NCBI GenBank assembly: GCA_018828145.1
Contig: JAHJWO010000010.1
Span: forward strand, 62,001-126,000
DNA length: 64,000 bases
Source: Alphaproteobacteria bacterium
GTDB lineage: Bacteria; Pseudomonadota; Alphaproteobacteria; Rhizobiales; Devosiaceae
Direction of reading: 5' to 3'
Part shown: piece after piece, positions 1 to 64,000 of the stretch
Layout: each line of letters opens with the position of its first letter
Numbering within the stretch: the stretch's first letter is position 1
Program-made: the position numbers and the translations under genes
The notes under the pieces: generated by a model
Told to the model about the DNA's origin: nothing
The model's input: only the letters and a program-made list of their open reading frames with translations
Databases searched by the model: none

Positions 1-594
1 GGGGCGCTGGCCTATCTGGTCCCCGCTTTGACCCGGACCTTTGGCGGCCCCACCGGCTATCTGCTGTCGCTGCTCGCCTATTGGCTCGGCTTCTGCCTGC
101 CGGTTATCGCCCTGCATGTACGCGGACGGCGCAGTCCACACCTCTTTTCCGAGCGGCTGGCCTGGCGGGACTGGTTCATCCCAGCTCTCCTGCTATTGCA
201 GCTGGGCGTGATCAGCCTCGTGGCGATGACGCCCCATACCTCCATGCTGACCACGCATGGCGCCATGCTCGCGGCGCTGATCGGCGTCATCAATGGTCCG
301 CTTGAAGAAATCGCCTGGCGCGGCGGCTTCATGACCCGCTTTGCCGATCGGCCGCGCCTGGGCTTCTGGCTCGGCTGGCTGCTCTTTACCCTCTGGCATG
401 TGCCGCTGGCGCTGAGCCACGATATCGTCTTCGAGGGCGGCTGGATGGCGCTGGTCGGCGGCGCGGCCGCGCTGGGCCTGTTCTGGAACTGGATCGCCTG
501 GCGCACCGGTTCGGTCTTCTGGACATCCATCGCCCACGCCCTCACCAATATCATGGCCTTCTGGGTGCTGTTCGACGGCAACGGCTTCGTGTGA
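1..594 (+). CDS. CPBP family intramembrane metalloprotease, 5' end outside window
   Basis: A multi-pass membrane protein of the CPBP/CAAX-protease (Abi) family, which cleaves peptide bonds inside the membrane. The reading frame is open from base 1, so the N-terminus is missing; about 197 codons are visible. The three family motifs are present: the glutamate pair and arginine in EEIAWRGG (about 304-327), the F-x-x-x-H motif in LFTLWHVP (about 382-405) and the final H-x-x-x-N in HALTNIM (about 535-555). The rest is hydrophobic helices. Its substrate cannot be told from the sequence. It converges on the DUF1127 gene. Confidence 0.85.
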   Translation, partial: GALAYLVPALTRTFGGPTGYLLSLLAYWLGFCLPVIALHVRGRRSPHLFSERLAWRDWFIPALLLLQLGVISLVAMTPHTSMLTTHGAMLAALIGVINGPLEEIAWRGGFMTRFADRPRLGFWLGWLLFTLWHVPLALSHDIVFEGGWMALVGGAAALGLFWNWIAWRTGSVFWTSIAHALTNIMAFWVLFDGNGFV

Positions 595-623
595 GCCGGC
601 GGCGGCGCGTGCCGACCGCCGGC
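595..623. terminator. Stem-loop between convergent genes
   Basis: Perfect 8-bp arms GCCGGCGG (595-602) and CCGCCGGC (616-623) lie directly after the protease stop codon. There is no T-run, so Rho-independent termination is only plausible. The position between convergent genes is what favours it. Confidence 0.4.
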
Positions 624-630
624 CCCAGGG

Positions 631-915
631 TCAATCTAGCCTATCCCTGTTGCGATAGTCGAACTGCTTGCGCATGGCGTCGAGCAGCATGGGCGGCGGT
701 TGGCGCCTCTTGAGCACGGCATGCAGGTCCAGCGGCTCAAGGCCGATATCATAGAGCAGCCGGCTGTCGAGCCGGGACAGCATGATATGGGTCTGGGCGG
801 CCCGGTTATGCCGGCGCAGCCGCACCAGCAGGCGCAGCAGGCGCCACTTGAAAGCAGTCAGGGATGTGAGGCGCGGACGGGCGTCAAAACGCAGGCCGCT
901 GTCGATAACGGTCAT
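631..915 (-). CDS. DUF1127 domain small protein
   Basis: A 94-residue basic protein with the DUF1127 (YjiS-like) signature near its centre, LSRLDSRLLYDIGLEPLDL. In alphaproteobacteria such small arginine-rich proteins have been linked to RNA binding and to phosphate or carbon metabolism; the role of this copy is unknown. The N-terminal half is strongly basic (LLRLLVRLRRHNRAAQ). The start is supported by an AGGAGAA ribosome-binding site just upstream. A 30-bp perfect palindrome (933-962) sits immediately upstream of that site and may affect its expression. Confidence 0.8.
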   Translation of the reverse strand: MTVIDSGLRFDARPRLTSLTAFKWRLLRLLVRLRRHNRAAQTHIMLSRLDSRLLYDIGLEPLDLHAVLKRRQPPPMLLDAMRKQFDYRNRDRLD

Positions 916-932
916 TGAACTTCTCCTGAAAA

Positions 933-962
933 CCAGGGGCCATGCCGCGGCATGGCCCCTGG
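933..962 (-). terminator. Perfect 30-bp palindrome, likely terminator of the methyltransferase gene
   Basis: The 14-bp arms CCAGGGGCCATGCC (933-946) and GGCATGGCCCCTGG (949-962) flank a self-complementary GC, so the whole element is a perfect palindrome. On the minus strand it follows the homocysteine methyltransferase stop and is followed by TTTT, as an intrinsic terminator would be. It also lies directly upstream of the DUF1127 ribosome-binding site. Confidence 0.65.
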
Positions 963-979
963 CTATTGGTTGGGATGGA

Positions 980-1933
980 TCAGGCAGCCAGCTGCGGCAG
1001 GCAGTGGTGGCAGATGGCGCCGATATGGCGGTGATCGGTGCCGCAGCACCCGCCGATCACCCGTATATTGGGCAGCAGCGGCAGGATGCGCTGGTAGCGT
1101 TGCGCCAGGTCCTGCCAGTCACCGATATCGAGCACCTCGCTCTCATCGAGCTCGGCATGGCTCTTCATCGAGGCATTGACGCGCAGGCCCCCGATCCGGT
1201 CCACCCAGCTCCCCGCATGGCGGATGGTGCTGGCGAAGTGGATCGGATGCACGCAGTTGATCATGTAGTAGGCCGGTGACCCGCCGGTCGCCGCCTCCAC
1301 TTCACCAATCGCCTGGCCCAGCGGCTTGCCGCCAGGCAGCCTGCCATCGGTTTCGAGCGTGAAGGACAGCACGCACGGCAACCCCGCCGCCGCGGCCAGC
1401 TTGGCAATGCCGATCGCCTCGGGCGTATTGGTGAGCGTATAGGCCGTCACCAGGTCCGCCTCGGCCTCGGCAAAAGCTGCCACCTGCCCGTCATGATAGC
1501 GCATGGCCTCTTCGACGCTCATCGCGCCATCATATTGCCAGGCATCGCGCCGCGGCCCGATAGCCCCGCTCACCACCGTGGGCACGCCCGATGCATGAAA
1601 GCTCTCCGCCACGTCGCGGCAGAAGCGGACGGCCCCGATATTGACCGCACGCAGGCGCTCGGCATCATAGCCCACCAGCGCACCCCAATCAGGATTGGCC
1701 CGCCAGGTATTGGTGTCGAACAGGAAACCCTGTCCGGCATTGCGGGCAATCCCGATATAGGGCCGGTAATATTCGCGCATCGCCTGCCGGCCCTGCTCGC
1801 TGTCATTGAGCTGGAACACGCTGAAATGGGGCAGGTCATGCCCTTCGTTGAAGATCATATGCGTCTCGATACCGCCATCGGTGACGAACATCTGTCCGGA
1901 TAGCTGTGGCAGGGTCTTGCTCTGCTTTGCCAT
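980..1933 (-). CDS. Homocysteine S-methyltransferase family protein
   Basis: A 317-residue zinc-dependent methyltransferase of the MmuM/BHMT family, which moves a methyl group to homocysteine to form methionine; the donor is not predictable here. The first zinc cysteine is in INCVHP (about residue 225), and the paired zinc cysteines are in the C-terminal GGCCGTDHRHI. The N-terminal FVTDGGIETH matches the family's D-G-x-x-x-x-L-like opening. The ATG at 1933 is chosen over upstream in-frame starts because GGAGG lies at good spacing before it and the family starts near there. A structured leader upstream may respond to SAM. Confidence 0.85.
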   Translation of the reverse strand: MAKQSKTLPQLSGQMFVTDGGIETHMIFNEGHDLPHFSVFQLNDSEQGRQAMREYYRPYIGIARNAGQGFLFDTNTWRANPDWGALVGYDAERLRAVNIGAVRFCRDVAESFHASGVPTVVSGAIGPRRDAWQYDGAMSVEEAMRYHDGQVAAFAEAEADLVTAYTLTNTPEAIGIAKLAAAAGLPCVLSFTLETDGRLPGGKPLGQAIGEVEAATGGSPAYYMINCVHPIHFASTIRHAGSWVDRIGGLRVNASMKSHAELDESEVLDIGDWQDLAQRYQRILPLLPNIRVIGGCCGTDHRHIGAICHHCLPQLAA

Positions 1934-1950
1934 TTTGGCCTCCATTGCGA

Positions 1951-2000
1951 CTTGATTTAGCCAGTGAGGCGGCGCTACATCTTGGCCGCCGGTGGTCAAG
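1951..2000 (-). promoter_or_regulatory. Structured leader, possible SAM-II-like pseudoknot
   Basis: Read on the minus strand, stem GGCGGC (1990-1985) pairs with GCCGCC (1973-1968) around the loop CAAGATGTAGC. The loop's TAGC can pair with GCTA in the downstream GGCTAAATCAAG, giving an H-type pseudoknot. An outer CTTGA/TCAAG helix closes the element. GCTAAA close to the ribosome-binding site recalls the SAM-II aptamer, and the downstream gene makes methionine. No full match to the SAM-II consensus could be made by eye. Confidence 0.3.
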
Positions 2001-2140
2001 TGATGCCCCGGATCGGCAGCGCGCATCTAGCAGACTTGCGGTCCAGTCTGTTGCAGCCTGCTATTTCCTTTTGCGATCAATAGTTTGCAGTGCCAGGCGG
2101 GCCCACGACCGCGTTTTCGCCCGCATTGCAAAGCTCAAAA

Positions 2141-2159
2141 ACTGTACTGGCGGTACAGT
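2141..2159. promoter_or_regulatory. Palindromic operator of the TetR regulator
   Basis: A perfect inverted repeat, ACTGTAC (2141-2147), 5-nt spacer, GTACAGT (2153-2159), ends 19 bp before the TetR start codon. Size, symmetry and position fit TetR-family autoregulation. The methyltransferase is divergent from here and could share control. Confidence 0.7.
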
Positions 2160-2178
2160 CAGCAGCGAGGGCGGACCC

Positions 2179-2799
2179 ATGTTCAGGAAGGCGACCAAGG
2201 GGCAGGAAACCCGCGAACGGCTCCTGGCCATTGCCGAAACCTCGGTACTGGCCAAGGGCTTTGCCGCCACCTCGATCGAGGAGGTGATCGCCGAGGCGGG
2301 CATCACCAAGTCCGGCTTTTTCTATCATTTCTCCGACAAGAATGCCCTGGCCCACGAAATGCTGCAGCGCTACGTGGCCGCCAATGACGAGATCTTCGAG
2401 GAGCTGTTCGGCCGCGGCGCCGAACTCGCCGATGACCCGCTGCAGAGCTTTCTCATCGGCCTCAAGCTCTTGGCCGAGACCATGGCTGACCTGCCCAATG
2501 GCCATCCGGGGTGCCTCATCGCCAGCGTCTGCTATCAGGAGCGCCTGTTCGACCACACCGTGCGCCAGCTCACTGCCGACTCGGTCCACAAGTGGAATGC
2601 CTTCTTCCGCGAGCGCATCGACGCCATCGCCGCCGCCCATCCCCCGGCCGAGCCGGTCGACCTCGATCAACTCGCCGGCATGATGAGCTGCATCGTCGAT
2701 GGCGGCATTATCATGAGCAAGACGCTGGGCGACCCATCCATCCTGCCCAAGCAGATTCTGCTGTTCCGCAGCTATGTCAAACTGCTGTTCCAGCCCTGA
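2179..2799 (+). CDS. TetR/AcrR family transcriptional regulator
   Basis: A 206-residue repressor-type regulator. The N-terminal helix-turn-helix is typical: ETRERLLAIAETSVLAKGF, then TSIEEVIAEAGITKSGFFYHF with the conserved F-Y-x-H-F. The C-terminal ligand domain (about residues 75-206) gives no clear ligand. ATG 2179 is chosen because it starts just before the DNA-binding domain; upstream in-frame starts would add an unrelated stretch that includes the operator. A perfect palindrome 19 bp upstream suggests autoregulation. It is divergent from the homocysteine methyltransferase and followed by leuB after about 120 bp. Confidence 0.9.
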   Translation: MFRKATKGQETRERLLAIAETSVLAKGFAATSIEEVIAEAGITKSGFFYHFSDKNALAHEMLQRYVAANDEIFEELFGRGAELADDPLQSFLIGLKLLAETMADLPNGHPGCLIASVCYQERLFDHTVRQLTADSVHKWNAFFRERIDAIAAAHPPAEPVDLDQLAGMMSCIVDGGIIMSKTLGDPSILPKQILLFRSYVKLLFQP

Positions 2800-2920
2800 G
2801 GCATGATCGCGGCGCCGCTGCTGGACGAATCCGCGCCGCCCGTCCTTGCGCGAGCCCCCAAAAACCCGCTATGTGCCCCGCCAAGGTGTACCCACCAGTA
2901 CGGCGAGGAGCTTTCCCATC

Positions 2921-4021
2921 ATGGCCACCCATTCCCTATTCCTCTTGCCCGGCGACGGCATCGGCACCGAGATCATGGTCGAGGTCGAAAAGCTGATCGC
3001 CTGGACCAATGCCGAGCAGCTCACCGATTTCTCGACCGATACGGGTCTGGCCGGCGGCGCCGCCTATGACGCCCATCAGGTCGCCATCACCGATGAGGAT
3101 ACGGAAAAGGCCAAGGCCGCCGATGCGGTGATCTTCGGCGCCGTGGGCGGCCCGAAGTGGGACAATGTCCCCTATGAGCACCGCCCGGAAGCCGCGCTCC
3201 TGCGCCTGCGCAAGGAAATGGCCGTGTTCGCCAATCTGCGCCCCGCCATCTGCTACCCGGCCCTGGCCGACGCCTCCTCGCTCAAGCGCGAACTTGTCGA
3301 AGGCCTCGATATCCTCATCGTGCGCGAGCTGACCGGCGGCGTCTATTTCGGCGAGCCCAAGACCATCACCGATCTCGGCGATGGCCAGAAGCGCGCCATC
3401 GACACCCAGGTCTACGAAACCTACGAAATCGACCGCATCGCCCGCGTCGCCTTCGACCTCGCCCGCACCCGCAACAACAAGGTGCACTCGGCCGACAAGA
3501 AGAACGTGATGAAGTCCGGCGTGCTCTGGGACGAAGTGGTCAAGGGCGTCGGCAAGGACTATGCCGATGTCGAGCTGCACCATATCCTGGCCGATAACGC
3601 CGCCATGCAGCTGGTGCGCAATCCCAAGCAGTTCGACGTCATGGTCACCGATAACCTGTTCGGCGACATCCTCTCCGACGTCGCCGCCATGCTGACCGGC
3701 TCGCTGGGCATGCTGCCCTCGGCGTCCCTCGGCGCGTCCGATCCGGTCACCGGCAAGCGCAAGGCCTTCTACGAGCCCGTGCACGGCTCGGCCCCCGACA
3801 TTGCCGGCAAGGGCATTGCCAACCCCATCGCCATGATCGCCTCGGTCGCCATGGCCCTGCGCTACAGCTTCGGCATGATCGAGCTGGCCACCAATATCGA
3901 AAACGCCATCTCCGCCGTGCTCTCGGACGGCCTGCGCACCGGCGACATCGCCCAGGACAACCGCCGGACCGTCGGCACCGAGGAAATGGGCGCAGCCATC
4001 CTGGCCAAGCTGAAGTCGTAA
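2921..4021 (+). CDS. leuB: 3-isopropylmalate dehydrogenase
   Basis: A 366-residue cytoplasmic enzyme of leucine synthesis. It oxidatively decarboxylates 3-isopropylmalate with NAD+. The sequence shows the N-terminal LPGDGIGTE, the substrate-binding region around [16 protein letters not shown], the catalytic lysine segment [12 protein letters not shown], the metal-binding [20 protein letters not shown] and the NAD-binding [18 protein letters not shown]. Length is normal for LeuB. ATG 2921 has an upstream GAGGAG. The leuC and leuD partners are not in this window. A bidirectional terminator follows. Confidence 0.97.
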
Positions 4022-4086
4022 CCGGCCTTTCAGTCGACACCCTCCCCCGGTGCCGCGCGGCAGGTGCTCGTCGATCTTGAACAACA

Positions 4087-4118
4087 AAAAGCCCCGGCGC
4101 TCGCGCACCGGGGCTTTT
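4087..4118. terminator. Bidirectional intrinsic terminator
   Basis: Arms AAAAGCCCCGG (4087-4097) and CCGGGGCTTTT (4108-4118) form a strong stem with an A-run on one side and a T-run on the other. It serves both convergent genes, leuB and rpsP. Confidence 0.85.
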
Positions 4119-4139
4119 GCAATTCATGCGACCAGCAGC

Positions 4140-4556
4140 TTACTCGGCGGCAGGCGCTTCGTCGGCAGCGGCTTCCTCGACCGGAGCGGCCTTGGGAGCG
4201 TTCTTGGCTTCTTCGATGGCGGCAGCCTTGGCGGCCTTCTCGTCAGCGCGTGCCACGGCCTTTTCGCCCGGCTTGCCCTTGTTGGGGTTGCTGCGGGCTT
4301 CACGGTTGGCAACGCCAGCCGTGTCGAGGAAGCGCAGCACGCGGTCGGTCGGCTGGGCGCCGACGCTCAGCCAATGCTTGGCGCGCTCGACATTGAGCAC
4401 CACGCGGCCTTCATTGTCCTTGGCCAGCAGCGGGTTGAACGTGCCGAGCTTTTCGATGAAGCGGCCGTCGCGGGGCGAGCGGGCATCGGCAACGACGATA
4501 TGGTAGAACGGGCGCTTCTTGGTGCCACCACGGGCGAGACGGAGCTTGAGGGCCAT
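4140..4556 (-). CDS. rpsP: 30S ribosomal protein S16
   Basis: The 138-residue small-subunit protein S16. The N-terminal 80 residues are classic: [20 protein letters not shown], then [15 protein letters not shown] and the helix [16 protein letters not shown] long Ala/Lys/Glu-rich tail (about residues 90-138) extends beyond the roughly 80-residue bacterial core; such tails are common in alphaproteobacteria. It lies 29 bp downstream of ffh. The usual rimM-trmD-rplS continuation is absent: a terminator follows, then leuB. Confidence 0.97.
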
Positions 4557-4585
4557 TTTGGTATCCTTGAGTTAGGTTGAGACGA

Positions 4586-6169
4586 TTATTTCTTCTTGCC
4601 CAGGCCGGGAAGGCCGGGGAAACGGGGAACACCGCCGAGCCCGGGCAGGCCCGAACCGGAGGTCTTGAGCAGCGCGCCGACATCGCTCGGCAGCTTTTCG
4701 GTCAGCTGGGGTGTCTGCACCGAGGGCAGGCCCTTGAGCTGGTTGGGGTCGATGCCGGCCTGGCGGGCCATGGCCTCGAGCTGGGCCGGGTCCATTTTGC
4801 TCATGTCGGGCATGCCGCCGAGCATATTGCCCATCTTGCCGCCAAACATGCCGCCCAGCGCACCCATGCCGCCCTTGCCGACCTTCTTCATCATGTCGGC
4901 CATCTGGCGGTGCTGCTTGGCGAGCTTGTTGATCTCGCTCACCTCGACGCCCGCGCCGGCGGCAATGCGCTTGCGGCGGCTGGCATTGAGCAGGTCGGGA
5001 TTGGCGCGCTCTTTCTTGGTCATCGAATTGATGATGGCGATCTGGCGATCGAACACCTTCTCGTCGACATTGGAATTGGCCATGGCCTTCTTGAGCTGGC
5101 CGGCGCCGGGCAGCATGCCCATCAACCCGCCCATGCCACCCATCTTCTTCATCTGGATGAGCTGGTTGCGCAGGTCGTCGAGGTCGAAGCTGCCCTTCTT
5201 GAGCTTGCGCGCCATCTTCTGCGCGTCTTCGGCCGAGACGTGCTCGGCGGCCTTTTCGACCAGCGAGACGATGTCGCCCATGCCCAGGATTCGGTCGGCA
5301 ATACGCGAAGGATGGAAATCCTCCAGCGCATCCATCTTTTCGCCGACGCCGATCAGCTTGATCGGCTTGCCGGTCGCCGCGCGCATCGAGAGCGCCGCGC
5401 CGCCACGGCCATCGCCATCGACGCGCGTCATCACGATGCCGGTCACATCGAGCCGGCTGTCAAAGCTGCGCGCGACATTGATCGCGTCCTGGCCGGTCAG
5501 CGCATCGACGACCAGCAGGATTTCATGCGGGCTGGCAATGGCCTTGATCTCGGCCGTTTCGGCCATCAGCTCTTCGTCGATATGGGTGCGGCCGGCCGTA
5601 TCGAGGATCAGCACGTCATAGCCGCCCAGGCGCGCCTCGCGCTCGGCGCGGCGGGCGATCTGCACCGGAGTTTCCGTCGTGACGATGGCCAGCGTATCGA
5701 CGCCCACCTGCTCGCCCAGCACCCGCAGCTGCTCCATCGCGGCCGGGCGGCGCGTATCGAGCGAGGCGAGCAGCACCTTCTTCTTGTTGCGCTCGGTCAG
5801 CCGCTTGGCGATCTTGGCGGTCGTCGTGGTCTTGCCCGAGCCCTGCAGGCCCACCATCAGCAGCGTCACCGGCGCCTTGGCATTGAGGTCGATCGGCACG
5901 GCATCCGAGCCGAGCACCGCAACCAGCTCGTCATTGACGATCTTGACGACCTGCTGGCCCGGCGTCACCGAACGGGTCACCTCGGCGCCCACGGCGCGCT
6001 CGCGCACCTGCTCGACAAACGCCCGGACCACTTCGAGCGAGACGTCGGCCTCGATCAGCGCGCGGCGAATCTCGCGCATCGCCGCATCGACGTCGGCGGC
6101 ATTGAGCGCACCGCGTCCGCGCAGTCCTTCGAAGATTTTGCCAAGCCGGTCGCTTAAGCTCTCAAACAT
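4586..6169 (-). CDS. ffh: Signal recognition particle protein Ffh (SRP54)
   Basis: The 527-residue GTPase that binds signal peptides on nascent chains and, with the SRP RNA, delivers ribosomes to FtsY at the membrane. An N-terminal helical domain precedes the G domain with P-loop GLQGSGKTTTTAK, DTRRPAAMEQL and DTAGRTHIDEELM. The C-terminal M domain is methionine- and glycine-rich (MKKMGGMGGLMGMLPGAG, later GGMFGGKMGNMLGG). Length is slightly above the roughly 450-500 typical, because of the glycine/proline-rich tail. Its receptor gene ftsY is in this window at 13.4 kb. No SRP RNA gene was found beside it. Confidence 0.97.
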   Translation of the reverse strand: MFESLSDRLGKIFEGLRGRGALNAADVDAAMREIRRALIEADVSLEVVRAFVEQVRERAVGAEVTRSVTPGQQVVKIVNDELVAVLGSDAVPIDLNAKAPVTLLMVGLQGSGKTTTTAKIAKRLTERNKKKVLLASLDTRRPAAMEQLRVLGEQVGVDTLAIVTTETPVQIARRAEREARLGGYDVLILDTAGRTHIDEELMAETAEIKAIASPHEILLVVDALTGQDAINVARSFDSRLDVTGIVMTRVDGDGRGGAALSMRAATGKPIKLIGVGEKMDALEDFHPSRIADRILGMGDIVSLVEKAAEHVSAEDAQKMARKLKKGSFDLDDLRNQLIQMKKMGGMGGLMGMLPGAGQLKKAMANSNVDEKVFDRQIAIINSMTKKERANPDLLNASRRKRIAAGAGVEVSEINKLAKQHRQMADMMKKVGKGGMGALGGMFGGKMGNMLGGMPDMSKMDPAQLEAMARQAGIDPNQLKGLPSVQTPQLTEKLPSDVGALLKTSGSGLPGLGGVPRFPGLPGLGKKK

Positions 6170-6461
6170 TGTCCGTCCTTGTTCTCACCGGTCGATCCGG
6201 CAGAGATAGGATCCATCAGTCCAAACGCCAAACCCACCCGCGGGCGCAACGCGCTGGCGGATGGTGGCCTCCGGGATCGGTTTATACCCTTGGGGGGTCC
6301 CGGTCGGCTGGTCAGGAGCAAAGCCTGATGAATGGGCGCGGTGTAGGGGAAACCACCCGCTGAGTCAAGGAAAGCGCAAGCGGCCCGGCGGCGCGACCCC
6401 GGTCTGGGCCGCGTTACCCATCGCCACCGATTCTGTGCACCGGTTAAGGAACTTGTGCCAA

Positions 6462-7700
6462 ATGCCCGCTACAATCGGGCCCACCACGTCAATTTCGGAC
6501 GATCAGCCAATGAGCCTGCCGGCAGGGCCGACCCTGACCAATGCCACAACGAGCGCCCCTGCGGCGCTCGATTTCGTGTTGTTCGACAGCTTGGCGACGG
6601 CCGAGTCCGCCTGGCGCGCGCTCGAAGCCGTGGCGGTGCTCACTCCGTATCAGCGCTTTGACTGGCTTGCGGGCCTCGTCGCCTCGGGGCTCGAAAGCGG
6701 CGCCGGCCTCTGCGTCGCGCTGGTCCGCCGCAATGGCCGCGCCGTTGCCCTCCTGCCCCTGCGCATCACCCGCCGCTTCGGCCTTGCCACCGCCCGGATG
6801 CTGGGCACCGACCAGTCCAATTGCGACTGGCTGGTCACCCTGCCCGATTTTGCCCCCGACGCCGCCCAGCTGCGCGATCTGCTCGCCCGCATCGGCCGCG
6901 AGGCCGGGGGCATCGATATTCTCTCCCTGCTCAATCAGCCGGCGCAATGGCAGGGCAAGCCCAATGCCATGCTGGCGCTGGGCCGCTCGCCCGGCGCCTC
7001 CAATCTCTACACCGCCACCATCGGCCCCACCCCGGTGCCCTATATCGAGCATCGCCTCGCCACCAAGCGCCGCAGCAATATCAAGCGCGGCATCCGCCGG
7101 CTGGTCGAGCTCCACGGCCCGGTCCGGGTGGTCCGCGTCGGCGATGCGGCGACGCTCGACAAGGTCCACGCCGCCTTCCTCGAGCAGCGCGCCCTGCGCT
7201 TTGAGGAAATGGGCATCCGCAATATCTTTGCCGAGCCCGGTTTCATGCGCTTCTTCCGCCAGCTCGCCATCGACAGCTTCGACGAGGAGCGACCGGCGCT
7301 GACGCTGCATGCGCTCTATGCGGGCGACGAAATCCTCGCCACCTGCTGGGGCGCCATGGCCGGCAATCATTATTCCCAATATATCAATTCCACCGCCGCC
7401 GGCCCGGCCGCCAAATATAGCCTCATGGCCGTGCTCATCGCCGAGGTGATGGACGATCTGACCCAGTCGGGCATCATCACCTTCGACATGGGCCTGGGCG
7501 ATTTCGAGTACAAGGTCGAGTGGACCGAGCCCGAGCCGGTCTTTCACAGCGTCATCGCGCTGACCGCCAGGGGCCGGATCGCCGCACGCCTGCTCGAGCA
7601 GCGCGCCGCCATCAAGCGGGTGATCAAGCAGACGCCCGCCCTCTGGTCCGCCGCCCGCGCCCTGCGCCGCCAGTTGCTGCGCTTCCGCGGCAGGCCCTGA
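6462..7700 (+). CDS. CelD/FemAB-like acyltransferase (GNAT fold), copy 1
   Basis: About 412 residues. The C-terminal half matches the CelD/BcsL-type Acetyltransf_6 (FemAB-like) fold: TKRRSNIKRGIRRLVELHG begins the domain, FLEQRALRFEEMGIRNIF follows, and the segment LHALYAGDEILATCWGAMAG to YSLMAVLIAEVMDDL and FDMGLGDFEYKVEW completes it. Related proteins are tied to polysaccharide or cell-surface acylation. The substrate is unknown. An alternative ATG at 6510 is possible; 6462 has AAGGA at somewhat long spacing. The next gene is a paralogue 1 bp downstream, so the two are probably co-transcribed. Confidence 0.75.
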   Translation: MPATIGPTTSISDDQPMSLPAGPTLTNATTSAPAALDFVLFDSLATAESAWRALEAVAVLTPYQRFDWLAGLVASGLESGAGLCVALVRRNGRAVALLPLRITRRFGLATARMLGTDQSNCDWLVTLPDFAPDAAQLRDLLARIGREAGGIDILSLLNQPAQWQGKPNAMLALGRSPGASNLYTATIGPTPVPYIEHRLATKRRSNIKRGIRRLVELHGPVRVVRVGDAATLDKVHAAFLEQRALRFEEMGIRNIFAEPGFMRFFRQLAIDSFDEERPALTLHALYAGDEILATCWGAMAGNHYSQYINSTAAGPAAKYSLMAVLIAEVMDDLTQSGIITFDMGLGDFEYKVEWTEPEPVFHSVIALTARGRIAARLLEQRAAIKRVIKQTPALWSAARALRRQLLRFRGRP

Positions 7701-7701
7701 C

Positions 7702-8793
7702 ATGAGCGCCGTCCCTTTCCTGGCGGGGTCGGATCCCGCCCCAAGGGTCACCCTGGGCGATGCCCATGCCGTGTCCCTGCCTGCCTGGCAGGCCCTGGCA
7801 TCGGCCGGAGGCAATGGCTTCATGCATCCCGCCGCCCTCGCTGCCGCGGCAGAGGCCGGCGCCGATATCGTGACGCTCTGCGCCTGGCGCGGCGAGGCCC
7901 TGGTGGGCTTCTGGGCCCTCCGTCGGGGCCGGCCGCAGCCCCTCCTGCCGGTGCAGCTTGAAGCCCTGCCCTATGACTATGCCTTCCTCTCGACGCCCCT
8001 GCTCGCCCAGGGCGAGGCCGCTGCGGTCATGCCGGCTTTCCTCGCTGCCATCGCCGCCGCCCCAGATCTGCCCAAAGCGCTCTGGCTCAAGGATTTCGAT
8101 GCCGATGGCCCGGCCCTCGCCGCGCTGGCTGCCCTGCCGCAGACCAGCATTCGCCGGCTGAGCCGCCCCGTGGCCACAAGGGAGCAGGGCATCAAGCCCA
8201 GCGGCTCCACCCGCAAGAAACTGCGCCAGCATTTCAACCGGCTGGCTGCTCTCGGTTCCGTCGACATCGTCGATCATCGCGCGCCGGAGGCAATCGGCGC
8301 CGCTCTGGACCGTTTCCTCGTGCTCGAAGCGGCCAGCTGGAAGGGCGGCAAGGGCACCGCGCTCTCCAGCAAGCCCGCCGATGCCGGCTTTGCCAGCCGC
8401 ATGTTCACCGGCCTCGCCGAGACCGGCGCCGCCTCGATCATCGAGCTGCGGCTCGATGGCGCCGTGCTGGCCAGCCAGGTCCTGCTCCATTGCGGGCCGC
8501 ATGCCTTCACCTGGAAGATCGCCTTCGACGGCGCCTTTGCCAAATATTCGCCGGGTTCGGTCCTCGTCGACAGGCTCACCGAGACCCTGTTGGCCGGCGA
8601 CATCACCCTGATCGATTCCTGCGCGCTGGACAGCGGTTTCATGGGCCAGCTCTTCAGCGGCCGCAAGACCACGGTCGATCTCGTCCTCTCGGCCACGCCG
8701 CGTCCCGGTCTGTCCTATCGCCTCGCCGCCGCCTATCAACAGGCCTACCACCAGCTGCGCCAGTGGCGCGATCAGCTGCGCGCCCGCCGCTAG
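7702..8793 (+). CDS. CelD/FemAB-like acyltransferase (GNAT fold), copy 2
   Basis: A 363-residue paralogue of its upstream neighbour. The conserved core runs from SGSTRKKLRQHFNRLAALG through FLVLEAASWKGGKGTALSS, VLASQVLLHCGPHAFTWKI, AFDGAFAKYSPGSVL and LIDSCALDSGFM, as in the CelD/Acetyltransf_6 group. It starts 1 bp after the upstream stop, implying translational coupling. Substrate unknown. The copy at 9810-10982 is closer to this one than to copy 1: both have K-R/K-L-x-x-L, E-A-x-x-W-K-G and Y-S-P-G. Confidence 0.8.
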   Translation: MSAVPFLAGSDPAPRVTLGDAHAVSLPAWQALASAGGNGFMHPAALAAAAEAGADIVTLCAWRGEALVGFWALRRGRPQPLLPVQLEALPYDYAFLSTPLLAQGEAAAVMPAFLAAIAAAPDLPKALWLKDFDADGPALAALAALPQTSIRRLSRPVATREQGIKPSGSTRKKLRQHFNRLAALGSVDIVDHRAPEAIGAALDRFLVLEAASWKGGKGTALSSKPADAGFASRMFTGLAETGAASIIELRLDGAVLASQVLLHCGPHAFTWKIAFDGAFAKYSPGSVLVDRLTETLLAGDITLIDSCALDSGFMGQLFSGRKTTVDLVLSATPRPGLSYRLAAAYQQAYHQLRQWRDQLRARR

Positions 8794-8806
8794 AAAGCAG
8801 CCAGGC

Positions 8807-8838
8807 AAAAAAGCGGCCCGGATTTCCCCGGGCCGCTT
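8807..8838 (-). terminator. Intrinsic terminator between convergent genes
   Basis: Arms AAGCGGCCCG (8811-8820) and CGGGCCGCTT (8829-8838) flank an 8-nt loop. The A-run at 8807-8812 becomes the T-run on the minus strand, so it mainly terminates the cupin gene; the stem may also stop plus-strand transcripts. Confidence 0.8.
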
Positions 8839-8859
8839 CAATCGATCAGTCGACCAGCC

Positions 8860-9813
8860 TTACATGCCGATCTGCTTGGGCTTGGCCTTGTCGCGATAAT
8901 AGTAGTTGGCATCCTTGCCCAGCACGAGCGAGCGGATCAGCTTGCGCAGGCCCTCGCTCTTGCGCAGCGGCGCGGCCAGCAGCGCCAGCCCCTGCACGGC
9001 GGCAACCTTGACCCCGTCCAGCACCGGGCTGACGCCGGGCGCCTTTTGCGGGAAGCCGCGGTCGCGCAGCATGGAATTGGCGACATAGAGGTGGTTGCGG
9101 CGCTTCACCTCGGGTGTCTTCCAGGTAATGGCCAGCGAGATGGAATAGGTGTCCTTGGTCTTGACCCAGTGCGGCCAGATATAGGGCACGAAGACGCCCT
9201 CGCCCGGCTGCAGCTCATTGATCGTGCCCTTGGGGGCAAAGGCCTCGTCGAACTTGAGATTGCGATGCTTGGTGATCGCATGCTCGATCTGGTCTTCGCT
9301 GGCGATCGAGCGGTCACTATTGTCATAGATGGCAAACTGCTTGTCGCCATGCACCTGCACGAAGAAATTGTCTTCGCTGTCGAGATGGAAGGGCGTGGTC
9401 GAGTTGGGCGAGGACACGAACATGAAGCCCTGGATATCGGTAAACCGGGCTTCCCTGGCACTGGCAAAGCCCTGCGCCACCGCCACCGAGGCCAGGGCCT
9501 CCTCGAGCAGGGCCTTGTAGGTCGGGTGATGCTCGACGCGCTTGAGCACCATCCAGGCGCCGGCGGTCTCGATCTGCTTGATCACCTCTTCGGGGTCGAG
9601 ATCGACCAGCGGCGTCGAGGACGGGTCCTGGCTCACATTGGCCTTGCCCGAATTGTATTCGATGCGGTCGCGCGGCAGCGTCTTGACCAGGTCGAGGATG
9701 GCCGGCAGCGTCAGGCACGGATCGCCCGCCAGGCCATGGCGGATGCGGAACGGCTGGTTGGGAAACAGCGCCTTGAAGGCAGAGTCGTCAGCGGTCAGCA
9801 GCGGTGTCGTCAT
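8860..9813 (-). CDS. JmjC-type cupin-like protein
   Basis: A 317-residue protein with a cupin-like/JmjC double-stranded beta-helix. The iron ligands appear in TPFHLDSEDNFFVQVHG (H-x-D, about residues 141-143) and the distal histidine in VFVPYIWPHWVKT. Such proteins are Fe(II)/2-oxoglutarate-dependent hydroxylases acting on proteins, RNA or small molecules. The substrate here is unknown. The C-terminal tail (YYYRDKAKPKQIGM) is basic. Its ATG overlaps the stop of the upstream acyltransferase (ATGA), so the two are translationally coupled and probably act together. Confidence 0.8.
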   Translation of the reverse strand: MTTPLLTADDSAFKALFPNQPFRIRHGLAGDPCLTLPAILDLVKTLPRDRIEYNSGKANVSQDPSSTPLVDLDPEEVIKQIETAGAWMVLKRVEHHPTYKALLEEALASVAVAQGFASAREARFTDIQGFMFVSSPNSTTPFHLDSEDNFFVQVHGDKQFAIYDNSDRSIASEDQIEHAITKHRNLKFDEAFAPKGTINELQPGEGVFVPYIWPHWVKTKDTYSISLAITWKTPEVKRRNHLYVANSMLRDRGFPQKAPGVSPVLDGVKVAAVQGLALLAAPLRKSEGLRKLIRSLVLGKDANYYYRDKAKPKQIGM

Positions 9814-10982
9814 GTCCTGGTCTCCTTGACTGTCTTGATACGGTGCACCAGCCCCTTGAGCTGGCTGCGCAGGCCGCGTCGCGCGGCCATCAGCGCCACG
9901 ATGGCGCCGGCAATGGGGTCATTGGCATGGGTGGGGATCAGCATGTCGCCCACGCAGAGGCGCTCGCGCCACACATGGTCGATCATCGGATGGCCGGCAT
10001 CGGCGGTGGAATCGACCAGCGCAATGCCCGGATCGGCCGCAAACAGCCGCGTCAGTTCCACCGTCAGCTGCACGCCGGGCGAGTAGCGCGCCAGCGCCTC
10101 GTCATAGGCGATCTTGAAGAACAGGGCGCGGTTCCCATGCTGCAGCACAATGCCCGAGGCGACAGCCCGGTCATCGACGCGCAGTTCGGCAATGGTGAAA
10201 ACACCTGCACCGGCAGCCTCGCGCGCAAAGGCGGCGTCATCTGCCCTCTGGCCCAGCCCGGTTCCCGCCTGTCCCTTCCAGCCGCGCGCTTCCAGCGCGA
10301 AGAACCGCTCCAGCGCCGCAGTCACCGCGGCCGGATCGCGCGCCACCGTGAAGGCAACCGTGCCCTCCTCTTCGAGCCGGTTGCGCAGCCGGCGCAGGTC
10401 CTTGAGCCTTTTTGAGCCGAAGCCGCCCCGGAGATAGCTCTCCGCGTCCTGGCTGGCGTCGAGCGCCGCGCGCTCGTGTTCATTGTGTATCGTGGCGACC
10501 AGGCCGCGGGTCCTCATGGCGGCTGAGAGCGCACCAAAGGCCGGTCCATCCAGTGTCATGGCGGGCAGCGAGAGCAGACGCGCCCCGGCCGCTCTCGCGG
10601 CATCGATCAACGCCCCGGCCGCCTGTTCGGCATGCGCGCCGCACAGCAGCGGCACGGTGAGCGGACTATAGGGCTGCTGGGCCACCAGCGCCGGCACCGG
10701 CAGGCGCAGCGCCGACCACGCCCAGACGACCGGCAGCAAGCCGGTAAGCCGCGTCCCACTATGGGCGAGCAGGGCTTGTGGACTGCTTTGCTTGGGGCCG
10801 CAGCCAAAGGCGGGCAGCGCATAGCCCGGCGCAAAGAACGCATTGGGTTCGATGGCAGCCTCGGCCAGCCCGTCCCAGGCCGCACGGGGGACCTGGTCGA
10901 GCGGCAGCGTGCTGGCGGGGCCCGGCGTCGCGATGACCCCGGCCGGCAGATTGCCCGCGCTTTCGATCGCTGTTCCGCTCAT
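9810..10982 (-). CDS. CelD/FemAB-like acyltransferase (GNAT fold), copy 3
   Basis: About 390 residues, with the same architecture as the two plus-strand paralogues. The core spans [70 protein letters not shown] and [17 protein letters not shown]. The N-terminal half resembles an extra GNAT-like lobe ([14 protein letters not shown]). ATG 10982 is preferred to GTG 11000 because GGGAGAA lies upstream. It is the first gene of a two-gene unit with the JmjC cupin. With copies 1 and 2 it forms a small surface-modification-like cluster. Confidence 0.75.
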
Positions 10983-11213
10983 CTCGGCCGCTTCTCCCAC
11001 TCTCTCGCCTGCACAAATAGCGGGAATGGTGCAGCCATGGGCAAAAGCTTCCGACCCTGGTTAAAGCGCCATGAGCGGGAAGTCTTTACGGCATATGAAC
11101 AATTGCCGGCCGGACGCCTGCCGCGTGGCCCTCGCGCCGGCCTGCCACTGGCAATTTTCACCGGCATCGGCCATATAGGGGCCAATCCTACCAAACCTCA
11201 GGCGAGGCAGACT

Positions 11214-12089
11214 GTGAGCGGCGTGCCGTTTCTCAAGATGAACGGGCTGGGCAACCAGATCATCGTGGTCGACATGCGCGGCCGCGCCGGCCGTGTCACG
11301 CCCGAAGCCGCAATTGCCATCAATGCCACGCCCGGCACCAAGTTCGATCAGATCATGGCCATCCATGATCCTCAGGTCCCCGGCACCGCCGCCTATATCG
11401 ACATCATCAATTCCGACGGCTCGCGCGCCCAGGCCTGTGGCAACGGCATGCGCTGCGTTACCCAGTTTCTGGCCTCGGAAGGCGTTCATCAGTCGTTCAC
11501 CTTCGAGACCGTGGCAGGGATTTTGTTTGGCGAAGTCATGGCAGATGGGTTGATCACCGTCGACATGGGCACGCCAAAGTTCGCCTGGTACGACATTCCC
11601 CTGGCCGAGGAATTCGCCGATACCCGCAAGATCGAGCTGCAGATCGGCCCCATCGACGCGCCGGTGCTGCACTCACCATCGGTCGCCTCCATGGGCAATC
11701 CGCAGGCCACCTTCTGGGTCAACCAGGACGTCTGGAGCTATGCGCTCGACCGCTTCGGCCCCATGCTGGAAAACCATCCGATCTTCCCCGAGCGCGCAAA
11801 TATCTCGATCGCTCAGGTACTTGCGCCAGACCGCATCATCCTGCGCACCTGGGAACGCGGCGCCGGCCTCACCGAGGCCTGCGGCACTGCCGCCTGCGCC
11901 GCCGTGGTCAACGGTGCCCGCACCCGCCGCACCGCCCGCAAGGCCACCGTCACACTGCCGGGCGGCGACCTGCTGATCGAGTGGCGCGACGATGACCACG
12001 TCGTGCTCACCGGCCCGGCCGAGCTGGAATGGACCGGCACGCTCGACCCGGCCACAGGCGCCTGGACCCGCACCGAGGCCGCGGCCTGA
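11214..12089 (+). CDS. dapF: Diaminopimelate epimerase
   Basis: A 291-residue cofactor-independent racemase. It converts LL- to meso-diaminopimelate for lysine and peptidoglycan. The catalytic cysteine pair is visible in QACGNGMRC (about residue 77) and [10 protein letters not shown] (about residue 224). The N-terminal [16 protein letters not shown] is the family opening, with NQ in place of the more usual ND. The GTG start at 11214 has GAGGCAG upstream and matches family length; in-frame ATGs further upstream add a non-conserved stretch. Its stop overlaps the mtaB start (TGATG). Confidence 0.95.
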
Positions 12090-13354
12090 TGGCCGTCGAA
12101 ACCCTGACATTTGGCTGCCGGCTCAATGCCTATGAAGCCGAGGTGATGAAGGCCGAAGCCGTCAAGGCGGGGCTGGAAAACGCCGTGATCATCAACACCT
12201 GCGCCGTCACCGCCGAGGCCGTCAAGCAGGCAAGGCAGGCGGTGCGCAAGGCGCGCCGCGACCATCCCGATGCCCGCATCATCGTCACCGGCTGCGCCGC
12301 CCAGACCGAGGCGCGCAGCTTTGGCGACATGCCCGAAGTCGACCTCGTTATCGGCAACAATGACAAGATGAAGGCCGCCAGCTACACCCCCATGGTGTTC
12401 GGCACCCCCCTCAACGACAAGGTGCAGGTCAACGACATCATGAGCGTGCGGGAAACCGCGGGCCATCTGATCGAGGGCATGGACGGCCGCGCCCGCGCCT
12501 TCGTCCAGGTGCAGAATGGCTGCGACCACCGCTGCACCTTCTGCATCATCCCCTTCGGCCGTGGCCCTTCGCGCTCGGTGCCTATGGGCATGGTGGTCGA
12601 CCAGGTCAAAAAGCTCGTCGCCAATGGCTATCGCGAAGTGGTGCTGACCGGCGTCGACATCACCTCCTATGGCCCCGACCTGCCCGGCGCCCCGACTTTG
12701 GGCAAGCTGACCCAGTCCATCCTGCGCCACGTGCCCGACCTGCCGCGCCTGCGCATTTCCTCCATCGACTCCATCGAGGCCGATAACGCCCTCTACGACG
12801 CCGTCGCCAGCGACCGCCGCCTGATGCCGCATCTGCATCTGTCCCTGCAATCAGGCGACGACATGATCCTGAAGCGCATGAAGCGCCGCCACAGCCGCGA
12901 CGACGCGCTGGCCATCGTCGCCAAGCTGCGCGCGCTCCGCTCCGACATGGTCTTTGGCGCCGATATCATTGCCGGATTCCCCACCGAAGACGATGCCATG
13001 TTCGAGAACACCCTGCGCATCGTCACCGAAGCCAACCTGACCTACCTGCACGTCTTCCCCTATTCGCCGCGCGAAGGCACGCCGGCCGCGCGCATGCCGC
13101 AGGTCGACCCCCGGATCGCCAGAAAACGTGCAGCACGCTTGCGGCAAACCGGCAGCATGCAGCTGGCAAAACTCAGTTCTGCCCGCGTCGGCCACATTGA
13201 AAATGTGCTGATCGAGCGCAACGATCTCGGCCGCACCGAACAGTTCCTTCCCATTGCCGTACCCGGCACGCAACCGGGCGAATTGCTGGCCGTTCGGGTC
13301 ACGGGCGTCACCGCCGATGGCCTTGTCGGCGAAGCGCTGCGCGAAGCCGCCTGA
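12089..13354 (+). CDS. mtaB: tRNA t6A37 methylthiotransferase MtaB
   Basis: A 421-residue radical-SAM enzyme that adds a methylthio group to t6A at tRNA position 37. The N-terminal UPF0004 domain has cysteines in FGCRLNAYE, INTCAVTAEA and TGCAAQTE for one Fe-S cluster. The radical-SAM CxxxCxxC is in NGCDHRCTFCIIPFGRG (about residue 148). A C-terminal TRAM-like region ends the protein. The start overlaps the dapF stop, so translation is coupled; dapF-mtaB-ftsY is a common alphaproteobacterial order. Confidence 0.93.
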   Translation: MAVETLTFGCRLNAYEAEVMKAEAVKAGLENAVIINTCAVTAEAVKQARQAVRKARRDHPDARIIVTGCAAQTEARSFGDMPEVDLVIGNNDKMKAASYTPMVFGTPLNDKVQVNDIMSVRETAGHLIEGMDGRARAFVQVQNGCDHRCTFCIIPFGRGPSRSVPMGMVVDQVKKLVANGYREVVLTGVDITSYGPDLPGAPTLGKLTQSILRHVPDLPRLRISSIDSIEADNALYDAVASDRRLMPHLHLSLQSGDDMILKRMKRRHSRDDALAIVAKLRALRSDMVFGADIIAGFPTEDDAMFENTLRIVTEANLTYLHVFPYSPREGTPAARMPQVDPRIARKRAARLRQTGSMQLAKLSSARVGHIENVLIERNDLGRTEQFLPIAVPGTQPGELLAVRVTGVTADGLVGEALREAA

Positions 13355-13381
13355 TTCAGGGCACGGACCTAAAGGCATAGT

Positions 13382-14611
13382 ATGACCGAGAAAAAGCCGG
13401 GATTCTTCAAGCGCTTGTTTGGCGGCGAAACGCCCGCCCAGCCGCCCGCGCCGCCCGAAACGCTACCCGGGCCGACCCCGGTTCCGGAGCCCGTTGCCCC
13501 CACGCCGGCGCCACCCCCGGACCTTGTTCCCGAGCCGGAACCCGTCCCCCTGCCGGGCCCGCCCGAGACCACGCCGGACTATATCGAAGACATCGAGGAA
13601 CAGGCCGCTGCGCCCGCGCAAGCCATTGAAGAACCGACGGTTTTCGTGCCCCTCGACCCGCCCGCCGTGGTGGAAGTCCCGCTGGAACAGCCGCGCCAGG
13701 GCTGGTTCGCCCGACTGGCTTCCGGCCTCAAGCGCTCCTCCGACCAGCTCACCGGCTCGATCACCTCGGTCTTCACCAAGCGCAAGCTCGATGCCGCGAC
13801 CCTCGACGAGCTGGAAGACGTCCTGATCCAGGCCGATCTCGGCATCGAGACGGCCATGGCCATCACCGAAACGCTGCGCCGCGACCGCTTCGATCGCGAC
13901 GTAACCGGAGAGGACGTCCGCGCCGTGCTGGCCGCCGAGGTCGAGAAAGTGCTGGGTCCCGTAGCCCGGCCACTGGTCATCGACCCATCGCAAAAGCCCT
14001 TCGTCATCCTGATGATCGGGGTCAATGGCTCGGGCAAGACCACGACCATCGGCAAGCTGGCGCAGAAACTGGCCGATGAAGGCCGCTCGGTTATGCTGGC
14101 GGCCGGCGACACCTTCCGCGCCGCCGCCATCGAGCAGCTGCAGATCTGGGGCCAGCGCACCAATGCGCCGGTCATCTCGCGCCCCGCCGGCGCCGACGCC
14201 TCGGGCCTCGCCTTCGACGCCGTGACCCAGGCCCGCGCCGAGGGGCGCGACGTGCTGATCATCGACACCGCCGGGCGCCTGCAAAACCGTGACGAGCTGA
14301 TGAACGAGCTCGAAAAGGTCATCCGCGTCATCAAGAAGGTCGACCCCAGCGCGCCGCACGCAACGCTGCTGACGCTCGACGCCACGACGGGGCAGAATGC
14401 GCTCAAGCAGGTCGAGATTTTCGGCCAGCGCGCCGGTGTCACGGGCCTCGTGATGACCAAGCTCGACGGCACGGCGCGTGGCGGCATTCTCGTGGCCATC
14501 GCGCGCAAATTCGGCCTGCCGGTGCATTTCATCGGCGTCGGCGAAAGCGTGGGCGATCTCGAACCCTTTACCGCGTCCGAGTTTGCCCGGGCCATTGCGG
14601 GAGGCGACTAG
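13382..14611 (+). CDS. ftsY: Signal recognition particle receptor FtsY
   Basis: A 409-residue membrane-associated GTPase that receives Ffh-bound ribosomes. The N-terminal 100 residues are a Pro/Glu-rich A domain after the basic [15 protein letters not shown]. The NG domain follows, with [40 protein letters not shown] and [10 protein letters not shown]. It lies 27 bp after mtaB with AAAGG upstream of the start. Its partner Ffh is encoded at 4.6-6.2 kb on the other strand. Confidence 0.97.
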
Positions 14612-14701
14612 CCGCAATCTTAACACGCTTGCGGGCTATGCCGACCTTGCAAGCCGGGGCGCTTGCCCTCACATTGCCCCTGTTGCCACTAGAGATTTGC
14701 C

Positions 14702-15319
14702 ATGACCGAGAATGCCGAGCCGGAGATCAACTGGGACGAGCTTCGCCCCCAGCTCATCAAGATGGCACTCGAACTGGGTCCGCTGGTCGTCTTCTTCATC
14801 ATGAATGCGCGCGCCGACATTTTTGTCGCCACGGCCTGGTTCATGGGCGCCATGCTGATCTCGCTGGCCGCAAGCTGGCTGATCCTTAAGAAGATCGCCG
14901 TAATGCCGCTGGTTACCGGCGTCGTGGTGCTGGTTTTCGGCGGCCTGACGCTCTGGCTGCAGGACGACACCTTCATCAAGATCAAGCCCACCATCACCAA
15001 TGGCCTGTTCGCCACGGTGCTGCTGGGCGGCCTGGTGTTCGGGCATTCGCTGCTGAAATATGTCTTCGGTGATGTCTACAAGCTCCGCCCCGAGGGCTGG
15101 AGCAAGCTGACGCTCAACTGGGGCCTGTTTTTCGTCGTGCTGGCCGTGCTCAACGAAATCCTCTGGCGCAACTTCCCCACCGATTTCTGGGTCGCCTTCA
15201 AGGTCTGGGGCGTGATGCCGCTGACCGTGATCTTCTCGATCAGCCAGGTAAGCCTGCTCAACAAGTATGCGCCGGCGGCCGAGCCGAAGCACGTGCCGCC
15301 CATCGTGGTGGAGAGCTAG
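14702..15319 (+). CDS. yciB: Septation protein A family (YciB/IspZ)
   Basis: A 205-residue inner-membrane protein with about five or six helices, of the YciB/IspA family linked to cell envelope synthesis and septation. Family hallmarks include [17 protein letters not shown], the KPTITNG segment, [12 protein letters not shown] and [20 protein letters not shown]. It follows ftsY by 90 bp. The stop overlaps the stop of the convergent DUF1761 gene by 4 nt. Confidence 0.93.
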
Positions 15320-15717
15320 CCGAAGACGCCGATGACGACGCCGTCGATCAGCAGCACGCCAAGCAGATAGCCGCCATCGATGAGGGTCCGCGTCCAGGGC
15401 GCGCCTTCATAGCGGTGATTGATGATCATCGATGTGATGACAAAGCCCAGCCACATATGGGCGCCGACGATCAGCCCATTGGTGACACTGGTTGTTTCCA
15501 GCAGGGCCGGCGTCAGCAGGGCGATGAAATAGGCCATGACGAAGAGCAGCGCCGCCGACCAGATAAACGGCGTGTAGTCGTTGCCCATCGTCTCCTTTGT
15601 CTTGCCGATAGCGGCAAGCCATTGCTTTGACAGGGCCATGTACCAGGCGGCACCAAAAGCGAAGCTGGCGACGGTCGCCAGGACCACGGCCAGCCAGTTG
15701 ACGGCAAAATGCGACAT
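15316..15717 (-). CDS. DUF1761 family membrane protein
   Basis: A 133-residue integral membrane protein with four predicted helices. It opens with [21 protein letters not shown], which carries the family's characteristic G-x-x-W-Y, and continues with W-L-A-A-I-G-K. The C-terminal half has [24 protein letters not shown]1761 has no established function. Single-gene unit, convergent with yciB. Confidence 0.85.
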
Positions 15718-15818
15718 GTTGAACTCCCCCGAAGCACTGTTGTGCGCGGGAGATATTAGCGCGTGACGGGCCGTCCTGCCACGCCCCCGGCGCTATGCGC
15801 CAACAGCATTGCGATGGC

Positions 15819-16253
15819 CTACAGCCCGCCCATCTTGCAGATCAGATCCCACTCGTCCGGGGACACTTTCGAGACCGAAAGCCGGGACAGCTTGACCAGT
15901 TCGAGGTTGGCCAGTTCCGGCGTGGCCTTGACCGTCGCCAGGGTCACCGGCTTGGGCAAGGGCTTGACCGCTTCGACATCGACGCATTCCCACACGATAT
16001 TGCCCTTGTCGTTGGGCTCGGCCGTGCTGTCGGGATGGGCCAGGGCGATCACCTTGATGATGCCCACGATCTCCTTGCCGATATTGGAATGGTAGAAGAA
16101 GGCCAGGTCGCCCAGTGCCATCGCCTTCATGTTGTTGCGCGCGGTGTAGTTGCGCACGCCATGCCACTGCTCGGGCTCGCCGCGCTTGGTCTTGGCCATC
16201 ATGTCATCGAAGGAGAAGACGTCCGGCTCCGATTTCATCAACCAATAGGCCAT
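15819..16253 (-). CDS. EVE domain protein
   Basis: A 144-residue single EVE domain, a PUA-like fold related to readers of modified bases. The family opening MAYWLMKSEPDVFSFDDM is followed by WHGVRNYTARNNMKAMALGD and FFYHSNIGKEIVGIIKV. The ATG at 16253 is set by the universal YWLMKSEP start. It is 4 bp downstream of the YciI gene and continues the tsaD-gpsA-yciI string, an arrangement seen in other alphaproteobacteria. Confidence 0.92.
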   Translation of the reverse strand: MAYWLMKSEPDVFSFDDMMAKTKRGEPEQWHGVRNYTARNNMKAMALGDLAFFYHSNIGKEIVGIIKVIALAHPDSTAEPNDKGNIVWECVDVEAVKPLPKPVTLATVKATPELANLELVKLSRLSVSKVSPDEWDLICKMGGL

Positions 16254-16257
16254 CGCA

Positions 16258-16551
16258 TCACACCTTCGGAGACATGTGGTCGTAGGCCAGCCGCCAGGGC
16301 TTGATCTCGACACTATCGAAAATGCCCTCGGAGACGAATGGGTCGGCATTGAAGATCGTCGTGGCGGCCTCGAGCGTTTCGGCTTCGATCACCACCAGCG
16401 AGCCCTCGGGCGTGCCTTCCGCATTGAGCAGCGCCCCGGCCAGCCGCAGCTGCTGCCCTAGGCTATCCAGATGCTGCAAATGCACCGGGCGCACGGCCAG
16501 GCGCTTGTCGATCGTGCCCGGCCTGTCCTTGGCGATCATGGCAAACAGCAT
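16258..16551 (-). CDS. YciI family protein
   Basis: A 97-residue ferredoxin-like-fold protein of the YciI/YCII family. The conserved His and Asp positions are visible in RPVHLQHLDSLGQQLRLAG and FNADPFVSEGIFDSVEI. The ending KPWRLA is typical. The function is generally unknown. It is tightly packed between gpsA (5 bp upstream) and the EVE gene, so probably in the same operon. Confidence 0.88.
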   Translation of the reverse strand: MLFAMIAKDRPGTIDKRLAVRPVHLQHLDSLGQQLRLAGALLNAEGTPEGSLVVIEAETLEAATTIFNADPFVSEGIFDSVEIKPWRLAYDHMSPKV

Positions 16552-16556
16552 TGAAG

Positions 16557-17543
16557 TCAGTCCTCTCGTTTGAGCGGGCGGGCCATCAGCCCCGCCACCA
16601 CTGTGGCAATATCGGCCTGGCCGCTCAAGACGGCATGCACGGCCTGGATCAGCGGCGCATCGACATCAAGGCTCCGGGCCAGCGCCTCGGCAACCGGCGT
16701 GGTGGAGACGCCTTCCGCAAGCTTGGCGCCACCGGCCATGATCGTCTCGACGGAGAGCCCCCGGCCCAGCGCCATGCCGAACTGGTAATTGCGCGACTGC
16801 ACCGAGGTGCAGGTCAGCGTCAGATCGCCGAGCCCCGCCAACCCGGTCAGCGTACTGGCCGAGCCGCCCATGGCCGAGACCATGCGTGCCATTTCGGCAA
16901 AGGCCCGGGCAATCAGCGCCGAGCGAGCCGACGCGCCCAACTCCGCACCTTCAATGGCGCCACAGGCCAGGGCGTAGACATTCTTGAGCGCCCCGGCGAT
17001 CTCCACCCCGATGCGGTCATCGGCGGCATAGGGCCGGAAGCTCGGGCCGGCCAGGGCCGCCGCAAGCATCGAAGTATCGCCGGCATCGTCCCCTGCCAGC
17101 GTCACAGCGGTCGGCCGACCGGCCGCCACATCGGCCGCAAAGCTGGGGCCGGACAGCACATAGGGAACGGCGTCGGGCGCCATGTCGGCGAGGATTTCGC
17201 TCTGCCGGTCGAGCGTACCGGTTTCAAGACCCTTGGCCGACAGCACCACCGGCTTGCCGGCAAGCAGCGCCGGATCGAGCGCCCCCAAGGCGGCCCGGCT
17301 CGACTGCGCCGGTACGGCGAGGATGACGAAATCGGCCATGCCGGCCTGCATGGTGGCGATAATGGCTTCGTGCAGGCGCTGCTCGCCCAGATAGCTGCGA
17401 TTGGTTCGCGCGCTGTTGATTTCCGCGACCTGGGCGGCGTCGCGCGCCACCAGCGATACCTGCCGGCCCGCCATGGCAGCAGCCTGCGCCAGGGCGGTGC
17501 CCCAGGCGCCCCCGCCAATGACGCTGACAGTTTCAAGCCGCAT
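16557..17543 (-). CDS. gpsA: NAD(P)H-dependent glycerol-3-phosphate dehydrogenase
   Basis: A 328-residue enzyme reducing dihydroxyacetone phosphate to sn-glycerol-3-phosphate for phospholipids. The Rossmann motif [13 protein letters not shown] is N-terminal. [29 protein letters not shown], the catalytic lysine in [12 protein letters not shown] and [16 protein letters not shown] all match GpsA. The start overlaps the 3' end of tsaD by 11 nt. Confidence 0.96.
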
Positions 17544-18612
17544 CGGGCGCTATCCTCATGTCGTCGAGATCGAGCGGCCAGCGCGGACGCGCGGTGAAAT
17601 CGAGCCCATCCTGCGCCCCAAGCGCAAAGCGCTCGGCCCCCGCCCAGGCCACCATGGCGCCATTGTCGGTGCAAAGCGCAATCGGCGGTACCACGAGCGT
17701 CGCGCCAGCGGCAGCACAAACCGCCTGCAATGCCGCGGCAATGGTCCGGTTGGCGGCAACGCCGCCGGCCACGACCAATTGCATCTTCTGGCCGGGATAG
17801 TCGGCCGCAAGCCGCTCCAGCGCCTGGCGCGATCGCGTCGCCACCACATCGGCCACCGCCTGCTGGAAGCTGGCGGCAATGTCGGCGACATCCTGGTCGC
17901 TGAGCGGCGCAAGCGCCTCGGCCTGGAGGCGCACCGCAGTCTTGAGACCGGAAAAGGAGAAATCGAGCCGCGGCTCGCGCAGCAGCGGCCGCGGAAACTT
18001 GAACCGCTTGGCATCGCCCGACTTGGCGATCTGCTCGACCGCCGGACCGCCGGGATGACCAAGGCTGAGCAGCTTGGCGACCTTGTCGAAGGCCTCGCCT
18101 AGCGCGTCGTCTATCGTCGTGCCCCAGCGCTCATAATCGCCCACGCCCCGCACCAGCACGAACTGGCTGTGCCCGCCCGAGACCAGCAGCATCAGATAGG
18201 GAAATTGCACGCCATCGGTCAGTCGGGCCGTCAGGGCATGGGCCTCGAGGTGATTGACCGCGATCAGTGGCTTGCCCAGCGCCGCGGCAAGCGCCTTGGC
18301 GGTGGTGAGACCCACCAGCACGCCCCCGATCAACCCCGGACCGGCTGTCGCCGCAATGGCGTCGACATCGGCCAGGTCGATCCCCGCCTCCCGGCAGGCC
18401 TGGGTGATGATATGGTCGAGCCAGGTGACATGGGCCCGCGCCGCCAGCTCCGGCACCACGCCGCCGAATGCCGCATGTTCATCGAGCTGGCTGCGGACCA
18501 CATTGGAACGAATCGTTGCCCTGCCGGATTGGTCGCGCATGACCACGGCGGCCGCGGTTTCGTCGCAGCTGGTCTCTATGCCGAGGATGATCGCTGGCGC
18601 TTGCCCGGTCAC
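17533..18612 (-). CDS. tsaD: tRNA threonylcarbamoyltransferase subunit TsaD
   Basis: A 359-residue ASKHA-fold protein that transfers the threonylcarbamoyl group to A37 of ANN-decoding tRNAs. It opens with [17 protein letters not shown] and shows [29 protein letters not shown] and the C-terminal [12 protein letters not shown]. The start codon is GTG (18612), with GGGAG upstream at long spacing. First gene of the tsaD-gpsA-yciI-EVE unit, divergent from hemC with 54 bp between. It makes the t6A that MtaB then methylthiolates. Confidence 0.95.
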
Positions 18613-18666
18613 GACGAACTGGTTACTCCCTGAGGGTGTCTCTGCCTACTATAGGACGTTCCGACA

Positions 18667-19608
18667 TTGCAATCGCCAGCTCCCTTCGCCCGCATCGGAA
18701 CCCGTGGCAGCCCCCTGGCGCTGGCGCAGGCGCGCCTGCTGCGCCGCCTGCTGGGCGCGGCCCATGGGGTGGCCGAGGATGACATTGCCATTGAGGTGAT
18801 CTCCACCGGCGGCGACCGCAGCCAGGCCAGCAATGCCAGCCTGACCGAGATCGGCGGCAAGGGCCTGTTCACCAAGGAAATCGACGAGGCCATGCTGGCC
18901 GGTCGCATCGATATCGGCGTGCATTCCAGCAAGGACGTGGCCACGCGCCTGCCCGAGGGCATCATGCTGGCCGCCTTTCTCGAGCGCGAGGACGTGCGCG
19001 ATGCCTTCATGTCGGTGAAGGTGCAGAGCCTCGACCACCTCGCCGAACGGGCAAGGTTCGGCACCTCCTCCATCCGCCGCGCCGCCCAGGTGCTGCGGGT
19101 TCGCCCGGATCTGGAAATCGTGCCCTTCCGCGGCAATGTCGGCACGCGGCTGCAAAAGCTGCTCGATGGGGTGGCCGACGCCACCATGCTGGCCATGGCC
19201 GGGCTCAACCGGCTGGGCGAGGGCCACCGCGCCACGGCCCTGCTCGATCCCGAAATCTTTATGCCGGCGCCCGCCCAGGGCGCCATCGGCCTTGCCGTGC
19301 GCAGCGATGATGCGCGCATGGTCGGTCTGGTCGAAGCGCTCGACCACGCCCCTACGCACACCACAATTACCGCCGAGCGCGCCATGCTGGCCGTGCTGGA
19401 CGGCTCCTGCCGAACCCCGGTGGGCGCCCTGAGCCGGCTCGACAACGGCTCCCTGACCCTCAAGGGGCAGATTCTGAGCCTTGATGGCAAGACCGCCTTC
19501 GACAGTGCGGCCACGGGGACTGATCCCGAGTCACTCGGCCGCCAGGTCGGCGAGGATCTGATCGCCCAGGCCGGCACCGAATGGCTGGCGCAATGGGCGA
19601 GCCTCTGA
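18667..19608 (+). CDS. hemC: Hydroxymethylbilane synthase
   Basis: A 313-residue tetrapyrrole enzyme polymerising four porphobilinogens. RIGTRGSPLALAQA is the signature start; GGDRSQ, KGLFTKEID, VHSSKDVATRLP and GTSSIRRAAQ follow. The dipyrromethane-binding cysteine is in LDGSCRTPVGA. The start is TTG at 18667 with AGGA upstream; no ATG or GTG fits. The stop overlaps the hemD ATG (TGATG). Confidence 0.95.
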   Translation: MQSPAPFARIGTRGSPLALAQARLLRRLLGAAHGVAEDDIAIEVISTGGDRSQASNASLTEIGGKGLFTKEIDEAMLAGRIDIGVHSSKDVATRLPEGIMLAAFLEREDVRDAFMSVKVQSLDHLAERARFGTSSIRRAAQVLRVRPDLEIVPFRGNVGTRLQKLLDGVADATMLAMAGLNRLGEGHRATALLDPEIFMPAPAQGAIGLAVRSDDARMVGLVEALDHAPTHTTITAERAMLAVLDGSCRTPVGALSRLDNGSLTLKGQILSLDGKTAFDSAATGTDPESLGRQVGEDLIAQAGTEWLAQWASL

Positions 19609-20336
19609 TGCGGATGCTCGTGACCCGACCCGAACCGGATGCGCAATCGACACTGGCGCGATTGGACGCGCTCGGCATCGACGCGATTGCCGCGCCCGTT
19701 ATGGTTCGGCAGACACTGGAGGCCAGCCTGCCACCGCCCGAGGGCTTCACCGCCATGGTGCTGACCAGCGCCAATGCCGTCCGCGCGCTGGTCGATCGGG
19801 GCGTGGCCGGCGACTATCACCATCTGCCGGTCTTTGCCGTCGGCGACCGGACGGCACTGGAAGCGACGGAAGCCGGCTTTCTCCGGGTGAGCAGCGCGGC
19901 CGGAGCTTTCCAGGATCTGGTCAATGCCATGACCATCGCGCGCGTGCCCGGCCCGATCTTCTACCCCACCGGCAAGCATCAGAGCGCCGACCTCGCCAAG
20001 GCCCTGGCGCCCTCCGGCGTGATGGTAGCGACGGCCAAGGTCTATGAAATGGTGGCCGTCGACGCCCTGCCCGAGACGGTGCTGACCGGCCTAACCGACG
20101 GCAGTCTGGGCGCCGTGCTGGCCTATTCCCGCCGCACCGCCGAGATATTTGCCGCCCTGACGCAGTCGCTTCAAGCCCCGCAGCGCCGGCGCCTTGCCAT
20201 GCTGTGCATGAGCGAAGCGGTGGCCGAGCCGCTGCTCGAAGCCCGCTTCAACCGCATCAGCCTGGCCGACCGGCCTGACGAAGACGCAATGATGGCGCTG
20301 GCTTTGGCTTTTGCGCGCGAGCAAACTGGGCCATGA
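19608..20336 (+). CDS. hemD: Uroporphyrinogen-III synthase
   Basis: A 242-residue enzyme that closes hydroxymethylbilane with inversion of ring D. The sequence diverges widely in this family, but LVTRPEPDAQSTLARLDALG, VLTSANAVRAL, FAVGDRTALEATEAGF, YPTGKHQSADLA and AVLAYSRRTAEIF fit HemD. Translational coupling to hemC supports the call. The Mic60 and HemY genes follow. Confidence 0.9.
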   Translation: MRMLVTRPEPDAQSTLARLDALGIDAIAAPVMVRQTLEASLPPPEGFTAMVLTSANAVRALVDRGVAGDYHHLPVFAVGDRTALEATEAGFLRVSSAAGAFQDLVNAMTIARVPGPIFYPTGKHQSADLAKALAPSGVMVATAKVYEMVAVDALPETVLTGLTDGSLGAVLAYSRRTAEIFAALTQSLQAPQRRRLAMLCMSEAVAEPLLEARFNRISLADRPDEDAMMALALAFAREQTGP

Positions 20337-20363
20337 TCGGCTCCAACAAGAGGATACCCTGCG

Positions 20364-21596
20364 ATGGCGGACACCCCGGGAAACGATCCTAAGCCGACAG
20401 GCGCCAAGCCGGCCGATGCCAAGCCCGAGGTGAAGTCCGGCGCGGTCAAGCCGCCTGTGCTGGACCTCAAGGCCCGCGAGAGCGGCGCCAGCACCGGTGC
20501 GGACAAACCCGAGGCCAAGCCGGCCGACACGACCGCGACCGCCAAACCCAGGCCGGCCGACAAACCGGTGACGACCACTGCGCAGCAGCGCGGGTTTCCG
20601 TTCGCGGCAACCCTGGCCGGCGGCGTGCTCGGCCTTGCCGCAGCCTATGGCCTGGCCTGGTTCGGCCTCTGGCCCGCAGCGCCGGCAGTGGCGCCGCCGG
20701 CCGATCCGCGCCTGGCCAGCTTTGCCACCGCCATTCCCGAACTGGAAACGGTGACCCAGACCACCCAGGCGGAACTGGCCACGCTCAACCAGCGCATCGG
20801 CGCGCTGGAAACAGCCGAACCCGCCGCCGCAGCGACAACAGCCGAACCGGTCGACCTCAGCACGATCGAAGCCGACATCGCCGCGCTGACCCAGCGCATC
20901 GATTCGGTCTCGGCCCCCCCAGCGGATACTGGCGTCGATGCGCTGCGCACCGAGCTGGCGGCCCTCGATGCGCGCCTCGCCGAGCTGGCGGCACGCCTCG
21001 GCACCGCCGAGGCCGGATTGCGCGACCTCGACACCACCGTCACCGAGACGTCAGCCACCCTGGCCAGCCAGCCCAGTGATATCGGCGCGGTGCTGCAGCT
21101 GCCGCTGATCCTCTCCGGCTTCGAGACCGCCTTTGCGACCGGCCGGCCCTTCGAAACCGAGCTTTCCGCCCTGCGGGCCGCCGTGCCGGACGCCGCCATT
21201 CCCACCGCCATCGCCAACAATGCCGCAACCGGGCTGACCCGTCCCGACATCATCGCCAGCCGCTTTGCCGAGGTTCTGCCCGCCATGCTGGCCGGGCGCC
21301 CTGTCGATGCCACTGAACAATGGCAGGACGGCGCGCTCGACTGGTTCCGTTCGGCCATTGCCCTGCGTCCCACCGGCGAGATTGAGGGCGACAATCCCGA
21401 AGCGGTGATGTCGCGGCTCGAGGGCGCCATTGCGCGGCGCGATTTCACCACTGCGGAAACCCTCCTGGCCAGCTTGCCAGAGCCCATGCTTTCCGCGGCC
21501 GGAGACGTGCCCGCTCTGGTCGCCAGCCAGGCCGAAGCCGCCCGTTTCCTTGACACACTGCGCGCCAGCGCCCTATCCGGCGAGGCCATGCAATGA
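20364..21596 (+). CDS. Mic60/mitofilin-like membrane protein
   Basis: A 410-residue protein with a Pro/Lys/Ala-rich cytoplasmic N-terminus (1-75), one membrane helix (about 78-100, FPFAATLAGGVLGLAAAYGLAW), a long heptad-like periplasmic region (about 115-230) and a C-terminal mitofilin-like domain. This is the layout of alphaproteobacterial Mic60, proposed ancestor of the mitochondrial cristae organiser, which sits beside haem genes. It overlaps hemY by 4 nt. Primary sequence similarity is low-complexity, so order and context carry much of the call. Confidence 0.75.
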   Translation: MADTPGNDPKPTGAKPADAKPEVKSGAVKPPVLDLKARESGASTGADKPEAKPADTTATAKPRPADKPVTTTAQQRGFPFAATLAGGVLGLAAAYGLAWFGLWPAAPAVAPPADPRLASFATAIPELETVTQTTQAELATLNQRIGALETAEPAAAATTAEPVDLSTIEADIAALTQRIDSVSAPPADTGVDALRTELAALDARLAELAARLGTAEAGLRDLDTTVTETSATLASQPSDIGAVLQLPLILSGFETAFATGRPFETELSALRAAVPDAAIPTAIANNAATGLTRPDIIASRFAEVLPAMLAGRPVDATEQWQDGALDWFRSAIALRPTGEIEGDNPEAVMSRLEGAIARRDFTTAETLLASLPEPMLSAAGDVPALVASQAEAARFLDTLRASALSGEAMQ

Positions 21597-22960
21597 TCCG
21601 TCTTGCCTCCTGGATTGTCGGCAGTCTTGTCATCACCGCCCTCGTGGCCTGGATGATATCTCTGCCCGGCACGCTGACGCTGGAAGTGGCCGGCTATCGC
21701 ATGCAGCCGCGGCTGGGTGCCGCGGTCTTCATGTTTATCCTGATCGCCATGGTCGTCATCGTCATCTGGACCGTGATACGCCGCATCCTGTCGACGCCGG
21801 GCACCCTGGCCCGCCGCAGCCGTGAACGCCGGCGCGAGCAGGGCGTGGAAGCCCTTTCAGATGCGATCATTGCCTTGCAGGCTGGCGACCCGGCGCGCGC
21901 CCGCAGTCTCGCCCGCGACGCGCAGGCCCGCCTGCCGGCCAATGCCGCCGCGCGCCTGCTCGAAGCCCGCGCCGATCTGGCACTGGGGGACATGCCGGCG
22001 GCGCGCGAGCACTACCGCGCCCTCATCGCCAGTGAAAAGACCGCCGTGGCCGCCCTGACCGGACTTTACGACCAGGCACGCACCCAGAATCGTCCAGAGG
22101 CCGCGTTGACCTTCGCGCGCAAGGCACTGGCGCTGGCGCCCGGCAATGGCTGGGCTGCCGATGCCGTCTTCGACGACCTGACCCGGCGCGGCCAGTGGGC
22201 CGAGGCCGTAGCCATGGTCAATGTCGAACAGGCCACCAATCGCGAGGACCGCGCCCGCAAGCGGCGGCGCCAGGCGGTCATCGAGACCGCCCGCGCTCGT
22301 GAGGCCGAGACCAATGATCCCCTGGCGGCGCTTGACCACGCCCTGACAGCGCTGAAGCTGCTGCCTGATTTCGTCCCGGCAGCGCTTATAGCGGCGCGCA
22401 TCCACATCAATCGCGGCGAGACACGCAAGGCGATGAGCCTGCTGCGCCGCATCTGGCGCGCCACAGGGCATCCCGACGTGGCCGCGCTCTATGCGCATGC
22501 CCAGCCCGGTGCTTCGGCGGTGGAACGTCTCAAGCGCCTGGGCGAAATCATCGAGACCCCCCCGCCGCACCGCGCGGCCGGCATGGCCCTGGCCCGTGCC
22601 GCCATCGATGCCTATGACTGGCCACTGGCGCGCCAGGCACTGGCGCCATTTGCCGGCTCGGATGCCACCCAGGGCGTCGCCAGCCTGATGGCGGAAATCG
22701 AGGAAGGCCAGAGTGGCGATCAGGGCAAGGCTCGCGAATGGCTGGCCCGCGCCGTGCGCGCCCCGCGCGATCCCGCCTGGACGGCCGATGGCCTGGTCAG
22801 CGACGAATGGGAGCCGATCTCCCCCGTCACCGGCAAGCTCGATGCGTTTGAGTGGAAGGTACCGGTAGCCATCACCGGCCGACCCCTGCCCAACCCGGCC
22901 CAGCCGCAATTGCCGGCCGAAGCGCCCTTGCCTCTTGCACCGGCCACAAACCCGACGTAA
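21593..22960 (+). CDS. hemY: HemY-like TPR membrane protein
   Basis: A 455-residue protein of the bacterial HemY N-terminal family (not the protoporphyrinogen oxidase of the same name). Two N-terminal membrane helices (about 5-25 and 42-62) flank the conserved WMISLPGTLTLEVAGYRM. TPR-like helical repeats follow (GDPARARSLARDAQARLPAN, NRPEAALTFARKALALAPGN). A role in haem or envelope organisation is inferred from conserved linkage to hemC/hemD. It ends just before the tRNA gene. Confidence 0.88.
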   Translation: MIRLASWIVGSLVITALVAWMISLPGTLTLEVAGYRMQPRLGAAVFMFILIAMVVIVIWTVIRRILSTPGTLARRSRERRREQGVEALSDAIIALQAGDPARARSLARDAQARLPANAAARLLEARADLALGDMPAAREHYRALIASEKTAVAALTGLYDQARTQNRPEAALTFARKALALAPGNGWAADAVFDDLTRRGQWAEAVAMVNVEQATNREDRARKRRRQAVIETARAREAETNDPLAALDHALTALKLLPDFVPAALIAARIHINRGETRKAMSLLRRIWRATGHPDVAALYAHAQPGASAVERLKRLGEIIETPPPHRAAGMALARAAIDAYDWPLARQALAPFAGSDATQGVASLMAEIEEGQSGDQGKAREWLARAVRAPRDPAWTADGLVSDEWEPISPVTGKLDAFEWKVPVAITGRPLPNPAQPQLPAEAPLPLAPATNPT

Positions 22961-22973
22961 AAGGCGACCCGTT

Positions 22974-23049
22974 GCCGCTTTAGCTCAGTTGGTAGAGCAC
23001 ATCATTCGTAATGATGGGGTCAGGTGTTCGAGTCACCTAAGCGGCACCA
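22974..23049 (+). tRNA. tRNA-Thr (anticodon CGU)
   Basis: A full cloverleaf: acceptor GCCGCTT/AAGCGGC, D arm GCTC/GAGC with AGTTGGTA loop, anticodon stem CATCA/TGATG, loop TTCGTAA giving anticodon CGT (23007-23009), T arm AGGTG/CACCT with TTCGAGT. The 3' CCA is encoded. It reads ACG threonine codons. Confidence 0.96.
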
Positions 23050-23060
23050 TTCCCCAATCA

Positions 23061-23819
23061 CTAGACGCGCTCGGTTTCGGCCAGCACCCGTTGCTGGTGC
23101 GCCTGGCGCGCTGTCGGCCCGATGGCGGGCACGCTGCGACCCGTTGCGCCGAACAGCACTTCGCGCTCCTGCTGCGTCGACATGAAGAACGGGAAGCGGT
23201 CCATGATGCGGTCATAGATGACCGGCACGCGGGCGCCATAGAGACATACCGGAAACGTCAGTTCGCCCCAGTACCCGATGCCGGCCATCTGCTCGAGGCC
23301 AAACACCCTCTTGTAGAACGGCCCGTGCTCGGGCCGGACCGAGGAGATGCAATAGGTGGCGTTGAAGTGCTCGCAGGCCATGACCGCCATGCGCAGCGTG
23401 AGATAGGGCAAGGCTGGGAATTCGAGCGAAGCGTCATGATCGGCGGTGAACCGGCTCGGATCCACATAGCTGCCACCGCCATCGATGATGGCACCCAATA
23501 CATCCGGCCAGATCTTGCGGCTGGGCGAGATCGGCTCGGCCGCGCTGACGACATGCAGGCGGATCGAACTCACCAGCCGGTCGTCGATATAGACGCCGAA
23601 GCAGTAGCAGTTCGGCGCGTCGTCATAGGCGTCGCGGGTGATCTGCTGGGAATTGACGGGGATGAAGTTCTCGCGCCGATAGGCTTCGTAGCGGAGCCGG
23701 TAGACCGGGTCGAACTGCTCATCCACCGATACACGCCTATATTGCACACGATCGAGGAGGTCGATGAGAGTCAGGGCAAACCGCGAGGTGGCGCTGCCCC
23801 TGTCAATAACGGCACTCAT
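23061..23819 (-). CDS. FeeM-like N-acyl amino acid synthase / autoinducer-synthase-like GNAT
   Basis: A 252-residue protein with the acyl-homoserine-lactone-synthase-like GNAT fold of the FeeM family. The signature VYRLRYEAYRRENFIP (about residues 39-54) is followed by FGVYIDDRLVSSIRLHVVS and YVDPSRFTADHDASLEFPALPYLTLRMAVMACEHF. FeeM links acyl-ACP chains to amino acids such as tyrosine. It is not LuxI: the LuxI core Arg/Trp/Asp pattern is missing and no LuxR lies nearby. It sits between tRNA-Thr and a cyclic-di-GMP gene on the same strand, 133 bp apart. Confidence 0.75.
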   Translation of the reverse strand: MSAVIDRGSATSRFALTLIDLLDRVQYRRVSVDEQFDPVYRLRYEAYRRENFIPVNSQQITRDAYDDAPNCYCFGVYIDDRLVSSIRLHVVSAAEPISPSRKIWPDVLGAIIDGGGSYVDPSRFTADHDASLEFPALPYLTLRMAVMACEHFNATYCISSVRPEHGPFYKRVFGLEQMAGIGYWGELTFPVCLYGARVPVIYDRIMDRFPFFMSTQQEREVLFGATGRSVPAIGPTARQAHQQRVLAETERV

Positions 23820-23952
23820 GCAATTGCCCCTGAAATAGTCACGGGCACATTAATGTTTTGTTAGCCATAACGGGACCGCTAAATTCGAGCTGTGTCCCGC
23901 CCGGGAATCCTCTCACCGGCGAAAATTATTCAATTACAATGATGTAACGGGA

Positions 23953-26259
23953 TTAACCATGCCGACGGTTTGTCGCGGCCTGATAGGTCTCGGCATTGAG
24001 ACGACTGATGAGCTCGCTGATATCGCGCTCGGGCAGCGGTCGGCTGAAGTAGTAGCCCTGTACCTGCTGGATCTGGGTATGCGCCAGCATGGTCTCGAGC
24101 TGCGCTTCGGTCTCCACCCCTTCGGCGATGACCGTGAGATCGAGATCGCGGCCCAGCCTGGCCACATTGGCCAGCAGGCGAAGCGAGCGCGGATTGCTGG
24201 CAATGTCGGCAACAAAGGACCGGTCGATCTTGAGCTTTGTGAAGGGCAGCGCGTTGAGATAGCTCAGCGAGGAATAGCCGGTGCCGAAATCATCGAGGGC
24301 AATGGCAATGCCTTTCCGGGCCAGGTCGGTCAGTACGCGCTGGGCGATTTCGCGCTCCTCGATGACGGCGGTCTCGGTAACCTCGATCTCGAGCCGCGAC
24401 GGCGACAGGCCCGACATTGCCAGGGCCCGGTCGACCAATGTGGCCAGGTCGGCGGCACGGAAATCACGCGCCGAAATATTGACCGCCACGGCGACGTCGG
24501 CTGGCCAGCGGCTGCATTGCTGCGCGGCCCTCTGGATCACCCATTCGGTGATCTCGGAGATCAGGCCCATCTCCTCGGCCAGCGGAATGAAGGTGGATGG
24601 CGGGATGCTGCCCAGTTCGGGGTGGTTCCAGCGCGCAAGCGCCTCACAGGTCACCACCTTGCGGGTGGCAATGTCGAGCAGGGGCTGGAAAGCCAGGGTC
24701 AGCTCACCCGCATGGACCGCATCACGCAGATCGTTCTTGAGACGCTGGCGATAGTGATAGTCGATATCCATCTGGGCATGGAAGATCTGGCTGCGGGCCT
24801 TGCCGTCGCCCTTGGCTGAATAGAGCGCCAGATCGGCCTTGGTCATCAGATCATCCACCGGCTCGGACGCCACCGAGCTGGTGGCAACGCCGACGCTGAC
24901 CGAAACCGAAAGCGTGAGCCCGTCCAGTTTGAACGGATTGGTGAAGGCCGCCAGGATGGCCGCCGCATCGGCCCGCGCCTGCTCGGCATCGCCCACCGTG
25001 CCGCGATAGATGACGAATTCGTCGCCGCCCAGACGGGCCAGCACGGCTTCGGCCGGCAGGGTCCGGCGCAGACGGCCTGCAACCTGCACCAGCAGGTCAT
25101 CGCCCACGATATGGCCGAACGTGTCGTTGACATGCTTGAAGTCATCCACGTCGATGATCATCAGCGAGACCAGCCGCTCCCGCGCGCCGGGCAGGCGGCG
25201 GGACGCCATATCCTCACCGGCCAGCTCGCCGAAATAGGTTCGGTTGGGCAGATTGGTCAGCGTGTCGTGGCGCGCCATGAAATTGATGCGCTCTTCGGAG
25301 GCCACCCGTTCGCTGATGTCTTCAAACAGCAGCACACAGCGTTCGCGGCGCGAACTGACGGTGACTTCATAATAGCGATTGCCCGGCAGGCAGAGCAGGA
25401 CCTTGCCGGCCCCGCGCGTGCTGATGAGATCGGCCAGCCGGTCGACCGTCGTGCGGGGCAAGGCCCTGGCATCGGCTAGATCGGCCAGCACCGACCCGAA
25501 GGGGCGCCCGACCAGTTCGGGCAGGCCGACCAGTGCAAACAGCCGCGTCGCCCGTTCATTGGCGACGGAAATGACGCCGCGCTCGTCGAGCATGCACAGG
25601 CCGTGCTCGAGAGTCGTCATGGCCATGTCGAGTTCCGCGGCGAGCCGGGACGCTTCGACCCTGCCATGTACCGCACTGAGCAGAATGGAGCGGATATCGC
25701 CGGCCAGCTTGCGGAAGCTGGCCAGCATCACGATGAGCAGCGCCGCCAGAACGGAGTGATAGATATCGCCATTGAGGAAGAAGCCGATCGACATCGGCAC
25801 GATCACGCCCAGCATCTGCAGGGCGACCAGCCGATCAAGACCAAAATTGCGGGCACAGATGCCCACCATCACCGCGATCGACAGCGAGACGCTGGCCAGC
25901 TCGGCAAAGGGATCGTTGACCAGCACCATGGCGAACAGGCACCAGAACCCATAGACCAGCGCCAGGGCGCTGCCCGACGCCACGGCACGATTTTCCCACT
26001 GCTCGGCCGCCGCGGCATCGTCATTTTCGATGGCCGCCTTCCAGAAGGCGCGCATGTTGAAATAGCGCAGCAGACCGATGACCACGAAGGCGAAGGCAAT
26101 GACATAGAGGGGCCCGGACTGGGCTTTGTAGGCGGAGAGCCCGGCCGTGAAGGCGCTGGCAAAGGCGCCAGCCAGCATCGCCCGCCGGTCGCCATAGACC
26201 GAGCGGATGATCGACACATAGTCGAGAGCCGGCGTTGTCTTCCGGGCTGAGGTAAACAC
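23953..26259 (-). CDS. Membrane GGDEF-EAL cyclic-di-GMP protein
   Basis: 768 residues. Several N-terminal membrane helices (about 28-185) form a sensor of unassigned type; a PAS-like segment (about 210-315) precedes the GGDEF domain with an intact RLGGDEFVIYRG (about 409-420) and the EAL domain (about 510-755) with CEALARWNHP, DDFGTGYSSLSYL and AEGVET. Both active-site motifs look intact, so it could make and break cyclic-di-GMP. There is no RxxD inhibitory site just before GGDEF. The FeeM-like gene is downstream on the same strand. Confidence 0.92.
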   Translation of the reverse strand: MFTSARKTTPALDYVSIIRSVYGDRRAMLAGAFASAFTAGLSAYKAQSGPLYVIAFAFVVIGLLRYFNMRAFWKAAIENDDAAAAEQWENRAVASGSALALVYGFWCLFAMVLVNDPFAELASVSLSIAVMVGICARNFGLDRLVALQMLGVIVPMSIGFFLNGDIYHSVLAALLIVMLASFRKLAGDIRSILLSAVHGRVEASRLAAELDMAMTTLEHGLCMLDERGVISVANERATRLFALVGLPELVGRPFGSVLADLADARALPRTTVDRLADLISTRGAGKVLLCLPGNRYYEVTVSSRRERCVLLFEDISERVASEERINFMARHDTLTNLPNRTYFGELAGEDMASRRLPGARERLVSLMIIDVDDFKHVNDTFGHIVGDDLLVQVAGRLRRTLPAEAVLARLGGDEFVIYRGTVGDAEQARADAAAILAAFTNPFKLDGLTLSVSVSVGVATSSVASEPVDDLMTKADLALYSAKGDGKARSQIFHAQMDIDYHYRQRLKNDLRDAVHAGELTLAFQPLLDIATRKVVTCEALARWNHPELGSIPPSTFIPLAEEMGLISEITEWVIQRAAQQCSRWPADVAVAVNISARDFRAADLATLVDRALAMSGLSPSRLEIEVTETAVIEEREIAQRVLTDLARKGIAIALDDFGTGYSSLSYLNALPFTKLKIDRSFVADIASNPRSLRLLANVARLGRDLDLTVIAEGVETEAQLETMLAHTQIQQVQGYYFSRPLPERDISELISRLNAETYQAATNRRHG

Positions 26260-26310
26260 CCAATTCCCCTTTTTTCGGGCCCATGAGAGCGCTTCAAGGC
26301 ATTAAGAACG

Positions 26311-26363
26311 CCTTGCCATGCTCCTCCAACGTACCGGACTCAGGAGTTTTCCCAATGGCAAGG
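26311..26363. repeat. Inverted repeat upstream of the GGDEF-EAL gene
   Basis: Arms CCTTGCCAT (26311-26319) and ATGGCAAGG (26355-26363) are perfect over 9 bp, with an outer GGCATT/AATGCC pair. It lies in the 135-bp gap between the solute-binding protein gene and the GGDEF-EAL gene, and could end the first or control the second. There is no T-run next to the stem. Confidence 0.4.
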
Positions 26364-26394
26364 TGAATGCCAAATTAATGAAATTGCTGGCGTT

Positions 26395-27642
26395 TCATCC
26401 TGTCGTACGGAGACCGGCCTGTTCCGCCTTGAGTTCCATGATCGCGGCGGCCGGGGTCATCGCCGGATCGTTCCAATAGTGATTGGCCACATCCCACACG
26501 GCCGTGACCCAGGCCTGCGACGCCGTCAGATGCGGTGTCGGCAGGGCAAAATCGGGACGGTCCAGCGCAGCAAGCACCTTTTGCGAACAGCGGTCGATGG
26601 CGGTATGGGCATCGAGGCGAACCGGCGTTGAGCCCTTGACGGCGGCAAAGCGGGTCTGGATGGCCAGATCGACCGTGGCGTCGGCAAATGCGCGGCCCGC
26701 CGCCTCTTCCTCGGGGGTGCTGCCGGCCAGCACGCCCCAGCTGTCGATGGTAACCGGCAGGTGAGCGGCGCCGGGCACGAAGCGGCAGCCAAAATCGACG
26801 CCCTCGTTTCTGCCTGCGGCATGCCATTCACCCTTCATCCAGTCGCCCTGCAGTTGCAGCAGCGCCTGCCCGTTGATCACCATATTGGTGGCGACGTTCC
26901 AGTCGCGGCTCAGGGCCTGGGCATCGGAAAGCTGCTGGAATCGCCGCAGCCAGACAAAGACATCGATCATGCTGTCATCATCGAGCACAGCAGGCTCCAC
27001 GGTCTGTCCGTACAATCCGGCATAGACCTCCGGAGCGCCGAGGCTGGCCACGAGGGCATGCGTCAGGTAGCCGACCTGCCAGCGCTGGGCGCCCAGCGCG
27101 ATAGGCTGGAAGCCTGCGGCCCGCACAGCGCCGAAATCGGCCCACATATCCTCGAGCGAGGTCCAGCCTTCAGGGTCGATGCCAGCCGCTTCGGCCACTG
27201 CCCGGCTGTAGTAGATCATGGCGTCGGCATGGATGGTGGCCGGTGTCTTGACGATGGCGCCGTCGATGGTGATCGCCTCGCGCACCACGGCCGGCAACTG
27301 CTCCAGGACGCCGCTGGCGGTGAACTGCTCATCGAGATGCAGCACCTTTCCACCGGCCTCGAGCGCCCGGTAGATATCGGGCTGCGATTGCAGGAACACA
27401 TTGGGTGTGGCCCCGGCCTCGATCAGCTCGAGCACGGTGATGTCGCCATCGGCATCATGCGGAATGGCCAGCGGCACCCAGTTGAGGCCACTGGCTTCCA
27501 CCGACTCGCGCAACACGTTGAGCGCTGCAAGTTCGGTGGGAGAATCCCAGTTGTGATAGACGACGATGTCGGCGGCGCTGGCCGCAGGAATGGCAAGGGT
27601 GAGGGCAAGGAGATGGTGGGCAAGTCGTCGGGTCCACACCAC
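26395..27642 (-). CDS. Extracellular solute-binding protein, sugar ABC type
   Basis: About 415 residues. A signal peptide (about 1-23, LAHHLLALTLAIPAASAA) precedes a mature chain starting near DIVVYHNWDSPTELAAL. The fold features of family-1 carbohydrate-binding proteins are visible: VFLQSQPDIYRALEAGGKVLHLDE, ALLQLQGDWMKGEWHAAG and a C-terminal helix-rich lobe. The start is GTG at 27642, with GGAG upstream on the minus strand. No permease or ATPase gene is adjacent, so the partner transporter is elsewhere or the protein works alone, for example in sensing. Confidence 0.85.
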   Translation of the reverse strand: MVWTRRLAHHLLALTLAIPAASAADIVVYHNWDSPTELAALNVLRESVEASGLNWVPLAIPHDADGDITVLELIEAGATPNVFLQSQPDIYRALEAGGKVLHLDEQFTASGVLEQLPAVVREAITIDGAIVKTPATIHADAMIYYSRAVAEAAGIDPEGWTSLEDMWADFGAVRAAGFQPIALGAQRWQVGYLTHALVASLGAPEVYAGLYGQTVEPAVLDDDSMIDVFVWLRRFQQLSDAQALSRDWNVATNMVINGQALLQLQGDWMKGEWHAAGRNEGVDFGCRFVPGAAHLPVTIDSWGVLAGSTPEEEAAGRAFADATVDLAIQTRFAAVKGSTPVRLDAHTAIDRCSQKVLAALDRPDFALPTPHLTASQAWVTAVWDVANHYWNDPAMTPAAAIMELKAEQAGLRTTG

Positions 27643-27825
27643 TCGCTCTTCTCCACCACGGATCTGAAGGCAGGATCGCCTGTTGCCGGTCCGGCTCTGG
27701 GTCGAACGAAGGCTTGCAGCGCAAGCTTGCGACCAAACTGCTTGCCAGCACGTTAATAACCGCCCCGGAAGCGTCGCCAGGCGAGTTTTCGGGTTATGAA
27801 TAGTCCGGTTGGAACAGGTGACAGC

Positions 27826-28116
27826 ATGGTCGAAAAGCTCAGCGGCAAGGAACGGGAGACGGGCCTGGCCAGCCTTAATGGCTGGATCTATCACGAGGCA
27901 GATGATGCCATTGAGCATGTCTTCAAGTTCAAGGACTTCTCCGAGGCCTTCGCCTTCATGAGCCGGGTAGCGCTGGCGGCCGAGAAGGCCGGCCACCATC
28001 CCGACTGGTCCAACAGCTACAATAGCGTCACCATTCGCCTGTCGACGCATGATGCTGGCGGTCTCAGCGTCAAGGATATTGCCCTGGCCCAGGCGATCGA
28101 CAGGATCATCGCCTGA
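27826..28116 (+). CDS. phhB: Pterin-4a-carbinolamine dehydratase
   Basis: A 96-residue enzyme that recycles the hydroxypterin produced by aromatic amino acid hydroxylases. The active-site segment [17 protein letters not shown] carries the conserved H-H-P and the W of the family, followed by [17 protein letters not shown] 27826 is preferred to an ATG 30 bases earlier because AGGTGA sits at good spacing before it. No phenylalanine hydroxylase gene is beside it. Convergent with dnaE2, 7 bp between stops. Confidence 0.93.
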
Positions 28117-28123
28117 CCAGCCC

Positions 28124-31100
28124 TCAATGGAAATTGCGGCCACCCGGCAGCGCCGCATAGGCTTGCCGCCGGGCCCGCTCCACTTCGAGCAGTGCAGGCC
28201 TGTCGCGCCCGGGCTGTGGGCCGGAACGGCCTTCGTCGCCCCGCGCCAGGACGCGGTCACCAATATCAAGACCATGCGCCAGATCGAGCAGGTGGCTGGT
28301 CATGTCGCTCAACTGCTCGGCAATGATGTGAACGACCAGCCCTTCGCGCTGCAGCTGCCCGCGCACCGCCAGCATGCGCGCCCCCAGCACCGTCTTGCGA
28401 TTGGCCTCGAACACTTTGGGCCAGATGACGATATTGGCAATGCCGGTCTCGTCCTCGAGCGTAGCAAAGATCACCCCGCTCGCCGTGCCGGGGCGCTGGC
28501 GCACCAGAACCAGGCCCGCCACCTCGATGCGGCTGCCCGGCCTGACCTGCATGAGCTGGTCCGACCGGGTGATGCGGCGCGCATCAAGCAGCGGCCGGAT
28601 GAACTGCAAGGGATGCCCCTTGAGCGAAAAGGACAGCGTCGAATAGTCGTGGATCACTTCCTCCCCCGGCAGCATGCGGGGCAGGCCGGCTTCGGCGTCG
28701 CGGGCCGTTTCGACCGCGCCGGACGCCTGGAACAGCGGCAGCGTATCGGCCCCATGCGTGCCGATCAGCCCCTTGACCGCCCACAGCGCCTCGCGCCGCG
28801 ACAGGCCCAGTGAAGCAAAGGCATCGGCGCGGGCAAGCTTTTCCAGCGTCGCTATCGGCACGCCGGTTCGCAGCCACAGGTCGCGCACCGAGTCGTAACC
28901 GGCGCCGCGCCGCGCCACGATGATATTGATGTCGGCTTCCGGCAGGCCGACGGCCTGGGAAAAGCCCAGCCGGATCGCCTTGTTGGAATGGATGTCGGCG
29001 GCCATTTCGGCATGCTGGGGCCACAGATGGTCGCGCGTCCAGCGAATGGCGCCATCGGGATAGCGGCTGTCTTCCAGCACGCATTCGAGATCGGACAGGT
29101 TCACGTCCACGGCCAGCACTTCGACGCCATGCTCGATGGCATCGCGGATGATCTGGCTGGGCGCATAAAAGCCCATGGGCTGAGAATTGAGCAGGGCGCA
29201 GGCAAAGACATCCGGGTAATGGCATTTGAGCCAGCACGAGGCATAGACCAGCAGGGCAAACGAGGCCGCATGGCTTTCGGGAAAGCCATATTCGGCAAAG
29301 CCCTGGATCTGCGCGAAGCTGGCCTTGGCGAAATCGAGATCATAGCCATTGGCCACCATGCCCGCGATGAACTCGTCGCCGAACTGGGCGATCTTTCCCG
29401 TCCGGCGCCAGGCAGCCATGGCGCGGCGCAGCTGGTCTGCCTTGCCGGCCGAAAAGCCCGCGCCGACAATGGCGATCTGCATCGCCTGCTCCTGGAACAG
29501 GGGAATGCCGAGGGTGCGGTGCAGGACGGCCTTGAGCGCTTCGCTGGGATACTTGACCTCTTCCAGGCCCTGCCGGCGCTTGAGATAGGGATGGACCATG
29601 CCGCCCTGGATCGGACCGGGCCGGACAATGGCCACCTCGATGACGAGGTCGTAGAAGGCCTGCGGCTTGAGCCGGGGCAGCATGGACATCTGCGCCCGGC
29701 TTTCGATCTGGAACACCCCGATCGTGTCGGCGCGATGGGTCATGGCGTAGACCCGCTCCCTGGCAAATGGCCCCTTGCCATTCTCCTCGGCCAGCAATTC
29801 GGTCAGCGCGGGCTTTTTGCCGTAATGCACCTGCATCAGCTCGAAGCCGCGCCGCAGGCAGCTGAGCATGCCCAGCGCCAGCACGTCGACCTTGAGGATG
29901 GCCAGGGCATCGATATCGTCCTTGTTCCACTCGATGATCTGCCGGCTTTCCATCGCCGTCTTGCCGATGGGCACGAGGCTTTCCAGTGAATCGCGGGTGA
30001 TGACGAAGCCGCCGACATGCTGGGACAGGTGGCGTGGAAAGCCGCGCAGGACTTTGACCACTTCGAACATCTGCGCCAGCGTCGGATCATCGGGGCTGAG
30101 GCCGATCGACGTCAGTTCGGTCAGGCCCAGCCTGGACCCCCAGCCCCAATGCAGCTGGTTGAGCGCGGCCACGATATCGTCCGAGACGCCGAACACCTTG
30201 GCGGTCTCGCGAATGGCGCTCTTGGACCGATAGGAAATGACATTGGCCGTCAGCCCGGTGCGCTTGCCGCCATACTTCTGGTAGACATATTGCATCACCT
30301 CCTCGCGCCGCTCATGCTCGAAATCAACGTCGATATCGGGCGGTTCGTCGCGCTCGGTCGAGATGAAGCGGCCAAACACCAGATTGGCGTTTTCCGGGTC
30401 CACCTCGGTAATCTCGAGGCAGAAGCAGACCGTGGAATTTGCGGCCGAGCCGCGCCCCTGGCACATGATCCCGCGCTCGTTGCGCGCAAACATCACGATG
30501 TCATGCACGGTCAGGAAATAGGCGGCATAGCCCTTGTAGCCGATGAGGCAGAGCTCGGACCACAGGCTGCGCTTGAGCTTGTCCGAAAGCCCATCCGGAT
30601 ACCGCTTGGCCGCCCCGGCCCAAGTCAGGCGCTCCAGGGTCTGCTGCGCCGTTTCGCCCGTGCCGACGGTTTCCTCGGGATAGTTGTATTTGAGCTGATC
30701 GAGCGAGAAGCCGATGCGGTCGATGAACCGCGCGGTTTCGGTAATGGCATCGGGATGCTCGCGAAACAGCCGGGCCATTTCGCCGGCGGGCTTGAGATGG
30801 CGCTCGGCATTGGCGGCAAGCCGGAAGCCGGCACTGTCCAGCGTCAGGTGCTCGCGGATGCAGGTCACCACATCCTGCACCATGCGGCGGTTGGGCTCGT
30901 GATAGAGCACGTCATTGCTGGCAATCATGGCCGCCCGGTGCCGCTTGGCCATCTCGTCGATCCGGTTGAGGCGGGCGCGATCCTGCCCGTCAAAGCGCAG
31001 CGAACCGGCGATCCAGACCTGGCCGGGCGCCCGGCTGGACAGGCTGTCGAGCGTCTTCTCGGTCATCCCCCAGTCGGCCTCATCCGGCACGAGGATGAAG

Positions 31101-31576
31101 AGCTGCCCCTGGGCATAGTTTTCCGGCGGCCCCTGTTCGAATTCCGACGGATCGCCCGAGCCGAACAGGTCGCCGAAATGCAGCACCGGCTTGCCCTTCT
31201 CGCCGCGCTGGTTGGCTACGGTCAAAAGCTTGCAGAGCCGGCCATAGGCGAGCCGGTCGGTGGGATAGGCGATGATGTCGGGCGTTCCATCGGCAAAGCA
31301 GAGACGCACGCCCACCAGATAGCGGAAGTCGGCAAAGCGCGTCATGTCCCGGTCGCGCGCGGTGACATAGCCCCGCACCACCCCGGCAAAGCTGTTGCGA
31401 TCGGTCACCCCGAGGGCCGTCAGCCCCAGATACATGGCGGCCGTCACCAGCTCTTCGGGCGAGGAGCCACTATGCAGGAAGGAGAAGTTGGTGGTCGATA
31501 TCAGCTCGGCAAAGGCCGGCGTCGGCGGGCGCGGACGGACCCGCTCCTGGGGCTGGAGCCGGACAATCTCGCTCAT
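28124..31576 (-). CDS. dnaE2: Error-prone DNA polymerase DnaE2 (ImuC)
   Basis: A 1,150-residue C-family polymerase used in SOS mutagenesis. An N-terminal PHP domain starts at AFAELISTTNFSFLHSGSSP, and the polymerase active site shows GRGSAANSTVCFCLEITEVDP and PDIDVDFEHERREEVMQYVY. A C-terminal OB-like segment carries SRIEVAGLVLVRQRPGTASG. The start overlaps the imuB stop (ATGA), so it is the third gene of an imuA-imuB-dnaE2 operon. Length is normal for DnaE2, clearly shorter than a replicative DnaE with its C-terminal extension. Confidence 0.96.
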   Translation of the reverse strand: MSEIVRLQPQERVRPRPPTPAFAELISTTNFSFLHSGSSPEELVTAAMYLGLTALGVTDRNSFAGVVRGYVTARDRDMTRFADFRYLVGVRLCFADGTPDIIAYPTDRLAYGRLCKLLTVANQRGEKGKPVLHFGDLFGSGDPSEFEQGPPENYAQGQLFILVPDEADWGMTEKTLDSLSSRAPGQVWIAGSLRFDGQDRARLNRIDEMAKRHRAAMIASNDVLYHEPNRRMVQDVVTCIREHLTLDSAGFRLAANAERHLKPAGEMARLFREHPDAITETARFIDRIGFSLDQLKYNYPEETVGTGETAQQTLERLTWAGAAKRYPDGLSDKLKRSLWSELCLIGYKGYAAYFLTVHDIVMFARNERGIMCQGRGSAANSTVCFCLEITEVDPENANLVFGRFISTERDEPPDIDVDFEHERREEVMQYVYQKYGGKRTGLTANVISYRSKSAIRETAKVFGVSDDIVAALNQLHWGWGSRLGLTELTSIGLSPDDPTLAQMFEVVKVLRGFPRHLSQHVGGFVITRDSLESLVPIGKTAMESRQIIEWNKDDIDALAILKVDVLALGMLSCLRRGFELMQVHYGKKPALTELLAEENGKGPFARERVYAMTHRADTIGVFQIESRAQMSMLPRLKPQAFYDLVIEVAIVRPGPIQGGMVHPYLKRRQGLEEVKYPSEALKAVLHRTLGIPLFQEQAMQIAIVGAGFSAGKADQLRRAMAAWRRTGKIAQFGDEFIAGMVANGYDLDFAKASFAQIQGFAEYGFPESHAASFALLVYASCWLKCHYPDVFACALLNSQPMGFYAPSQIIRDAIEHGVEVLAVDVNLSDLECVLEDSRYPDGAIRWTRDHLWPQHAEMAADIHSNKAIRLGFSQAVGLPEADINIIVARRGAGYDSVRDLWLRTGVPIATLEKLARADAFASLGLSRREALWAVKGLIGTHGADTLPLFQASGAVETARDAEAGLPRMLPGEEVIHDYSTLSFSLKGHPLQFIRPLLDARRITRSDQLMQVRPGSRIEVAGLVLVRQRPGTASGVIFATLEDETGIANIVIWPKVFEANRKTVLGARMLAVRGQLQREGLVVHIIAEQLSDMTSHLLDLAHGLDIGDRVLARGDEGRSGPQPGRDRPALLEVERARRQAYAALPGGRNFH

Positions 31577-33240
31577 GCGAAAAACCCGTGCAGATACCAG
31601 CGCGTCTCGCCATAGAGGCCCTCCCGGTAAATCCAGAAGCGGCGGCCTTCGGCATCCTCGGCATTGTAGTAATCCCGCGTCATGCCATCGGGATCGAGCA
31701 GCACCAGATCGGGAATATAGGGCGGTTGTTCCGGTTTTTCGCCCGGCTCGGGCCGCTTGGGCACATGCGGCGGCACCAGTTGCAGCCGCTGCCCGCTGCG
31801 CCACCATTCCGCACCCAGCCGTTCCGGTCCCGACGCCTTGACCAGCCGATAGCCGACCCGCCGCCAGATCATGGAAGCCGGCAACCCGTCGGGCACTTCG
31901 GCATTGATGGCGACCAGCTCAGGCCGCGGCAGGAGGCGCAGCGGCCGCACCAGGTCCAGCGGCGGGCGCACCGATGCAGTCGGGACATGCGCGAGGGCCG
32001 GCACCAGCCGCGCCGCCCGCTCGGGAACATGGCTCTGGACGAACTGGGTGCGCAGCACGGCCAGCGTGCCCAGCCGGCTGCTGATCCGGTCATGCAGCTG
32101 GTCAAGATCCTCGGTGCCGTCCTGGCTGGCAAAGGCGCCCAGCTGCACCGCATCGAGCTCGCCCATCGAACTCACCGCCAGCCGGATCATGTCGATGCCA
32201 AAGCCGGCATCATATTCGCCTTCGAGACGCTCCGAGCGGTTGGAGAAGAGCTTGGTGATGTGCTCGGGATCGCGCGTCAGGCGGGCCGAATTGACCGAAA
32301 GCGACATCACCTTGTGGTCGACGCGATAGAGAAACAGGTGAAACGCCTGTCCGCCCAGGCCTTCCGCCTCGAGCCGTATGGCAAGCTGGATGGCCAGGTC
32401 ATGCGCCGTCATCAGCACATCATCCATCAACCCGATCGGATCGACAAAACGTCGTTCCGCATAGCGTTCGGCAATAGGCAGGCGCGGCATCATGCGTTCT
32501 TCCAGCAGACCCAAGGCCTGGTCCAGCCGCTCCAGCAGCGACAGGCCAAAACGGGCCTGCAGCGGCTTGCGCTCGCGTGGTCGCAACTGGCCGATGGTCT
32601 TGAGCCCCATCTGGTTGAGGCCCGCGATCTGGGTTTCGCTCAGCCGCAGGGCATTGACGGGCAAGGTATCGAGGATGGTCTCAAGATCGGCCGGCTCCAC
32701 CACCTGGCTGCGCGCGAAATGGCTGACCGCCCAGGCCGCCCCGATCGTCGGCGCAATGGCGCCGGCAACCGTGTAGCCAATGTCGCGCAACCGCGTCAGC
32801 AGCAGGCGCAGCATGGCCCTCTCGCCGCCAAACAGATGCGCCACCCCGGTAATGTCGAGCACCAGGTCACCAAAGGCACTGGCATGGCTCATGACGGCGA
32901 CCAGCGGGCTGGCATTGGAGTGCCAGTCGGCAAAATCGGCAAAGACCGCCTCCAGCAGCGGCCGGTCGATCTCGCGCACCACCAGGTCGGGCACCATTGC
33001 CCGCGCATCGGCCAGGTTCTGCCCGACGCTGAGCCCGGCCTGGCGCGCTTCGGCATCCACCGCCGCCAGCCGCAACCCGCCCTTGATACGCTCATAGAGA
33101 ACCAGCGGACCCTTGAGCTGGCGATCAAGCCGTTTCAGGCAATCGGTCGGCCAGGTGGGCAGGAACAGCACCAGGTAGCGCCGGCTGGGCAACAATCCGG
33201 TTTGCATGGCGGCGTGCAGCATCGCGTGTTGTGAATCCAT
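31573..33240 (-). CDS. imuB: ImuB, Y-family polymerase-like mutagenesis protein
   Basis: About 555 residues. The N-terminal Y-family fold begins RRYLVLFLPTWPTDCLKR. The palm segment LDITGVAHLFGGERAMLRLLL is where active Y-family enzymes carry catalytic acidic residues; ImuB proteins lack the full set and act as adaptors linking the beta clamp, ImuA and DnaE2. Three candidate ATGs (33240, 33222, 33207) have weak ribosome-binding sites, so the start is uncertain. Depending on it, the overlap with imuA is about 83 to 116 nt, in another frame. Confidence 0.92.
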   Translation of the reverse strand: MDSQHAMLHAAMQTGLLPSRRYLVLFLPTWPTDCLKRLDRQLKGPLVLYERIKGGLRLAAVDAEARQAGLSVGQNLADARAMVPDLVVREIDRPLLEAVFADFADWHSNASPLVAVMSHASAFGDLVLDITGVAHLFGGERAMLRLLLTRLRDIGYTVAGAIAPTIGAAWAVSHFARSQVVEPADLETILDTLPVNALRLSETQIAGLNQMGLKTIGQLRPRERKPLQARFGLSLLERLDQALGLLEERMMPRLPIAERYAERRFVDPIGLMDDVLMTAHDLAIQLAIRLEAEGLGGQAFHLFLYRVDHKVMSLSVNSARLTRDPEHITKLFSNRSERLEGEYDAGFGIDMIRLAVSSMGELDAVQLGAFASQDGTEDLDQLHDRISSRLGTLAVLRTQFVQSHVPERAARLVPALAHVPTASVRPPLDLVRPLRLLPRPELVAINAEVPDGLPASMIWRRVGYRLVKASGPERLGAEWWRSGQRLQLVPPHVPKRPEPGEKPEQPPYIPDLVLLDPDGMTRDYYNAEDAEGRRFWIYREGLYGETRWYLHGFFA

Positions 33241-33931
33241 CTTTGGTCCAGCCCAAAAGCCATTCGGTTTGCTGTTTGCGCAGAACGCCCTTCTCCAGCT
33301 GCGCCCGCCAGCGCGGCGCTCCCGGGGCGAGCGGATCAAAGCGCTTGCGGGCGCTCGATGTGGGCACGAGGCGCCAGCGCAGATGGGCGGCGCTGGCTTC
33401 GCGCAAGAGGCCATAGCGCAGCAGGAAGATCGAGCAGCCCCGACTGGCAGCCCGCATGCTCAGGCGCCGGCTGACCGTGAAATCGAGGATTTTCGCATGT
33501 CCGGCTATGTCGGCCACCACGGCGGCGACGGCCTTGCAGGCCAGGGCTTCTTCGGCCGCCCAGAGCAGCTCCATCATATTGGCGGCCCGCACCAGCACCA
33601 GCGCATCGGGATCAAAGCCGAAGCTGAGCACGCCCGGCCCGTAGGGCAGTCCCATTTCCTGGGCATCCTTGACCAGCTGCAGGTAGATGACGGCCGGTCG
33701 CTGCCTGCTCAGCAGGCTCCTGGCCTGGGCCAGGGCAAAACCCAGCACCGCCCCGGCATGACGCCGCTCGTCGGTAAACACCTCCTGCAGCAGCCCGCCT
33801 GCCGGCAGCGGAAAGCCGGCCACATCCTCCCGCACCAGCGCCCGCGCTTCGGCCAGCGCCGGCTTGCGCTCGATATCGGCAATACGGTCCCGCAGCGCGG
33901 CGATGCGCTGCTGGCGATCGGGCGATGGCAT
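33125..33931 (-). CDS. imuA: ImuA, SOS mutagenesis cassette RecA-like protein
   Basis: A 268-residue protein with a degenerate RecA-like core. The sequence starts MPSPDRQQRIAALRDRIADI and includes GGLLQEVFTDERRHAGAVLGFAL, YLQLVKDAQEMGLPYGPGVLSFG and ALVLVRAANMMELLWAAEEAL, characteristic of ImuA. There is no Walker A like that of true RecA. ATG 33931 has AAGG at 8-nt spacing. It is the first gene of the mutagenesis operon, and a LexA box lies 21 bp upstream of the start. Confidence 0.92.
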   Translation of the reverse strand: MPSPDRQQRIAALRDRIADIERKPALAEARALVREDVAGFPLPAGGLLQEVFTDERRHAGAVLGFALAQARSLLSRQRPAVIYLQLVKDAQEMGLPYGPGVLSFGFDPDALVLVRAANMMELLWAAEEALACKAVAAVVADIAGHAKILDFTVSRRLSMRAASRGCSIFLLRYGLLREASAAHLRWRLVPTSSARKRFDPLAPGAPRWRAQLEKGVLRKQQTEWLLGWTKDGFTTRDAARRHANRIVAQPALPGAVPAHLADRLPETA

Positions 33932-33951
33932 CGCGCCAACCTTCCTGATGT

Positions 33952-33966
33952 GAACAAAACAGGAAC
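33952..33966 (-). promoter_or_regulatory. LexA (SOS) box of the imuA-imuB-dnaE2 operon
   Basis: GAAC (33952-33955), 7-nt spacer, GAAC (33963-33966) is an exact match to the alphaproteobacterial LexA direct repeat (GTTC-N7-GTTC on the transcribed strand). It sits 21 bp upstream of the imuA start, where it would block the promoter until DNA damage. Confidence 0.88.
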
Positions 33967-34170
33967 ATTTAGACTCCGAATCTGCGCAGAGTCGAGTCCT
34001 TTTCACGCCGCATGGTGTGGCGCTTCCGCATCAAGCCCGGTCAAGACCGCGTGACCTCGCCTGCAGCCCATTGAGGAAATCGCCCGGACTGCTAACTCTG
34101 CTCAGGCCCGCCCTCCCCGGTGCGCAACCCATTTCGTCGCTCCCGCCACTCCCCGAAGGAGGCTTGCGCC

Positions 34171-34611
34171 ATGTTCGAGGCCATTACCCGATTGTTCAAC
34201 CGGCCCGATGCCGGCCAGGACAATCACGACCCCAAACTGGCCGTCGCCGCCCTGCTGGTACATCTGGCCGCCGTGGACGGGCAGATGAAGGACGAGGAGC
34301 GCAAGGCCATCAAGGGCGCGTTGCAGGACCACTATGACCTCGACGAGGTGAGCGTGGAAAAGCTGGTCCGCGAGGCCGCCTTGCGCGATGCCGAGGCCGT
34401 GGATTTCTATCGCTTCACCCAGGGCATTACCCAGCTGCCCATGGATGACCGCGTCGAGATCGTGCGGATGATGTGGATGGTGGTCTTCTCCGACAAGAAG
34501 AACCACGAGCTGGAGGACAACATGGTCTGGCGTATTGCCGAACTGATTGGCGTCTCCGGCCGCGACCGCACCATCCTGCGCAACCAGATCGGCAAGGCCG
34601 GGAAGGCCTGA
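34171..34611 (+). CDS. TerB family protein
   Basis: A 146-residue all-helical TerB-like protein. The metal-coordinating acidic pattern is recognisable: AALLVHLAAVDGQMKDEERKAI and, in the second repeat, VRMMWMVVFSDKKNHELEDNMVWRIAELIGVS. TerB proteins are associated with tellurite resistance and membrane stress; this copy has no other ter genes nearby. ATG 34171 has a strong AAGGAGG. Convergent with the secreted protein gene (3 bp between stops). Confidence 0.88.
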   Translation: MFEAITRLFNRPDAGQDNHDPKLAVAALLVHLAAVDGQMKDEERKAIKGALQDHYDLDEVSVEKLVREAALRDAEAVDFYRFTQGITQLPMDDRVEIVRMMWMVVFSDKKNHELEDNMVWRIAELIGVSGRDRTILRNQIGKAGKA

Positions 34612-34614
34612 CGC

Positions 34615-35157
34615 CTACCAGGCGGCAAATTCGCCGATGACCTCGACCTCGTCGCTGGCGCAGTCGAAATCGCCCGACCGGTCGGCCGCCTCGCGCGCCA
34701 GCACATTGGCATCGGCATTGGCCAGCGCATCGATATAGGCGATGTGGCAGCTATTGCCCTCGACCAGCTGCGTCACCACCAGAACCTGGCCCTTGTCCTC
34801 GCCGGTTTCCGGATCGGCCGTGTGGTAGCGCACGATGGTGGCAATCGGCATCCAGCGGCCCAGCGCATTCGACAAGCGCCATTCCAGCTTGGGCCCCAGC
34901 GTGTTGAACGGCGGCAGCGTCTGGCCATCGGCCATCCTGGCGCCGAAGCCATAGATCAGCGAGAAGCGCAGGTCGCCCTCGGTCACCATCAGCGGATAGC
35001 CCTTGTAGCCCGGGCAGGACCAGCTGGCGCCGAAATCATCGGCATCGAGCACCAGGCACTCGTCGAGATCGATATCGGTATAGGCGCTGTTGAACGCGGC
35101 CTGGGCCGGCATGGCCAGCAGCAGCGTCGCGAGCAGGCCGATAAACATCGATTTCAT
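34615..35157 (-). CDS. Secreted protein of unknown function
   Basis: A 180-residue protein with a clear signal peptide (MKSMFIGLLATLLLAMPAQAAF, cleavage near residue 20). The mature region has four cysteines, in DECLVLD, SWSCPGYKGYPL, NSCHIAYID and DFDCASDE, suggesting two disulfides in the periplasm. No family is recognised with confidence; similar proteins are common hypotheticals in Hyphomicrobiales. ATG 35157 has GGAAGG at 7-nt spacing. Divergent from ppa. Confidence 0.8.
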   Translation of the reverse strand: MKSMFIGLLATLLLAMPAQAAFNSAYTDIDLDECLVLDADDFGASWSCPGYKGYPLMVTEGDLRFSLIYGFGARMADGQTLPPFNTLGPKLEWRLSNALGRWMPIATIVRYHTADPETGEDKGQVLVVTQLVEGNSCHIAYIDALANADANVLAREAADRSGDFDCASDEVEVIGEFAAW

Positions 35158-35282
35158 GGTCATTCCTTCCGGGGTCCCGTGCCGAGCATGGCGGGCATCA
35201 GCCAAACTGGCTTGCCTTTGCGGCCTGTTGTGGGCACAACGCTGCCACTTTGTCGCCTCCACGATGAACGAGACATGAAGCC

Positions 35283-35816
35283 ATGAATATCGACGCCATC
35301 CCGACCGGGAAGAATCCGCCCGACGACCTCAATGTCATCATCGAAGTCCCGATGGGTGGCGAGCCGATCAAGTACGAAATCGACAAGGCCAGTGGCGCGC
35401 TGTTCGTCGACCGCTTCCTCTATACGCCGATGCGCTATCCCGGCAATTACGGCTTCGTGCCCCATACCTTGTGCGGCGATGGCGACCCGCTCGACGTCAT
35501 CGTGATGAATTCCCGCCCCCTGGTCCCCGGCGCCGTGGTGCGCTGCCGCCCGATCGGCGTGCTGTTCATGGAAGACGATGGCGGCCAGGACGAAAAGATC
35601 CTCGCCGTGCCGGTCTCCAAGCTCACCCGCATGTATGACGCCATCAAGGATATCGGCGACATGCAGGAAATCCAGGTCGAGCGGGTCAAGCACTTCTTCA
35701 CCCACTACAAGGATCTCGAGCCCGGCAAATGGGCCAAGATCTCCCATGTCGGGGGCTATGACGACGCCAAGAAGGTGATCCTCGACTCCATCGAAATGGC
35801 CAACAAGGCCAAGTAG
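35283..35816 (+). CDS. ppa: Inorganic pyrophosphatase, family I
   Basis: A 177-residue soluble enzyme hydrolysing pyrophosphate to phosphate. The sequence has [23 protein letters not shown], the substrate and Mg-binding [23 protein letters not shown] with its aspartates, and [13 protein letters not shown]. Length and motifs are standard. It is followed 5 bp later by the phosphotransferase-like gene. The window also encodes the membrane H+-pyrophosphatase (hppA). Confidence 0.96.
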
Positions 35817-35820
35817 CCCG

Positions 35821-36420
35821 ATGAGCGGACGCATCGTCATTCTCAACGGTGCCCCGCGCGCGGGCAAATCCTCCATCGCCAGGGCCGTGCAGGACAGCCT
35901 GCCCGGCCATTGGATCAATCTGGGCGTCGATGCCCAGAACGCCATGTTGCCAGAGGCGCTGCTGCCGGGGATAGGCTTGCGGCCGGGCGGTGAACGGCCC
36001 GACCTCGAACCCTTCGTGCCGGGCCTCTATCTTGCCCTCTATGACGCCATCGCCGCCCATGCACTTCAGGGCTTTGATATCGTGGCCGATCTGGGCCATC
36101 ACGACCACTATTCCCGACCCCTCGACATCCTGCCCGCCTGTGCCCGCCGGATGGCCGGGCTCGCCGTGCTGTTCGTGGGCGTGCGCTGCCCGATCGAGAC
36201 CATCATGGCCCGCCGCAATGCCGATCCGCAGGGCTATGTCGCCGGCCCCGGCGTGCCCGATCCGGTGCGACACTGGCAGGAGGCGGTGCATGTGCCGGGC
36301 CTTTATGACCTCGACCTCAATACCGGCGCCCTGAGCCCAGAGGCTTGCGCCAGCGCTATCGGCACGGCACTGGCCCAACCGCCCGAGCCGAGTGCCTTTG
36401 AACGCCTCGCCCGGCTCTAG
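35821..36420 (+). CDS. Chloramphenicol phosphotransferase-like P-loop kinase
   Basis: A 199-residue nucleotide-binding protein related to the chloramphenicol 3-O-phosphotransferase (CPT) of Streptomyces venezuelae. The P-loop GAPRAGKSS follows RIVILN, the aspartate in LGVDAQNAM corresponds to the catalytic base of CPT, and LFVGVRCPIETIMAR matches the family's lid region. Whether it acts on chloramphenicol is unknown; many such proteins have other substrates. It lies 5 bp after ppa and its stop overlaps that of the convergent cytochrome gene by 4 nt. Confidence 0.8.
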   Translation: MSGRIVILNGAPRAGKSSIARAVQDSLPGHWINLGVDAQNAMLPEALLPGIGLRPGGERPDLEPFVPGLYLALYDAIAAHALQGFDIVADLGHHDHYSRPLDILPACARRMAGLAVLFVGVRCPIETIMARRNADPQGYVAGPGVPDPVRHWQEAVHVPGLYDLDLNTGALSPEACASAIGTALAQPPEPSAFERLARL

Positions 36421-36953
36421 CGCCCCACGCCCATGCGGGCCAGCAGCCGGTCGCGCCGGAAGAACTGGTGCCAGAGCGCGGCCCCGACATGGCCGATGAG
36501 CAGGGCAATCAGCAGGCGCGCCAGGAGGCCATGCACGCCCATCGGCGCGACTTGGCTGAAATCGGGCAGCGGCAGGGGCGCGGCGCCCAGCAACTGCAGA
36601 TTGGCCCCGCTGAGAAGGATGGTGGCCGAACCGCTGGCCACCATGACCAGGATGGCCAGGTAGAGCCCATAATGCACGACGCGGGAAGCAATCGCCTGGC
36701 CGCGCGACATGCCGGCCGGATCGGCCGGGCGACGGTCGAAGAACAGCCACCAGACGATGCGCAGCACGGTCAGCAGGCCAACGACCGCGCCCGTGACGGC
36801 GTGACCGCGCAGCAGCGTCAGTTCGAGCGCCGCATCGGTTGTGTTTTCCGCCGCCAGCCCGCTGGCCAGCATGCCGAAAATGGCAATGGCGGTGACCCAG
36901 TGAAGGACGATGGCCACGCTGCCATAGCGGGTTGAACTGCTCTTGAGCGACAT
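36417..36953 (-). CDS. Cytochrome b561-type membrane protein
   Basis: A 178-residue four-helix b-type cytochrome. Haem-ligand histidines are visible in VLHWVTAIAI, LLRGHAVTGAVV, VVHYGLYLAI and MGVHGLLARLLIALLIGHVGAALWHQFF. It could move electrons between quinol and periplasmic acceptors or reduce superoxide. ATG 36953 has AAGGAG at good spacing. It is divergent from a MarR regulator, with 68 bp and several short palindromes between, so it is the likely target of that regulator. Confidence 0.88.
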   Translation of the reverse strand: MSLKSSSTRYGSVAIVLHWVTAIAIFGMLASGLAAENTTDAALELTLLRGHAVTGAVVGLLTVLRIVWWLFFDRRPADPAGMSRGQAIASRVVHYGLYLAILVMVASGSATILLSGANLQLLGAAPLPLPDFSQVAPMGVHGLLARLLIALLIGHVGAALWHQFFRRDRLLARMGVGR

Positions 36954-36990
36954 GGCTGGCTCCTTGCGACAGCGCGGCGAATGCCATATA

Positions 36991-37024
36991 ATTAGCATAC
37001 TATGTATTCAGATAGCAAGCTATG
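36991..37024. promoter_or_regulatory. Palindromes in the cytochrome b561/marR divergent promoter
   Basis: Two short palindromes lie here: ATAC-TAT-GTAT (36997-37007) and ATAGC-AA-GCTAT (37012-37023), the second running into the marR start codon. The AT-rich, symmetrical arrangement between divergent genes is typical of MarR binding sites and would allow joint repression. Confidence 0.55.
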
Positions 37025-37468
37025 CAAATGGCCCTGATTCGCGAGAACTCGGCCGGTTACCTCACCAATTGGGCGGCGCGGCTCTTTACCCGCGAGCTGG
37101 AGCGCCAGCTGGCGCCCACCGGCATTGCCCCGGCCTATATGCCCGTCCTCTTCGCCCTGGCCGATGGCAGCACGCTGACCCAGAAGGCGCTGGCCCGCCG
37201 CGCCGCTGTCGAGCAGCCCACCATGGCGGCGACGCTCAACCGCATGCAGCGCGACGGCATGATCACCCGCCGGCCCGACCCCGCGGACCGGCGCTGTGCC
37301 CTCGTGACGCTGACGCCGCTGGCCTTGGGCCAGATCGACGCCGTGGAACGCGTGGTCAGCGCCATCAATACGCTGGCGCTCGAACAGCTGGCCCCCGGCG
37401 AACGCGAGCAGTTCCTGGGCCTTCTGCGCCGGGTGATCGGCGTGCTGGAAGCCCAGGACGCGGCCTAG
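37022..37468 (+). CDS. MarR family transcriptional regulator
   Basis: A 148-residue winged-helix regulator. The DNA-binding region reads LTQKALARRAAVEQPTMAATLNRMQRDGMITRRPDPADRRCALVTLT, with the conserved D-x-R-x wing (DPADRR). It probably represses itself and the divergent cytochrome b561 gene through the palindromes between them. The ligand is unknown. It ends 4 bp from the convergent DHFR-like gene. Confidence 0.92.
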   Translation: MQMALIRENSAGYLTNWAARLFTRELERQLAPTGIAPAYMPVLFALADGSTLTQKALARRAAVEQPTMAATLNRMQRDGMITRRPDPADRRCALVTLTPLALGQIDAVERVVSAINTLALEQLAPGEREQFLGLLRRVIGVLEAQDAA

Positions 37469-37472
37469 CGGG

Positions 37473-38027
37473 CTACGCCTCCCGCCGCGCATAGCGCAGC
37501 ACCACATTGCCCTTGGAGGTCTGCTGGCTGCCCGTGAGCACGAGCCGTGTCGTCGGCGTACCGTCCTCGAACAGCCGCCGCCCCTGCCCGGCCACCACCA
37601 GATGGATGATGAGCGCCAATTCATCCATCAGCCCCGCCAGCAGCAGCTGGCTCACCAGCGACATGCCGCCCATGACCGATATCGTGCAACCCGCCTGCGC
37701 CTTGAGATCGCGCACGAAGGCCTCGAGATCGCCCTCGATCAGGCTGGCATTGCTCCAGCCGAGGTCACCCGGCCTGAGCGTGTCCGAGGCGACGAATTTG
37801 GGCACGGCGTTGATGAAGCCGGCAAAATCCTGGTCCTGTTCGGCATTGGGCCAGTAGCCGGCCCATTCCTGATAGCCCACCCGCCCCATCAGCACCGCAT
37901 CGACATCGGCCATGATGCCGCCCAGCAGCGCCCCCAGCTCGTCATCGAAACTGTCGAACTGGAACGTGTCCGGCGCCTCGGCAACGCCATCGACGGAGTA
38001 GAACAGGCCGGCAGTGAGTTTACGCAT
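37473..38027 (-). CDS. Dihydrofolate reductase family protein (RibD C-terminal like)
   Basis: A 184-residue protein of the DHFR/RibD-C fold: MRKLTAGLFYSVDGVAEAPD at the start, DAVLMGRVGYQEWAGYWP, and ISVMGGMSLVSQLLLAGLMDELALIIHLVVAGQGRRLF. Such proteins bind NADPH but rarely act as true DHFR, so the substrate is unknown. The second of two adjacent ATGs is chosen because GGGAG sits 6 nt before it; the first, 3 bases earlier, is equally possible. Confidence 0.88.
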   Translation of the reverse strand: MRKLTAGLFYSVDGVAEAPDTFQFDSFDDELGALLGGIMADVDAVLMGRVGYQEWAGYWPNAEQDQDFAGFINAVPKFVASDTLRPGDLGWSNASLIEGDLEAFVRDLKAQAGCTISVMGGMSLVSQLLLAGLMDELALIIHLVVAGQGRRLFEDGTPTTRLVLTGSQQTSKGNVVLRYARREA

Positions 38028-38176
38028 CATGGTCTCCCGATTGGTCTGGCAACCTCCCGGCCGCCATCTGCTTGTGCGACGGGCGAAGCAGGCCGATTTC
38101 GACACGCGTCGCGTTTTTCTGGGGCAGCACATCGCTCCGGACAGCCATTCGGCCTCCGGTTGTGCAGGATGGACGG

Positions 38177-38235
38177 ACCCCGAGGCGGATGCCGCCTCTG
38201 GAAACTAAAAAATGAGACGATAGCCGCCTCGGGGT
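38177..38235. repeat. Inverted repeat with 12-bp arms
   Basis: Perfect arms ACCCCGAGGCGG (38177-38188) and CCGCCTCGGGGT (38224-38235) enclose 35 nt. It is the first of three inverted repeats in this gap, with no gene next to it that it would clearly terminate. Confidence 0.7.
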
Positions 38236-38452
38236 GCCGGTTTTTGGAACAGTCCCGGTTATCGCGCAGCATGATCGCTCGCCATGCTGCGGCCGGATCT
38301 CGAACCTGCGCGAGAGGCAAAACCCGCGCCCGGCTCACCCCGCCACTGTTCGCCTGCAGGCCGCCCATGCGGAGTGATGGACCTATTCTAGTCGAGCCGG
38401 CCGGGGCGGGGACAAGTTGGGGATGAAGCTCGAAATTTCCAGCAAACTCGGT

Positions 38453-38537
38453 CGTCACCCTCGGGCTTGACCTGAGGGGACTGCACTTGACCGAGGCTCG
38501 GCAGAGAAGAGCCCTCGGGTCAAGCCCGAGGGTGACG
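38453..38537. repeat. Inverted repeat with 20-bp perfect arms
   Basis: CGTCACCCTCGGGCTTGACC (38453-38472) is perfectly complementary to 38518-38537, with 45 nt between. The CACCCTCGGGCTTGACC arm looks like a dispersed intergenic palindrome of Hyphomicrobiales genomes, not a terminator. Confidence 0.8.
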
Positions 38538-38575
38538 ATCTGTGGGTGGGCGGGGCACTATGCCTCAACACCCCG

Positions 38576-38709
38576 GGTGTCGTCCGGCCTTGAGCCGGGA
38601 TCCATCCTGATATGCTGGTCCTGCCGCCAGGTGGCGCTGCTCATCTCGACCACCTTGCGGCTGCGGCGCACGCCGGGGATGGGCCCCCGCTCAAGGCCGG
38701 GGTGACACC
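38576..38709. repeat. Long imperfect inverted repeat
   Basis: The left arm (38576-38607, containing CCGGCCTTGAGCCGGGATCC) pairs imperfectly with the right arm (38677-38709, containing GCTCAAGGCCGGGGTGACAC). About 70 nt lie between. It resembles a second dispersed palindrome family, distinct from that at 38453. Confidence 0.75.
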
Positions 38710-38822
38710 GTGGGTAGGTGTCGGGATGGCAAGCTTGCCCCCGTCGCCTAAGAGTGTTGCAGTATTGACTCTCGTGAAATCGGCAGATCTGTGGCAACAA
38801 TCGAATCACTAGGGGGCTGCTT

Positions 38823-39653
38823 ATGACGATCTGCGTTGGGGTAAAGGTCAACGACGGAATTGTATTTGTGGCCGACAGCGCTTCATCGCTCGCGCAAACG
38901 GGGCCCGAAGGCCAGCAGATAATCTCGCGCGTTTACAACCATGGCAACAAGGTCTTCAATCTTTTTCGTGGCCTTCCGATCGCCGCCATGACTTGTGGAC
39001 TAGGTGCGTTCGGCAGCGAGTCCATTTCAACCATTGCCAAAGGCATTCGTGTCGAGCTGATGTCCGAAGGTGGCATTGATCGCGATAACTACGAAGTAGA
39101 GGCCGTTGCCCGCGATCGCTTCCTTGCAAAGTTCCAGGCCTTGGACGCCAATGTGCGTTCTGCCGCGTCGTTTGAATTTATTGTGGGGGGTTGTTCATCT
39201 GGCAATGGTGGTAGCGAAATCTGGAAATTCCAGTTTGCCAATGGGGAAGCACCCGAGCCAGTTTGCATAGTTGGGAACGGCGTATCTGACATCATTTGGG
39301 CTGGCCAACCAGAAGCTTGCGTGCGGTTGGTACTCGGCATTTCCTCGCAAACGCCCTCTGTTTTGATGCAAGCTGGACTATCAGAAGACCAATCGACCGC
39401 CCTTGTTCAAGCGATCCGCGCAAGCAGCACCGTGCGTTTGGTAGAACCTGCAATGCCCATCCGTGATGCCATTGCATTGGGAGAATTTTTGGCACAAACC
39501 ACCGCCTCGTTCGTTAAGTTTCTGCCGGGGGCGGATACGGTCGGTGGCGAATTGGATATAGCCACAGTGACCAAATACGAAGGATTTAGGTGGATAAGAA
39601 GGAAACACTTCTACCCACCAGACCTCAACCGGGAGACCGACCATGTCCGATAA
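38823..39653 (+). CDS. Proteasome-fold Ntn-hydrolase-like protein, divergent
   Basis: A 276-residue protein of no familiar named family. After removal of Met the chain begins TICVGVKVNDGIVFVADS: Thr1 and Asp17 match the catalytic pair of HslV and proteasome beta subunits. NHGNKVFNLF then aligns with the lysine strand (Lys33 in HslV; here Lys42, after about 9 extra residues), and MTCGLGAFGSES with the G-F-A-G-G region. Later, FIVGGCSSGNGGSEIWKF and CIVGNGVSDIIWAG resemble the proteasome L-I-A-G-y and G-S-G-S segments, but the usual serine is Asn or Val here. The Anbu family is the closest analogue by eye. GGGGG precedes the start. GC and codon use look lower than in neighbouring genes. It overlaps the next gene by 11 nt. 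Confidence 0.7.
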   Translation: MTICVGVKVNDGIVFVADSASSLAQTGPEGQQIISRVYNHGNKVFNLFRGLPIAAMTCGLGAFGSESISTIAKGIRVELMSEGGIDRDNYEVEAVARDRFLAKFQALDANVRSAASFEFIVGGCSSGNGGSEIWKFQFANGEAPEPVCIVGNGVSDIIWAGQPEACVRLVLGISSQTPSVLMQAGLSEDQSTALVQAIRASSTVRLVEPAMPIRDAIALGEFLAQTTASFVKFLPGADTVGGELDIATVTKYEGFRWIRRKHFYPPDLNRETDHVR

Positions 39654-39834
39654 GGCCACGAAGCGTCCAACTCCAACGGAAGCGCAACCACTAAAGCCAT
39701 TGCCTATGCCGGAGTATGGCTATCAACGTGAGCAGCCAAGCAGTTTTGGATCAACGGCCCAAATAAAGCAGCCCAAGGCGCAAGCTACCAACCGAAGCCT
39801 TGATCTGTCCGGAGTGGTGCTGAACCTCGGCTAG
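39643..39834 (+). CDS. Small Pro/Gln-rich protein coupled to the proteasome-like gene
   Basis: 63 residues. The first 50 are Pro, Gln, Lys and Thr rich and look disordered (MSDKATKRPTPTEAQPLKPL). The C-terminus is short and hydrophobic, SLDLSGVVLNLG. GGGAGACC precedes the ATG, which overlaps the upstream stop by 11 nt, so it is translated with the proteasome-like gene. No family is recognised. Being small, disordered and paired with an Ntn-hydrolase-like protein, it could be a substrate, tag or regulator; this is inference. It lacks the Gly-Gly-Glu/Gln end of Pup. Confidence 0.7.
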   Translation: MSDKATKRPTPTEAQPLKPLPMPEYGYQREQPSSFGSTAQIKQPKAQATNRSLDLSGVVLNLG

Positions 39835-39851
39835 GAACTCCAGGAAACAAC

Positions 39852-39883
39852 AAGAAGGCCCGGGATCGCGCCCGGGCCTTCTT
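39852..39883. terminator. Bidirectional intrinsic terminator
   Basis: Arms AAGAAGGCCCGGG (39852-39864) and CCCGGGCCTTCTT (39871-39883) with loop ATCGCG. It ends the proteasome-like pair on the plus strand and hppA on the minus strand. Confidence 0.8.
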
Positions 39884-39939
39884 CATTCTATCACCCGCCC
39901 TCGTGGCTCGACACGCTCACCATGAGGGCTGCATCGGGG

Positions 39940-42084
39940 CTAGCCCAGATGCGCCAGCACCGCCAGCAGCAGCAGTGCCACGATATTGGTGATCTTGATC
40001 ATCGGATTGACGGCCGGGCCGGCCGTGTCCTTGTAGGGGTCGCCGACGGTGTCGCCGGTGACCGAGGCCTTGTGCGCGTCGCCGCCCTTGTGGTGGGTGA
40101 CGCCGTGGCTGTCGGTGAAGCCGTCTTCGAAGCTCTTCTTGGCATTGTCCCAGGCGCCGCCGCCGGCGGTCATGGAAATGGCGACGAAGAGACCGGTGAC
40201 GATGACGCCCATCAGCATGGCGCCCAGGGCCGAGAAGCCAGCGGCGGGGCCGGCGATCCAGTTGATCAGGAAGAACACCACGATGGGTGACAGAACCGGG
40301 AGCAGGCTCGGCACGATCATTTCCTTGATCGCGGCCTTGGTCAGCATGTCGACGGCCCGGCCGTAATCGGGCTTTTCGGTGCCGGCCATGATGCCCGGGC
40401 GTTCCTTGAACTGGCGGCGCACTTCCACCACCACCGACTGGGCGGCGCGGCCCACCGCCGTCATGCTCATGCCACCGAAGAGGAAGGGCAAGAGGCCTCC
40501 GAACAGCAGGCCCACCACGACATAGGGATCGGCCAGCGAGAAGGTGAGGGTGCCCATGCCCTGGAAGATGGCCGGGGCATCGGGCAGGTTGGCGAAGTAG
40601 ATCAGGTCCTGCGTATAGGCGGCAAAGAGCACGAGGGCGCCCAGGCCCGCCGAACCGATGGCATAGCCCTTGGTGACGGCCTTGGTCGTATTGCCCACCG
40701 CGTCGAGCGCGTCGGTATTGTGCCGCACTTCCTTGTCGAGACCGGCCATTTCGGCAATGCCGCCGGCATTGTCCGTAACCGGACCGAAGGCGTCGAGCGC
40801 CACGACGATGCCAGCCAGAGCCAGCATGGTGGCGACGGCAAAGGCGATGCCGAACAGACCCGCCAGGTTGTAGGTGACGATGATGCCGCCGATGATGACC
40901 AGGGCCGGCAGGGCCGTCGATTCCAGGGACACCGCAAGTCCCTGGATCACATTGGTGCCATGGCCGGTAACCGAGGCCTCGGCGATGGAATTGACCGGGC
41001 GGCGGCCCGTGCCGGTGTAATATTCGGTGATGACGATGATCAGGCCGGTAATGACCAGGCCCGCCACGCCGCACCAGAACAGGCTCCACGGGGTGAAGGT
41101 CTTGTCAGTGGCCTCGATGACGACATTGAGATCGCCGAAGACGAACCACAGCACCGGGATCAGCGCGACCAGCGACAGCACGCCGGTGGCGATGATGCCC
41201 TTGTAGAGGGCGCCCATGATGTTGTTGTCGGCGCCCAGCTTGACGAAATAGGTGCCGATGATCGAGGTCACGACGCAGGCGCCGCCGATGGCCAGCGGCA
41301 GCACCATGCCGATCAGCTTGAACTGCTCGGGCAGGATGATGGCGGCCAGCACCATGGTGGCGACGATGGTGACGACATAGGTTTCGAACAGGTCGGCCGC
41401 CATGCCGGCGCAATCGCCGACATTGTCGCCCACATTGTCGGCAATGGTGGCCGGGTTGCGCGGATCGTCTTCCGGAATGCCGGCTTCGACCTTGCCCACC
41501 ATGTCGCCGCCCACATCGGCACCCTTGGTGAAGATGCCGCCGCCCAGACGGGCGAAGATGGAAATCAGCGAGGCGCCGAAGGAGAGCGCGACCAGCGCAT
41601 CGATGACCGTGCGGCTGGTGGGCGCAAAGCCCAGCATCTGCGTCAGCACCATGAAATAGAGCGTGATGCCGAGCAGGCCCAATCCCGCCACCAGCATGCC
41701 GGTGACTGCGCCGGACTTGAAGGCCAGATCGAGCCCCTTGCCGAGCGAGGAAATCGCCGCCTGGGCGACGCGGACATTGGCGCGCACCGAGACATTCATG
41801 CCGATAAAGCCCGCCGCGCCACTCAGCACCGCGCCCAGCAGGAAGCCGATGGCGGCATAGATGCCGAGCAGGAAGAAGGCGGCGATCAGGATGACCACGC
41901 CGACAATGGCGATGGTGGTATATTGCCGCTTGAGATAGGCCGATGCGCCCTCGCGCACGGCTGCCGAAATCTCCTGCATGCGGGCCGACCCGCTATCGGC
42001 GGCAAGCAGTTGCTGGGTCGTATAGACCCCATAGACGATGGACAGAGCGCCACACACGACGATCAGCCAGAGTGCCAAAGTCAT
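39940..42084 (-). CDS. hppA: Membrane H+-translocating pyrophosphatase
   Basis: A 714-residue polytopic pump with about 16 helices that couples pyrophosphate hydrolysis to proton export. The catalytic loop reads [20 protein letters not shown], then [26 protein letters not shown] carries the lysine typical of K+-independent enzymes, where K+-dependent ones have alanine. Length is standard. It probably recovers energy from biosynthetic pyrophosphate, alongside soluble Ppa. Transcription is separated from the upstream yggU by a long inverted repeat. Confidence 0.97.
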
Positions 42085-42274
42085 AGAAAGTCCCTCTAGA
42101 TTTTCCTCCGGGGACTCAACCGCATGACCGGCACCGGTCCTCCAACCGGCAACGGACCTGCCCTCCTCTGAGCCCCCTCCGCGGCTGAGATTAGCCAGAT
42201 TGATTGGTTAAGCAATGGAGATTGCGATGTTTTGTCGCGGTGGCGGGGAGTGCGGAAGCAAGTCTTTGCTTGGA

Positions 42275-42390
42275 TACCCCCACCTAACCTCCCCCTGATA
42301 GGGGGAGGCACCGCGCTGTGGATGGAATGAGATCGAGCCGCAGCCCCGATCTGTTCCTCCCCCTCTTCAGGGGGAGGTTAGGTGGGGGTA
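42275..42390. repeat. Large inverted repeat overlapping the yggU 3' end
   Basis: Left arm 42275-42308 (TACCCCCACCTAACCTCCCC...) and right arm 42356-42390 (...GGGGAGGTTAGGTGGGGGTA) are nearly perfect complements, and each arm holds its own CCTCCCC/GGGGAGG hairpin. About 47 nt lie between. The right arm runs into yggU and carries its stop codon. Confidence 0.85.
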
Positions 42391-42698
42391 CACTTTGTGA
42401 GTGCAGCAAGCAGCGCCACCCCGTCCCCCGCCACTGCAATTGTCTTGAGCCGGCTCGTCTCGCCGCTTGCCACGCTCAGCGTCGATTTCGGTACACCCAG
42501 CGCCTTGGCCAGCAGCGCCAGCACGGCCGCATTGGCCTTGCCCTTGTCGGGCACGGCGCTGACGCGCAGGCGCAGCACGGCAGAATTATCGTCTCGGCGC
42601 TCGACGCCCGCGATGGCGTCGCGCCCGGCATTGGGGGTGACGCGAACGAAAAGGCTCAGCCCCTGGGGGCTGAGCCGGTAGCATTTTGGATCATCCAA
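42378..42698 (-). CDS. yggU: DUF167 (YggU) family protein
   Basis: A 106-residue small protein of DUF167, function unknown. The family core is LSLFVRVTPNAGRDAIAGV, then LRLRVSAVPDKGKANAAVLALLAKALGVPKSTLSVASGETSRLKTIAV. The TTG start at 42698 is chosen because residues 2-15 match the family's usual N-terminus and it lies 5 bp after the yggT stop; no in-frame ATG fits. The last two residues and the TAA stop come from an intergenic inverted repeat (42275-42390). Confidence 0.85.
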   Translation of the reverse strand: MDDPKCYRLSPQGLSLFVRVTPNAGRDAIAGVERRDDNSAVLRLRVSAVPDKGKANAAVLALLAKALGVPKSTLSVASGETSRLKTIAVAGDGVALLAALTKCTPT

Positions 42699-42703
42699 CG
42701 GGA

Positions 42704-42994
42704 TCAGAACACGTTGGGATAGATGTAGTAGATGATGATCCGCTCGATGAAGAAGATGATGATGAACAGGATGATCGGGCTGATATCGAGGCCCGAGAAA
42801 TTCGGCATGATCTTGCGGATGGGGCGCAGCACCGGCTCGGTGAGCTGGTTGAGCACGCGCCACAGGCCCTCGACGAACTGATTGCGCGTATTGATCACGT
42901 TGAACGAGATCAGCCAGCTCATGATGATCATGGCGAGGACAATCCACCAGTAGAGCTGGAGGATGAGAAGGATGATGTCGAGCACGGCGCGCAT
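42704..42994 (-). CDS. yggT: YggT family membrane protein
   Basis: A 96-residue membrane protein with two main hydrophobic segments, VLDIILLILQLYWWIVLAMIIMSWL and LDISPIILFIIIFFIERII. YggT is linked to K+ handling and osmotic or division functions in various bacteria; nothing specific is visible here. The LTEPVLRPIRKIMPNFSGLDISP segment is the family hallmark. Forms a two-gene unit with yggU. Confidence 0.92.
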   Translation of the reverse strand: MRAVLDIILLILQLYWWIVLAMIIMSWLISFNVINTRNQFVEGLWRVLNQLTEPVLRPIRKIMPNFSGLDISPIILFIIIFFIERIIIYYIYPNVF

Positions 42995-43284
42995 GGGCGT
43001 CTCCGGGATAAGGTCGCAAATTATCTAGTGGCTGGCGGAGCTTGCGGCAAGGGCGCCGCGCAAGAGCAGCAGGACCCCGCTCCGGTCGCACGGAACGAGG
43101 CCCCAATGACTGACATCCGGTACGCAACACTAACTCTCCGGACAGGCACTCCATTGCATGAAGCGTGCCAAGTGCTGCGACCCCGCAATCCGGGGGCCAG
43201 GGCTTAACATGTTGTGAACAGTCGCATTTTGCGGCGTCGCGCGCGTGGCAGAATGCAAGGCGCGTTGCATTTTGCGAGTCGGTG

Positions 43285-43893
43285 CTATTCGGCCGGCTTG
43301 CTCGGGCGCCAGGTCACGACGCGGTAGAGATAGATCAGCACCACGGCGGCCAGCACGATATAGCTCAGCGGATCGAGCACGACCTCGATGAGCTCGTAAT
43401 GCTCATGCAGGATATAGCCCGCCAGCGTCAGGATGGTGTTCCAGATCAGCGCCCCGGTGGTGGAGGCGAGCAGGAACACCGGCAGCGGCATGCGGGCAAG
43501 CCCGGCAGGGATCGAGATCAACGTGCGGATGATGGGCAACAGGCGCCCGAACAGCACGATGATCGGGCCGAAGCGGCGGAAGAAGCCCACCGCGACGTCG
43601 ATCTCCTCAGCATTGAAGGTCATGATCCGGCCGAAGCGGTCGGCCAGCGCCCGCACCCGGTCGAGCCCGAACAGCCGCCCGGCGAAATACCAGGGCAGCA
43701 TGCCCACCACCGCGCCGATCGTGGCGGCGGCGAGGACGCCGAAGAAATTGAGATCGCCATTGGCGGCGGCAAAGCCGGCAAAGGGAATGATCAGCTCGGA
43801 CGGAATGGGCGGAAAGATCGATTCCGCCAGCATGACCAGGAAGATGCCGACATAGCCGAGATCGGAAATGGTCTGGATGATCAGGTCGGTCAT
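43285..43893 (-). CDS. DedA family membrane protein
   Basis: A 202-residue DedA/SNARE-associated-like membrane protein. DedA proteins are lipid flippases or transporters of the cytoplasmic membrane with roles in undecaprenyl phosphate recycling and polymyxin resistance. Seen here: VGIFLVMLAESIFPPIPSELIIPFAG with the conserved Glu and Pro, then FFRRFGPIIVLFGRLLPIIRTLISIPAGLARMP with the F-x-R-x-x-P-x-x-R segment. Nothing indicates its substrate. A repeat (43923-44030) separates it from typA. Confidence 0.93.
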   Translation of the reverse strand: MTDLIIQTISDLGYVGIFLVMLAESIFPPIPSELIIPFAGFAAANGDLNFFGVLAAATIGAVVGMLPWYFAGRLFGLDRVRALADRFGRIMTFNAEEIDVAVGFFRRFGPIIVLFGRLLPIIRTLISIPAGLARMPLPVFLLASTTGALIWNTILTLAGYILHEHYELIEVVLDPLSYIVLAAVVLIYLYRVVTWRPSKPAE

Positions 43894-43922
43894 GGGGTCT
43901 CCGCGGCGTCTGGCGCTCGTGG

Positions 43923-44030
43923 CCCCACCCCACCCTCATTCCCTCCCCATCAAGGGAGGGAGGCGCAGGCTGAGGCCGCTCGATTCCATCGTCTCCCTCC
44001 CCCTTGTGGGGAGGGATCAAGGGGTGTGGG
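43923..44030. repeat. Inverted repeat between dedA and typA
   Basis: Left CCCCACCCCACCCTCATTCC and its hairpin CCTCCCC...GGGAGG pair with the right arm ending GGGGAGGGATCAAGGGGTGTGGG, an imperfect but long inverted repeat. Its organisation (outer arms plus inner hairpins) is like that at 42275-42390 but the sequence differs. Confidence 0.7.
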
Positions 44031-44054
44031 CGGCCGGCTGATGCCGGCCCCGCC

Positions 44055-45869
44055 TCAAGCCGACTTGGCGGCGCGGCTCATGCGCTTGCGGTCATTGGGG
44101 TCGAGCCAGATCTTGCGCAGGCGGATCGACTTGGGGGTCACCTCGACATACTCGTCTTCGGCGATATAGCCGAGCGACTGCTCGAGGGTGAGCTTCTTGG
44201 GCGTGGTCAGGCGCACCGCTTCGTCCTTGGACGTGGTGCGGATATTGGTGAGCTGCTTGCCCTTGAGCGCGTTGACCTCGAGGTCATTCTCGCGGGAATG
44301 CTCGCCGATGATCATGCCTTCATAGATGTCGACGCCGGCATCGATCATGATCGGGCCGCGGTCTTCGAGGTTCCACAGCGCAAAGGCCACGGACTGGCCG
44401 GTACCGTTGGAGATCAGCACGCCCGTGCGACGGGTCGGCAGGTCACCCTTGAACGGCACGAAGGAGTGGAACAGGCGGTTGAAGATGGCGGTGCCGCGGG
44501 TATCGCTCAAAAGCTCCGGCTGGTAGCCGATCAGCGAGCGGGTGGGCACCAGCAGCTGGATGCGGGTGCGGCCGACGCCCGAGGGGCGCATGTCGGTCAG
44601 CTCGCCCTTGCGCTCGGTGAGCTTCTGCACGACCGTGCCGGTATGCTCGTCATCGACGTCGATGATGACTTCCTCGATCGGCTCGTGGCGCACGCCGTCA
44701 ATGTCGCGCATCAGCACCTTCGGGCGACCGATGGTCAGCTCGAACCCTTCGCGGCGCATGTTTTCGATCAGCACGGCCAGCTGCAATTCGCCGCGGCCGG
44801 CCACGTCATAGGAATCATTGTCGTCGCCCGGCGTCACCTTGATGGCGACATTGCCTTCGGCTTCGCGCATCAGGCGCTCGCGGATGACGCGGGACTGCAC
44901 CTTGTCGCCCTCGCGGCCGGCCAGCGGGCCGTCATTGATGCGGAAGGTAACCGACAGGGTCGGGGGATCGATCGGCTTGGAGGCGATCGGCTGGGTCACC
45001 GAAGTGGCGCAGAGCGTGTCGGCCACGGTCGAGGTGACGAGACCGGCAATGGCGACGATATCGCCGGCTTCGCCCATGTCGACCGGGGTGCGCTCGAGGC
45101 CGCGGAAGGCCAGCACCTTGGAGATACGGCCCTTTTCGACTTCCTTGCCTTCACGGTTGAGCGTGTGGATCGGGTCGTTGGCCTTGACGGTGCCGGAAGT
45201 GATGCGGCCGGTCAGGATACGGCCCAGGAACGGGTTGCGCTCGATGGTGGTGACCAGCATGCGGAAGGCGCCTTCCTCGACGACCGGCTCGGGCACATGC
45301 TCGATGACCTTGTCGAGCAGCGGGCCGAGATCGTCCTTGGGGCCTTCGGGCTCCAGCGCCATCCAGCCCTGCTTGGCCGAACCGTAGAGCACCGGGAAAT
45401 CGAGCTGCTCGGGCGACGCGTCGAGCGCGATGAACAGGTCGAAGATTTCCTCGAGCACTTCCATGTGGCGCTCGTCGGCCTTGTCGATCTTGTTGATGGC
45501 AACGATCGGACGCAGGCCCTGGGCCAGCGCCTTGCCGAGCACGAACTTGGTCTGGGGCATCGGGCCTTCGGCCGCGTCCACCAGGATCACCACGCCATCG
45601 ACCATGGACAGGATGCGCTCGACTTCGCCGCCGAAGTCGGCGTGGCCGGGCGTGTCGACGATATTGATGCGGGTATCTTTCCAGAGCAGGCTCGTGACCT
45701 TGGCCAGAATGGTGATGCCGCGCTCGCGCTCGATATCATTGCTGTCCATGGCGCGTTCTTCGACGCGTTCGTTTTCGCGGAAGGAACCGGACTGCTTGAG
45801 CAGCACGTCGATCAGCGTGGTCTTGCCGTGGTCAACGTGGGCGATGATGGCGATATTGCGCAGCGACAT
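44055..45869 (-). CDS. typA: Translational GTPase TypA (BipA)
   Basis: A 604-residue EF-G-like GTPase that binds the ribosome and supports growth under stress and assembly of the large subunit. The G domain has IIAHVDHGKTTLIDVLL, ERERGITILAK, DTPGHADFGGEVERIL and NKIDKADERH. The later VEKGRISKVLAFRGLERTPVDMGEAGDIVAI, GELQLAVLIENMRREG and the BipA C-terminal region match. Full length, single-gene unit. Confidence 0.97.
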   Translation of the reverse strand: MSLRNIAIIAHVDHGKTTLIDVLLKQSGSFRENERVEERAMDSNDIERERGITILAKVTSLLWKDTRINIVDTPGHADFGGEVERILSMVDGVVILVDAAEGPMPQTKFVLGKALAQGLRPIVAINKIDKADERHMEVLEEIFDLFIALDASPEQLDFPVLYGSAKQGWMALEPEGPKDDLGPLLDKVIEHVPEPVVEEGAFRMLVTTIERNPFLGRILTGRITSGTVKANDPIHTLNREGKEVEKGRISKVLAFRGLERTPVDMGEAGDIVAIAGLVTSTVADTLCATSVTQPIASKPIDPPTLSVTFRINDGPLAGREGDKVQSRVIRERLMREAEGNVAIKVTPGDDNDSYDVAGRGELQLAVLIENMRREGFELTIGRPKVLMRDIDGVRHEPIEEVIIDVDDEHTGTVVQKLTERKGELTDMRPSGVGRTRIQLLVPTRSLIGYQPELLSDTRGTAIFNRLFHSFVPFKGDLPTRRTGVLISNGTGQSVAFALWNLEDRGPIMIDAGVDIYEGMIIGEHSRENDLEVNALKGKQLTNIRTTSKDEAVRLTTPKKLTLEQSLGYIAEDEYVEVTPKSIRLRKIWLDPNDRKRMSRAAKSA

Positions 45870-46074
45870 ATGGGGTCAGGCCTCTTTGGCATGATCCCAA
45901 AACCTTGGGCCGCGAAAGGGGCGGCGGCAAACGGCTGAACCATGCAGGAATAAACAGGGCACCGATCCTCGCCGAGGCGGGATTGGTGCATTTGCGGCTG
46001 CCTTACAGGAAGATGGCCTTTTCCACAAGCGCAGGGGACGCAGAGGTGGGTTGCGGGGCTTCAAAACCGTGCCG

Positions 46075-46108
46075 CACGGTGAATCGCTCCGCAGAGCAAT
46101 TCACCGTG
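46075..46108. repeat. Inverted repeat with 10-bp arms
   Basis: CACGGTGAAT (46075-46084) and ATTCACCGTG (46099-46108) are perfect complements around 14 nt. The core GGTGAATCGCTC resembles a common dispersed palindrome of Hyphomicrobiales genomes. Confidence 0.7.
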
Positions 46109-46170
46109 AGAAGGGATCAAGGATGGGGATGTTCGCCCCGGATAATCGGGCCGACCGCCTCCCCTCCCAG

Positions 46171-46192
46171 CCTCCCCAGTCAAAGGGGGAGG
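46171..46192. repeat. Short hairpin, relic of the CCTCCCC repeat
   Basis: CCTCCCC (46171-46177) pairs with GGGGAGG (46186-46192) around AGTCAAAG. It matches the inner hairpins of the larger repeats and may be a partial copy. Confidence 0.5.
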
Positions 46193-46233
46193 TGCCGCCC
46201 GGCGGGGCGAAATCTCGCCGGGGCAATAGCTTG

Positions 46234-46617
46234 TTACTTCAGCGACCTGGGCAGTTCCCCCGATTGCCAGAGCCCCAGGCCAAAGCCATCAGGGTCCAGA
46301 AAATCGGCGCTCCAGCCGCCGGGAGCCTCCGAAACCGGCGTGACGATGGTGACGCCCTGCTCGGCCAGCGCGGCCACGATGTCGTCAATGCCGCCGTCAT
46401 CGACGGTAAAGACCAGCGCCGGCGTATTGCCCCGCACCCCCTCCATCTCGAAGAAGATCAGCTCCAGCCCGCTTTCGAGCGAGGCCTGCAGCCAGAAGGG
46501 CTCGGCGCCCTCCATACGGGTCAGGTCGAGCCCGAAGGTCTCGCTGTAGAATTTTTCGGTCCGTTTAATGTCGGACACGTAGAACACGATGCTGGCGCTT
46601 TTGGCCTTGAAGCTCAT
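46234..46617 (-). CDS. VOC family (glyoxalase/bleomycin-resistance-like) protein
   Basis: A 127-residue single-domain VOC protein. It opens with KSASIVFYVSDIKRTEKFYSETFGL, has ESGLELIFFEMEGVRG, and ends with GWSADFLDPDGFGLGLWQ, the usual metal-binding-like glutamate region replaced by a GFGLGLW variant. Substrate unknown. Its ATG overlaps the stop of the upstream sigma factor gene by 4 nt, so it may be expressed with it. Confidence 0.85.
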   Translation of the reverse strand: MSFKAKSASIVFYVSDIKRTEKFYSETFGLDLTRMEGAEPFWLQASLESGLELIFFEMEGVRGNTPALVFTVDDGGIDDIVAALAEQGVTIVTPVSEAPGGWSADFLDPDGFGLGLWQSGELPRSLK

Positions 46618-47252
46618 GGCGAGCCCTCCTTTATGGTCTGCACCTGCTGTTGCCGCGGGACACCGTTTTGTGAGCGCTGCACCACGAAAAGATGCCCGTC
46701 CGGGTCATGGCTGGCAAAGAGGCCCCCATCGCGCAGCAATTGCGGCAGCAGGGCATCCCGGATCCGGCCATAGGCGAGGTTGAGGTTCAGCCCCGGCATG
46801 TCGCCCGGCGGGACCAGGCCGGCCAGCACGACGCGGCGCCGCAGCGCGGCGATGCGCTGGCGCAGGACAGCGTCGGACAATCCGAGCAGAAAGGCGATTT
46901 CCCGCCGGTTGTGACCGGAGAGGGCCAGCGCCGCCACGGATTTGAGCGCGGGCGGCAGGGAGGCCAGCAGCGCGGCGCTGTCGGGACCGCTCTCGCCGGG
47001 CAAAGCCACCACCTGGCTGGCCTGCCATTGCCCCTCGCGCCTGCGGCGGCGGCCGGCGCCCCGCGCTGCCATGCGGGCCTGATTGCGCACCACGCCACCC
47101 AGCCATCGCGCGGCATCGGGCGCGTCGAAATCGGTCCGCCCGGCCAGGATCGCGGCCATCATGGCCTCCTGCACCAGATCGTCAGCCAGCGCCGCATCGC
47201 GGCAGTGGCGGCGGGCTATGGAACGAAGCTGGGCTAGAAGGGCTGGACGCAT
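46614..47252 (-). CDS. Sigma-70-like (ECF-type) protein with C-terminal extension
   Basis: About 212 residues. Region 2 features are visible: LRSIARRHCRDAALADDLVQEAMMAAI, then the basic stretch WLGGVVRNQARMAARGAGRRRRRE. A region-4-like helix-turn-helix follows, ALSGHNRREIAFLLGLSDAVLRQRIAALRRRV (about 113-142). After it comes an unusual 65-residue extension (LNLAYGRIRDALLPQLLRDGG and beyond). No anti-sigma gene is adjacent; the only neighbour in the operon is the VOC gene. ECF membership is likely but subgroup unclear. Confidence 0.7.
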   Translation of the reverse strand: MRPALLAQLRSIARRHCRDAALADDLVQEAMMAAILAGRTDFDAPDAARWLGGVVRNQARMAARGAGRRRRREGQWQASQVVALPGESGPDSAALLASLPPALKSVAALALSGHNRREIAFLLGLSDAVLRQRIAALRRRVVLAGLVPPGDMPGLNLNLAYGRIRDALLPQLLRDGGLFASHDPDGHLFVVQRSQNGVPRQQQVQTIKEGSP

Positions 47253-47316
47253 GGGGCAAGTCTGGCAAAGGGCCTGCCGGAAGGCAATCGCGCGCCCCAG
47301 GCCCGGGTGCTGGCGC

Positions 47317-49464
47317 TCAGGAGGCCTTCTTGCCCTTGACCTGGGATTTCACCGCATCGGAATGGAGCAGGTTGGCGAGAGCCGCCGATGGCAGGGGCGG
47401 CGAGAACAGGAAACCCTGCACTTCGGACACGCCATGCGCCCGCACCATTTCGAGCTGCTCCTCGGTTTCGACGCCCTCGGCCGTGGTCGACATGCCCAGC
47501 GACTGGCCCAGCCCGATCACCGCCTTGATGATGGCCTGGCTGTCGCCCCGGCTGGTGATGTCGCGCATAAAGGAGCGGTCGATCTTGATCTTGTCGAAGG
47601 GAAAGCTGCGCAGATAGCTCAGCGAGGAATAGCCCGTGCCGAAATCGTCCATGGAGATGCGCACGCCCATGGCACGCAGATCATGCAGCGCTGCCAGATT
47701 GGTGTCGTTCTCGGCCAGCAGCAGGGATTCGGTGATTTCAAGCTCGAGCCGCGTCGCGGGAATGCGCGCTTCGGCCAGCGCCGCCTTGACCACGCCCACC
47801 AGATCCCGGTTCTTGAACTGGACGGGCGACAGGTTGACCGCAACCCGCACATCATCCGGCCAGGTGGCGGCCACCCGGCAGGCTTCGCGCAGCACCCACT
47901 CGCCGATGGAAACGATCAGCCCGGTTTCCTCGGCGATCGGGATGAACTCGGTCGGCGAAATGGTGCGGCCTTCATGATCCCAGCGCAGCAGGGCCTCGAC
48001 GCAGATGACGCGGTTTTCCGCCAGCCCCAGCAGCGGCTGGAACACCAGCCGCAATTCGTCGCGCTGTAGCGCCAGCCGTAACCCCGCTTCGATGGAGCGG
48101 CGCTGCTGCAGGTCCGCATCCATGCCGGTTTCGAAGAAATGGTAGGTGGAACGGCCTTCGCTCTTGGCCTTGTAGAGGGCCAGATCGGCATTCTTGACCA
48201 AGGTATCGGTCTTGACCCCGTCGCCCGGGCCCACCGCAATGCCGACGCTGGCGCCGATCTCGATCTGCTGGCCGCCGATATGCATGGGCGCGCCGATGGC
48301 CTTGATGATGCGATCGGCCACCTTGGCGGCATCGGCCGCGCTGTCGATGGGCCGCATCAGCAGCGCAAATTCGTCGCCGCCCAGCCGCGCCAGCACGTCG
48401 GTTTCGCGCGTCGTGCCCCAGAGCCGGGCCGAAGCCTGCTTGATGACCTCGTCGCCCACCGCATGGCCCAGCGTGTCATTGACCGCCTTGAAGTGATCGA
48501 GATCGATATAGAGCACGGCCGCCATTTCGCCGCGCGACAGTCCCGCCTCGGTCTTGGCCATCTGCTCGAGAAATTCGATGCGGTTGGGCAGGTCGGTCAG
48601 TGCGTCGTGCCGGGCCAGATGGCGGATGCGCGCCTCGTTCTGCCGCTGCTCGGTAATGTCTTCATGCGTCGACACCCAGCCGCCATCCTTCATCGGATGG
48701 TGCTGCATCATGATGGTGCGGTTGTTGAGCTCATGGATATTCTTGCCATATTCGCGGCGCGCGATGACGTCGCGCCGCCAGGCGATATATTCATCGCGCG
48801 TGCCGCCCGCGCTCATCCCCATGTCGAACAGGTGGCTCAGGATGTTTTCAAGCTGGGTGCCTGGCTTGAGCAGGTGATCGGGCAGGTTGTAGATTCGCGC
48901 ATAGGGCTCGTTGCAGATCACCAGCCGGCCTCGCGCATCCATCATGCACAGGCCCTGGCTGATATTGTTGACCGCCGCGTCGAGCCGGATGTTCTGTCGC
49001 TCCAGCTCGAGCTTGCGCTTCTGCACCACTTCGGTGCGCGCGATTTCGTCGGTAACGTCTTCATGCGTCACCACCCAGCCGAGCGCCTCGGAATAGACAT
49101 GGGCGGTTTCGATGATCCGCCCGCCATGCACCACTTCCTGGCTCTTGGTGCGGGCGCCGCTGCGGTTGGACAGCAGGTCGGCAGTATAGTTTTCGTAGAA
49201 TTCCTCGGACGCCTGGTCCGGATGGTTGCCGAGCTGGGCCGACAGCTGCACCACCTCTTCAAGGCTCATGCCGCGATAGATGGCGTCGGCGGGAAAACCA
49301 TAGATGTCGCGATAATGCTTGTTCCACATCATCAGGCGGAACTGGGGCGACCAGACGCAGAAGCCATAGGGGATATTCTCGAGCGCAGCGTCGAGCAGCA
49401 ACGCTTCAGCCATTTTGCTCAAGCTGCCAGCGTCTGATGACTGCACGCGCATTTCCCCCATCAT
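47317..49464 (-). CDS. PAS-GGDEF-EAL cyclic-di-GMP protein
   Basis: A 715-residue soluble protein with two PAS-like regions (about 22-140 and 160-275), a GGDEF domain with intact LARLGGDEFAL and a full EAL domain (VEALLRWDHE, MDDFGTGYSSLSYL, AEGVET). An RETD motif five residues before GGDEF is the RxxD product-inhibition site, absent in the other GGDEF-EAL protein of this window. No membrane segment. The start could be 49464 or one of two ATGs within 12 bases. Confidence 0.92.
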   Translation of the reverse strand: MMGEMRVQSSDAGSLSKMAEALLLDAALENIPYGFCVWSPQFRLMMWNKHYRDIYGFPADAIYRGMSLEEVVQLSAQLGNHPDQASEEFYENYTADLLSNRSGARTKSQEVVHGGRIIETAHVYSEALGWVVTHEDVTDEIARTEVVQKRKLELERQNIRLDAAVNNISQGLCMMDARGRLVICNEPYARIYNLPDHLLKPGTQLENILSHLFDMGMSAGGTRDEYIAWRRDVIARREYGKNIHELNNRTIMMQHHPMKDGGWVSTHEDITEQRQNEARIRHLARHDALTDLPNRIEFLEQMAKTEAGLSRGEMAAVLYIDLDHFKAVNDTLGHAVGDEVIKQASARLWGTTRETDVLARLGGDEFALLMRPIDSAADAAKVADRIIKAIGAPMHIGGQQIEIGASVGIAVGPGDGVKTDTLVKNADLALYKAKSEGRSTYHFFETGMDADLQQRRSIEAGLRLALQRDELRLVFQPLLGLAENRVICVEALLRWDHEGRTISPTEFIPIAEETGLIVSIGEWVLREACRVAATWPDDVRVAVNLSPVQFKNRDLVGVVKAALAEARIPATRLELEITESLLLAENDTNLAALHDLRAMGVRISMDDFGTGYSSLSYLRSFPFDKIKIDRSFMRDITSRGDSQAIIKAVIGLGQSLGMSTTAEGVETEEQLEMVRAHGVSEVQGFLFSPPLPSAALANLLHSDAVKSQVKGKKAS

Positions 49465-49536
49465 TGCGACGCTGGGGGGAAGCTAAATCGTTCCCATTAA
49501 CGACCGATTAACTTCGGCGCCGATGGGTGGTGCCGA

Positions 49537-49558
49537 CCGGCCCCCGAAAGGGGGCCGG
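49537..49558 (-). terminator. Stem-loop downstream of argG
   Basis: Perfect 9-bp arms CCGGCCCCC (49537-49545) and GGGGGCCGG (49550-49558) with a GAAA/TTTC tetraloop, 16 bp after the argG stop. No T-run follows on the minus strand, so termination strength is uncertain. Confidence 0.45.
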
Positions 49559-49574
49559 CGAGCCATCCGGCCGG

Positions 49575-50801
49575 CTAGATGTTGCCGGCCTTCTTGTTGC
49601 GGGCGGCCCAGGTCTTGAGGCGCAGGCCGTTGAGGCGGATGAAACCCTCGGCATCCTTGTGGTCATAGGCCACGGCGCCTTCTTCGAAGGTGACGAGATC
49701 CATCGAATAGAGCGAGTGCGGCGAGGTGCGGGCGATGACGCTGGCGCTGCCCTTGTAGAGCTTCACGGTGACGTCGCCGGTGACATAGGCCTGGCTCTTG
49801 TCGATCAGCGCCTGCAGCATGTCGCGCTCGGGCGAGAACCAGAAGCCATTATAGATCAGCTCGGCATATTTGGGCATCAGCTCATCCTTGAGATGGGCTT
49901 CGCCGCGGTCGAGCGTGATCGATTCGATGCCGCGATGCGCCACCAGCATGATCGTGCCGCCCGGCGTCTCATAGAGCCCGCGGCTCTTCATGCCGACAAA
50001 GCGGTTCTCGACCAGGTCGAGCCGGCCCACGCCATGCTTGCCGCCCAGCTCGTTGAGCTTTGTCAGCAGCGCGGCAGGCGAGAGCGCGACGCCATCGATC
50101 GAGACCGGGTCGCCCTTTTCATAGCCGATGGTGATGATCTCGGGCGTATCGGGCGCCTGTTCCGGATCGACCGTGCGCTGGGGCACGTAATCGGGATAGG
50201 GCACGGCCGGATCTTCGAGCACCATGCCTTCCGAGGAGGTATGCAGCAGGTTGGCGTCGACCGAGAAAGGCGCCTCGCCGCGCTTGTCCTTGGCGATCGG
50301 GATCTGGTTGCGCTCGGCATAGTCGAGCAGCTGCGTGCGGCTGCGCAGATCCCATTCGCGCCAGGGCGCGATCACCTTGATGGAGGGGTCGAGTGCATTG
50401 GCGGTCAGCTCGAACCGCACCTGGTCATTGCCCTTGCCGGTGGCGCCATGCGAAATCGCGTCGGCCCCGGTTTCCTGGGCGATCTCGACCAGCCGCTTGG
50501 CGATCAGCGGGCGCGCGATCGAGGTGCCGAGCAGATACTGGCCCTCATAGACCGTATTGGCGCGGAACATCGGGAAGACGAAGTCACGCACGAATTCCTC
50601 GCGCAGATCCTCGATGCGGATATCCTTGATGCCGAACATCTCGGCCTTCTTGCGCGCCGGCTCGAGCTCTTCGCCCTGACCCAGATCGGCGGTGAAAGTC
50701 ACCACCTCGCAGTCATAGGTCTCCTGCAGCCATTTCAGGATGATCGAGGTATCGAGGCCGCCCGAATAGGCGAGCACGACCTTTTTGATGTCTTTTGCCA
50801 T
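49575..50801 (-). CDS. argG: Argininosuccinate synthase
   Basis: A 408-residue enzyme joining citrulline and aspartate with ATP in arginine synthesis. [18 protein letters not shown] is the ATP-pyrophosphatase loop. [18 protein letters not shown] and [11 protein letters not shown] follow, and the family's C-terminal [20 protein letters not shown] is present. Length and motifs are normal. Divergent from the Lrp-type regulator; no arginine repressor site was recognised. Confidence 0.97.
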
Positions 50802-50926
50802 GATGTGGTCCCAGCTTGTCCGATTGGAACAATAGATCGGATGCGGCGCAACAATCTTGCGAAAAAGTCACGCATGGATGATGGTGTGGCAGAAAACATC
50901 ACTAATTAGCTACTGGAAGGCAGAAT

Positions 50927-51394
50927 ATGCCAAATACTGTGGACGCTATCGATCGCCGTATCCTGCGCGCGCTGCAGCGCAATGGCCGGATGAGCAATGT
51001 CGAACTGGCCAACGAGGTCGGGCTGTCGCCCTCGCCCTGCCTGCGTCGGGTGCGGCTCTTGGAGGAATCCGGCATCATCGATCGCTATGTCGCGGTGCTG
51101 GATGGCGCCAGGGTCGGCCTTGGCCTCACCGTCTTCGCCCGGGTCTGGTTCAAGACCCAGGATGCCGAGATCACCCATCAGTTCGCCGAGACGGTGCGCA
51201 ACTTTCCCGAAGTGGTCGAGTGCTACCTCACCACCGGGGAATGCGACGCGATCATGCGCATCGTCACCGCGGACCTGCACGCCTATTGGCGCTTCCAGTC
51301 CGACTATCTGATGCGCATCCCCAGCGTGCAGAGCGTCAAGACCGACGTGCCGATGGAGACCATCAAGCGCAGCTATGAATTGCCGCTGCCCTAG
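50927..51394 (+). CDS. Lrp/AsnC family transcriptional regulator
   Basis: A 155-residue Lrp-type regulator. The N-terminal helix-turn-helix is DAIDRRILRALQRNGRMSNVELANEVGLSPSPCLRRVRLLEESGII, followed by the RAM ligand domain with FPEVVECYLTTGECDAIMRIV. These proteins sense amino acids. The LysE-type exporter downstream (66 bp) is the likely target. CTAATTAG (50902-50909), 17 bp before the start, could be a binding half-site. Confidence 0.93.
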   Translation: MPNTVDAIDRRILRALQRNGRMSNVELANEVGLSPSPCLRRVRLLEESGIIDRYVAVLDGARVGLGLTVFARVWFKTQDAEITHQFAETVRNFPEVVECYLTTGECDAIMRIVTADLHAYWRFQSDYLMRIPSVQSVKTDVPMETIKRSYELPLP

Positions 51395-51460
51395 GGACCG
51401 ACCCCTCGCCTATCGGCACCCGACGCGCTAAGCATGACCGCCACACGCGCGGAAAACGTC

Positions 51461-52108
51461 ATGCCCGATTTCATCCCCGATCTCTCCGTCATCCTCGCCT
51501 TTGCCCTGGCCGGCTTCGTGCTGGCCATCACGCCGGGCCCGGACATGGCGCTGTTTGTCTCCCGCACCATGAATTACGGCCGCACGCATGGCTTTGCCAC
51601 CGTGCTCGGGGCGCTGACCGGCATCGCGGTGCACACCATGCTGGTGGCATTCGGCATTTCGGTGCTGATCGTGGCGGCGCCGACCGCCTTCTGGGTGCTC
51701 AAGATCGCCGGGGCGCTTTACCTCGTCTGGCTCGCCATCCAGGCGATCCGCGACGGCGGCGGCCTTCTGGTCACCCGCGCCGCCGGCAGGCAGCCCAGCT
51801 TTGCCCAGAGCTATATGACGGGGCTCGGCATCAACCTCACCAATCCCAAGGTGGCGCTGTTCTTCGTGACCTTCCTGCCCCAGTTCGTTTCGGCCGACGA
51901 CCCCGCCGCCTCCAGCAAGCTGCTGTTCCTGGGCGTCGAATTCGTCGCCGTGTCACTGCCCATCGTCATCGCCATCGTGCTGGCGGCCGAATGGCTCACC
52001 ACGACGCTGCGCGACAGCAAGTGGGTCTCCAAGGCGCTGAACTGGAGCTTTGCCGCCGTCTTCATGGCCTTTGCCGCGACGATCCTCCTGGCCGAAGGGC
52101 GCAAGTGA
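51461..52108 (+). CDS. LysE/RhtB family amino acid exporter
   Basis: A 215-residue inner-membrane exporter with about six helices. FALAGFVLAITPGPDMALFVSR is the family hallmark (x-x-P-G-P-x), and SYMTGLGINLTNPKVALFFVTFLPQFV is the second. ATG 51461 is chosen over ATG 51434 because it has a GGAA upstream and gives normal length. Regulation by the upstream Lrp protein is inferred from context. Its stop abuts that of the convergent VOC gene. Confidence 0.92.
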   Translation: MPDFIPDLSVILAFALAGFVLAITPGPDMALFVSRTMNYGRTHGFATVLGALTGIAVHTMLVAFGISVLIVAAPTAFWVLKIAGALYLVWLAIQAIRDGGGLLVTRAAGRQPSFAQSYMTGLGINLTNPKVALFFVTFLPQFVSADDPAASSKLLFLGVEFVAVSLPIVIAIVLAAEWLTTTLRDSKWVSKALNWSFAAVFMAFAATILLAEGRK

Positions 52109-52483
52109 TCAGCCGGGCTGCACCTGGCTCATCAGGGCCAGCGGACGGCCCTCATTGTCGGAAAAGAACGCCATCCATTCCTCCGTGCCGTCGGCATGGC
52201 GATGGATCATGTGCGGCGCGCCGAGGAACGCCACCCCGCGTTCGCTGAGCGCGGCATGGCTGGCTGCGATATCCGGCACGCGGAAATAGATGATGTTGCT
52301 GTGGCTCTCGCCCGGCTCGGCGCTCAGCATCAGCCGCACGCCGTCGCAATCGAAGAAGGCCAGCTGGCCGAATGTATAAAGATGGGGCAGGCCCAGCACA
52401 TCGCGCCACCAGGCCTCGGCAGCGGCAATATCGGCCACGCTGCGGCTGAGCTGGCCGATGGGGCCCAATCGCGAATGGGTCAT
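52109..52483 (-). CDS. VOC family protein
   Basis: A 124-residue VOC-domain protein, GPIGQLSRSVADIAAAEAWWRDVLGLPHLYTFGQLAFF at the start. VRLMLSAEPGESHSNIIYFRVPDI and the C-terminal HADGTEEWMAFFSDNEGRPLALM complete the fold, with the E in SDNEG/RPLALM at the metal position of glyoxalase-like enzymes. ATG 52483 has GGAG at 6-nt spacing. Substrate unknown. Confidence 0.87.
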   Translation of the reverse strand: MTHSRLGPIGQLSRSVADIAAAEAWWRDVLGLPHLYTFGQLAFFDCDGVRLMLSAEPGESHSNIIYFRVPDIAASHAALSERGVAFLGAPHMIHRHADGTEEWMAFFSDNEGRPLALMSQVQPG

Positions 52484-52527
52484 GCGGGTCTCCTCCCTGG
52501 TTGGGAGAAGCCAGCATGGCACGGAGG

Positions 52528-53736
52528 CTACGCGCCCGCCAGCGCGTCGCGGTCTTTCCTGGAGAGCCGTTCGCTCTCGCTCTTGAGCTGGCCGCAGGCG
52601 GCGAAGATGTCGCGGCCGCGCGGCGTACGCACCGGGCTGGCATAGCCGGCCTTGTTGACGATATCGGCGAAGCGTTCGATGCGGCTCGAGGGCGAGGTGC
52701 CGTAATTGGCGCCGGGCCAGGGATTGAACGGGATCAGGTTGATCTTGGCCGGAATGCCGGCCAGGAGGCGCACCAGTTCGCGCGCTTCGGCATCGCTGTC
52801 ATTGATGCCGTCGAGCATGACATATTCGAAGGTGATGCGGCGGGCATTGGAAAGGCCCGGATAGTTGCGGCAAGCTTCGAGCAATTCCTCGATCGGCCAT
52901 TTCTTGTTGATCGGCACCAGCACGTCGCGCAGGTCATTATTGGTGGCATGCAGCGAGATGGCCAGCATGACGTCGATCTCGCGCCCGGTCGGCTCGATGA
53001 AGGGCACGACGCCCGAGGTCGAGAGCGTGATGCGGCGCTTGGAGAGGCTCATGCCGTCGCCGGCCGACGCGATGAGGAGAGCCTGCTTGACGGCCTCGTA
53101 ATTGTAGAGCGGCTCGCCCATGCCCATCATCACCACATTGGTGATGGCGCGCGTGCCATCGGCAGGTACCAGGCCACCGTCATCCGGGCGGCTGCCGCCG
53201 GGGAAGTCGCCCAGCCGCTCGCGCGCCATCAGCACCTGGCCCAGGATCTCCCCGGCGGTCAGGTTGCGCACCAGCTTCTGCGTGCCGGTATGGCAGAACG
53301 AGCAGGTGAGCGTGCAGCCCACCTGGGACGAGACACAAAGCGTGCCGCGATCCTGCTCGGGAATATAGACCGTCTCCACCTCGACCGGCGGGTAATTGGG
53401 ATTGGCCGGGTCGCGGAAGCGGAACAGCCATTTGCGCGTGCCGTCGGACGATACCTGCTCGGAGACGATTTCCGGGCGATCGAGGATGAAGGTGTCAGCC
53501 AGCTTCTGCCGCACCGGCTTGGCGACATTGGTCATCTTGTCGAAATCGGTGGTGCCGTTGACATAGAGCCAGTTCCACAGCTGGCTGGCCCGCATGCGGG
53601 CTTCCTTGTCGGCGGCAATGCCGGCCGTGGTCAGCGCCTCGGCGAGCTGGGGCTTGCTGAGGCCGATCAGCGACGGCCGGCTGGCCGCAGCCGGCCGGAT
53701 AGCGGTCGAATGGTCAAGGTTCAGCGCGATGCTCAT
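52528..53736 (-). CDS. rlmN: 23S rRNA/tRNA (adenine-C2)-methyltransferase RlmN
   Basis: A 402-residue radical-SAM methyltransferase that methylates A2503 of 23S rRNA and A37 of tRNA. The CxxxCxxC is in [14 protein letters not shown] (about residue 138), preceded by [32 protein letters not shown] and the C-terminal [17 protein letters not shown] with the catalytic cysteine are present. Full length. Confidence 0.96.
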
Positions 53737-53833
53737 GGGCGTGCGAAAGGTCTCGAAACTGCGGGATTGGCGCGGCCAATAGCATATGGGCGCGCTTTAG
53801 GCAAAACTTCGCAGCGGCATCGGGCCCATGCGA

Positions 53834-54622
53834 TCAACTTGCGTTGATGAGGTCCAGCGCCTTGTCCAGCAGTTCGGGCGTTGCCGCGGCCACGACATCG
53901 CCGCCGGCAGTGGGCTCGCTCCCGTCCCAGCAGGCAATGGCGCCGCCCGCCTCGCGGATGATGGGAACCAGCGCCGCGATATCATAGGTATTGAGGAATG
54001 GCTCGATGACCAGATCGGCATGGCCCGCCGCCAGCAGCGCATAGCCATAGCAATCCATGCCGAAGCGCTGCAGCCGCGTGGCGGCTTCAAGGGCCTGCCA
54101 CTTGGCCATCAATTCGGGCGTGCGGAACAGTGAGGGCGTGGTGGTAAAGACCCGGGCGGGCGCCAGCTCGGTCTCGCCGCTCGTGCGATTGGCAAGGGTG
54201 ACGGCGCCGCGGCGATAGGTCGAGCGGCCGGGGACGGCGAGGAAGGTTTCCCCGATGAACGGCTGGCTCATGAGGCCGGCAATAGCCACGCCCTCATGGG
54301 CAAAGCCGATCAGCGTGCCCCAGACGGGGGCGCCCGAGATGAAGGCGCGGGTGCCATCGACCGGGTCGATGATCCAGCTATAGGGGCCTTCGCCGCTGGA
54401 GCCCCATTCCTCGCCGATAATGGCGTGATCGGGGAAGTGCTCGGCAATGACGGCGCGAATGGCGGTTTCGGCTGCCCGATCGGCCTCGGTCACCGGATCG
54501 AACCCCTCGCTGAGCTTGTTATCGACCCCAAGGCCGGAGCGGAACAGGGGCAGCGTATGGCTCGCCGCCGCTTCGGCAGCCAGCAGGAGGGTGGCTTCGA
54601 CTTTGGCGAGATCGATTGTCAT
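53834..54622 (-). CDS. hisN: Inositol monophosphatase family, histidinol-phosphatase (HisN)-like
   Basis: A 262-residue Mg-dependent phosphatase. The metal site is DPVTEADRAAE, EEWG and IIDPVDGTRAFISGAPVWGTLIG. The GTRAFISG version is typical of HisN histidinol-phosphate phosphatases, which complete histidine synthesis; other inositol phosphatase family members cannot be fully excluded. ATG 54622 is chosen on family length. It lies between rlmN and the IalB genes, with a loose fit to a regulatory link. Confidence 0.85.
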   Translation of the reverse strand: MTIDLAKVEATLLLAAEAAASHTLPLFRSGLGVDNKLSEGFDPVTEADRAAETAIRAVIAEHFPDHAIIGEEWGSSGEGPYSWIIDPVDGTRAFISGAPVWGTLIGFAHEGVAIAGLMSQPFIGETFLAVPGRSTYRRGAVTLANRTSGETELAPARVFTTTPSLFRTPELMAKWQALEAATRLQRFGMDCYGYALLAAGHADLVIEPFLNTYDIAALVPIIREAGGAIACWDGSEPTAGGDVVAAATPELLDKALDLINAS

Positions 54623-54719
54623 GGCTGGGTCCGGCTGAATGGCAACGGGCGGAAGCGACGCTGTGACCGGGGTGGCTAGCGGCGCCGCACCTGCGGCGAG
54701 CCGCAAAGGGCCGGACCGC

Positions 54720-55223
54720 CTAGCACTCGGCGCTGATCGACTGCTGCGCGGCGGTGGCGCCGGACAGCGAATAGGACTGGGTCACCTTGATGCCGGCGGC
54801 CGTCGTGCCTTCGACCACCATGGAGGAGCCGGCGCGGATGGCGCTGGCCAGCGCGTCGGACTGGCTGGTGTCATCGAGCCAGGCGGCATCGTTCTGGGTG
54901 AAGAGATTGAACACCTGGCCGCCGACATTGACGGTGGCCATGCTGTCGGGCTGGAAGGCAAAGCCGGCGACGAGGTTGAACTCGCTGCTGACATTCTCGG
55001 CCGGGCGGCTGGTGATATAGATATAGGCCTGGCTATAGCCATCGGGCTCGGGCGTCACACTTTCCGGCTTGGTCATGGCAAAGCAGACATTGCCGGAGGC
55101 GTCAGTGGCCGCATAGCTCGACCAGGCACGATGCTCGCCCAGAAGACGCACCTGCTGGGCGCTGGCACTGGCGGTCAGTGCCAGGCTGGCGGCAAGAATT
55201 AGCACCGGGACGGTCTTGAGCAT
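54720..55223 (-). CDS. Invasion-associated locus B (IalB) family protein, copy 1
   Basis: A 167-residue secreted protein of the IalB family. A signal peptide (about 1-22, VPVLILAASLALTASASAQ) precedes the mature domain. Family marks: GNVCFAMTKPESVTPEPDG, ITSRPAENVSSEFNLVAGF and the C-terminal SYSLSGATAAQQSISAEC, with two cysteines likely forming one disulfide. IalB proteins are periplasmic or outer-surface proteins in alphaproteobacteria; this name from Bartonella does not imply invasion here. It follows copy 2 on the same strand. Confidence 0.88.
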   Translation of the reverse strand: MLKTVPVLILAASLALTASASAQQVRLLGEHRAWSSYAATDASGNVCFAMTKPESVTPEPDGYSQAYIYITSRPAENVSSEFNLVAGFAFQPDSMATVNVGGQVFNLFTQNDAAWLDDTSQSDALASAIRAGSSMVVEGTTAAGIKVTQSYSLSGATAAQQSISAEC

Positions 55224-55311
55224 CAGGGCCTCAACAAACAGACTAGGGCGAAGGACCGGCTTGGCCCCTCGCCCAGATATGGCGGATCGCCCGCATGGGG
55301 CAACCCAAAAA

Positions 55312-55833
55312 TCACTGGCAGGCGGCGTCGATGGCGTTCACCGCCGCGGTCGCGCCGGAGAGCGAATAGGTATCGACGGTATTGGTGCCGCGCTGGCTGG
55401 TGCCGCGCACCACCAGGTTGCTGCCCGCCTTGAAGGCCTGCACGAAGCCACCTTCATCGCCGGTCGAAGCCAGCCAGGCGGCCGAACCTTCCGTCACCAT
55501 GGGGTAGGACTTCCCATCCACCGACGCGCTGGCATTGGCCGCCGTGGCATTGAATGGATAGCCGATAATGGTCTGCACCTCGTTCTTGGTGCCCATCCCC
55601 TTGCGGTGGATGATCATGAAATGGATCGGGTCGCGATTGGCACCGGCCGGCTCGCTGGACTGCGGCGTCGCCGAGACATAGCAGAGCACGCCTGAAGCGT
55701 CCGTCGCCTGCCAGGCAGTCCAGGCATTGAAGGTACCGAGCTCGGTCGCCTGCTGCGCCTGGGCGGCAGGAGCCAGAGCCATGATCGCGCCGACCGCGAG
55801 CCCAAGTGCAAGGCCACCGGTTTTCGTCGTCAT
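55312..55833 (-). CDS. Invasion-associated locus B (IalB) family protein, copy 2
   Basis: A 173-residue paralogue of the next gene. Signal peptide LALGLAVGAIMALAPAAQA (about 8-26); mature domain with GVLCYVSATPQSSEPAGANR, FMIIHRKGMGTKNEVQTIIGYPF and SQRGTNTVDTYSLSGATAAVNAIDAAC. The two copies are arranged head to tail 88 bp apart and share the same cysteine positions, so a local duplication is likely. Confidence 0.88.
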   Translation of the reverse strand: MTTKTGGLALGLAVGAIMALAPAAQAQQATELGTFNAWTAWQATDASGVLCYVSATPQSSEPAGANRDPIHFMIIHRKGMGTKNEVQTIIGYPFNATAANASASVDGKSYPMVTEGSAAWLASTGDEGGFVQAFKAGSNLVVRGTSQRGTNTVDTYSLSGATAAVNAIDAACQ

Positions 55834-56050
55834 CGCAATATTGTCCTCATCTTATGGGGGCCCCGTTCTGGAGCGAGCTGCCCGCCAACTCTGCCCCGAA
55901 CATGGTTACCAAGGTGTCAAACGCCGCCGCATCCAACTGTATTTGCATCAAGTGCGAGCCAATCACGGCGGCAATTTGACGGGATGGCAGCCATACCCTC
56001 CGGTTTGGGCCGTCAGAGTTAACAACGCGCTAACATCTGCGTGACTGTGA

Positions 56051-56590
56051 TCACGCCGCCAGTGGATAGCTCTGTTCGACGACATAGGGCCCGCCGCCGA
56101 CCGAATCCTTGCTGGAAAACAGCACGAAGCGCCCCACCGGAAAGCTGAGCGGCTCGAACCGCCCGGCCTCGGCCATGAACCGGGCCGCCTCCTCGGCGCT
56201 GCAGCCGCGCAGCCGGGCCAGCGAGACATGCGGCACGAACTTGCGCCCCTCGGGCGGCAGGCCGGCCCGCTGCAGCACCCGCTCCTGCGCAGCCTGCAGC
56301 CTGCTGAGCTGCTCGCTGGGCTCGACCCCGGCATAGAGCGCCCGGGGCTTGTCGCCGCCGAAGGTTCCCAGATGCGTAAGCTTGACCGAAAAGCGCATGG
56401 AATTGGCCAGCCGGTCGAGGCTGTCGGCAACATCGTCGGCGGTGACATTGTCCACGTCGCCAATAAATCGGAGGGTAATGTGGTAGTTTTCCGGATCAAT
56501 CCAGCGGGCACCAGTCAGCCCGCCGCGCTTGAGAGAAAGCGCAAATCCAGTTTCGGCCGGGATTTCGAGGCCGGTAAAGAGCCGGGGCAT
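56051..56590 (-). CDS. thpR: RNA 2',3'-cyclic phosphodiesterase (2H family, ThpR)
   Basis: A 179-residue 2H phosphoesterase. The two catalytic H-x-T/S motifs are YHITLRF (about residue 36) and FVPHVSLARL (about residue 122). MPRLFTGLEIP is the family's opening. It opens 2',3'-cyclic phosphate ends of RNA in vitro. Single gene, on the opposite strand to the BI-1 gene. Confidence 0.92.
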   Translation of the reverse strand: MPRLFTGLEIPAETGFALSLKRGGLTGARWIDPENYHITLRFIGDVDNVTADDVADSLDRLANSMRFSVKLTHLGTFGGDKPRALYAGVEPSEQLSRLQAAQERVLQRAGLPPEGRKFVPHVSLARLRGCSAEEAARFMAEAGRFEPLSFPVGRFVLFSSKDSVGGGPYVVEQSYPLAA

Positions 56591-56791
56591 GTGGCCCTCC
56601 TCTTCCTAAGGATCAGGTGCGCGATTCGAGCCTGACCCTAGCATAACGACAATGTGCAGCCAGCCCATTCGTCGCACGTCCTCATCAAGTCTTGTAAACG
56701 ACTGATCGCCCATCCATATTGTCCCGCAAGTGGCAACCAATGCCCACCGGCGGTGCAATAGCCGCTTTTCAATTGGGAAAGGAAACCGACT

Positions 56792-57562
56792 ATGGCTGAA
56801 TATGACCGTCAGACCCTCGGTGCGCGGGCCGGCTCGGCCTTGGCCATCGACGAGGGCCTGCGCAGCTACATGCTGCGCGTCTACAATTACATGGGTGTCG
56901 GGCTGGTTGTGACGGGCCTCGCGGCCTGGTTCGCCGCCGCCGCCGCCATCACCACAGATCCGAACGCCGCCGTGGGCCAGCTTGCCAATGGCCAGCTGGT
57001 GACCCAGTGGGGCGCGCTGCTCTATGCCAGCCCGCTGCAGTGGGTTGTGATGCTTGCTCCGCTGGCCTTCGTGCTGGTGCTGAGCTTTGGCATCAACAAG
57101 CTCTCCGTGCCCGCAGCACAGGCCACCTTCTGGGCCTTCGCCGCGATCATGGGCCTGTCGCTGAGCTCGATCTTCCTGGTCTATACCGACGCCTCGATCG
57201 CCAAGGTGTTCTTCATCACGGCAGCCACCTTCGGTGCCATGAGCCTTTACGGCTACACCACCAAGCGTGACCTGACCAATATGGGCAGCTTCCTGATGAT
57301 GGGCCTGATCGGCCTGATCATCGCCTCGGTGGTCAACATCTTCATGCAGTCTTCCATGCTCGAATTCGCCATCTCGGCGGTCGGCGTGCTGATCTTCGTG
57401 GGCCTCACCGCCTACGATACGCAGAAGATCAAGGAAGGCTATGACGAAGCGCATGGCGCCGAAGTTCTGGCCAAGGGTGCCATCATGGGCGCGCTGAGCC
57501 TCTACCTCGACTTCATCAACCTGTTCATGATGCTGCTCCGCCTGTTCGGCAACCGCGAGTAA
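56792..57562 (+). CDS. Bax inhibitor-1 (YccA/TMBIM) family membrane protein
   Basis: A 256-residue membrane protein with about seven helices. The start MAEYDRQTLGARAGS is followed by LRSYMLRVYNYMGVGLVVTG and the conserved SAVGVLIFVGLTAYDTQKIKEGY, which carries the family's D-T-Q region, then FINLFMMLLRLFGNRE. Bacterial members have been linked to calcium or proton leak and to protease FtsH regulation (YccA). AAAGGAA precedes the start. A strong terminator follows. Confidence 0.94.
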   Translation: MAEYDRQTLGARAGSALAIDEGLRSYMLRVYNYMGVGLVVTGLAAWFAAAAAITTDPNAAVGQLANGQLVTQWGALLYASPLQWVVMLAPLAFVLVLSFGINKLSVPAAQATFWAFAAIMGLSLSSIFLVYTDASIAKVFFITAATFGAMSLYGYTTKRDLTNMGSFLMMGLIGLIIASVVNIFMQSSMLEFAISAVGVLIFVGLTAYDTQKIKEGYDEAHGAEVLAKGAIMGALSLYLDFINLFMMLLRLFGNRE

Positions 57563-57613
57563 GCACAGGTCTGCTTGATCGCAGGATCAAGCAATTTGGT
57601 TGGACGACAAATC

Positions 57614-57648
57614 GAACCGCAGCCTACAAAGGCTGCGGTTCTTTTTTT
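57614..57648 (+). terminator. Strong intrinsic terminator after the BI-1 gene
   Basis: GAACCGCAGCC (57614-57624) and GGCTGCGGTTC (57631-57641) form an 11-bp stem around TACAAA, followed by seven T (57642-57648). It ends only 15 bp before the GTG of the next gene. Confidence 0.95.
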
Positions 57649-57663
57649 GCCTGGATTTGCATC

Positions 57664-58161
57664 GTGTCCGACTACCAGCTGCGCCAGTTCGAGTGGGCCG
57701 ACGTGCCCGCCATCACTGCCATCTACAAGCACTACGTGGAAAATACCGCGATCACCTTCGACACCGAAGTGCCGGGCGAGGAGGCGATCGCGGAGAAATA
57801 TGCGGGCCTCAGGAAGCTCGGGCACCCGCTGATCATCGCCGAGCTGGACGGGCAGCCGGTCGGCTATGCCTATGCCAGCTTCTATCGGCCGCGCGCCGCC
57901 TATCGCTTCACCTGCGAGGATTCCATCTACCTGCACCCCGACGCCAAGGGGCGCGGCATCGGCAAGGCGCTGCTGACCGAATTGCTGCTGCAGTCGCGCG
58001 TCTTCGGCTTCAAGCAGATGATCGCGGTGATTACCGCCGATACTGCCAACTCCATCGCCATCCACGAGAAATTCGGCTTCCGCCATGTCGGGCGCTATGA
58101 GGCAGTGGGCTACAAGTTCGACCGCTGGCACGACATCGTGCATCTGCAGCTGGGGCTCTAG
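57664..58161 (+). CDS. GNAT N-acetyltransferase, phosphinothricin-acetyltransferase-like
   Basis: A 165-residue single GNAT domain. FEWADVPAITAIYKHYVENTAITFDTE is the Pat-like opening, DGQPVGYAYASFYRPRAAYRFTCEDSIYLHPDAKGRGIGKALL carries the acetyl-CoA-binding R-G-x-G-K-A loop, and FGFRHVGRYEAVGYKFDRWHDIVHLQ ends the domain in the family style. The natural acceptor is unknown. The start is GTG, only 15 bp after a strong terminator, so its promoter must lie in or before that terminator, or read-through occurs. Confidence 0.88.
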   Translation: MSDYQLRQFEWADVPAITAIYKHYVENTAITFDTEVPGEEAIAEKYAGLRKLGHPLIIAELDGQPVGYAYASFYRPRAAYRFTCEDSIYLHPDAKGRGIGKALLTELLLQSRVFGFKQMIAVITADTANSIAIHEKFGFRHVGRYEAVGYKFDRWHDIVHLQLGL

Positions 58162-58622
58162 AGCGATTTGCGCATCGGGTAGCTGGTTGAAAAGCCCTCG
58201 ATCTGGGGCGCGCCGTCATCAGTCCATCCGCGATCGAGGTAGAACCGGTGTGCGGTGGTGGTGCTGATCAGCCGGGCCTGAACGTGGCCATCGGCCCTGA
58301 GCACTGCCTCGAGATGGGCCATCAGCGCATCGCTGACGCCGCAAAAACGGTGCCGTGGTGAGACGTAGTTGAACATCACGACACCCTGGGCATTGACGGC
58401 CCCGACGGCGGCGATGTCGCCGTTGCGTTCGGCGACGAAGAACGTCTGCGCCGGATTGGCGATCATGCTGGCGACCCCTTCCGGCGTTCGGTTGCTCACC
58501 CATTGGCTGATATTGGCGCGGTCATCATGATGATCGGCGCCGCACAGTTCGGTGACCGATGCCGTCATCACCCGGCTCATCTCCGGAACATCCGCGGCCG
58601 TGGCCAGCCGAATGGAAATCAC
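58158..58622 (-). CDS. GNAT family N-acetyltransferase
   Basis: A 154-residue GNAT protein. The N-terminus is SIRLATAADVPEMSRVMTASV, with AQTFFVAERNGDIAAVGAV and MFNYVSPRHRFCGVSDALMAHLE as the acetyl-CoA-binding core (the usual R-x-x-G-x-A appears as RFCGVSDAL). The C-terminal TTAHRFYLDRGW is typical. The acceptor is unknown. It is coupled to the Imm-5-like gene (ATGA overlap) and overlaps the convergent GNAT by 4 nt. Confidence 0.85.
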   Translation of the reverse strand: MISIRLATAADVPEMSRVMTASVTELCGADHHDDRANISQWVSNRTPEGVASMIANPAQTFFVAERNGDIAAVGAVNAQGVVMFNYVSPRHRFCGVSDALMAHLEAVLRADGHVQARLISTTTAHRFYLDRGWTDDGAPQIEGFSTSYPMRKSL

Positions 58623-59176
58623 CCCACCACCAGCGTGGAATCAGGTGCGGCAAGCCGGGCTTGCAGCTGTTGGATAATGCGCTTCATCTGTCCCGAAGCG
58701 AGAAGGCCGGGCCCCAGGGGACCCGAGCGGTCCTCGCCGACAGCGGGCAAGGTTCGCAGGACAGCGCGCATTTCGGTCGTCATCTGCTGGATCTGCCAGA
58801 TGATCTCGTCATCGGCCGCGCCTGGCTGTTCGGGCGATGCAAGGCCGACAGCCTTGACGGCATAAGCCGCAGCGCCCAGCGCATGGGCGCCCATATGGCA
58901 GACTGCCGAGGCCTGCCCCGCCGACCGCGCCGCGGCGGCCGCTGCCGGAGACACATCGCGCGCCGCGCTGCCCCCGCCGAACCGCCGGCGAATCTCGGCG
59001 GCCGTATCGAGCTCGCCACGTGCATAGGCCTTGGCGCGTGCAATGGCGGCGCTAGGCCGGTCATCCTCGGCCCGTTCGGCCTCGTAGACCCAGAGCACCC
59101 GCTCCGCGCAGGCGGCAGCCCAGCCTGCCACTAAGCGCCGATCGGTGTCGCTGAACGTCTGTATGGATGGTGCCAT
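58619..59176 (-). CDS. Imm-5-like putative immunity protein
   Basis: A 185-residue all-helical protein. WAAACAERVLWVYEAERAEDDRPSAAIARAKAYARGELD and SAGQASAVCHMGAHALGAAAYAVKA match the Imm-5-like group described by toxin-immunity surveys. No toxin gene is visible nearby, so an immunity function is unproven; the next gene is a GNAT. Alanine-rich composition is part of the family. The stop overlaps the GNAT start. Confidence 0.7.
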   Translation of the reverse strand: MAPSIQTFSDTDRRLVAGWAAACAERVLWVYEAERAEDDRPSAAIARAKAYARGELDTAAEIRRRFGGGSAARDVSPAAAAAARSAGQASAVCHMGAHALGAAAYAVKAVGLASPEQPGAADDEIIWQIQQMTTEMRAVLRTLPAVGEDRSGPLGPGLLASGQMKRIIQQLQARLAAPDSTLVVG

Positions 59177-59183
59177 GGCAGCA

Positions 59184-59573
59184 CTACCCCACGACCACCA
59201 GGTCCGGATCGAGCACCCGCAGCACCAGCGACAGCTCGTGACCCCGCTTGAGGATGCGCCCCTGCTGGTTGGTCACAGCATACTGGCCCTGCTTGTTGCG
59301 CAGCTTGGGTGTCTTTTCGATGATGAAGAGCGGGCGCTCGGAGACGCGGGCATAGATCGAGAACACGGCCCGGTCACGCAGGAAATCCATGGCGTAGTCC
59401 CGCCATTCCCCCTGCCCCACCTTGCGGCCATAGACCGCCAGGATCAGGTTCAGCTCCTTGCGGTCGAAGGCGACAATGGCCGGGACCTTGGTCGGCGCCG
59501 GGCTCGCGGGCGCATCGCCGGCATGCACCAGCGCCAGACTGACTGCCCTGTCATTCGGTGTGCGGCCCTGCAC
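59184..59573 (-). CDS. DUF2794 family protein
   Basis: An alphaproteobacterial protein of DUF2794. The core is AFDRKELNLILAVYGRKVGQGEWRDYAMDFLRDRAVFSIYARVSERPLFIIEK, with PKLRNKQGQYAVTNQQGRILKRGHEL. Function unknown. The reading frame stays open upstream, and no start is well supported: GTG 59573 gives 129 residues, typical for the family, but TTG 59621 or an ATG at 59753 is possible. No membrane segment or signal peptide. Confidence 0.8.
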   Translation of the reverse strand: MQGRTPNDRAVSLALVHAGDAPASPAPTKVPAIVAFDRKELNLILAVYGRKVGQGEWRDYAMDFLRDRAVFSIYARVSERPLFIIEKTPKLRNKQGQYAVTNQQGRILKRGHELSLVLRVLDPDLVVVG

Positions 59574-59696
59574 CGTTCCGATCAACTCCAAGAGGGGGAC
59601 GTTCGAAGAGGCGACGTTCAAATCACCGTCATGATTGCGGGAAATTCGGGTGGATGCAAGGGCGATGCAAAAACCCCAATTTGAACACAGTTTGTC

Positions 59697-59858
59697 CGTG
59701 AACGCGCCAGAATGCGCGTTCAGCTTATCTCCATTGCCTCCAGTGGCTGGCATCCGGGCCGACCGAGCCCCCAAACCCAGAAGCCTGGGTGCCAGCCGCC
59801 CTAATTAGTTGACCAGTCAAGTCCTTCCCGTCCTTGCCCCCAGGGACGGGATTTTTTT
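59697..59858 (+). ncRNA. Candidate small structured RNA
   Basis: A plus-strand stretch between two minus-strand genes ends in a canonical intrinsic terminator with no plus-strand gene upstream to serve. It contains a perfect hairpin GAACGCGC/GCGCGTTC (59700-59721) and a stem GGCTGGCA/TGCCAGCC (59745-59752, 59790-59797) enclosing a small CCCAG/CTGGG hairpin. The 5' end is approximate. It does not match the SRP RNA signature; a 6S-type RNA is possible but not shown. Confidence 0.4.
59826..59858 (+). terminator. Intrinsic terminator with no annotated upstream gene
   Basis: Arms TCCCGTCC (59826-59833) and GGACGGGA (59844-59851) are followed by seven T (59852-59858). The T-run is on the plus strand, while both flanking genes are on the minus strand. 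Confidence 0.85.
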
Positions 59859-59861
59859 GTC

Positions 59862-60599
59862 CTAGCGCTCGAAGCTGGCGGCGCCCAGGATCGGGCCGGG
59901 CAGGCCGTTGCGCTCCTGCTGCACGATGACGGCAATGCCCGTGCTGCCGGCATCGAGCACCTCGGCCAGGGGCAGCTTGAGATTGGCGCCACTCTCCCCC
60001 TCCCACATGCCCAGCGCCTGCCGACCGGTCACAACCTGGGTGTAAACCATTGACTTGCCCGCATTTTCGCCGGTGTCGATCGCCACGTCGGCGCGGTCGA
60101 GATAGGTGACCAGCCACACCACGGCGTCGTCGAGGCTGGTATTGGGCGGGATGGCGATCTTGAGCATGTCGCCGTCATGCACGATATCCACGGGCAGCGG
60201 CAGGGTGACCCCGTCGAGCGCACCATGCACCTCGTTGCGGCGCGAGCCGACGACGCCCTTGGCGCCGTTGACCACCATCTGCGGCGTATAGATCCGCGAC
60301 GAGCCCCAGCTCTTGGCATAGGCGCGCTGGCGGTCGGAATAATCCTCGCTGCCGAACGTGTCTTCCCAGCCGACATAATCCCAGTAGTCGACGTGATAGG
60401 CCAGGGCCACCACGTCCTCTTCCGCGGCGAGGCTGGTGAGCAGCGCATCGGCGGGCGGGCAGGAGGCGCAACCCTGGCTGGTGAACAGTTCGACCACCGC
60501 CTTGGGCCGCGGCCGCGTGGTCTCGGCGGCAGCAGGCAGCGCCAGGGCGGCGAGCGCGGCAAGGATGAGGACAGTGCCGGAAAGGGGTCTCTGCGTCAT
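59862..60599 (-). CDS. DUF1223 secreted thioredoxin-like protein
   Basis: A 245-residue secreted protein. A signal peptide (about 1-25, GTVLILAALAALALPAAAE) precedes AVVELFTSQGCASCPPADALL, the DUF1223 start with a C-x-x-C in a thioredoxin-like fold, and YHVDYWDYVGWEDTF, YTPQMVVNG. The function is unknown; DUF1223 is common in alphaproteobacteria. ATG 60599 is chosen because the signal peptide begins there. It lies downstream of acnA with two hairpins between. Confidence 0.86.
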   Translation of the reverse strand: MTQRPLSGTVLILAALAALALPAAAETTRPRPKAVVELFTSQGCASCPPADALLTSLAAEEDVVALAYHVDYWDYVGWEDTFGSEDYSDRQRAYAKSWGSSRIYTPQMVVNGAKGVVGSRRNEVHGALDGVTLPLPVDIVHDGDMLKIAIPPNTSLDDAVVWLVTYLDRADVAIDTGENAGKSMVYTQVVTGRQALGMWEGESGANLKLPLAEVLDAGSTGIAVIVQQERNGLPGPILGAASFER

Positions 60600-60712
60600 G
60601 GGCAAGGTTGTAAGCCGGGCCGCCGCGCCCTCGCCAGTCAAAAGAGGGTGACAGGCGCAGATTCTGTCCGTGCCGCGGCTTTATCCCCTTTCGGCACGGA
60701 CTTATCCCCCGC

Positions 60713-60747
60713 CAAAAAGCGCATGGCGGCCCCAGGGGACCGCCATG
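60713..60747 (-). terminator. Intrinsic terminator of acnA
   Basis: Arms CATGGCGG (60722-60729) and CCGCCATG (60740-60747), extended by CCCC/GGGG, form a stem; on the minus strand it is followed by GCGC and then TTTTT, 39 bp after the acnA stop. A second hairpin (GTCCGTGCCG/CGGCACGGAC, 60666-60701) lies further downstream. Confidence 0.65.
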
Positions 60748-60785
60748 AAATCGTCACCACTGTGAACGGTGAATGAACGCCTGAA

Positions 60786-63458
<2,673 letters not shown>

Positions 63459-63628
63459 GGTGTTCCGCCCTAATCTTGTCGTTGCGGCAGGCGCGCCGGC
63501 CCGGGCGAAGGCCCCGGAAACCACGCAACAGCGCTGCCTTTCCTGGAATGAATCCAATCTATAAGGGCTTATAGAGAAAGACGATTGGGCTTGCCAGCCC
63601 GACCTTTCGTTCAATACGAGAAGGGGTC

Positions 63629-64000
63629 ATGACCGATCGGCAAGTCTTTCCCCCGCTGACCCTGCGCGCGACCGGCCTCAGCTGCGGGCGCGGGGGCATG
63701 ACATTGACGGCCGACCTGAGCTTTGCCGTTGCCCCCGGGCAATGCCTGCTGCTGCGCGGCCCCAACGGCACCGGCAAGACCACTCTGCTGCTGACCCTGG
63801 CCGGCATCGTCACTCCGCTGGCCGGCACCTTCGAGCTGGAAGGCACTGACAGCGAGGCCGGCCCGCAGCTGCATTATTGCGGCCATCGCAATGCCGTCAA
63901 ACCGCGGCTGAGCGTGCGGGAAAATCTCGATTTCTGGGCCCAGGTCAACGGCCCGACCGGCCTGGACATCCAGGAGGCGCTGGCCGAAGTGGGCCTGGGC
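63629..64000 (+). CDS. ccmA: Haem exporter ATP-binding protein CcmA, 3' end outside window
   Basis: The first 124 codons of an ABC ATPase of cytochrome c maturation. The sequence starts MTDRQVFPPLTLRATGLSCG and shows Walker A GPNGTGKTTLL, then PLAGTFELEG and YCGHRNAVKPRLSVRENLDFW, a CcmA-specific Q-loop neighbourhood. AGAAGGGG precedes the ATG. With CcmB it forms the CcmAB transporter that releases holo-CcmE. The window ends before the signature motif, so completeness cannot be judged. Confidence 0.93.
   Translation, partial: MTDRQVFPPLTLRATGLSCGRGGMTLTADLSFAVAPGQCLLLRGPNGTGKTTLLLTLAGIVTPLAGTFELEGTDSEAGPQLHYCGHRNAVKPRLSVRENLDFWAQVNGPTGLDIQEALAEVGLG

Follow-up and report, generated by a model that had tools for sequence, protein, structure and literature searches.

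The window, as we call the whole stretch of DNA analysed (64,000 nucleotides of contig JAHJWO010000010.1, from a member of the Devosiaceae), contains two neighbouring reading frames that lie where the original prediction had placed them and overlap by 11 nt (table 1). The GC content of the 1012-bp stretch holding this pair is 53.8%, compared with 66.7% on one side and 64.6% on the other, and it is here that the GC content of the whole window is lowest, so the low GC content noted earlier was confirmed. Both long ORFs adjoining the pair, at 37473-38132 and 39940-42084, are on the strand opposite to it; the latter probably encodes a membrane pyrophosphatase. An Rfam scan of positions 37000-40500 gave nothing at the gathering threshold, and a consensus-based scan found no sigma-70 consensus promoter upstream of the pair. 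The intergenic stretch 38167-38380, which likewise had no Rfam match at the gathering threshold, has matches in three relatives (L196, L207, and L219).

Table 1. Features of the two-gene stretch and its surroundings, in window positions
Feature	Position	Strand	Remarks
Predicted proteasome-fold hydrolase ORF	38823..39653	+	276 aa, ATG start
Small partner ORF	39643..39834	+	63 aa, Pro/Gln/Lys-rich; C-terminus LDLxxVxxN kept within its own clade
Inserted cassette, approximate borders	38719..39854		flanks meet 27 bp apart in same-genus L219
Hairpin terminator	39852..39883		terminator-like site; native intergenic region, not belonging to the cassette
Palindromic intergenic repeats upstream of the pair	38450..38720		native, not cassette borders

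The hydrolase and small gene are an insertion in this genome, as had been suspected. When the flanks were compared by blastn with a same-genus locus without the pair (L219), the left match ended at window position 38718 (L219 position 1379) and the right match began at 39855 (L219 position 1407); these two points of the window are 27 bp apart in L219, which thus represents the empty site. The left neighbour was kept near the right one in 8 of 29 relative loci (L194, L198, L204, L207, L209, L210, L212, and L219), a count limited to the fetched stretch of each locus. A homologue was found anywhere in 2 of 101 near relatives, namely this genome and G016, and the pair of G016 (L002) lies at a different place, where it adjoins an integrase gene. 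The original prediction had also described inverted repeats around the pair and a terminator of its own. These features are real, but the role assigned to them did not stand. Relatives that lack the pair (e.g., L219, L212, and L199) also have the terminator hairpin next to the same gene. The empty site of L219 contains the repeat at 38584-38715, and the palindrome at 38454-38547 recurs close to the same downstream gene in L196, L202, and L207. Considering that the terminator and part of the palindromes are found in the empty site or in relatives without the pair, they are not the terminator or the borders of the cassette.

Homologues of the hydrolase were collected from viral contigs, genomes, and phage and plasmid records, with the start of each taken as the start codon closest to profile position 1 and with at most 80 loci taken per scan, from 164 and 151 confirmed places. 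We found 118 distinct homologous proteins, of which 103 were full length and the 15 partial ones were left out of the 103-protein set. Because the set comes mainly from IMG/VR viral contigs and includes near-identical entries (80 representatives at 80% identity), it is no measure of prophage frequency. The 103 proteins fell into two length classes: 14 of 270-284 aa, the short clade that includes the window protein, and 89 of 398-478 aa, the long clade. The original prediction had aligned Thr1, Asp17, and the lysine of an NHGNKVFNL motif with the catalytic triad of the proteasome; counted with the initial Met, these are residues 2, 18, and 43 of the window protein. Loss of these residues was looked for among the homologues, and Thr2, Asp18, and Lys43 were each invariant in 103 of 103; all 103 also start with Met-Thr. 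Such invariance makes the enzyme activity look selected. Proteins beginning with Met-Thr are normally processed by methionine aminopeptidase, so Thr1 would be exposed without a propeptide.

In the window protein, Asp18 and Lys43 are 25 residues apart, compared with 16 between Asp17 and Lys33 of the proteasome, in agreement with the nine extra residues proposed for the first hairpin. This spacing is 20-28 residues in the window clade (25-28 in 12 of 14) and 16-23 in the long clade. The G-G and V-G-N-G segments reported earlier were also present, GG at residues 241-242. Near alignment column 59, which corresponds to the region of the oxyanion-hole Gly47 with an uncertain register, the 103 proteins have Gly (72), Asn (20), Asp (6), Ser (3), or Gln (2), and column 58 is mostly Tyr or Phe. 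Broken-frame hydrolase copies, due to sequencing error or decay, occur on a plasmid (L013:2952-4450) and in the viral contigs L245 and L249.

The Pfam Proteasome family matched the window hydrolase with an E value of 0.21, short of the curated cut-off, and matched 6 of 55 homologues at E ≤ 0.1 (best 2.4e-4). Among the PHROGs, the hydrolase matched phrog_5990, of unknown function, at an E value of 2.5e-13, and a weak phrog_8523 match (E = 0.24) was also obtained. Neither window protein had a match at E ≤ 10 in NCBIfam or among the described defence families of PADLOC-DB (version of 2023). A phmmer search against PDB sequences gave no match. With a 55-homologue profile proteasome beta chains did come up, the lowest of their E values being 0.011, amid unrelated helical proteins. 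A proteasome beta-type Ntn-hydrolase fold is predicted for the 276-aa protein. Its AlphaFold2 model was based on an alignment of 55 sequences (the two alignments used held 55 and 54) and had a pLDDT of 89.5 and a pTM of 0.87, and Foldseek matched it to 585 PDB chains at E ≤ 0.001. The best VIA-align match was yeast 20S beta5 (Z 19.4, 188 aligned residues, rmsd 2.7), with model residue 2 placed on residue 1 (Thr1) of the yeast chain, while the match to Anbu 5nyw (Z 18.6, 197 aligned, rmsd 2.6) was tied with the proteasome matches. The structure search, which might have overturned the proposal of a proteasome-type enzyme, thus matched the model to the Ntn-hydrolase fold.

The helices of the models were named by topology. 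In the window model, helices 68-80 and 92-105 would be H1/H2, the hairpin E21-26/E32-38 is without helices, and extra helices 177-183 and 188-202 form a putative H3/H4 insertion between helices 164-171 and 213-232. The last secondary-structure element of the model is strand 254-259, followed by a short tail (mean pLDDT 72, then 48). The model of a long-clade homologue (L090, 427 aa, pLDDT 85.9) has long helical inserts at 101-214 and 287-360, the second of which would be its H3/H4 insertion (helices 287-315 and 318-360). The long-clade model matched the proteasome fold with a Z of 16.0 (185 aligned, rmsd 3.5).

Compared with known enzymes, the window hydrolase resembles 20S proteasome beta subunits in its predicted fold and in the positions of Thr1, Asp17, and Lys33, but it is 11-17% identical to them among the matches listed and has inserts, no propeptide, and a small partner gene. 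HslV is a Thr1 enzyme of the same superfamily; however, the window protein is larger and has no match to the NCBIfam HslV models at E ≤ 10, as was expected of a protein said not to be HslV, and neither of the adjoining long ORFs looks like HslU. Among the 55 homologues, one HslV model matched two weakly (best E = 0.0095) and another matched one (E = 0.035). Anbu is similar in predicted fold, whereas the window model is without the long C-terminal coiled-coil helix that follows the last strand of Anbu, so the earlier wording, not clearly Anbu, still appears apt. Moreover, the window family, unlike Anbu, is patchy, mobile, and accompanied by a small partner.

A survey by Fuchs, Alva and Lupas (2021; PMC8665760) set out 22 new proteasome-like groups. 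One of them, PMI-4, is uncharacterised, carries inserts after H1/H2 and between H3/H4, is present in phages as well as in Proteobacteria, Firmicutes, and Bacteroidetes, and comprises 501 sequences at 90% identity (their Table 1); PMI-5 has S3/S4 and H3/H4 insertions and is limited to Proteobacteria, and PMI-2 has the H3/H4 insert without the S3/S4 one. The long clade, as modelled, is similar to PMI-4 in its proteasome core, its helical inserts at both places, and its occurrence in phages and in hosts of these three bacterial groups. Based on architecture and distribution, set against the published description, the long clade is probably PMI-4; a small downstream gene is not described for PMI-4 in PMC8665760. 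The window clade, matched in the same way, fits a PMI-5-like type, with an extended S3/S4 hairpin and an H3/H4 insert and without a long insert after H1/H2; PMI-2 is the alternative. The H3/H4 insertion, a feature of PMI-2 to PMI-6, is present in the models of both clades. Thus, the hydrolase is less unfamiliar than had been claimed, this kind of enzyme having been catalogued in 2021 among the PMI proteasome homologues. No report of the hydrolase/small-protein pair was found in the open-licence literature searched, and no genomic context suggestive of PMI function was found by the 2021 survey (PMC8665760). The terms proteasome and Ntn do not occur in the DefensePredictor paper (PMC13092281) or in PMC9519451. 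A prophage defence protein with an ATPase domain (PMC12724215) was considered and set aside as unrelated to the pair.

The 63-aa ORF is a real gene, because a short ORF with a ribosome-binding motif lies directly downstream of 87 of 98 hydrolases, compared with 32 of 338 control ORFs (Fisher p = 2e-51). The rule was fixed (ATG between -60 and +40 of the hydrolase stop, ribosome-binding motif, 30-75 aa), and the five of the 103 homologues that lacked downstream sequence were left out. The controls were other ORFs of at least 200 aa from the same loci; they were called mechanically and some are likely not genes, which lowers the control rate. When the 11 rule misses were inspected by eye, nine more small ORFs were added (96 of 98, a set without controls), and the two hydrolases without one, L180 and L184, both look degenerate or doubtful as hydrolases. 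The linkage anticipated among homologues was found to be near-constant. Searches from the small protein gave a similar picture: hydrolase sequence immediately preceded the small gene in all 14 confirmed loci (one hydrolase cut by the contig end, and those of L245 and L249 with a broken frame), and all three confirmed matches of the window-type small protein were on contigs already known from the enzyme search. In these scans, 5 of 19 and 39 of 42 pattern matches, respectively, were unconfirmed as relatives and hence stand outside the counts. The window-type small ORF overlaps its hydrolase by 11 or 17 nt in L002, L003, L004, L006, and L025.

Related small genes are under purifying selection. 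Among 91 pairs, picked for a small-protein identity of 45-97% and with dS saturated in many, dN/dS was 0.05-0.68 wherever finite; for L026/L027 dS was 1.40 and dN 0.07, for L007/L056 the values were 0.96 and 0.10, and for L052/L086 dS was 0 with a dN of 0.02. The similarities of enzymes and partners were correlated (Mantel Spearman 0.40, 0 of 200 permutations), so the two genes travel together; in this and in the charge, motif, and profile comparisons below, the 30-aa rule match of L171 was swapped for a 65-aa frame found by eye. Two adjacent and co-inherited genes, as in toxin-antitoxin pairs, are what we found here. No enzyme/small-protein fusion was recognised by eye among the 103 hydrolase C-termini. 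On the whole, the original prediction was partly supported: its fold, triad, acquisition, and linkage held, while its reading of the repeats and terminator as borders was not retained.

The strongest statement that the data allow is that a putative threonine hydrolase with an invariant active site appears nearly inseparable from a much-diverged, mostly basic small protein. As a tentative explanation, we favour one mobile unit in which an N-terminal-threonine hydrolase is bound and controlled by a dedicated small protein, perhaps as defence cargo. Removal of Met would expose Thr1, and the mostly basic small protein may dock on the acidic enzyme and keep it inactive or direct it, acting much like an antitoxin or inhibitor. 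Stress, for example infection by another phage, would free the enzyme from the small protein, and the freed enzyme could then cut a host or phage protein, so that the unit would serve temperate phages, satellites, and plasmids as cargo for defence or superinfection exclusion. The small proteins are indeed basic (mean charge +3.5, positive in 80 of 96) and the enzymes acidic (mean charge -14.3, negative in 91 of 96), and such opposite charges suit a complex; the charges of partners correlate at -0.30, a statistic that ignores relatedness. Compared with the enzymes, the small proteins are richer in K, Q, R, S, and P and poorer in G and C, a composition that points to a largely unstructured small protein. 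Rapid divergence of the small protein and mobile carriage suit a conflict among mobile elements, which is why a controlled enzyme as defence cargo is favoured. On the other hand, hhalign among six small-protein clade profiles gave probabilities below 1%, and no motif common to all small proteins was found, so a common inhibitory mode is unproved; nor does the linkage single out a regulator, since an assembly factor or a substrate would give the same linkage.

The distribution of the family bears on the cargo part of this explanation. The family was found in 13 of 50,697 phage records (Providencia, Stenotrophomonas, Porphyromonas, and Streptococcus phages and satellites), 10 of 72,556 plasmid records (one a partial match), 9 of 5426 E. 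coli genomes (near-identity query; a more distant query gave the same nine), 14 of 397 genomes of the order (including this one, and G270, G325, and G434 with fragments only), and 11 of 398 phylum-sample genomes (some matches partial). Homologues were located in prophages, satellites, and plasmids, and in the window as a bare chromosomal cassette without phage genes. The 133 scanned neighbours, which were hand-picked from 278 listed and mostly of at least 100 aa, included repressors, antiterminator Q, endolysins, and integrases. Carriage beside Q, holin, endolysin, or repressor genes, along with patchy occurrence, suggests cargo.

It is rather unlikely that the pair serves the phage or host outside defence, in lysogenic conversion, induction control, or host-regulator turnover. 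Any gene for lysogenic conversion may lie at sites next to antiterminator Q, holin, endolysin, and repressor genes, and no clear defence island was seen among the PADLOC families listed for the 133 neighbours (25 of 66), which were DNA methyltransferases plus mad2 in three members. Nevertheless, the pair is not tied to one phage programme, since small satellites and plasmids carry it too and it stands in the window as a bare cassette in the chromosome. The defence reading itself has PADLOC results against it: besides the neighbour scan and the lack of a match for either window protein, the best match among the 55 hydrolase homologues was LeoBC in two members (E = 7.5e-5), the others being weaker.

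The orientation of the pair varies. In E. coli H3, where the adjoining genes include Q and holin, and in the Stenotrophomonas phage, it runs against its neighbours; in the phages and satellites of Providencia, Porphyromonas, and Streptococcus it has the same direction as they do. When mechanically called ORFs of at least 100 aa were considered over the 1.5 kb downstream of each of the 80 representatives, the first one was convergent in 43 and co-directional in 31. A transcription unit of its own is likely in some cases (E. coli H3 and the Stenotrophomonas phage) and is not general. The two genes are the last ones in three of four streptococcal satellites viewed, and in all four (L008:2449-4327, L255:3328-5206, L256:3328-5206, and L257:2335-4191) the hydrolase directly follows two size-matched genes. 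In L008, the sole one of the four that was scanned, these two encode a Gp49-like toxin and an HTH protein.

Alternatively, the small protein could be an assembly factor or in-trans propeptide that aids subunit assembly or activates the site, which we doubt. Unlike proteasome beta and HslV subunits, the enzyme has no N-terminal propeptide, its sequence beginning directly at Met-Thr. In the rule-based set, the small-gene start lies -26 to +29 nt from the hydrolase stop, which would allow joint synthesis of both proteins. However, a helper of one conserved fold should be conserved, and no homology could be detected between small proteins of different clades.

That the small protein is a substrate or tag, which the Thr enzyme cuts or, connectase-like, transfers to other proteins, is improbable as well. 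Connectase, which acts on a dedicated partner sequence, shows that specific ligation is possible for a Thr enzyme of proteasome fold (PMC8665760), and short motifs are kept within small-protein clades, namely the LDLxxVxxN C-terminus in the window clade (6 sequences) and a WQ..FNP stretch in one long clade (10 sequences). Nevertheless, an invariant active site should keep a common recognition motif, and none was found; an aromatic-to-Pro motif was not enriched (42 of 96 small proteins, vs. a shuffled mean of 40.1). Moreover, connectase has a two-helix S3/S4 insert and no H1/H2, whereas the models show helices 1-2 and no such insert. A phage-borne tagging or processing system, in which the proteasome-fold Thr enzyme acts on or attaches its own hypervariable small protein in mobile-element conflict, is unlikely; if true, bacteria and viruses would have a counterpart of ubiquitin-like tagging that started from the proteasome and not from ubiquitin.

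The PMI homologues run to hundreds of sequences, extend to phages, and were published as uncharacterised proteins (PMC8665760); their near-constant small partner offers a direct, easily tested handle on function, whether by binding, inhibition, cleavage, or ligation. In the record of E. coli strain H3 (L192:6001-7490), the hydrolase is annotated as hypothetical and the site of the small ORF has no annotated gene. As the small gene is unannotated in this record, the only one inspected for E. coli, half of the system could escape studies that deal with annotated genes singly.

In four of seven annotated plasmid loci viewed, all on rhizobial plasmids (L012:1-4600, L013:2952-8183, L189:4930-11407, and L190:4930-11139), multiubiquitin and ThiF-type E1 genes adjoin a hydrolase of the long clade. 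The idea that the family is generally linked to multiubiquitin operons was considered and rejected: a Multi_ubiq match was found in 2 of 15 hydrolase-matching genomes, on other contigs of these draft assemblies. Two of the plasmids, L189 and L190, also carry DUF6527 and ClpP-like genes by the hydrolase.
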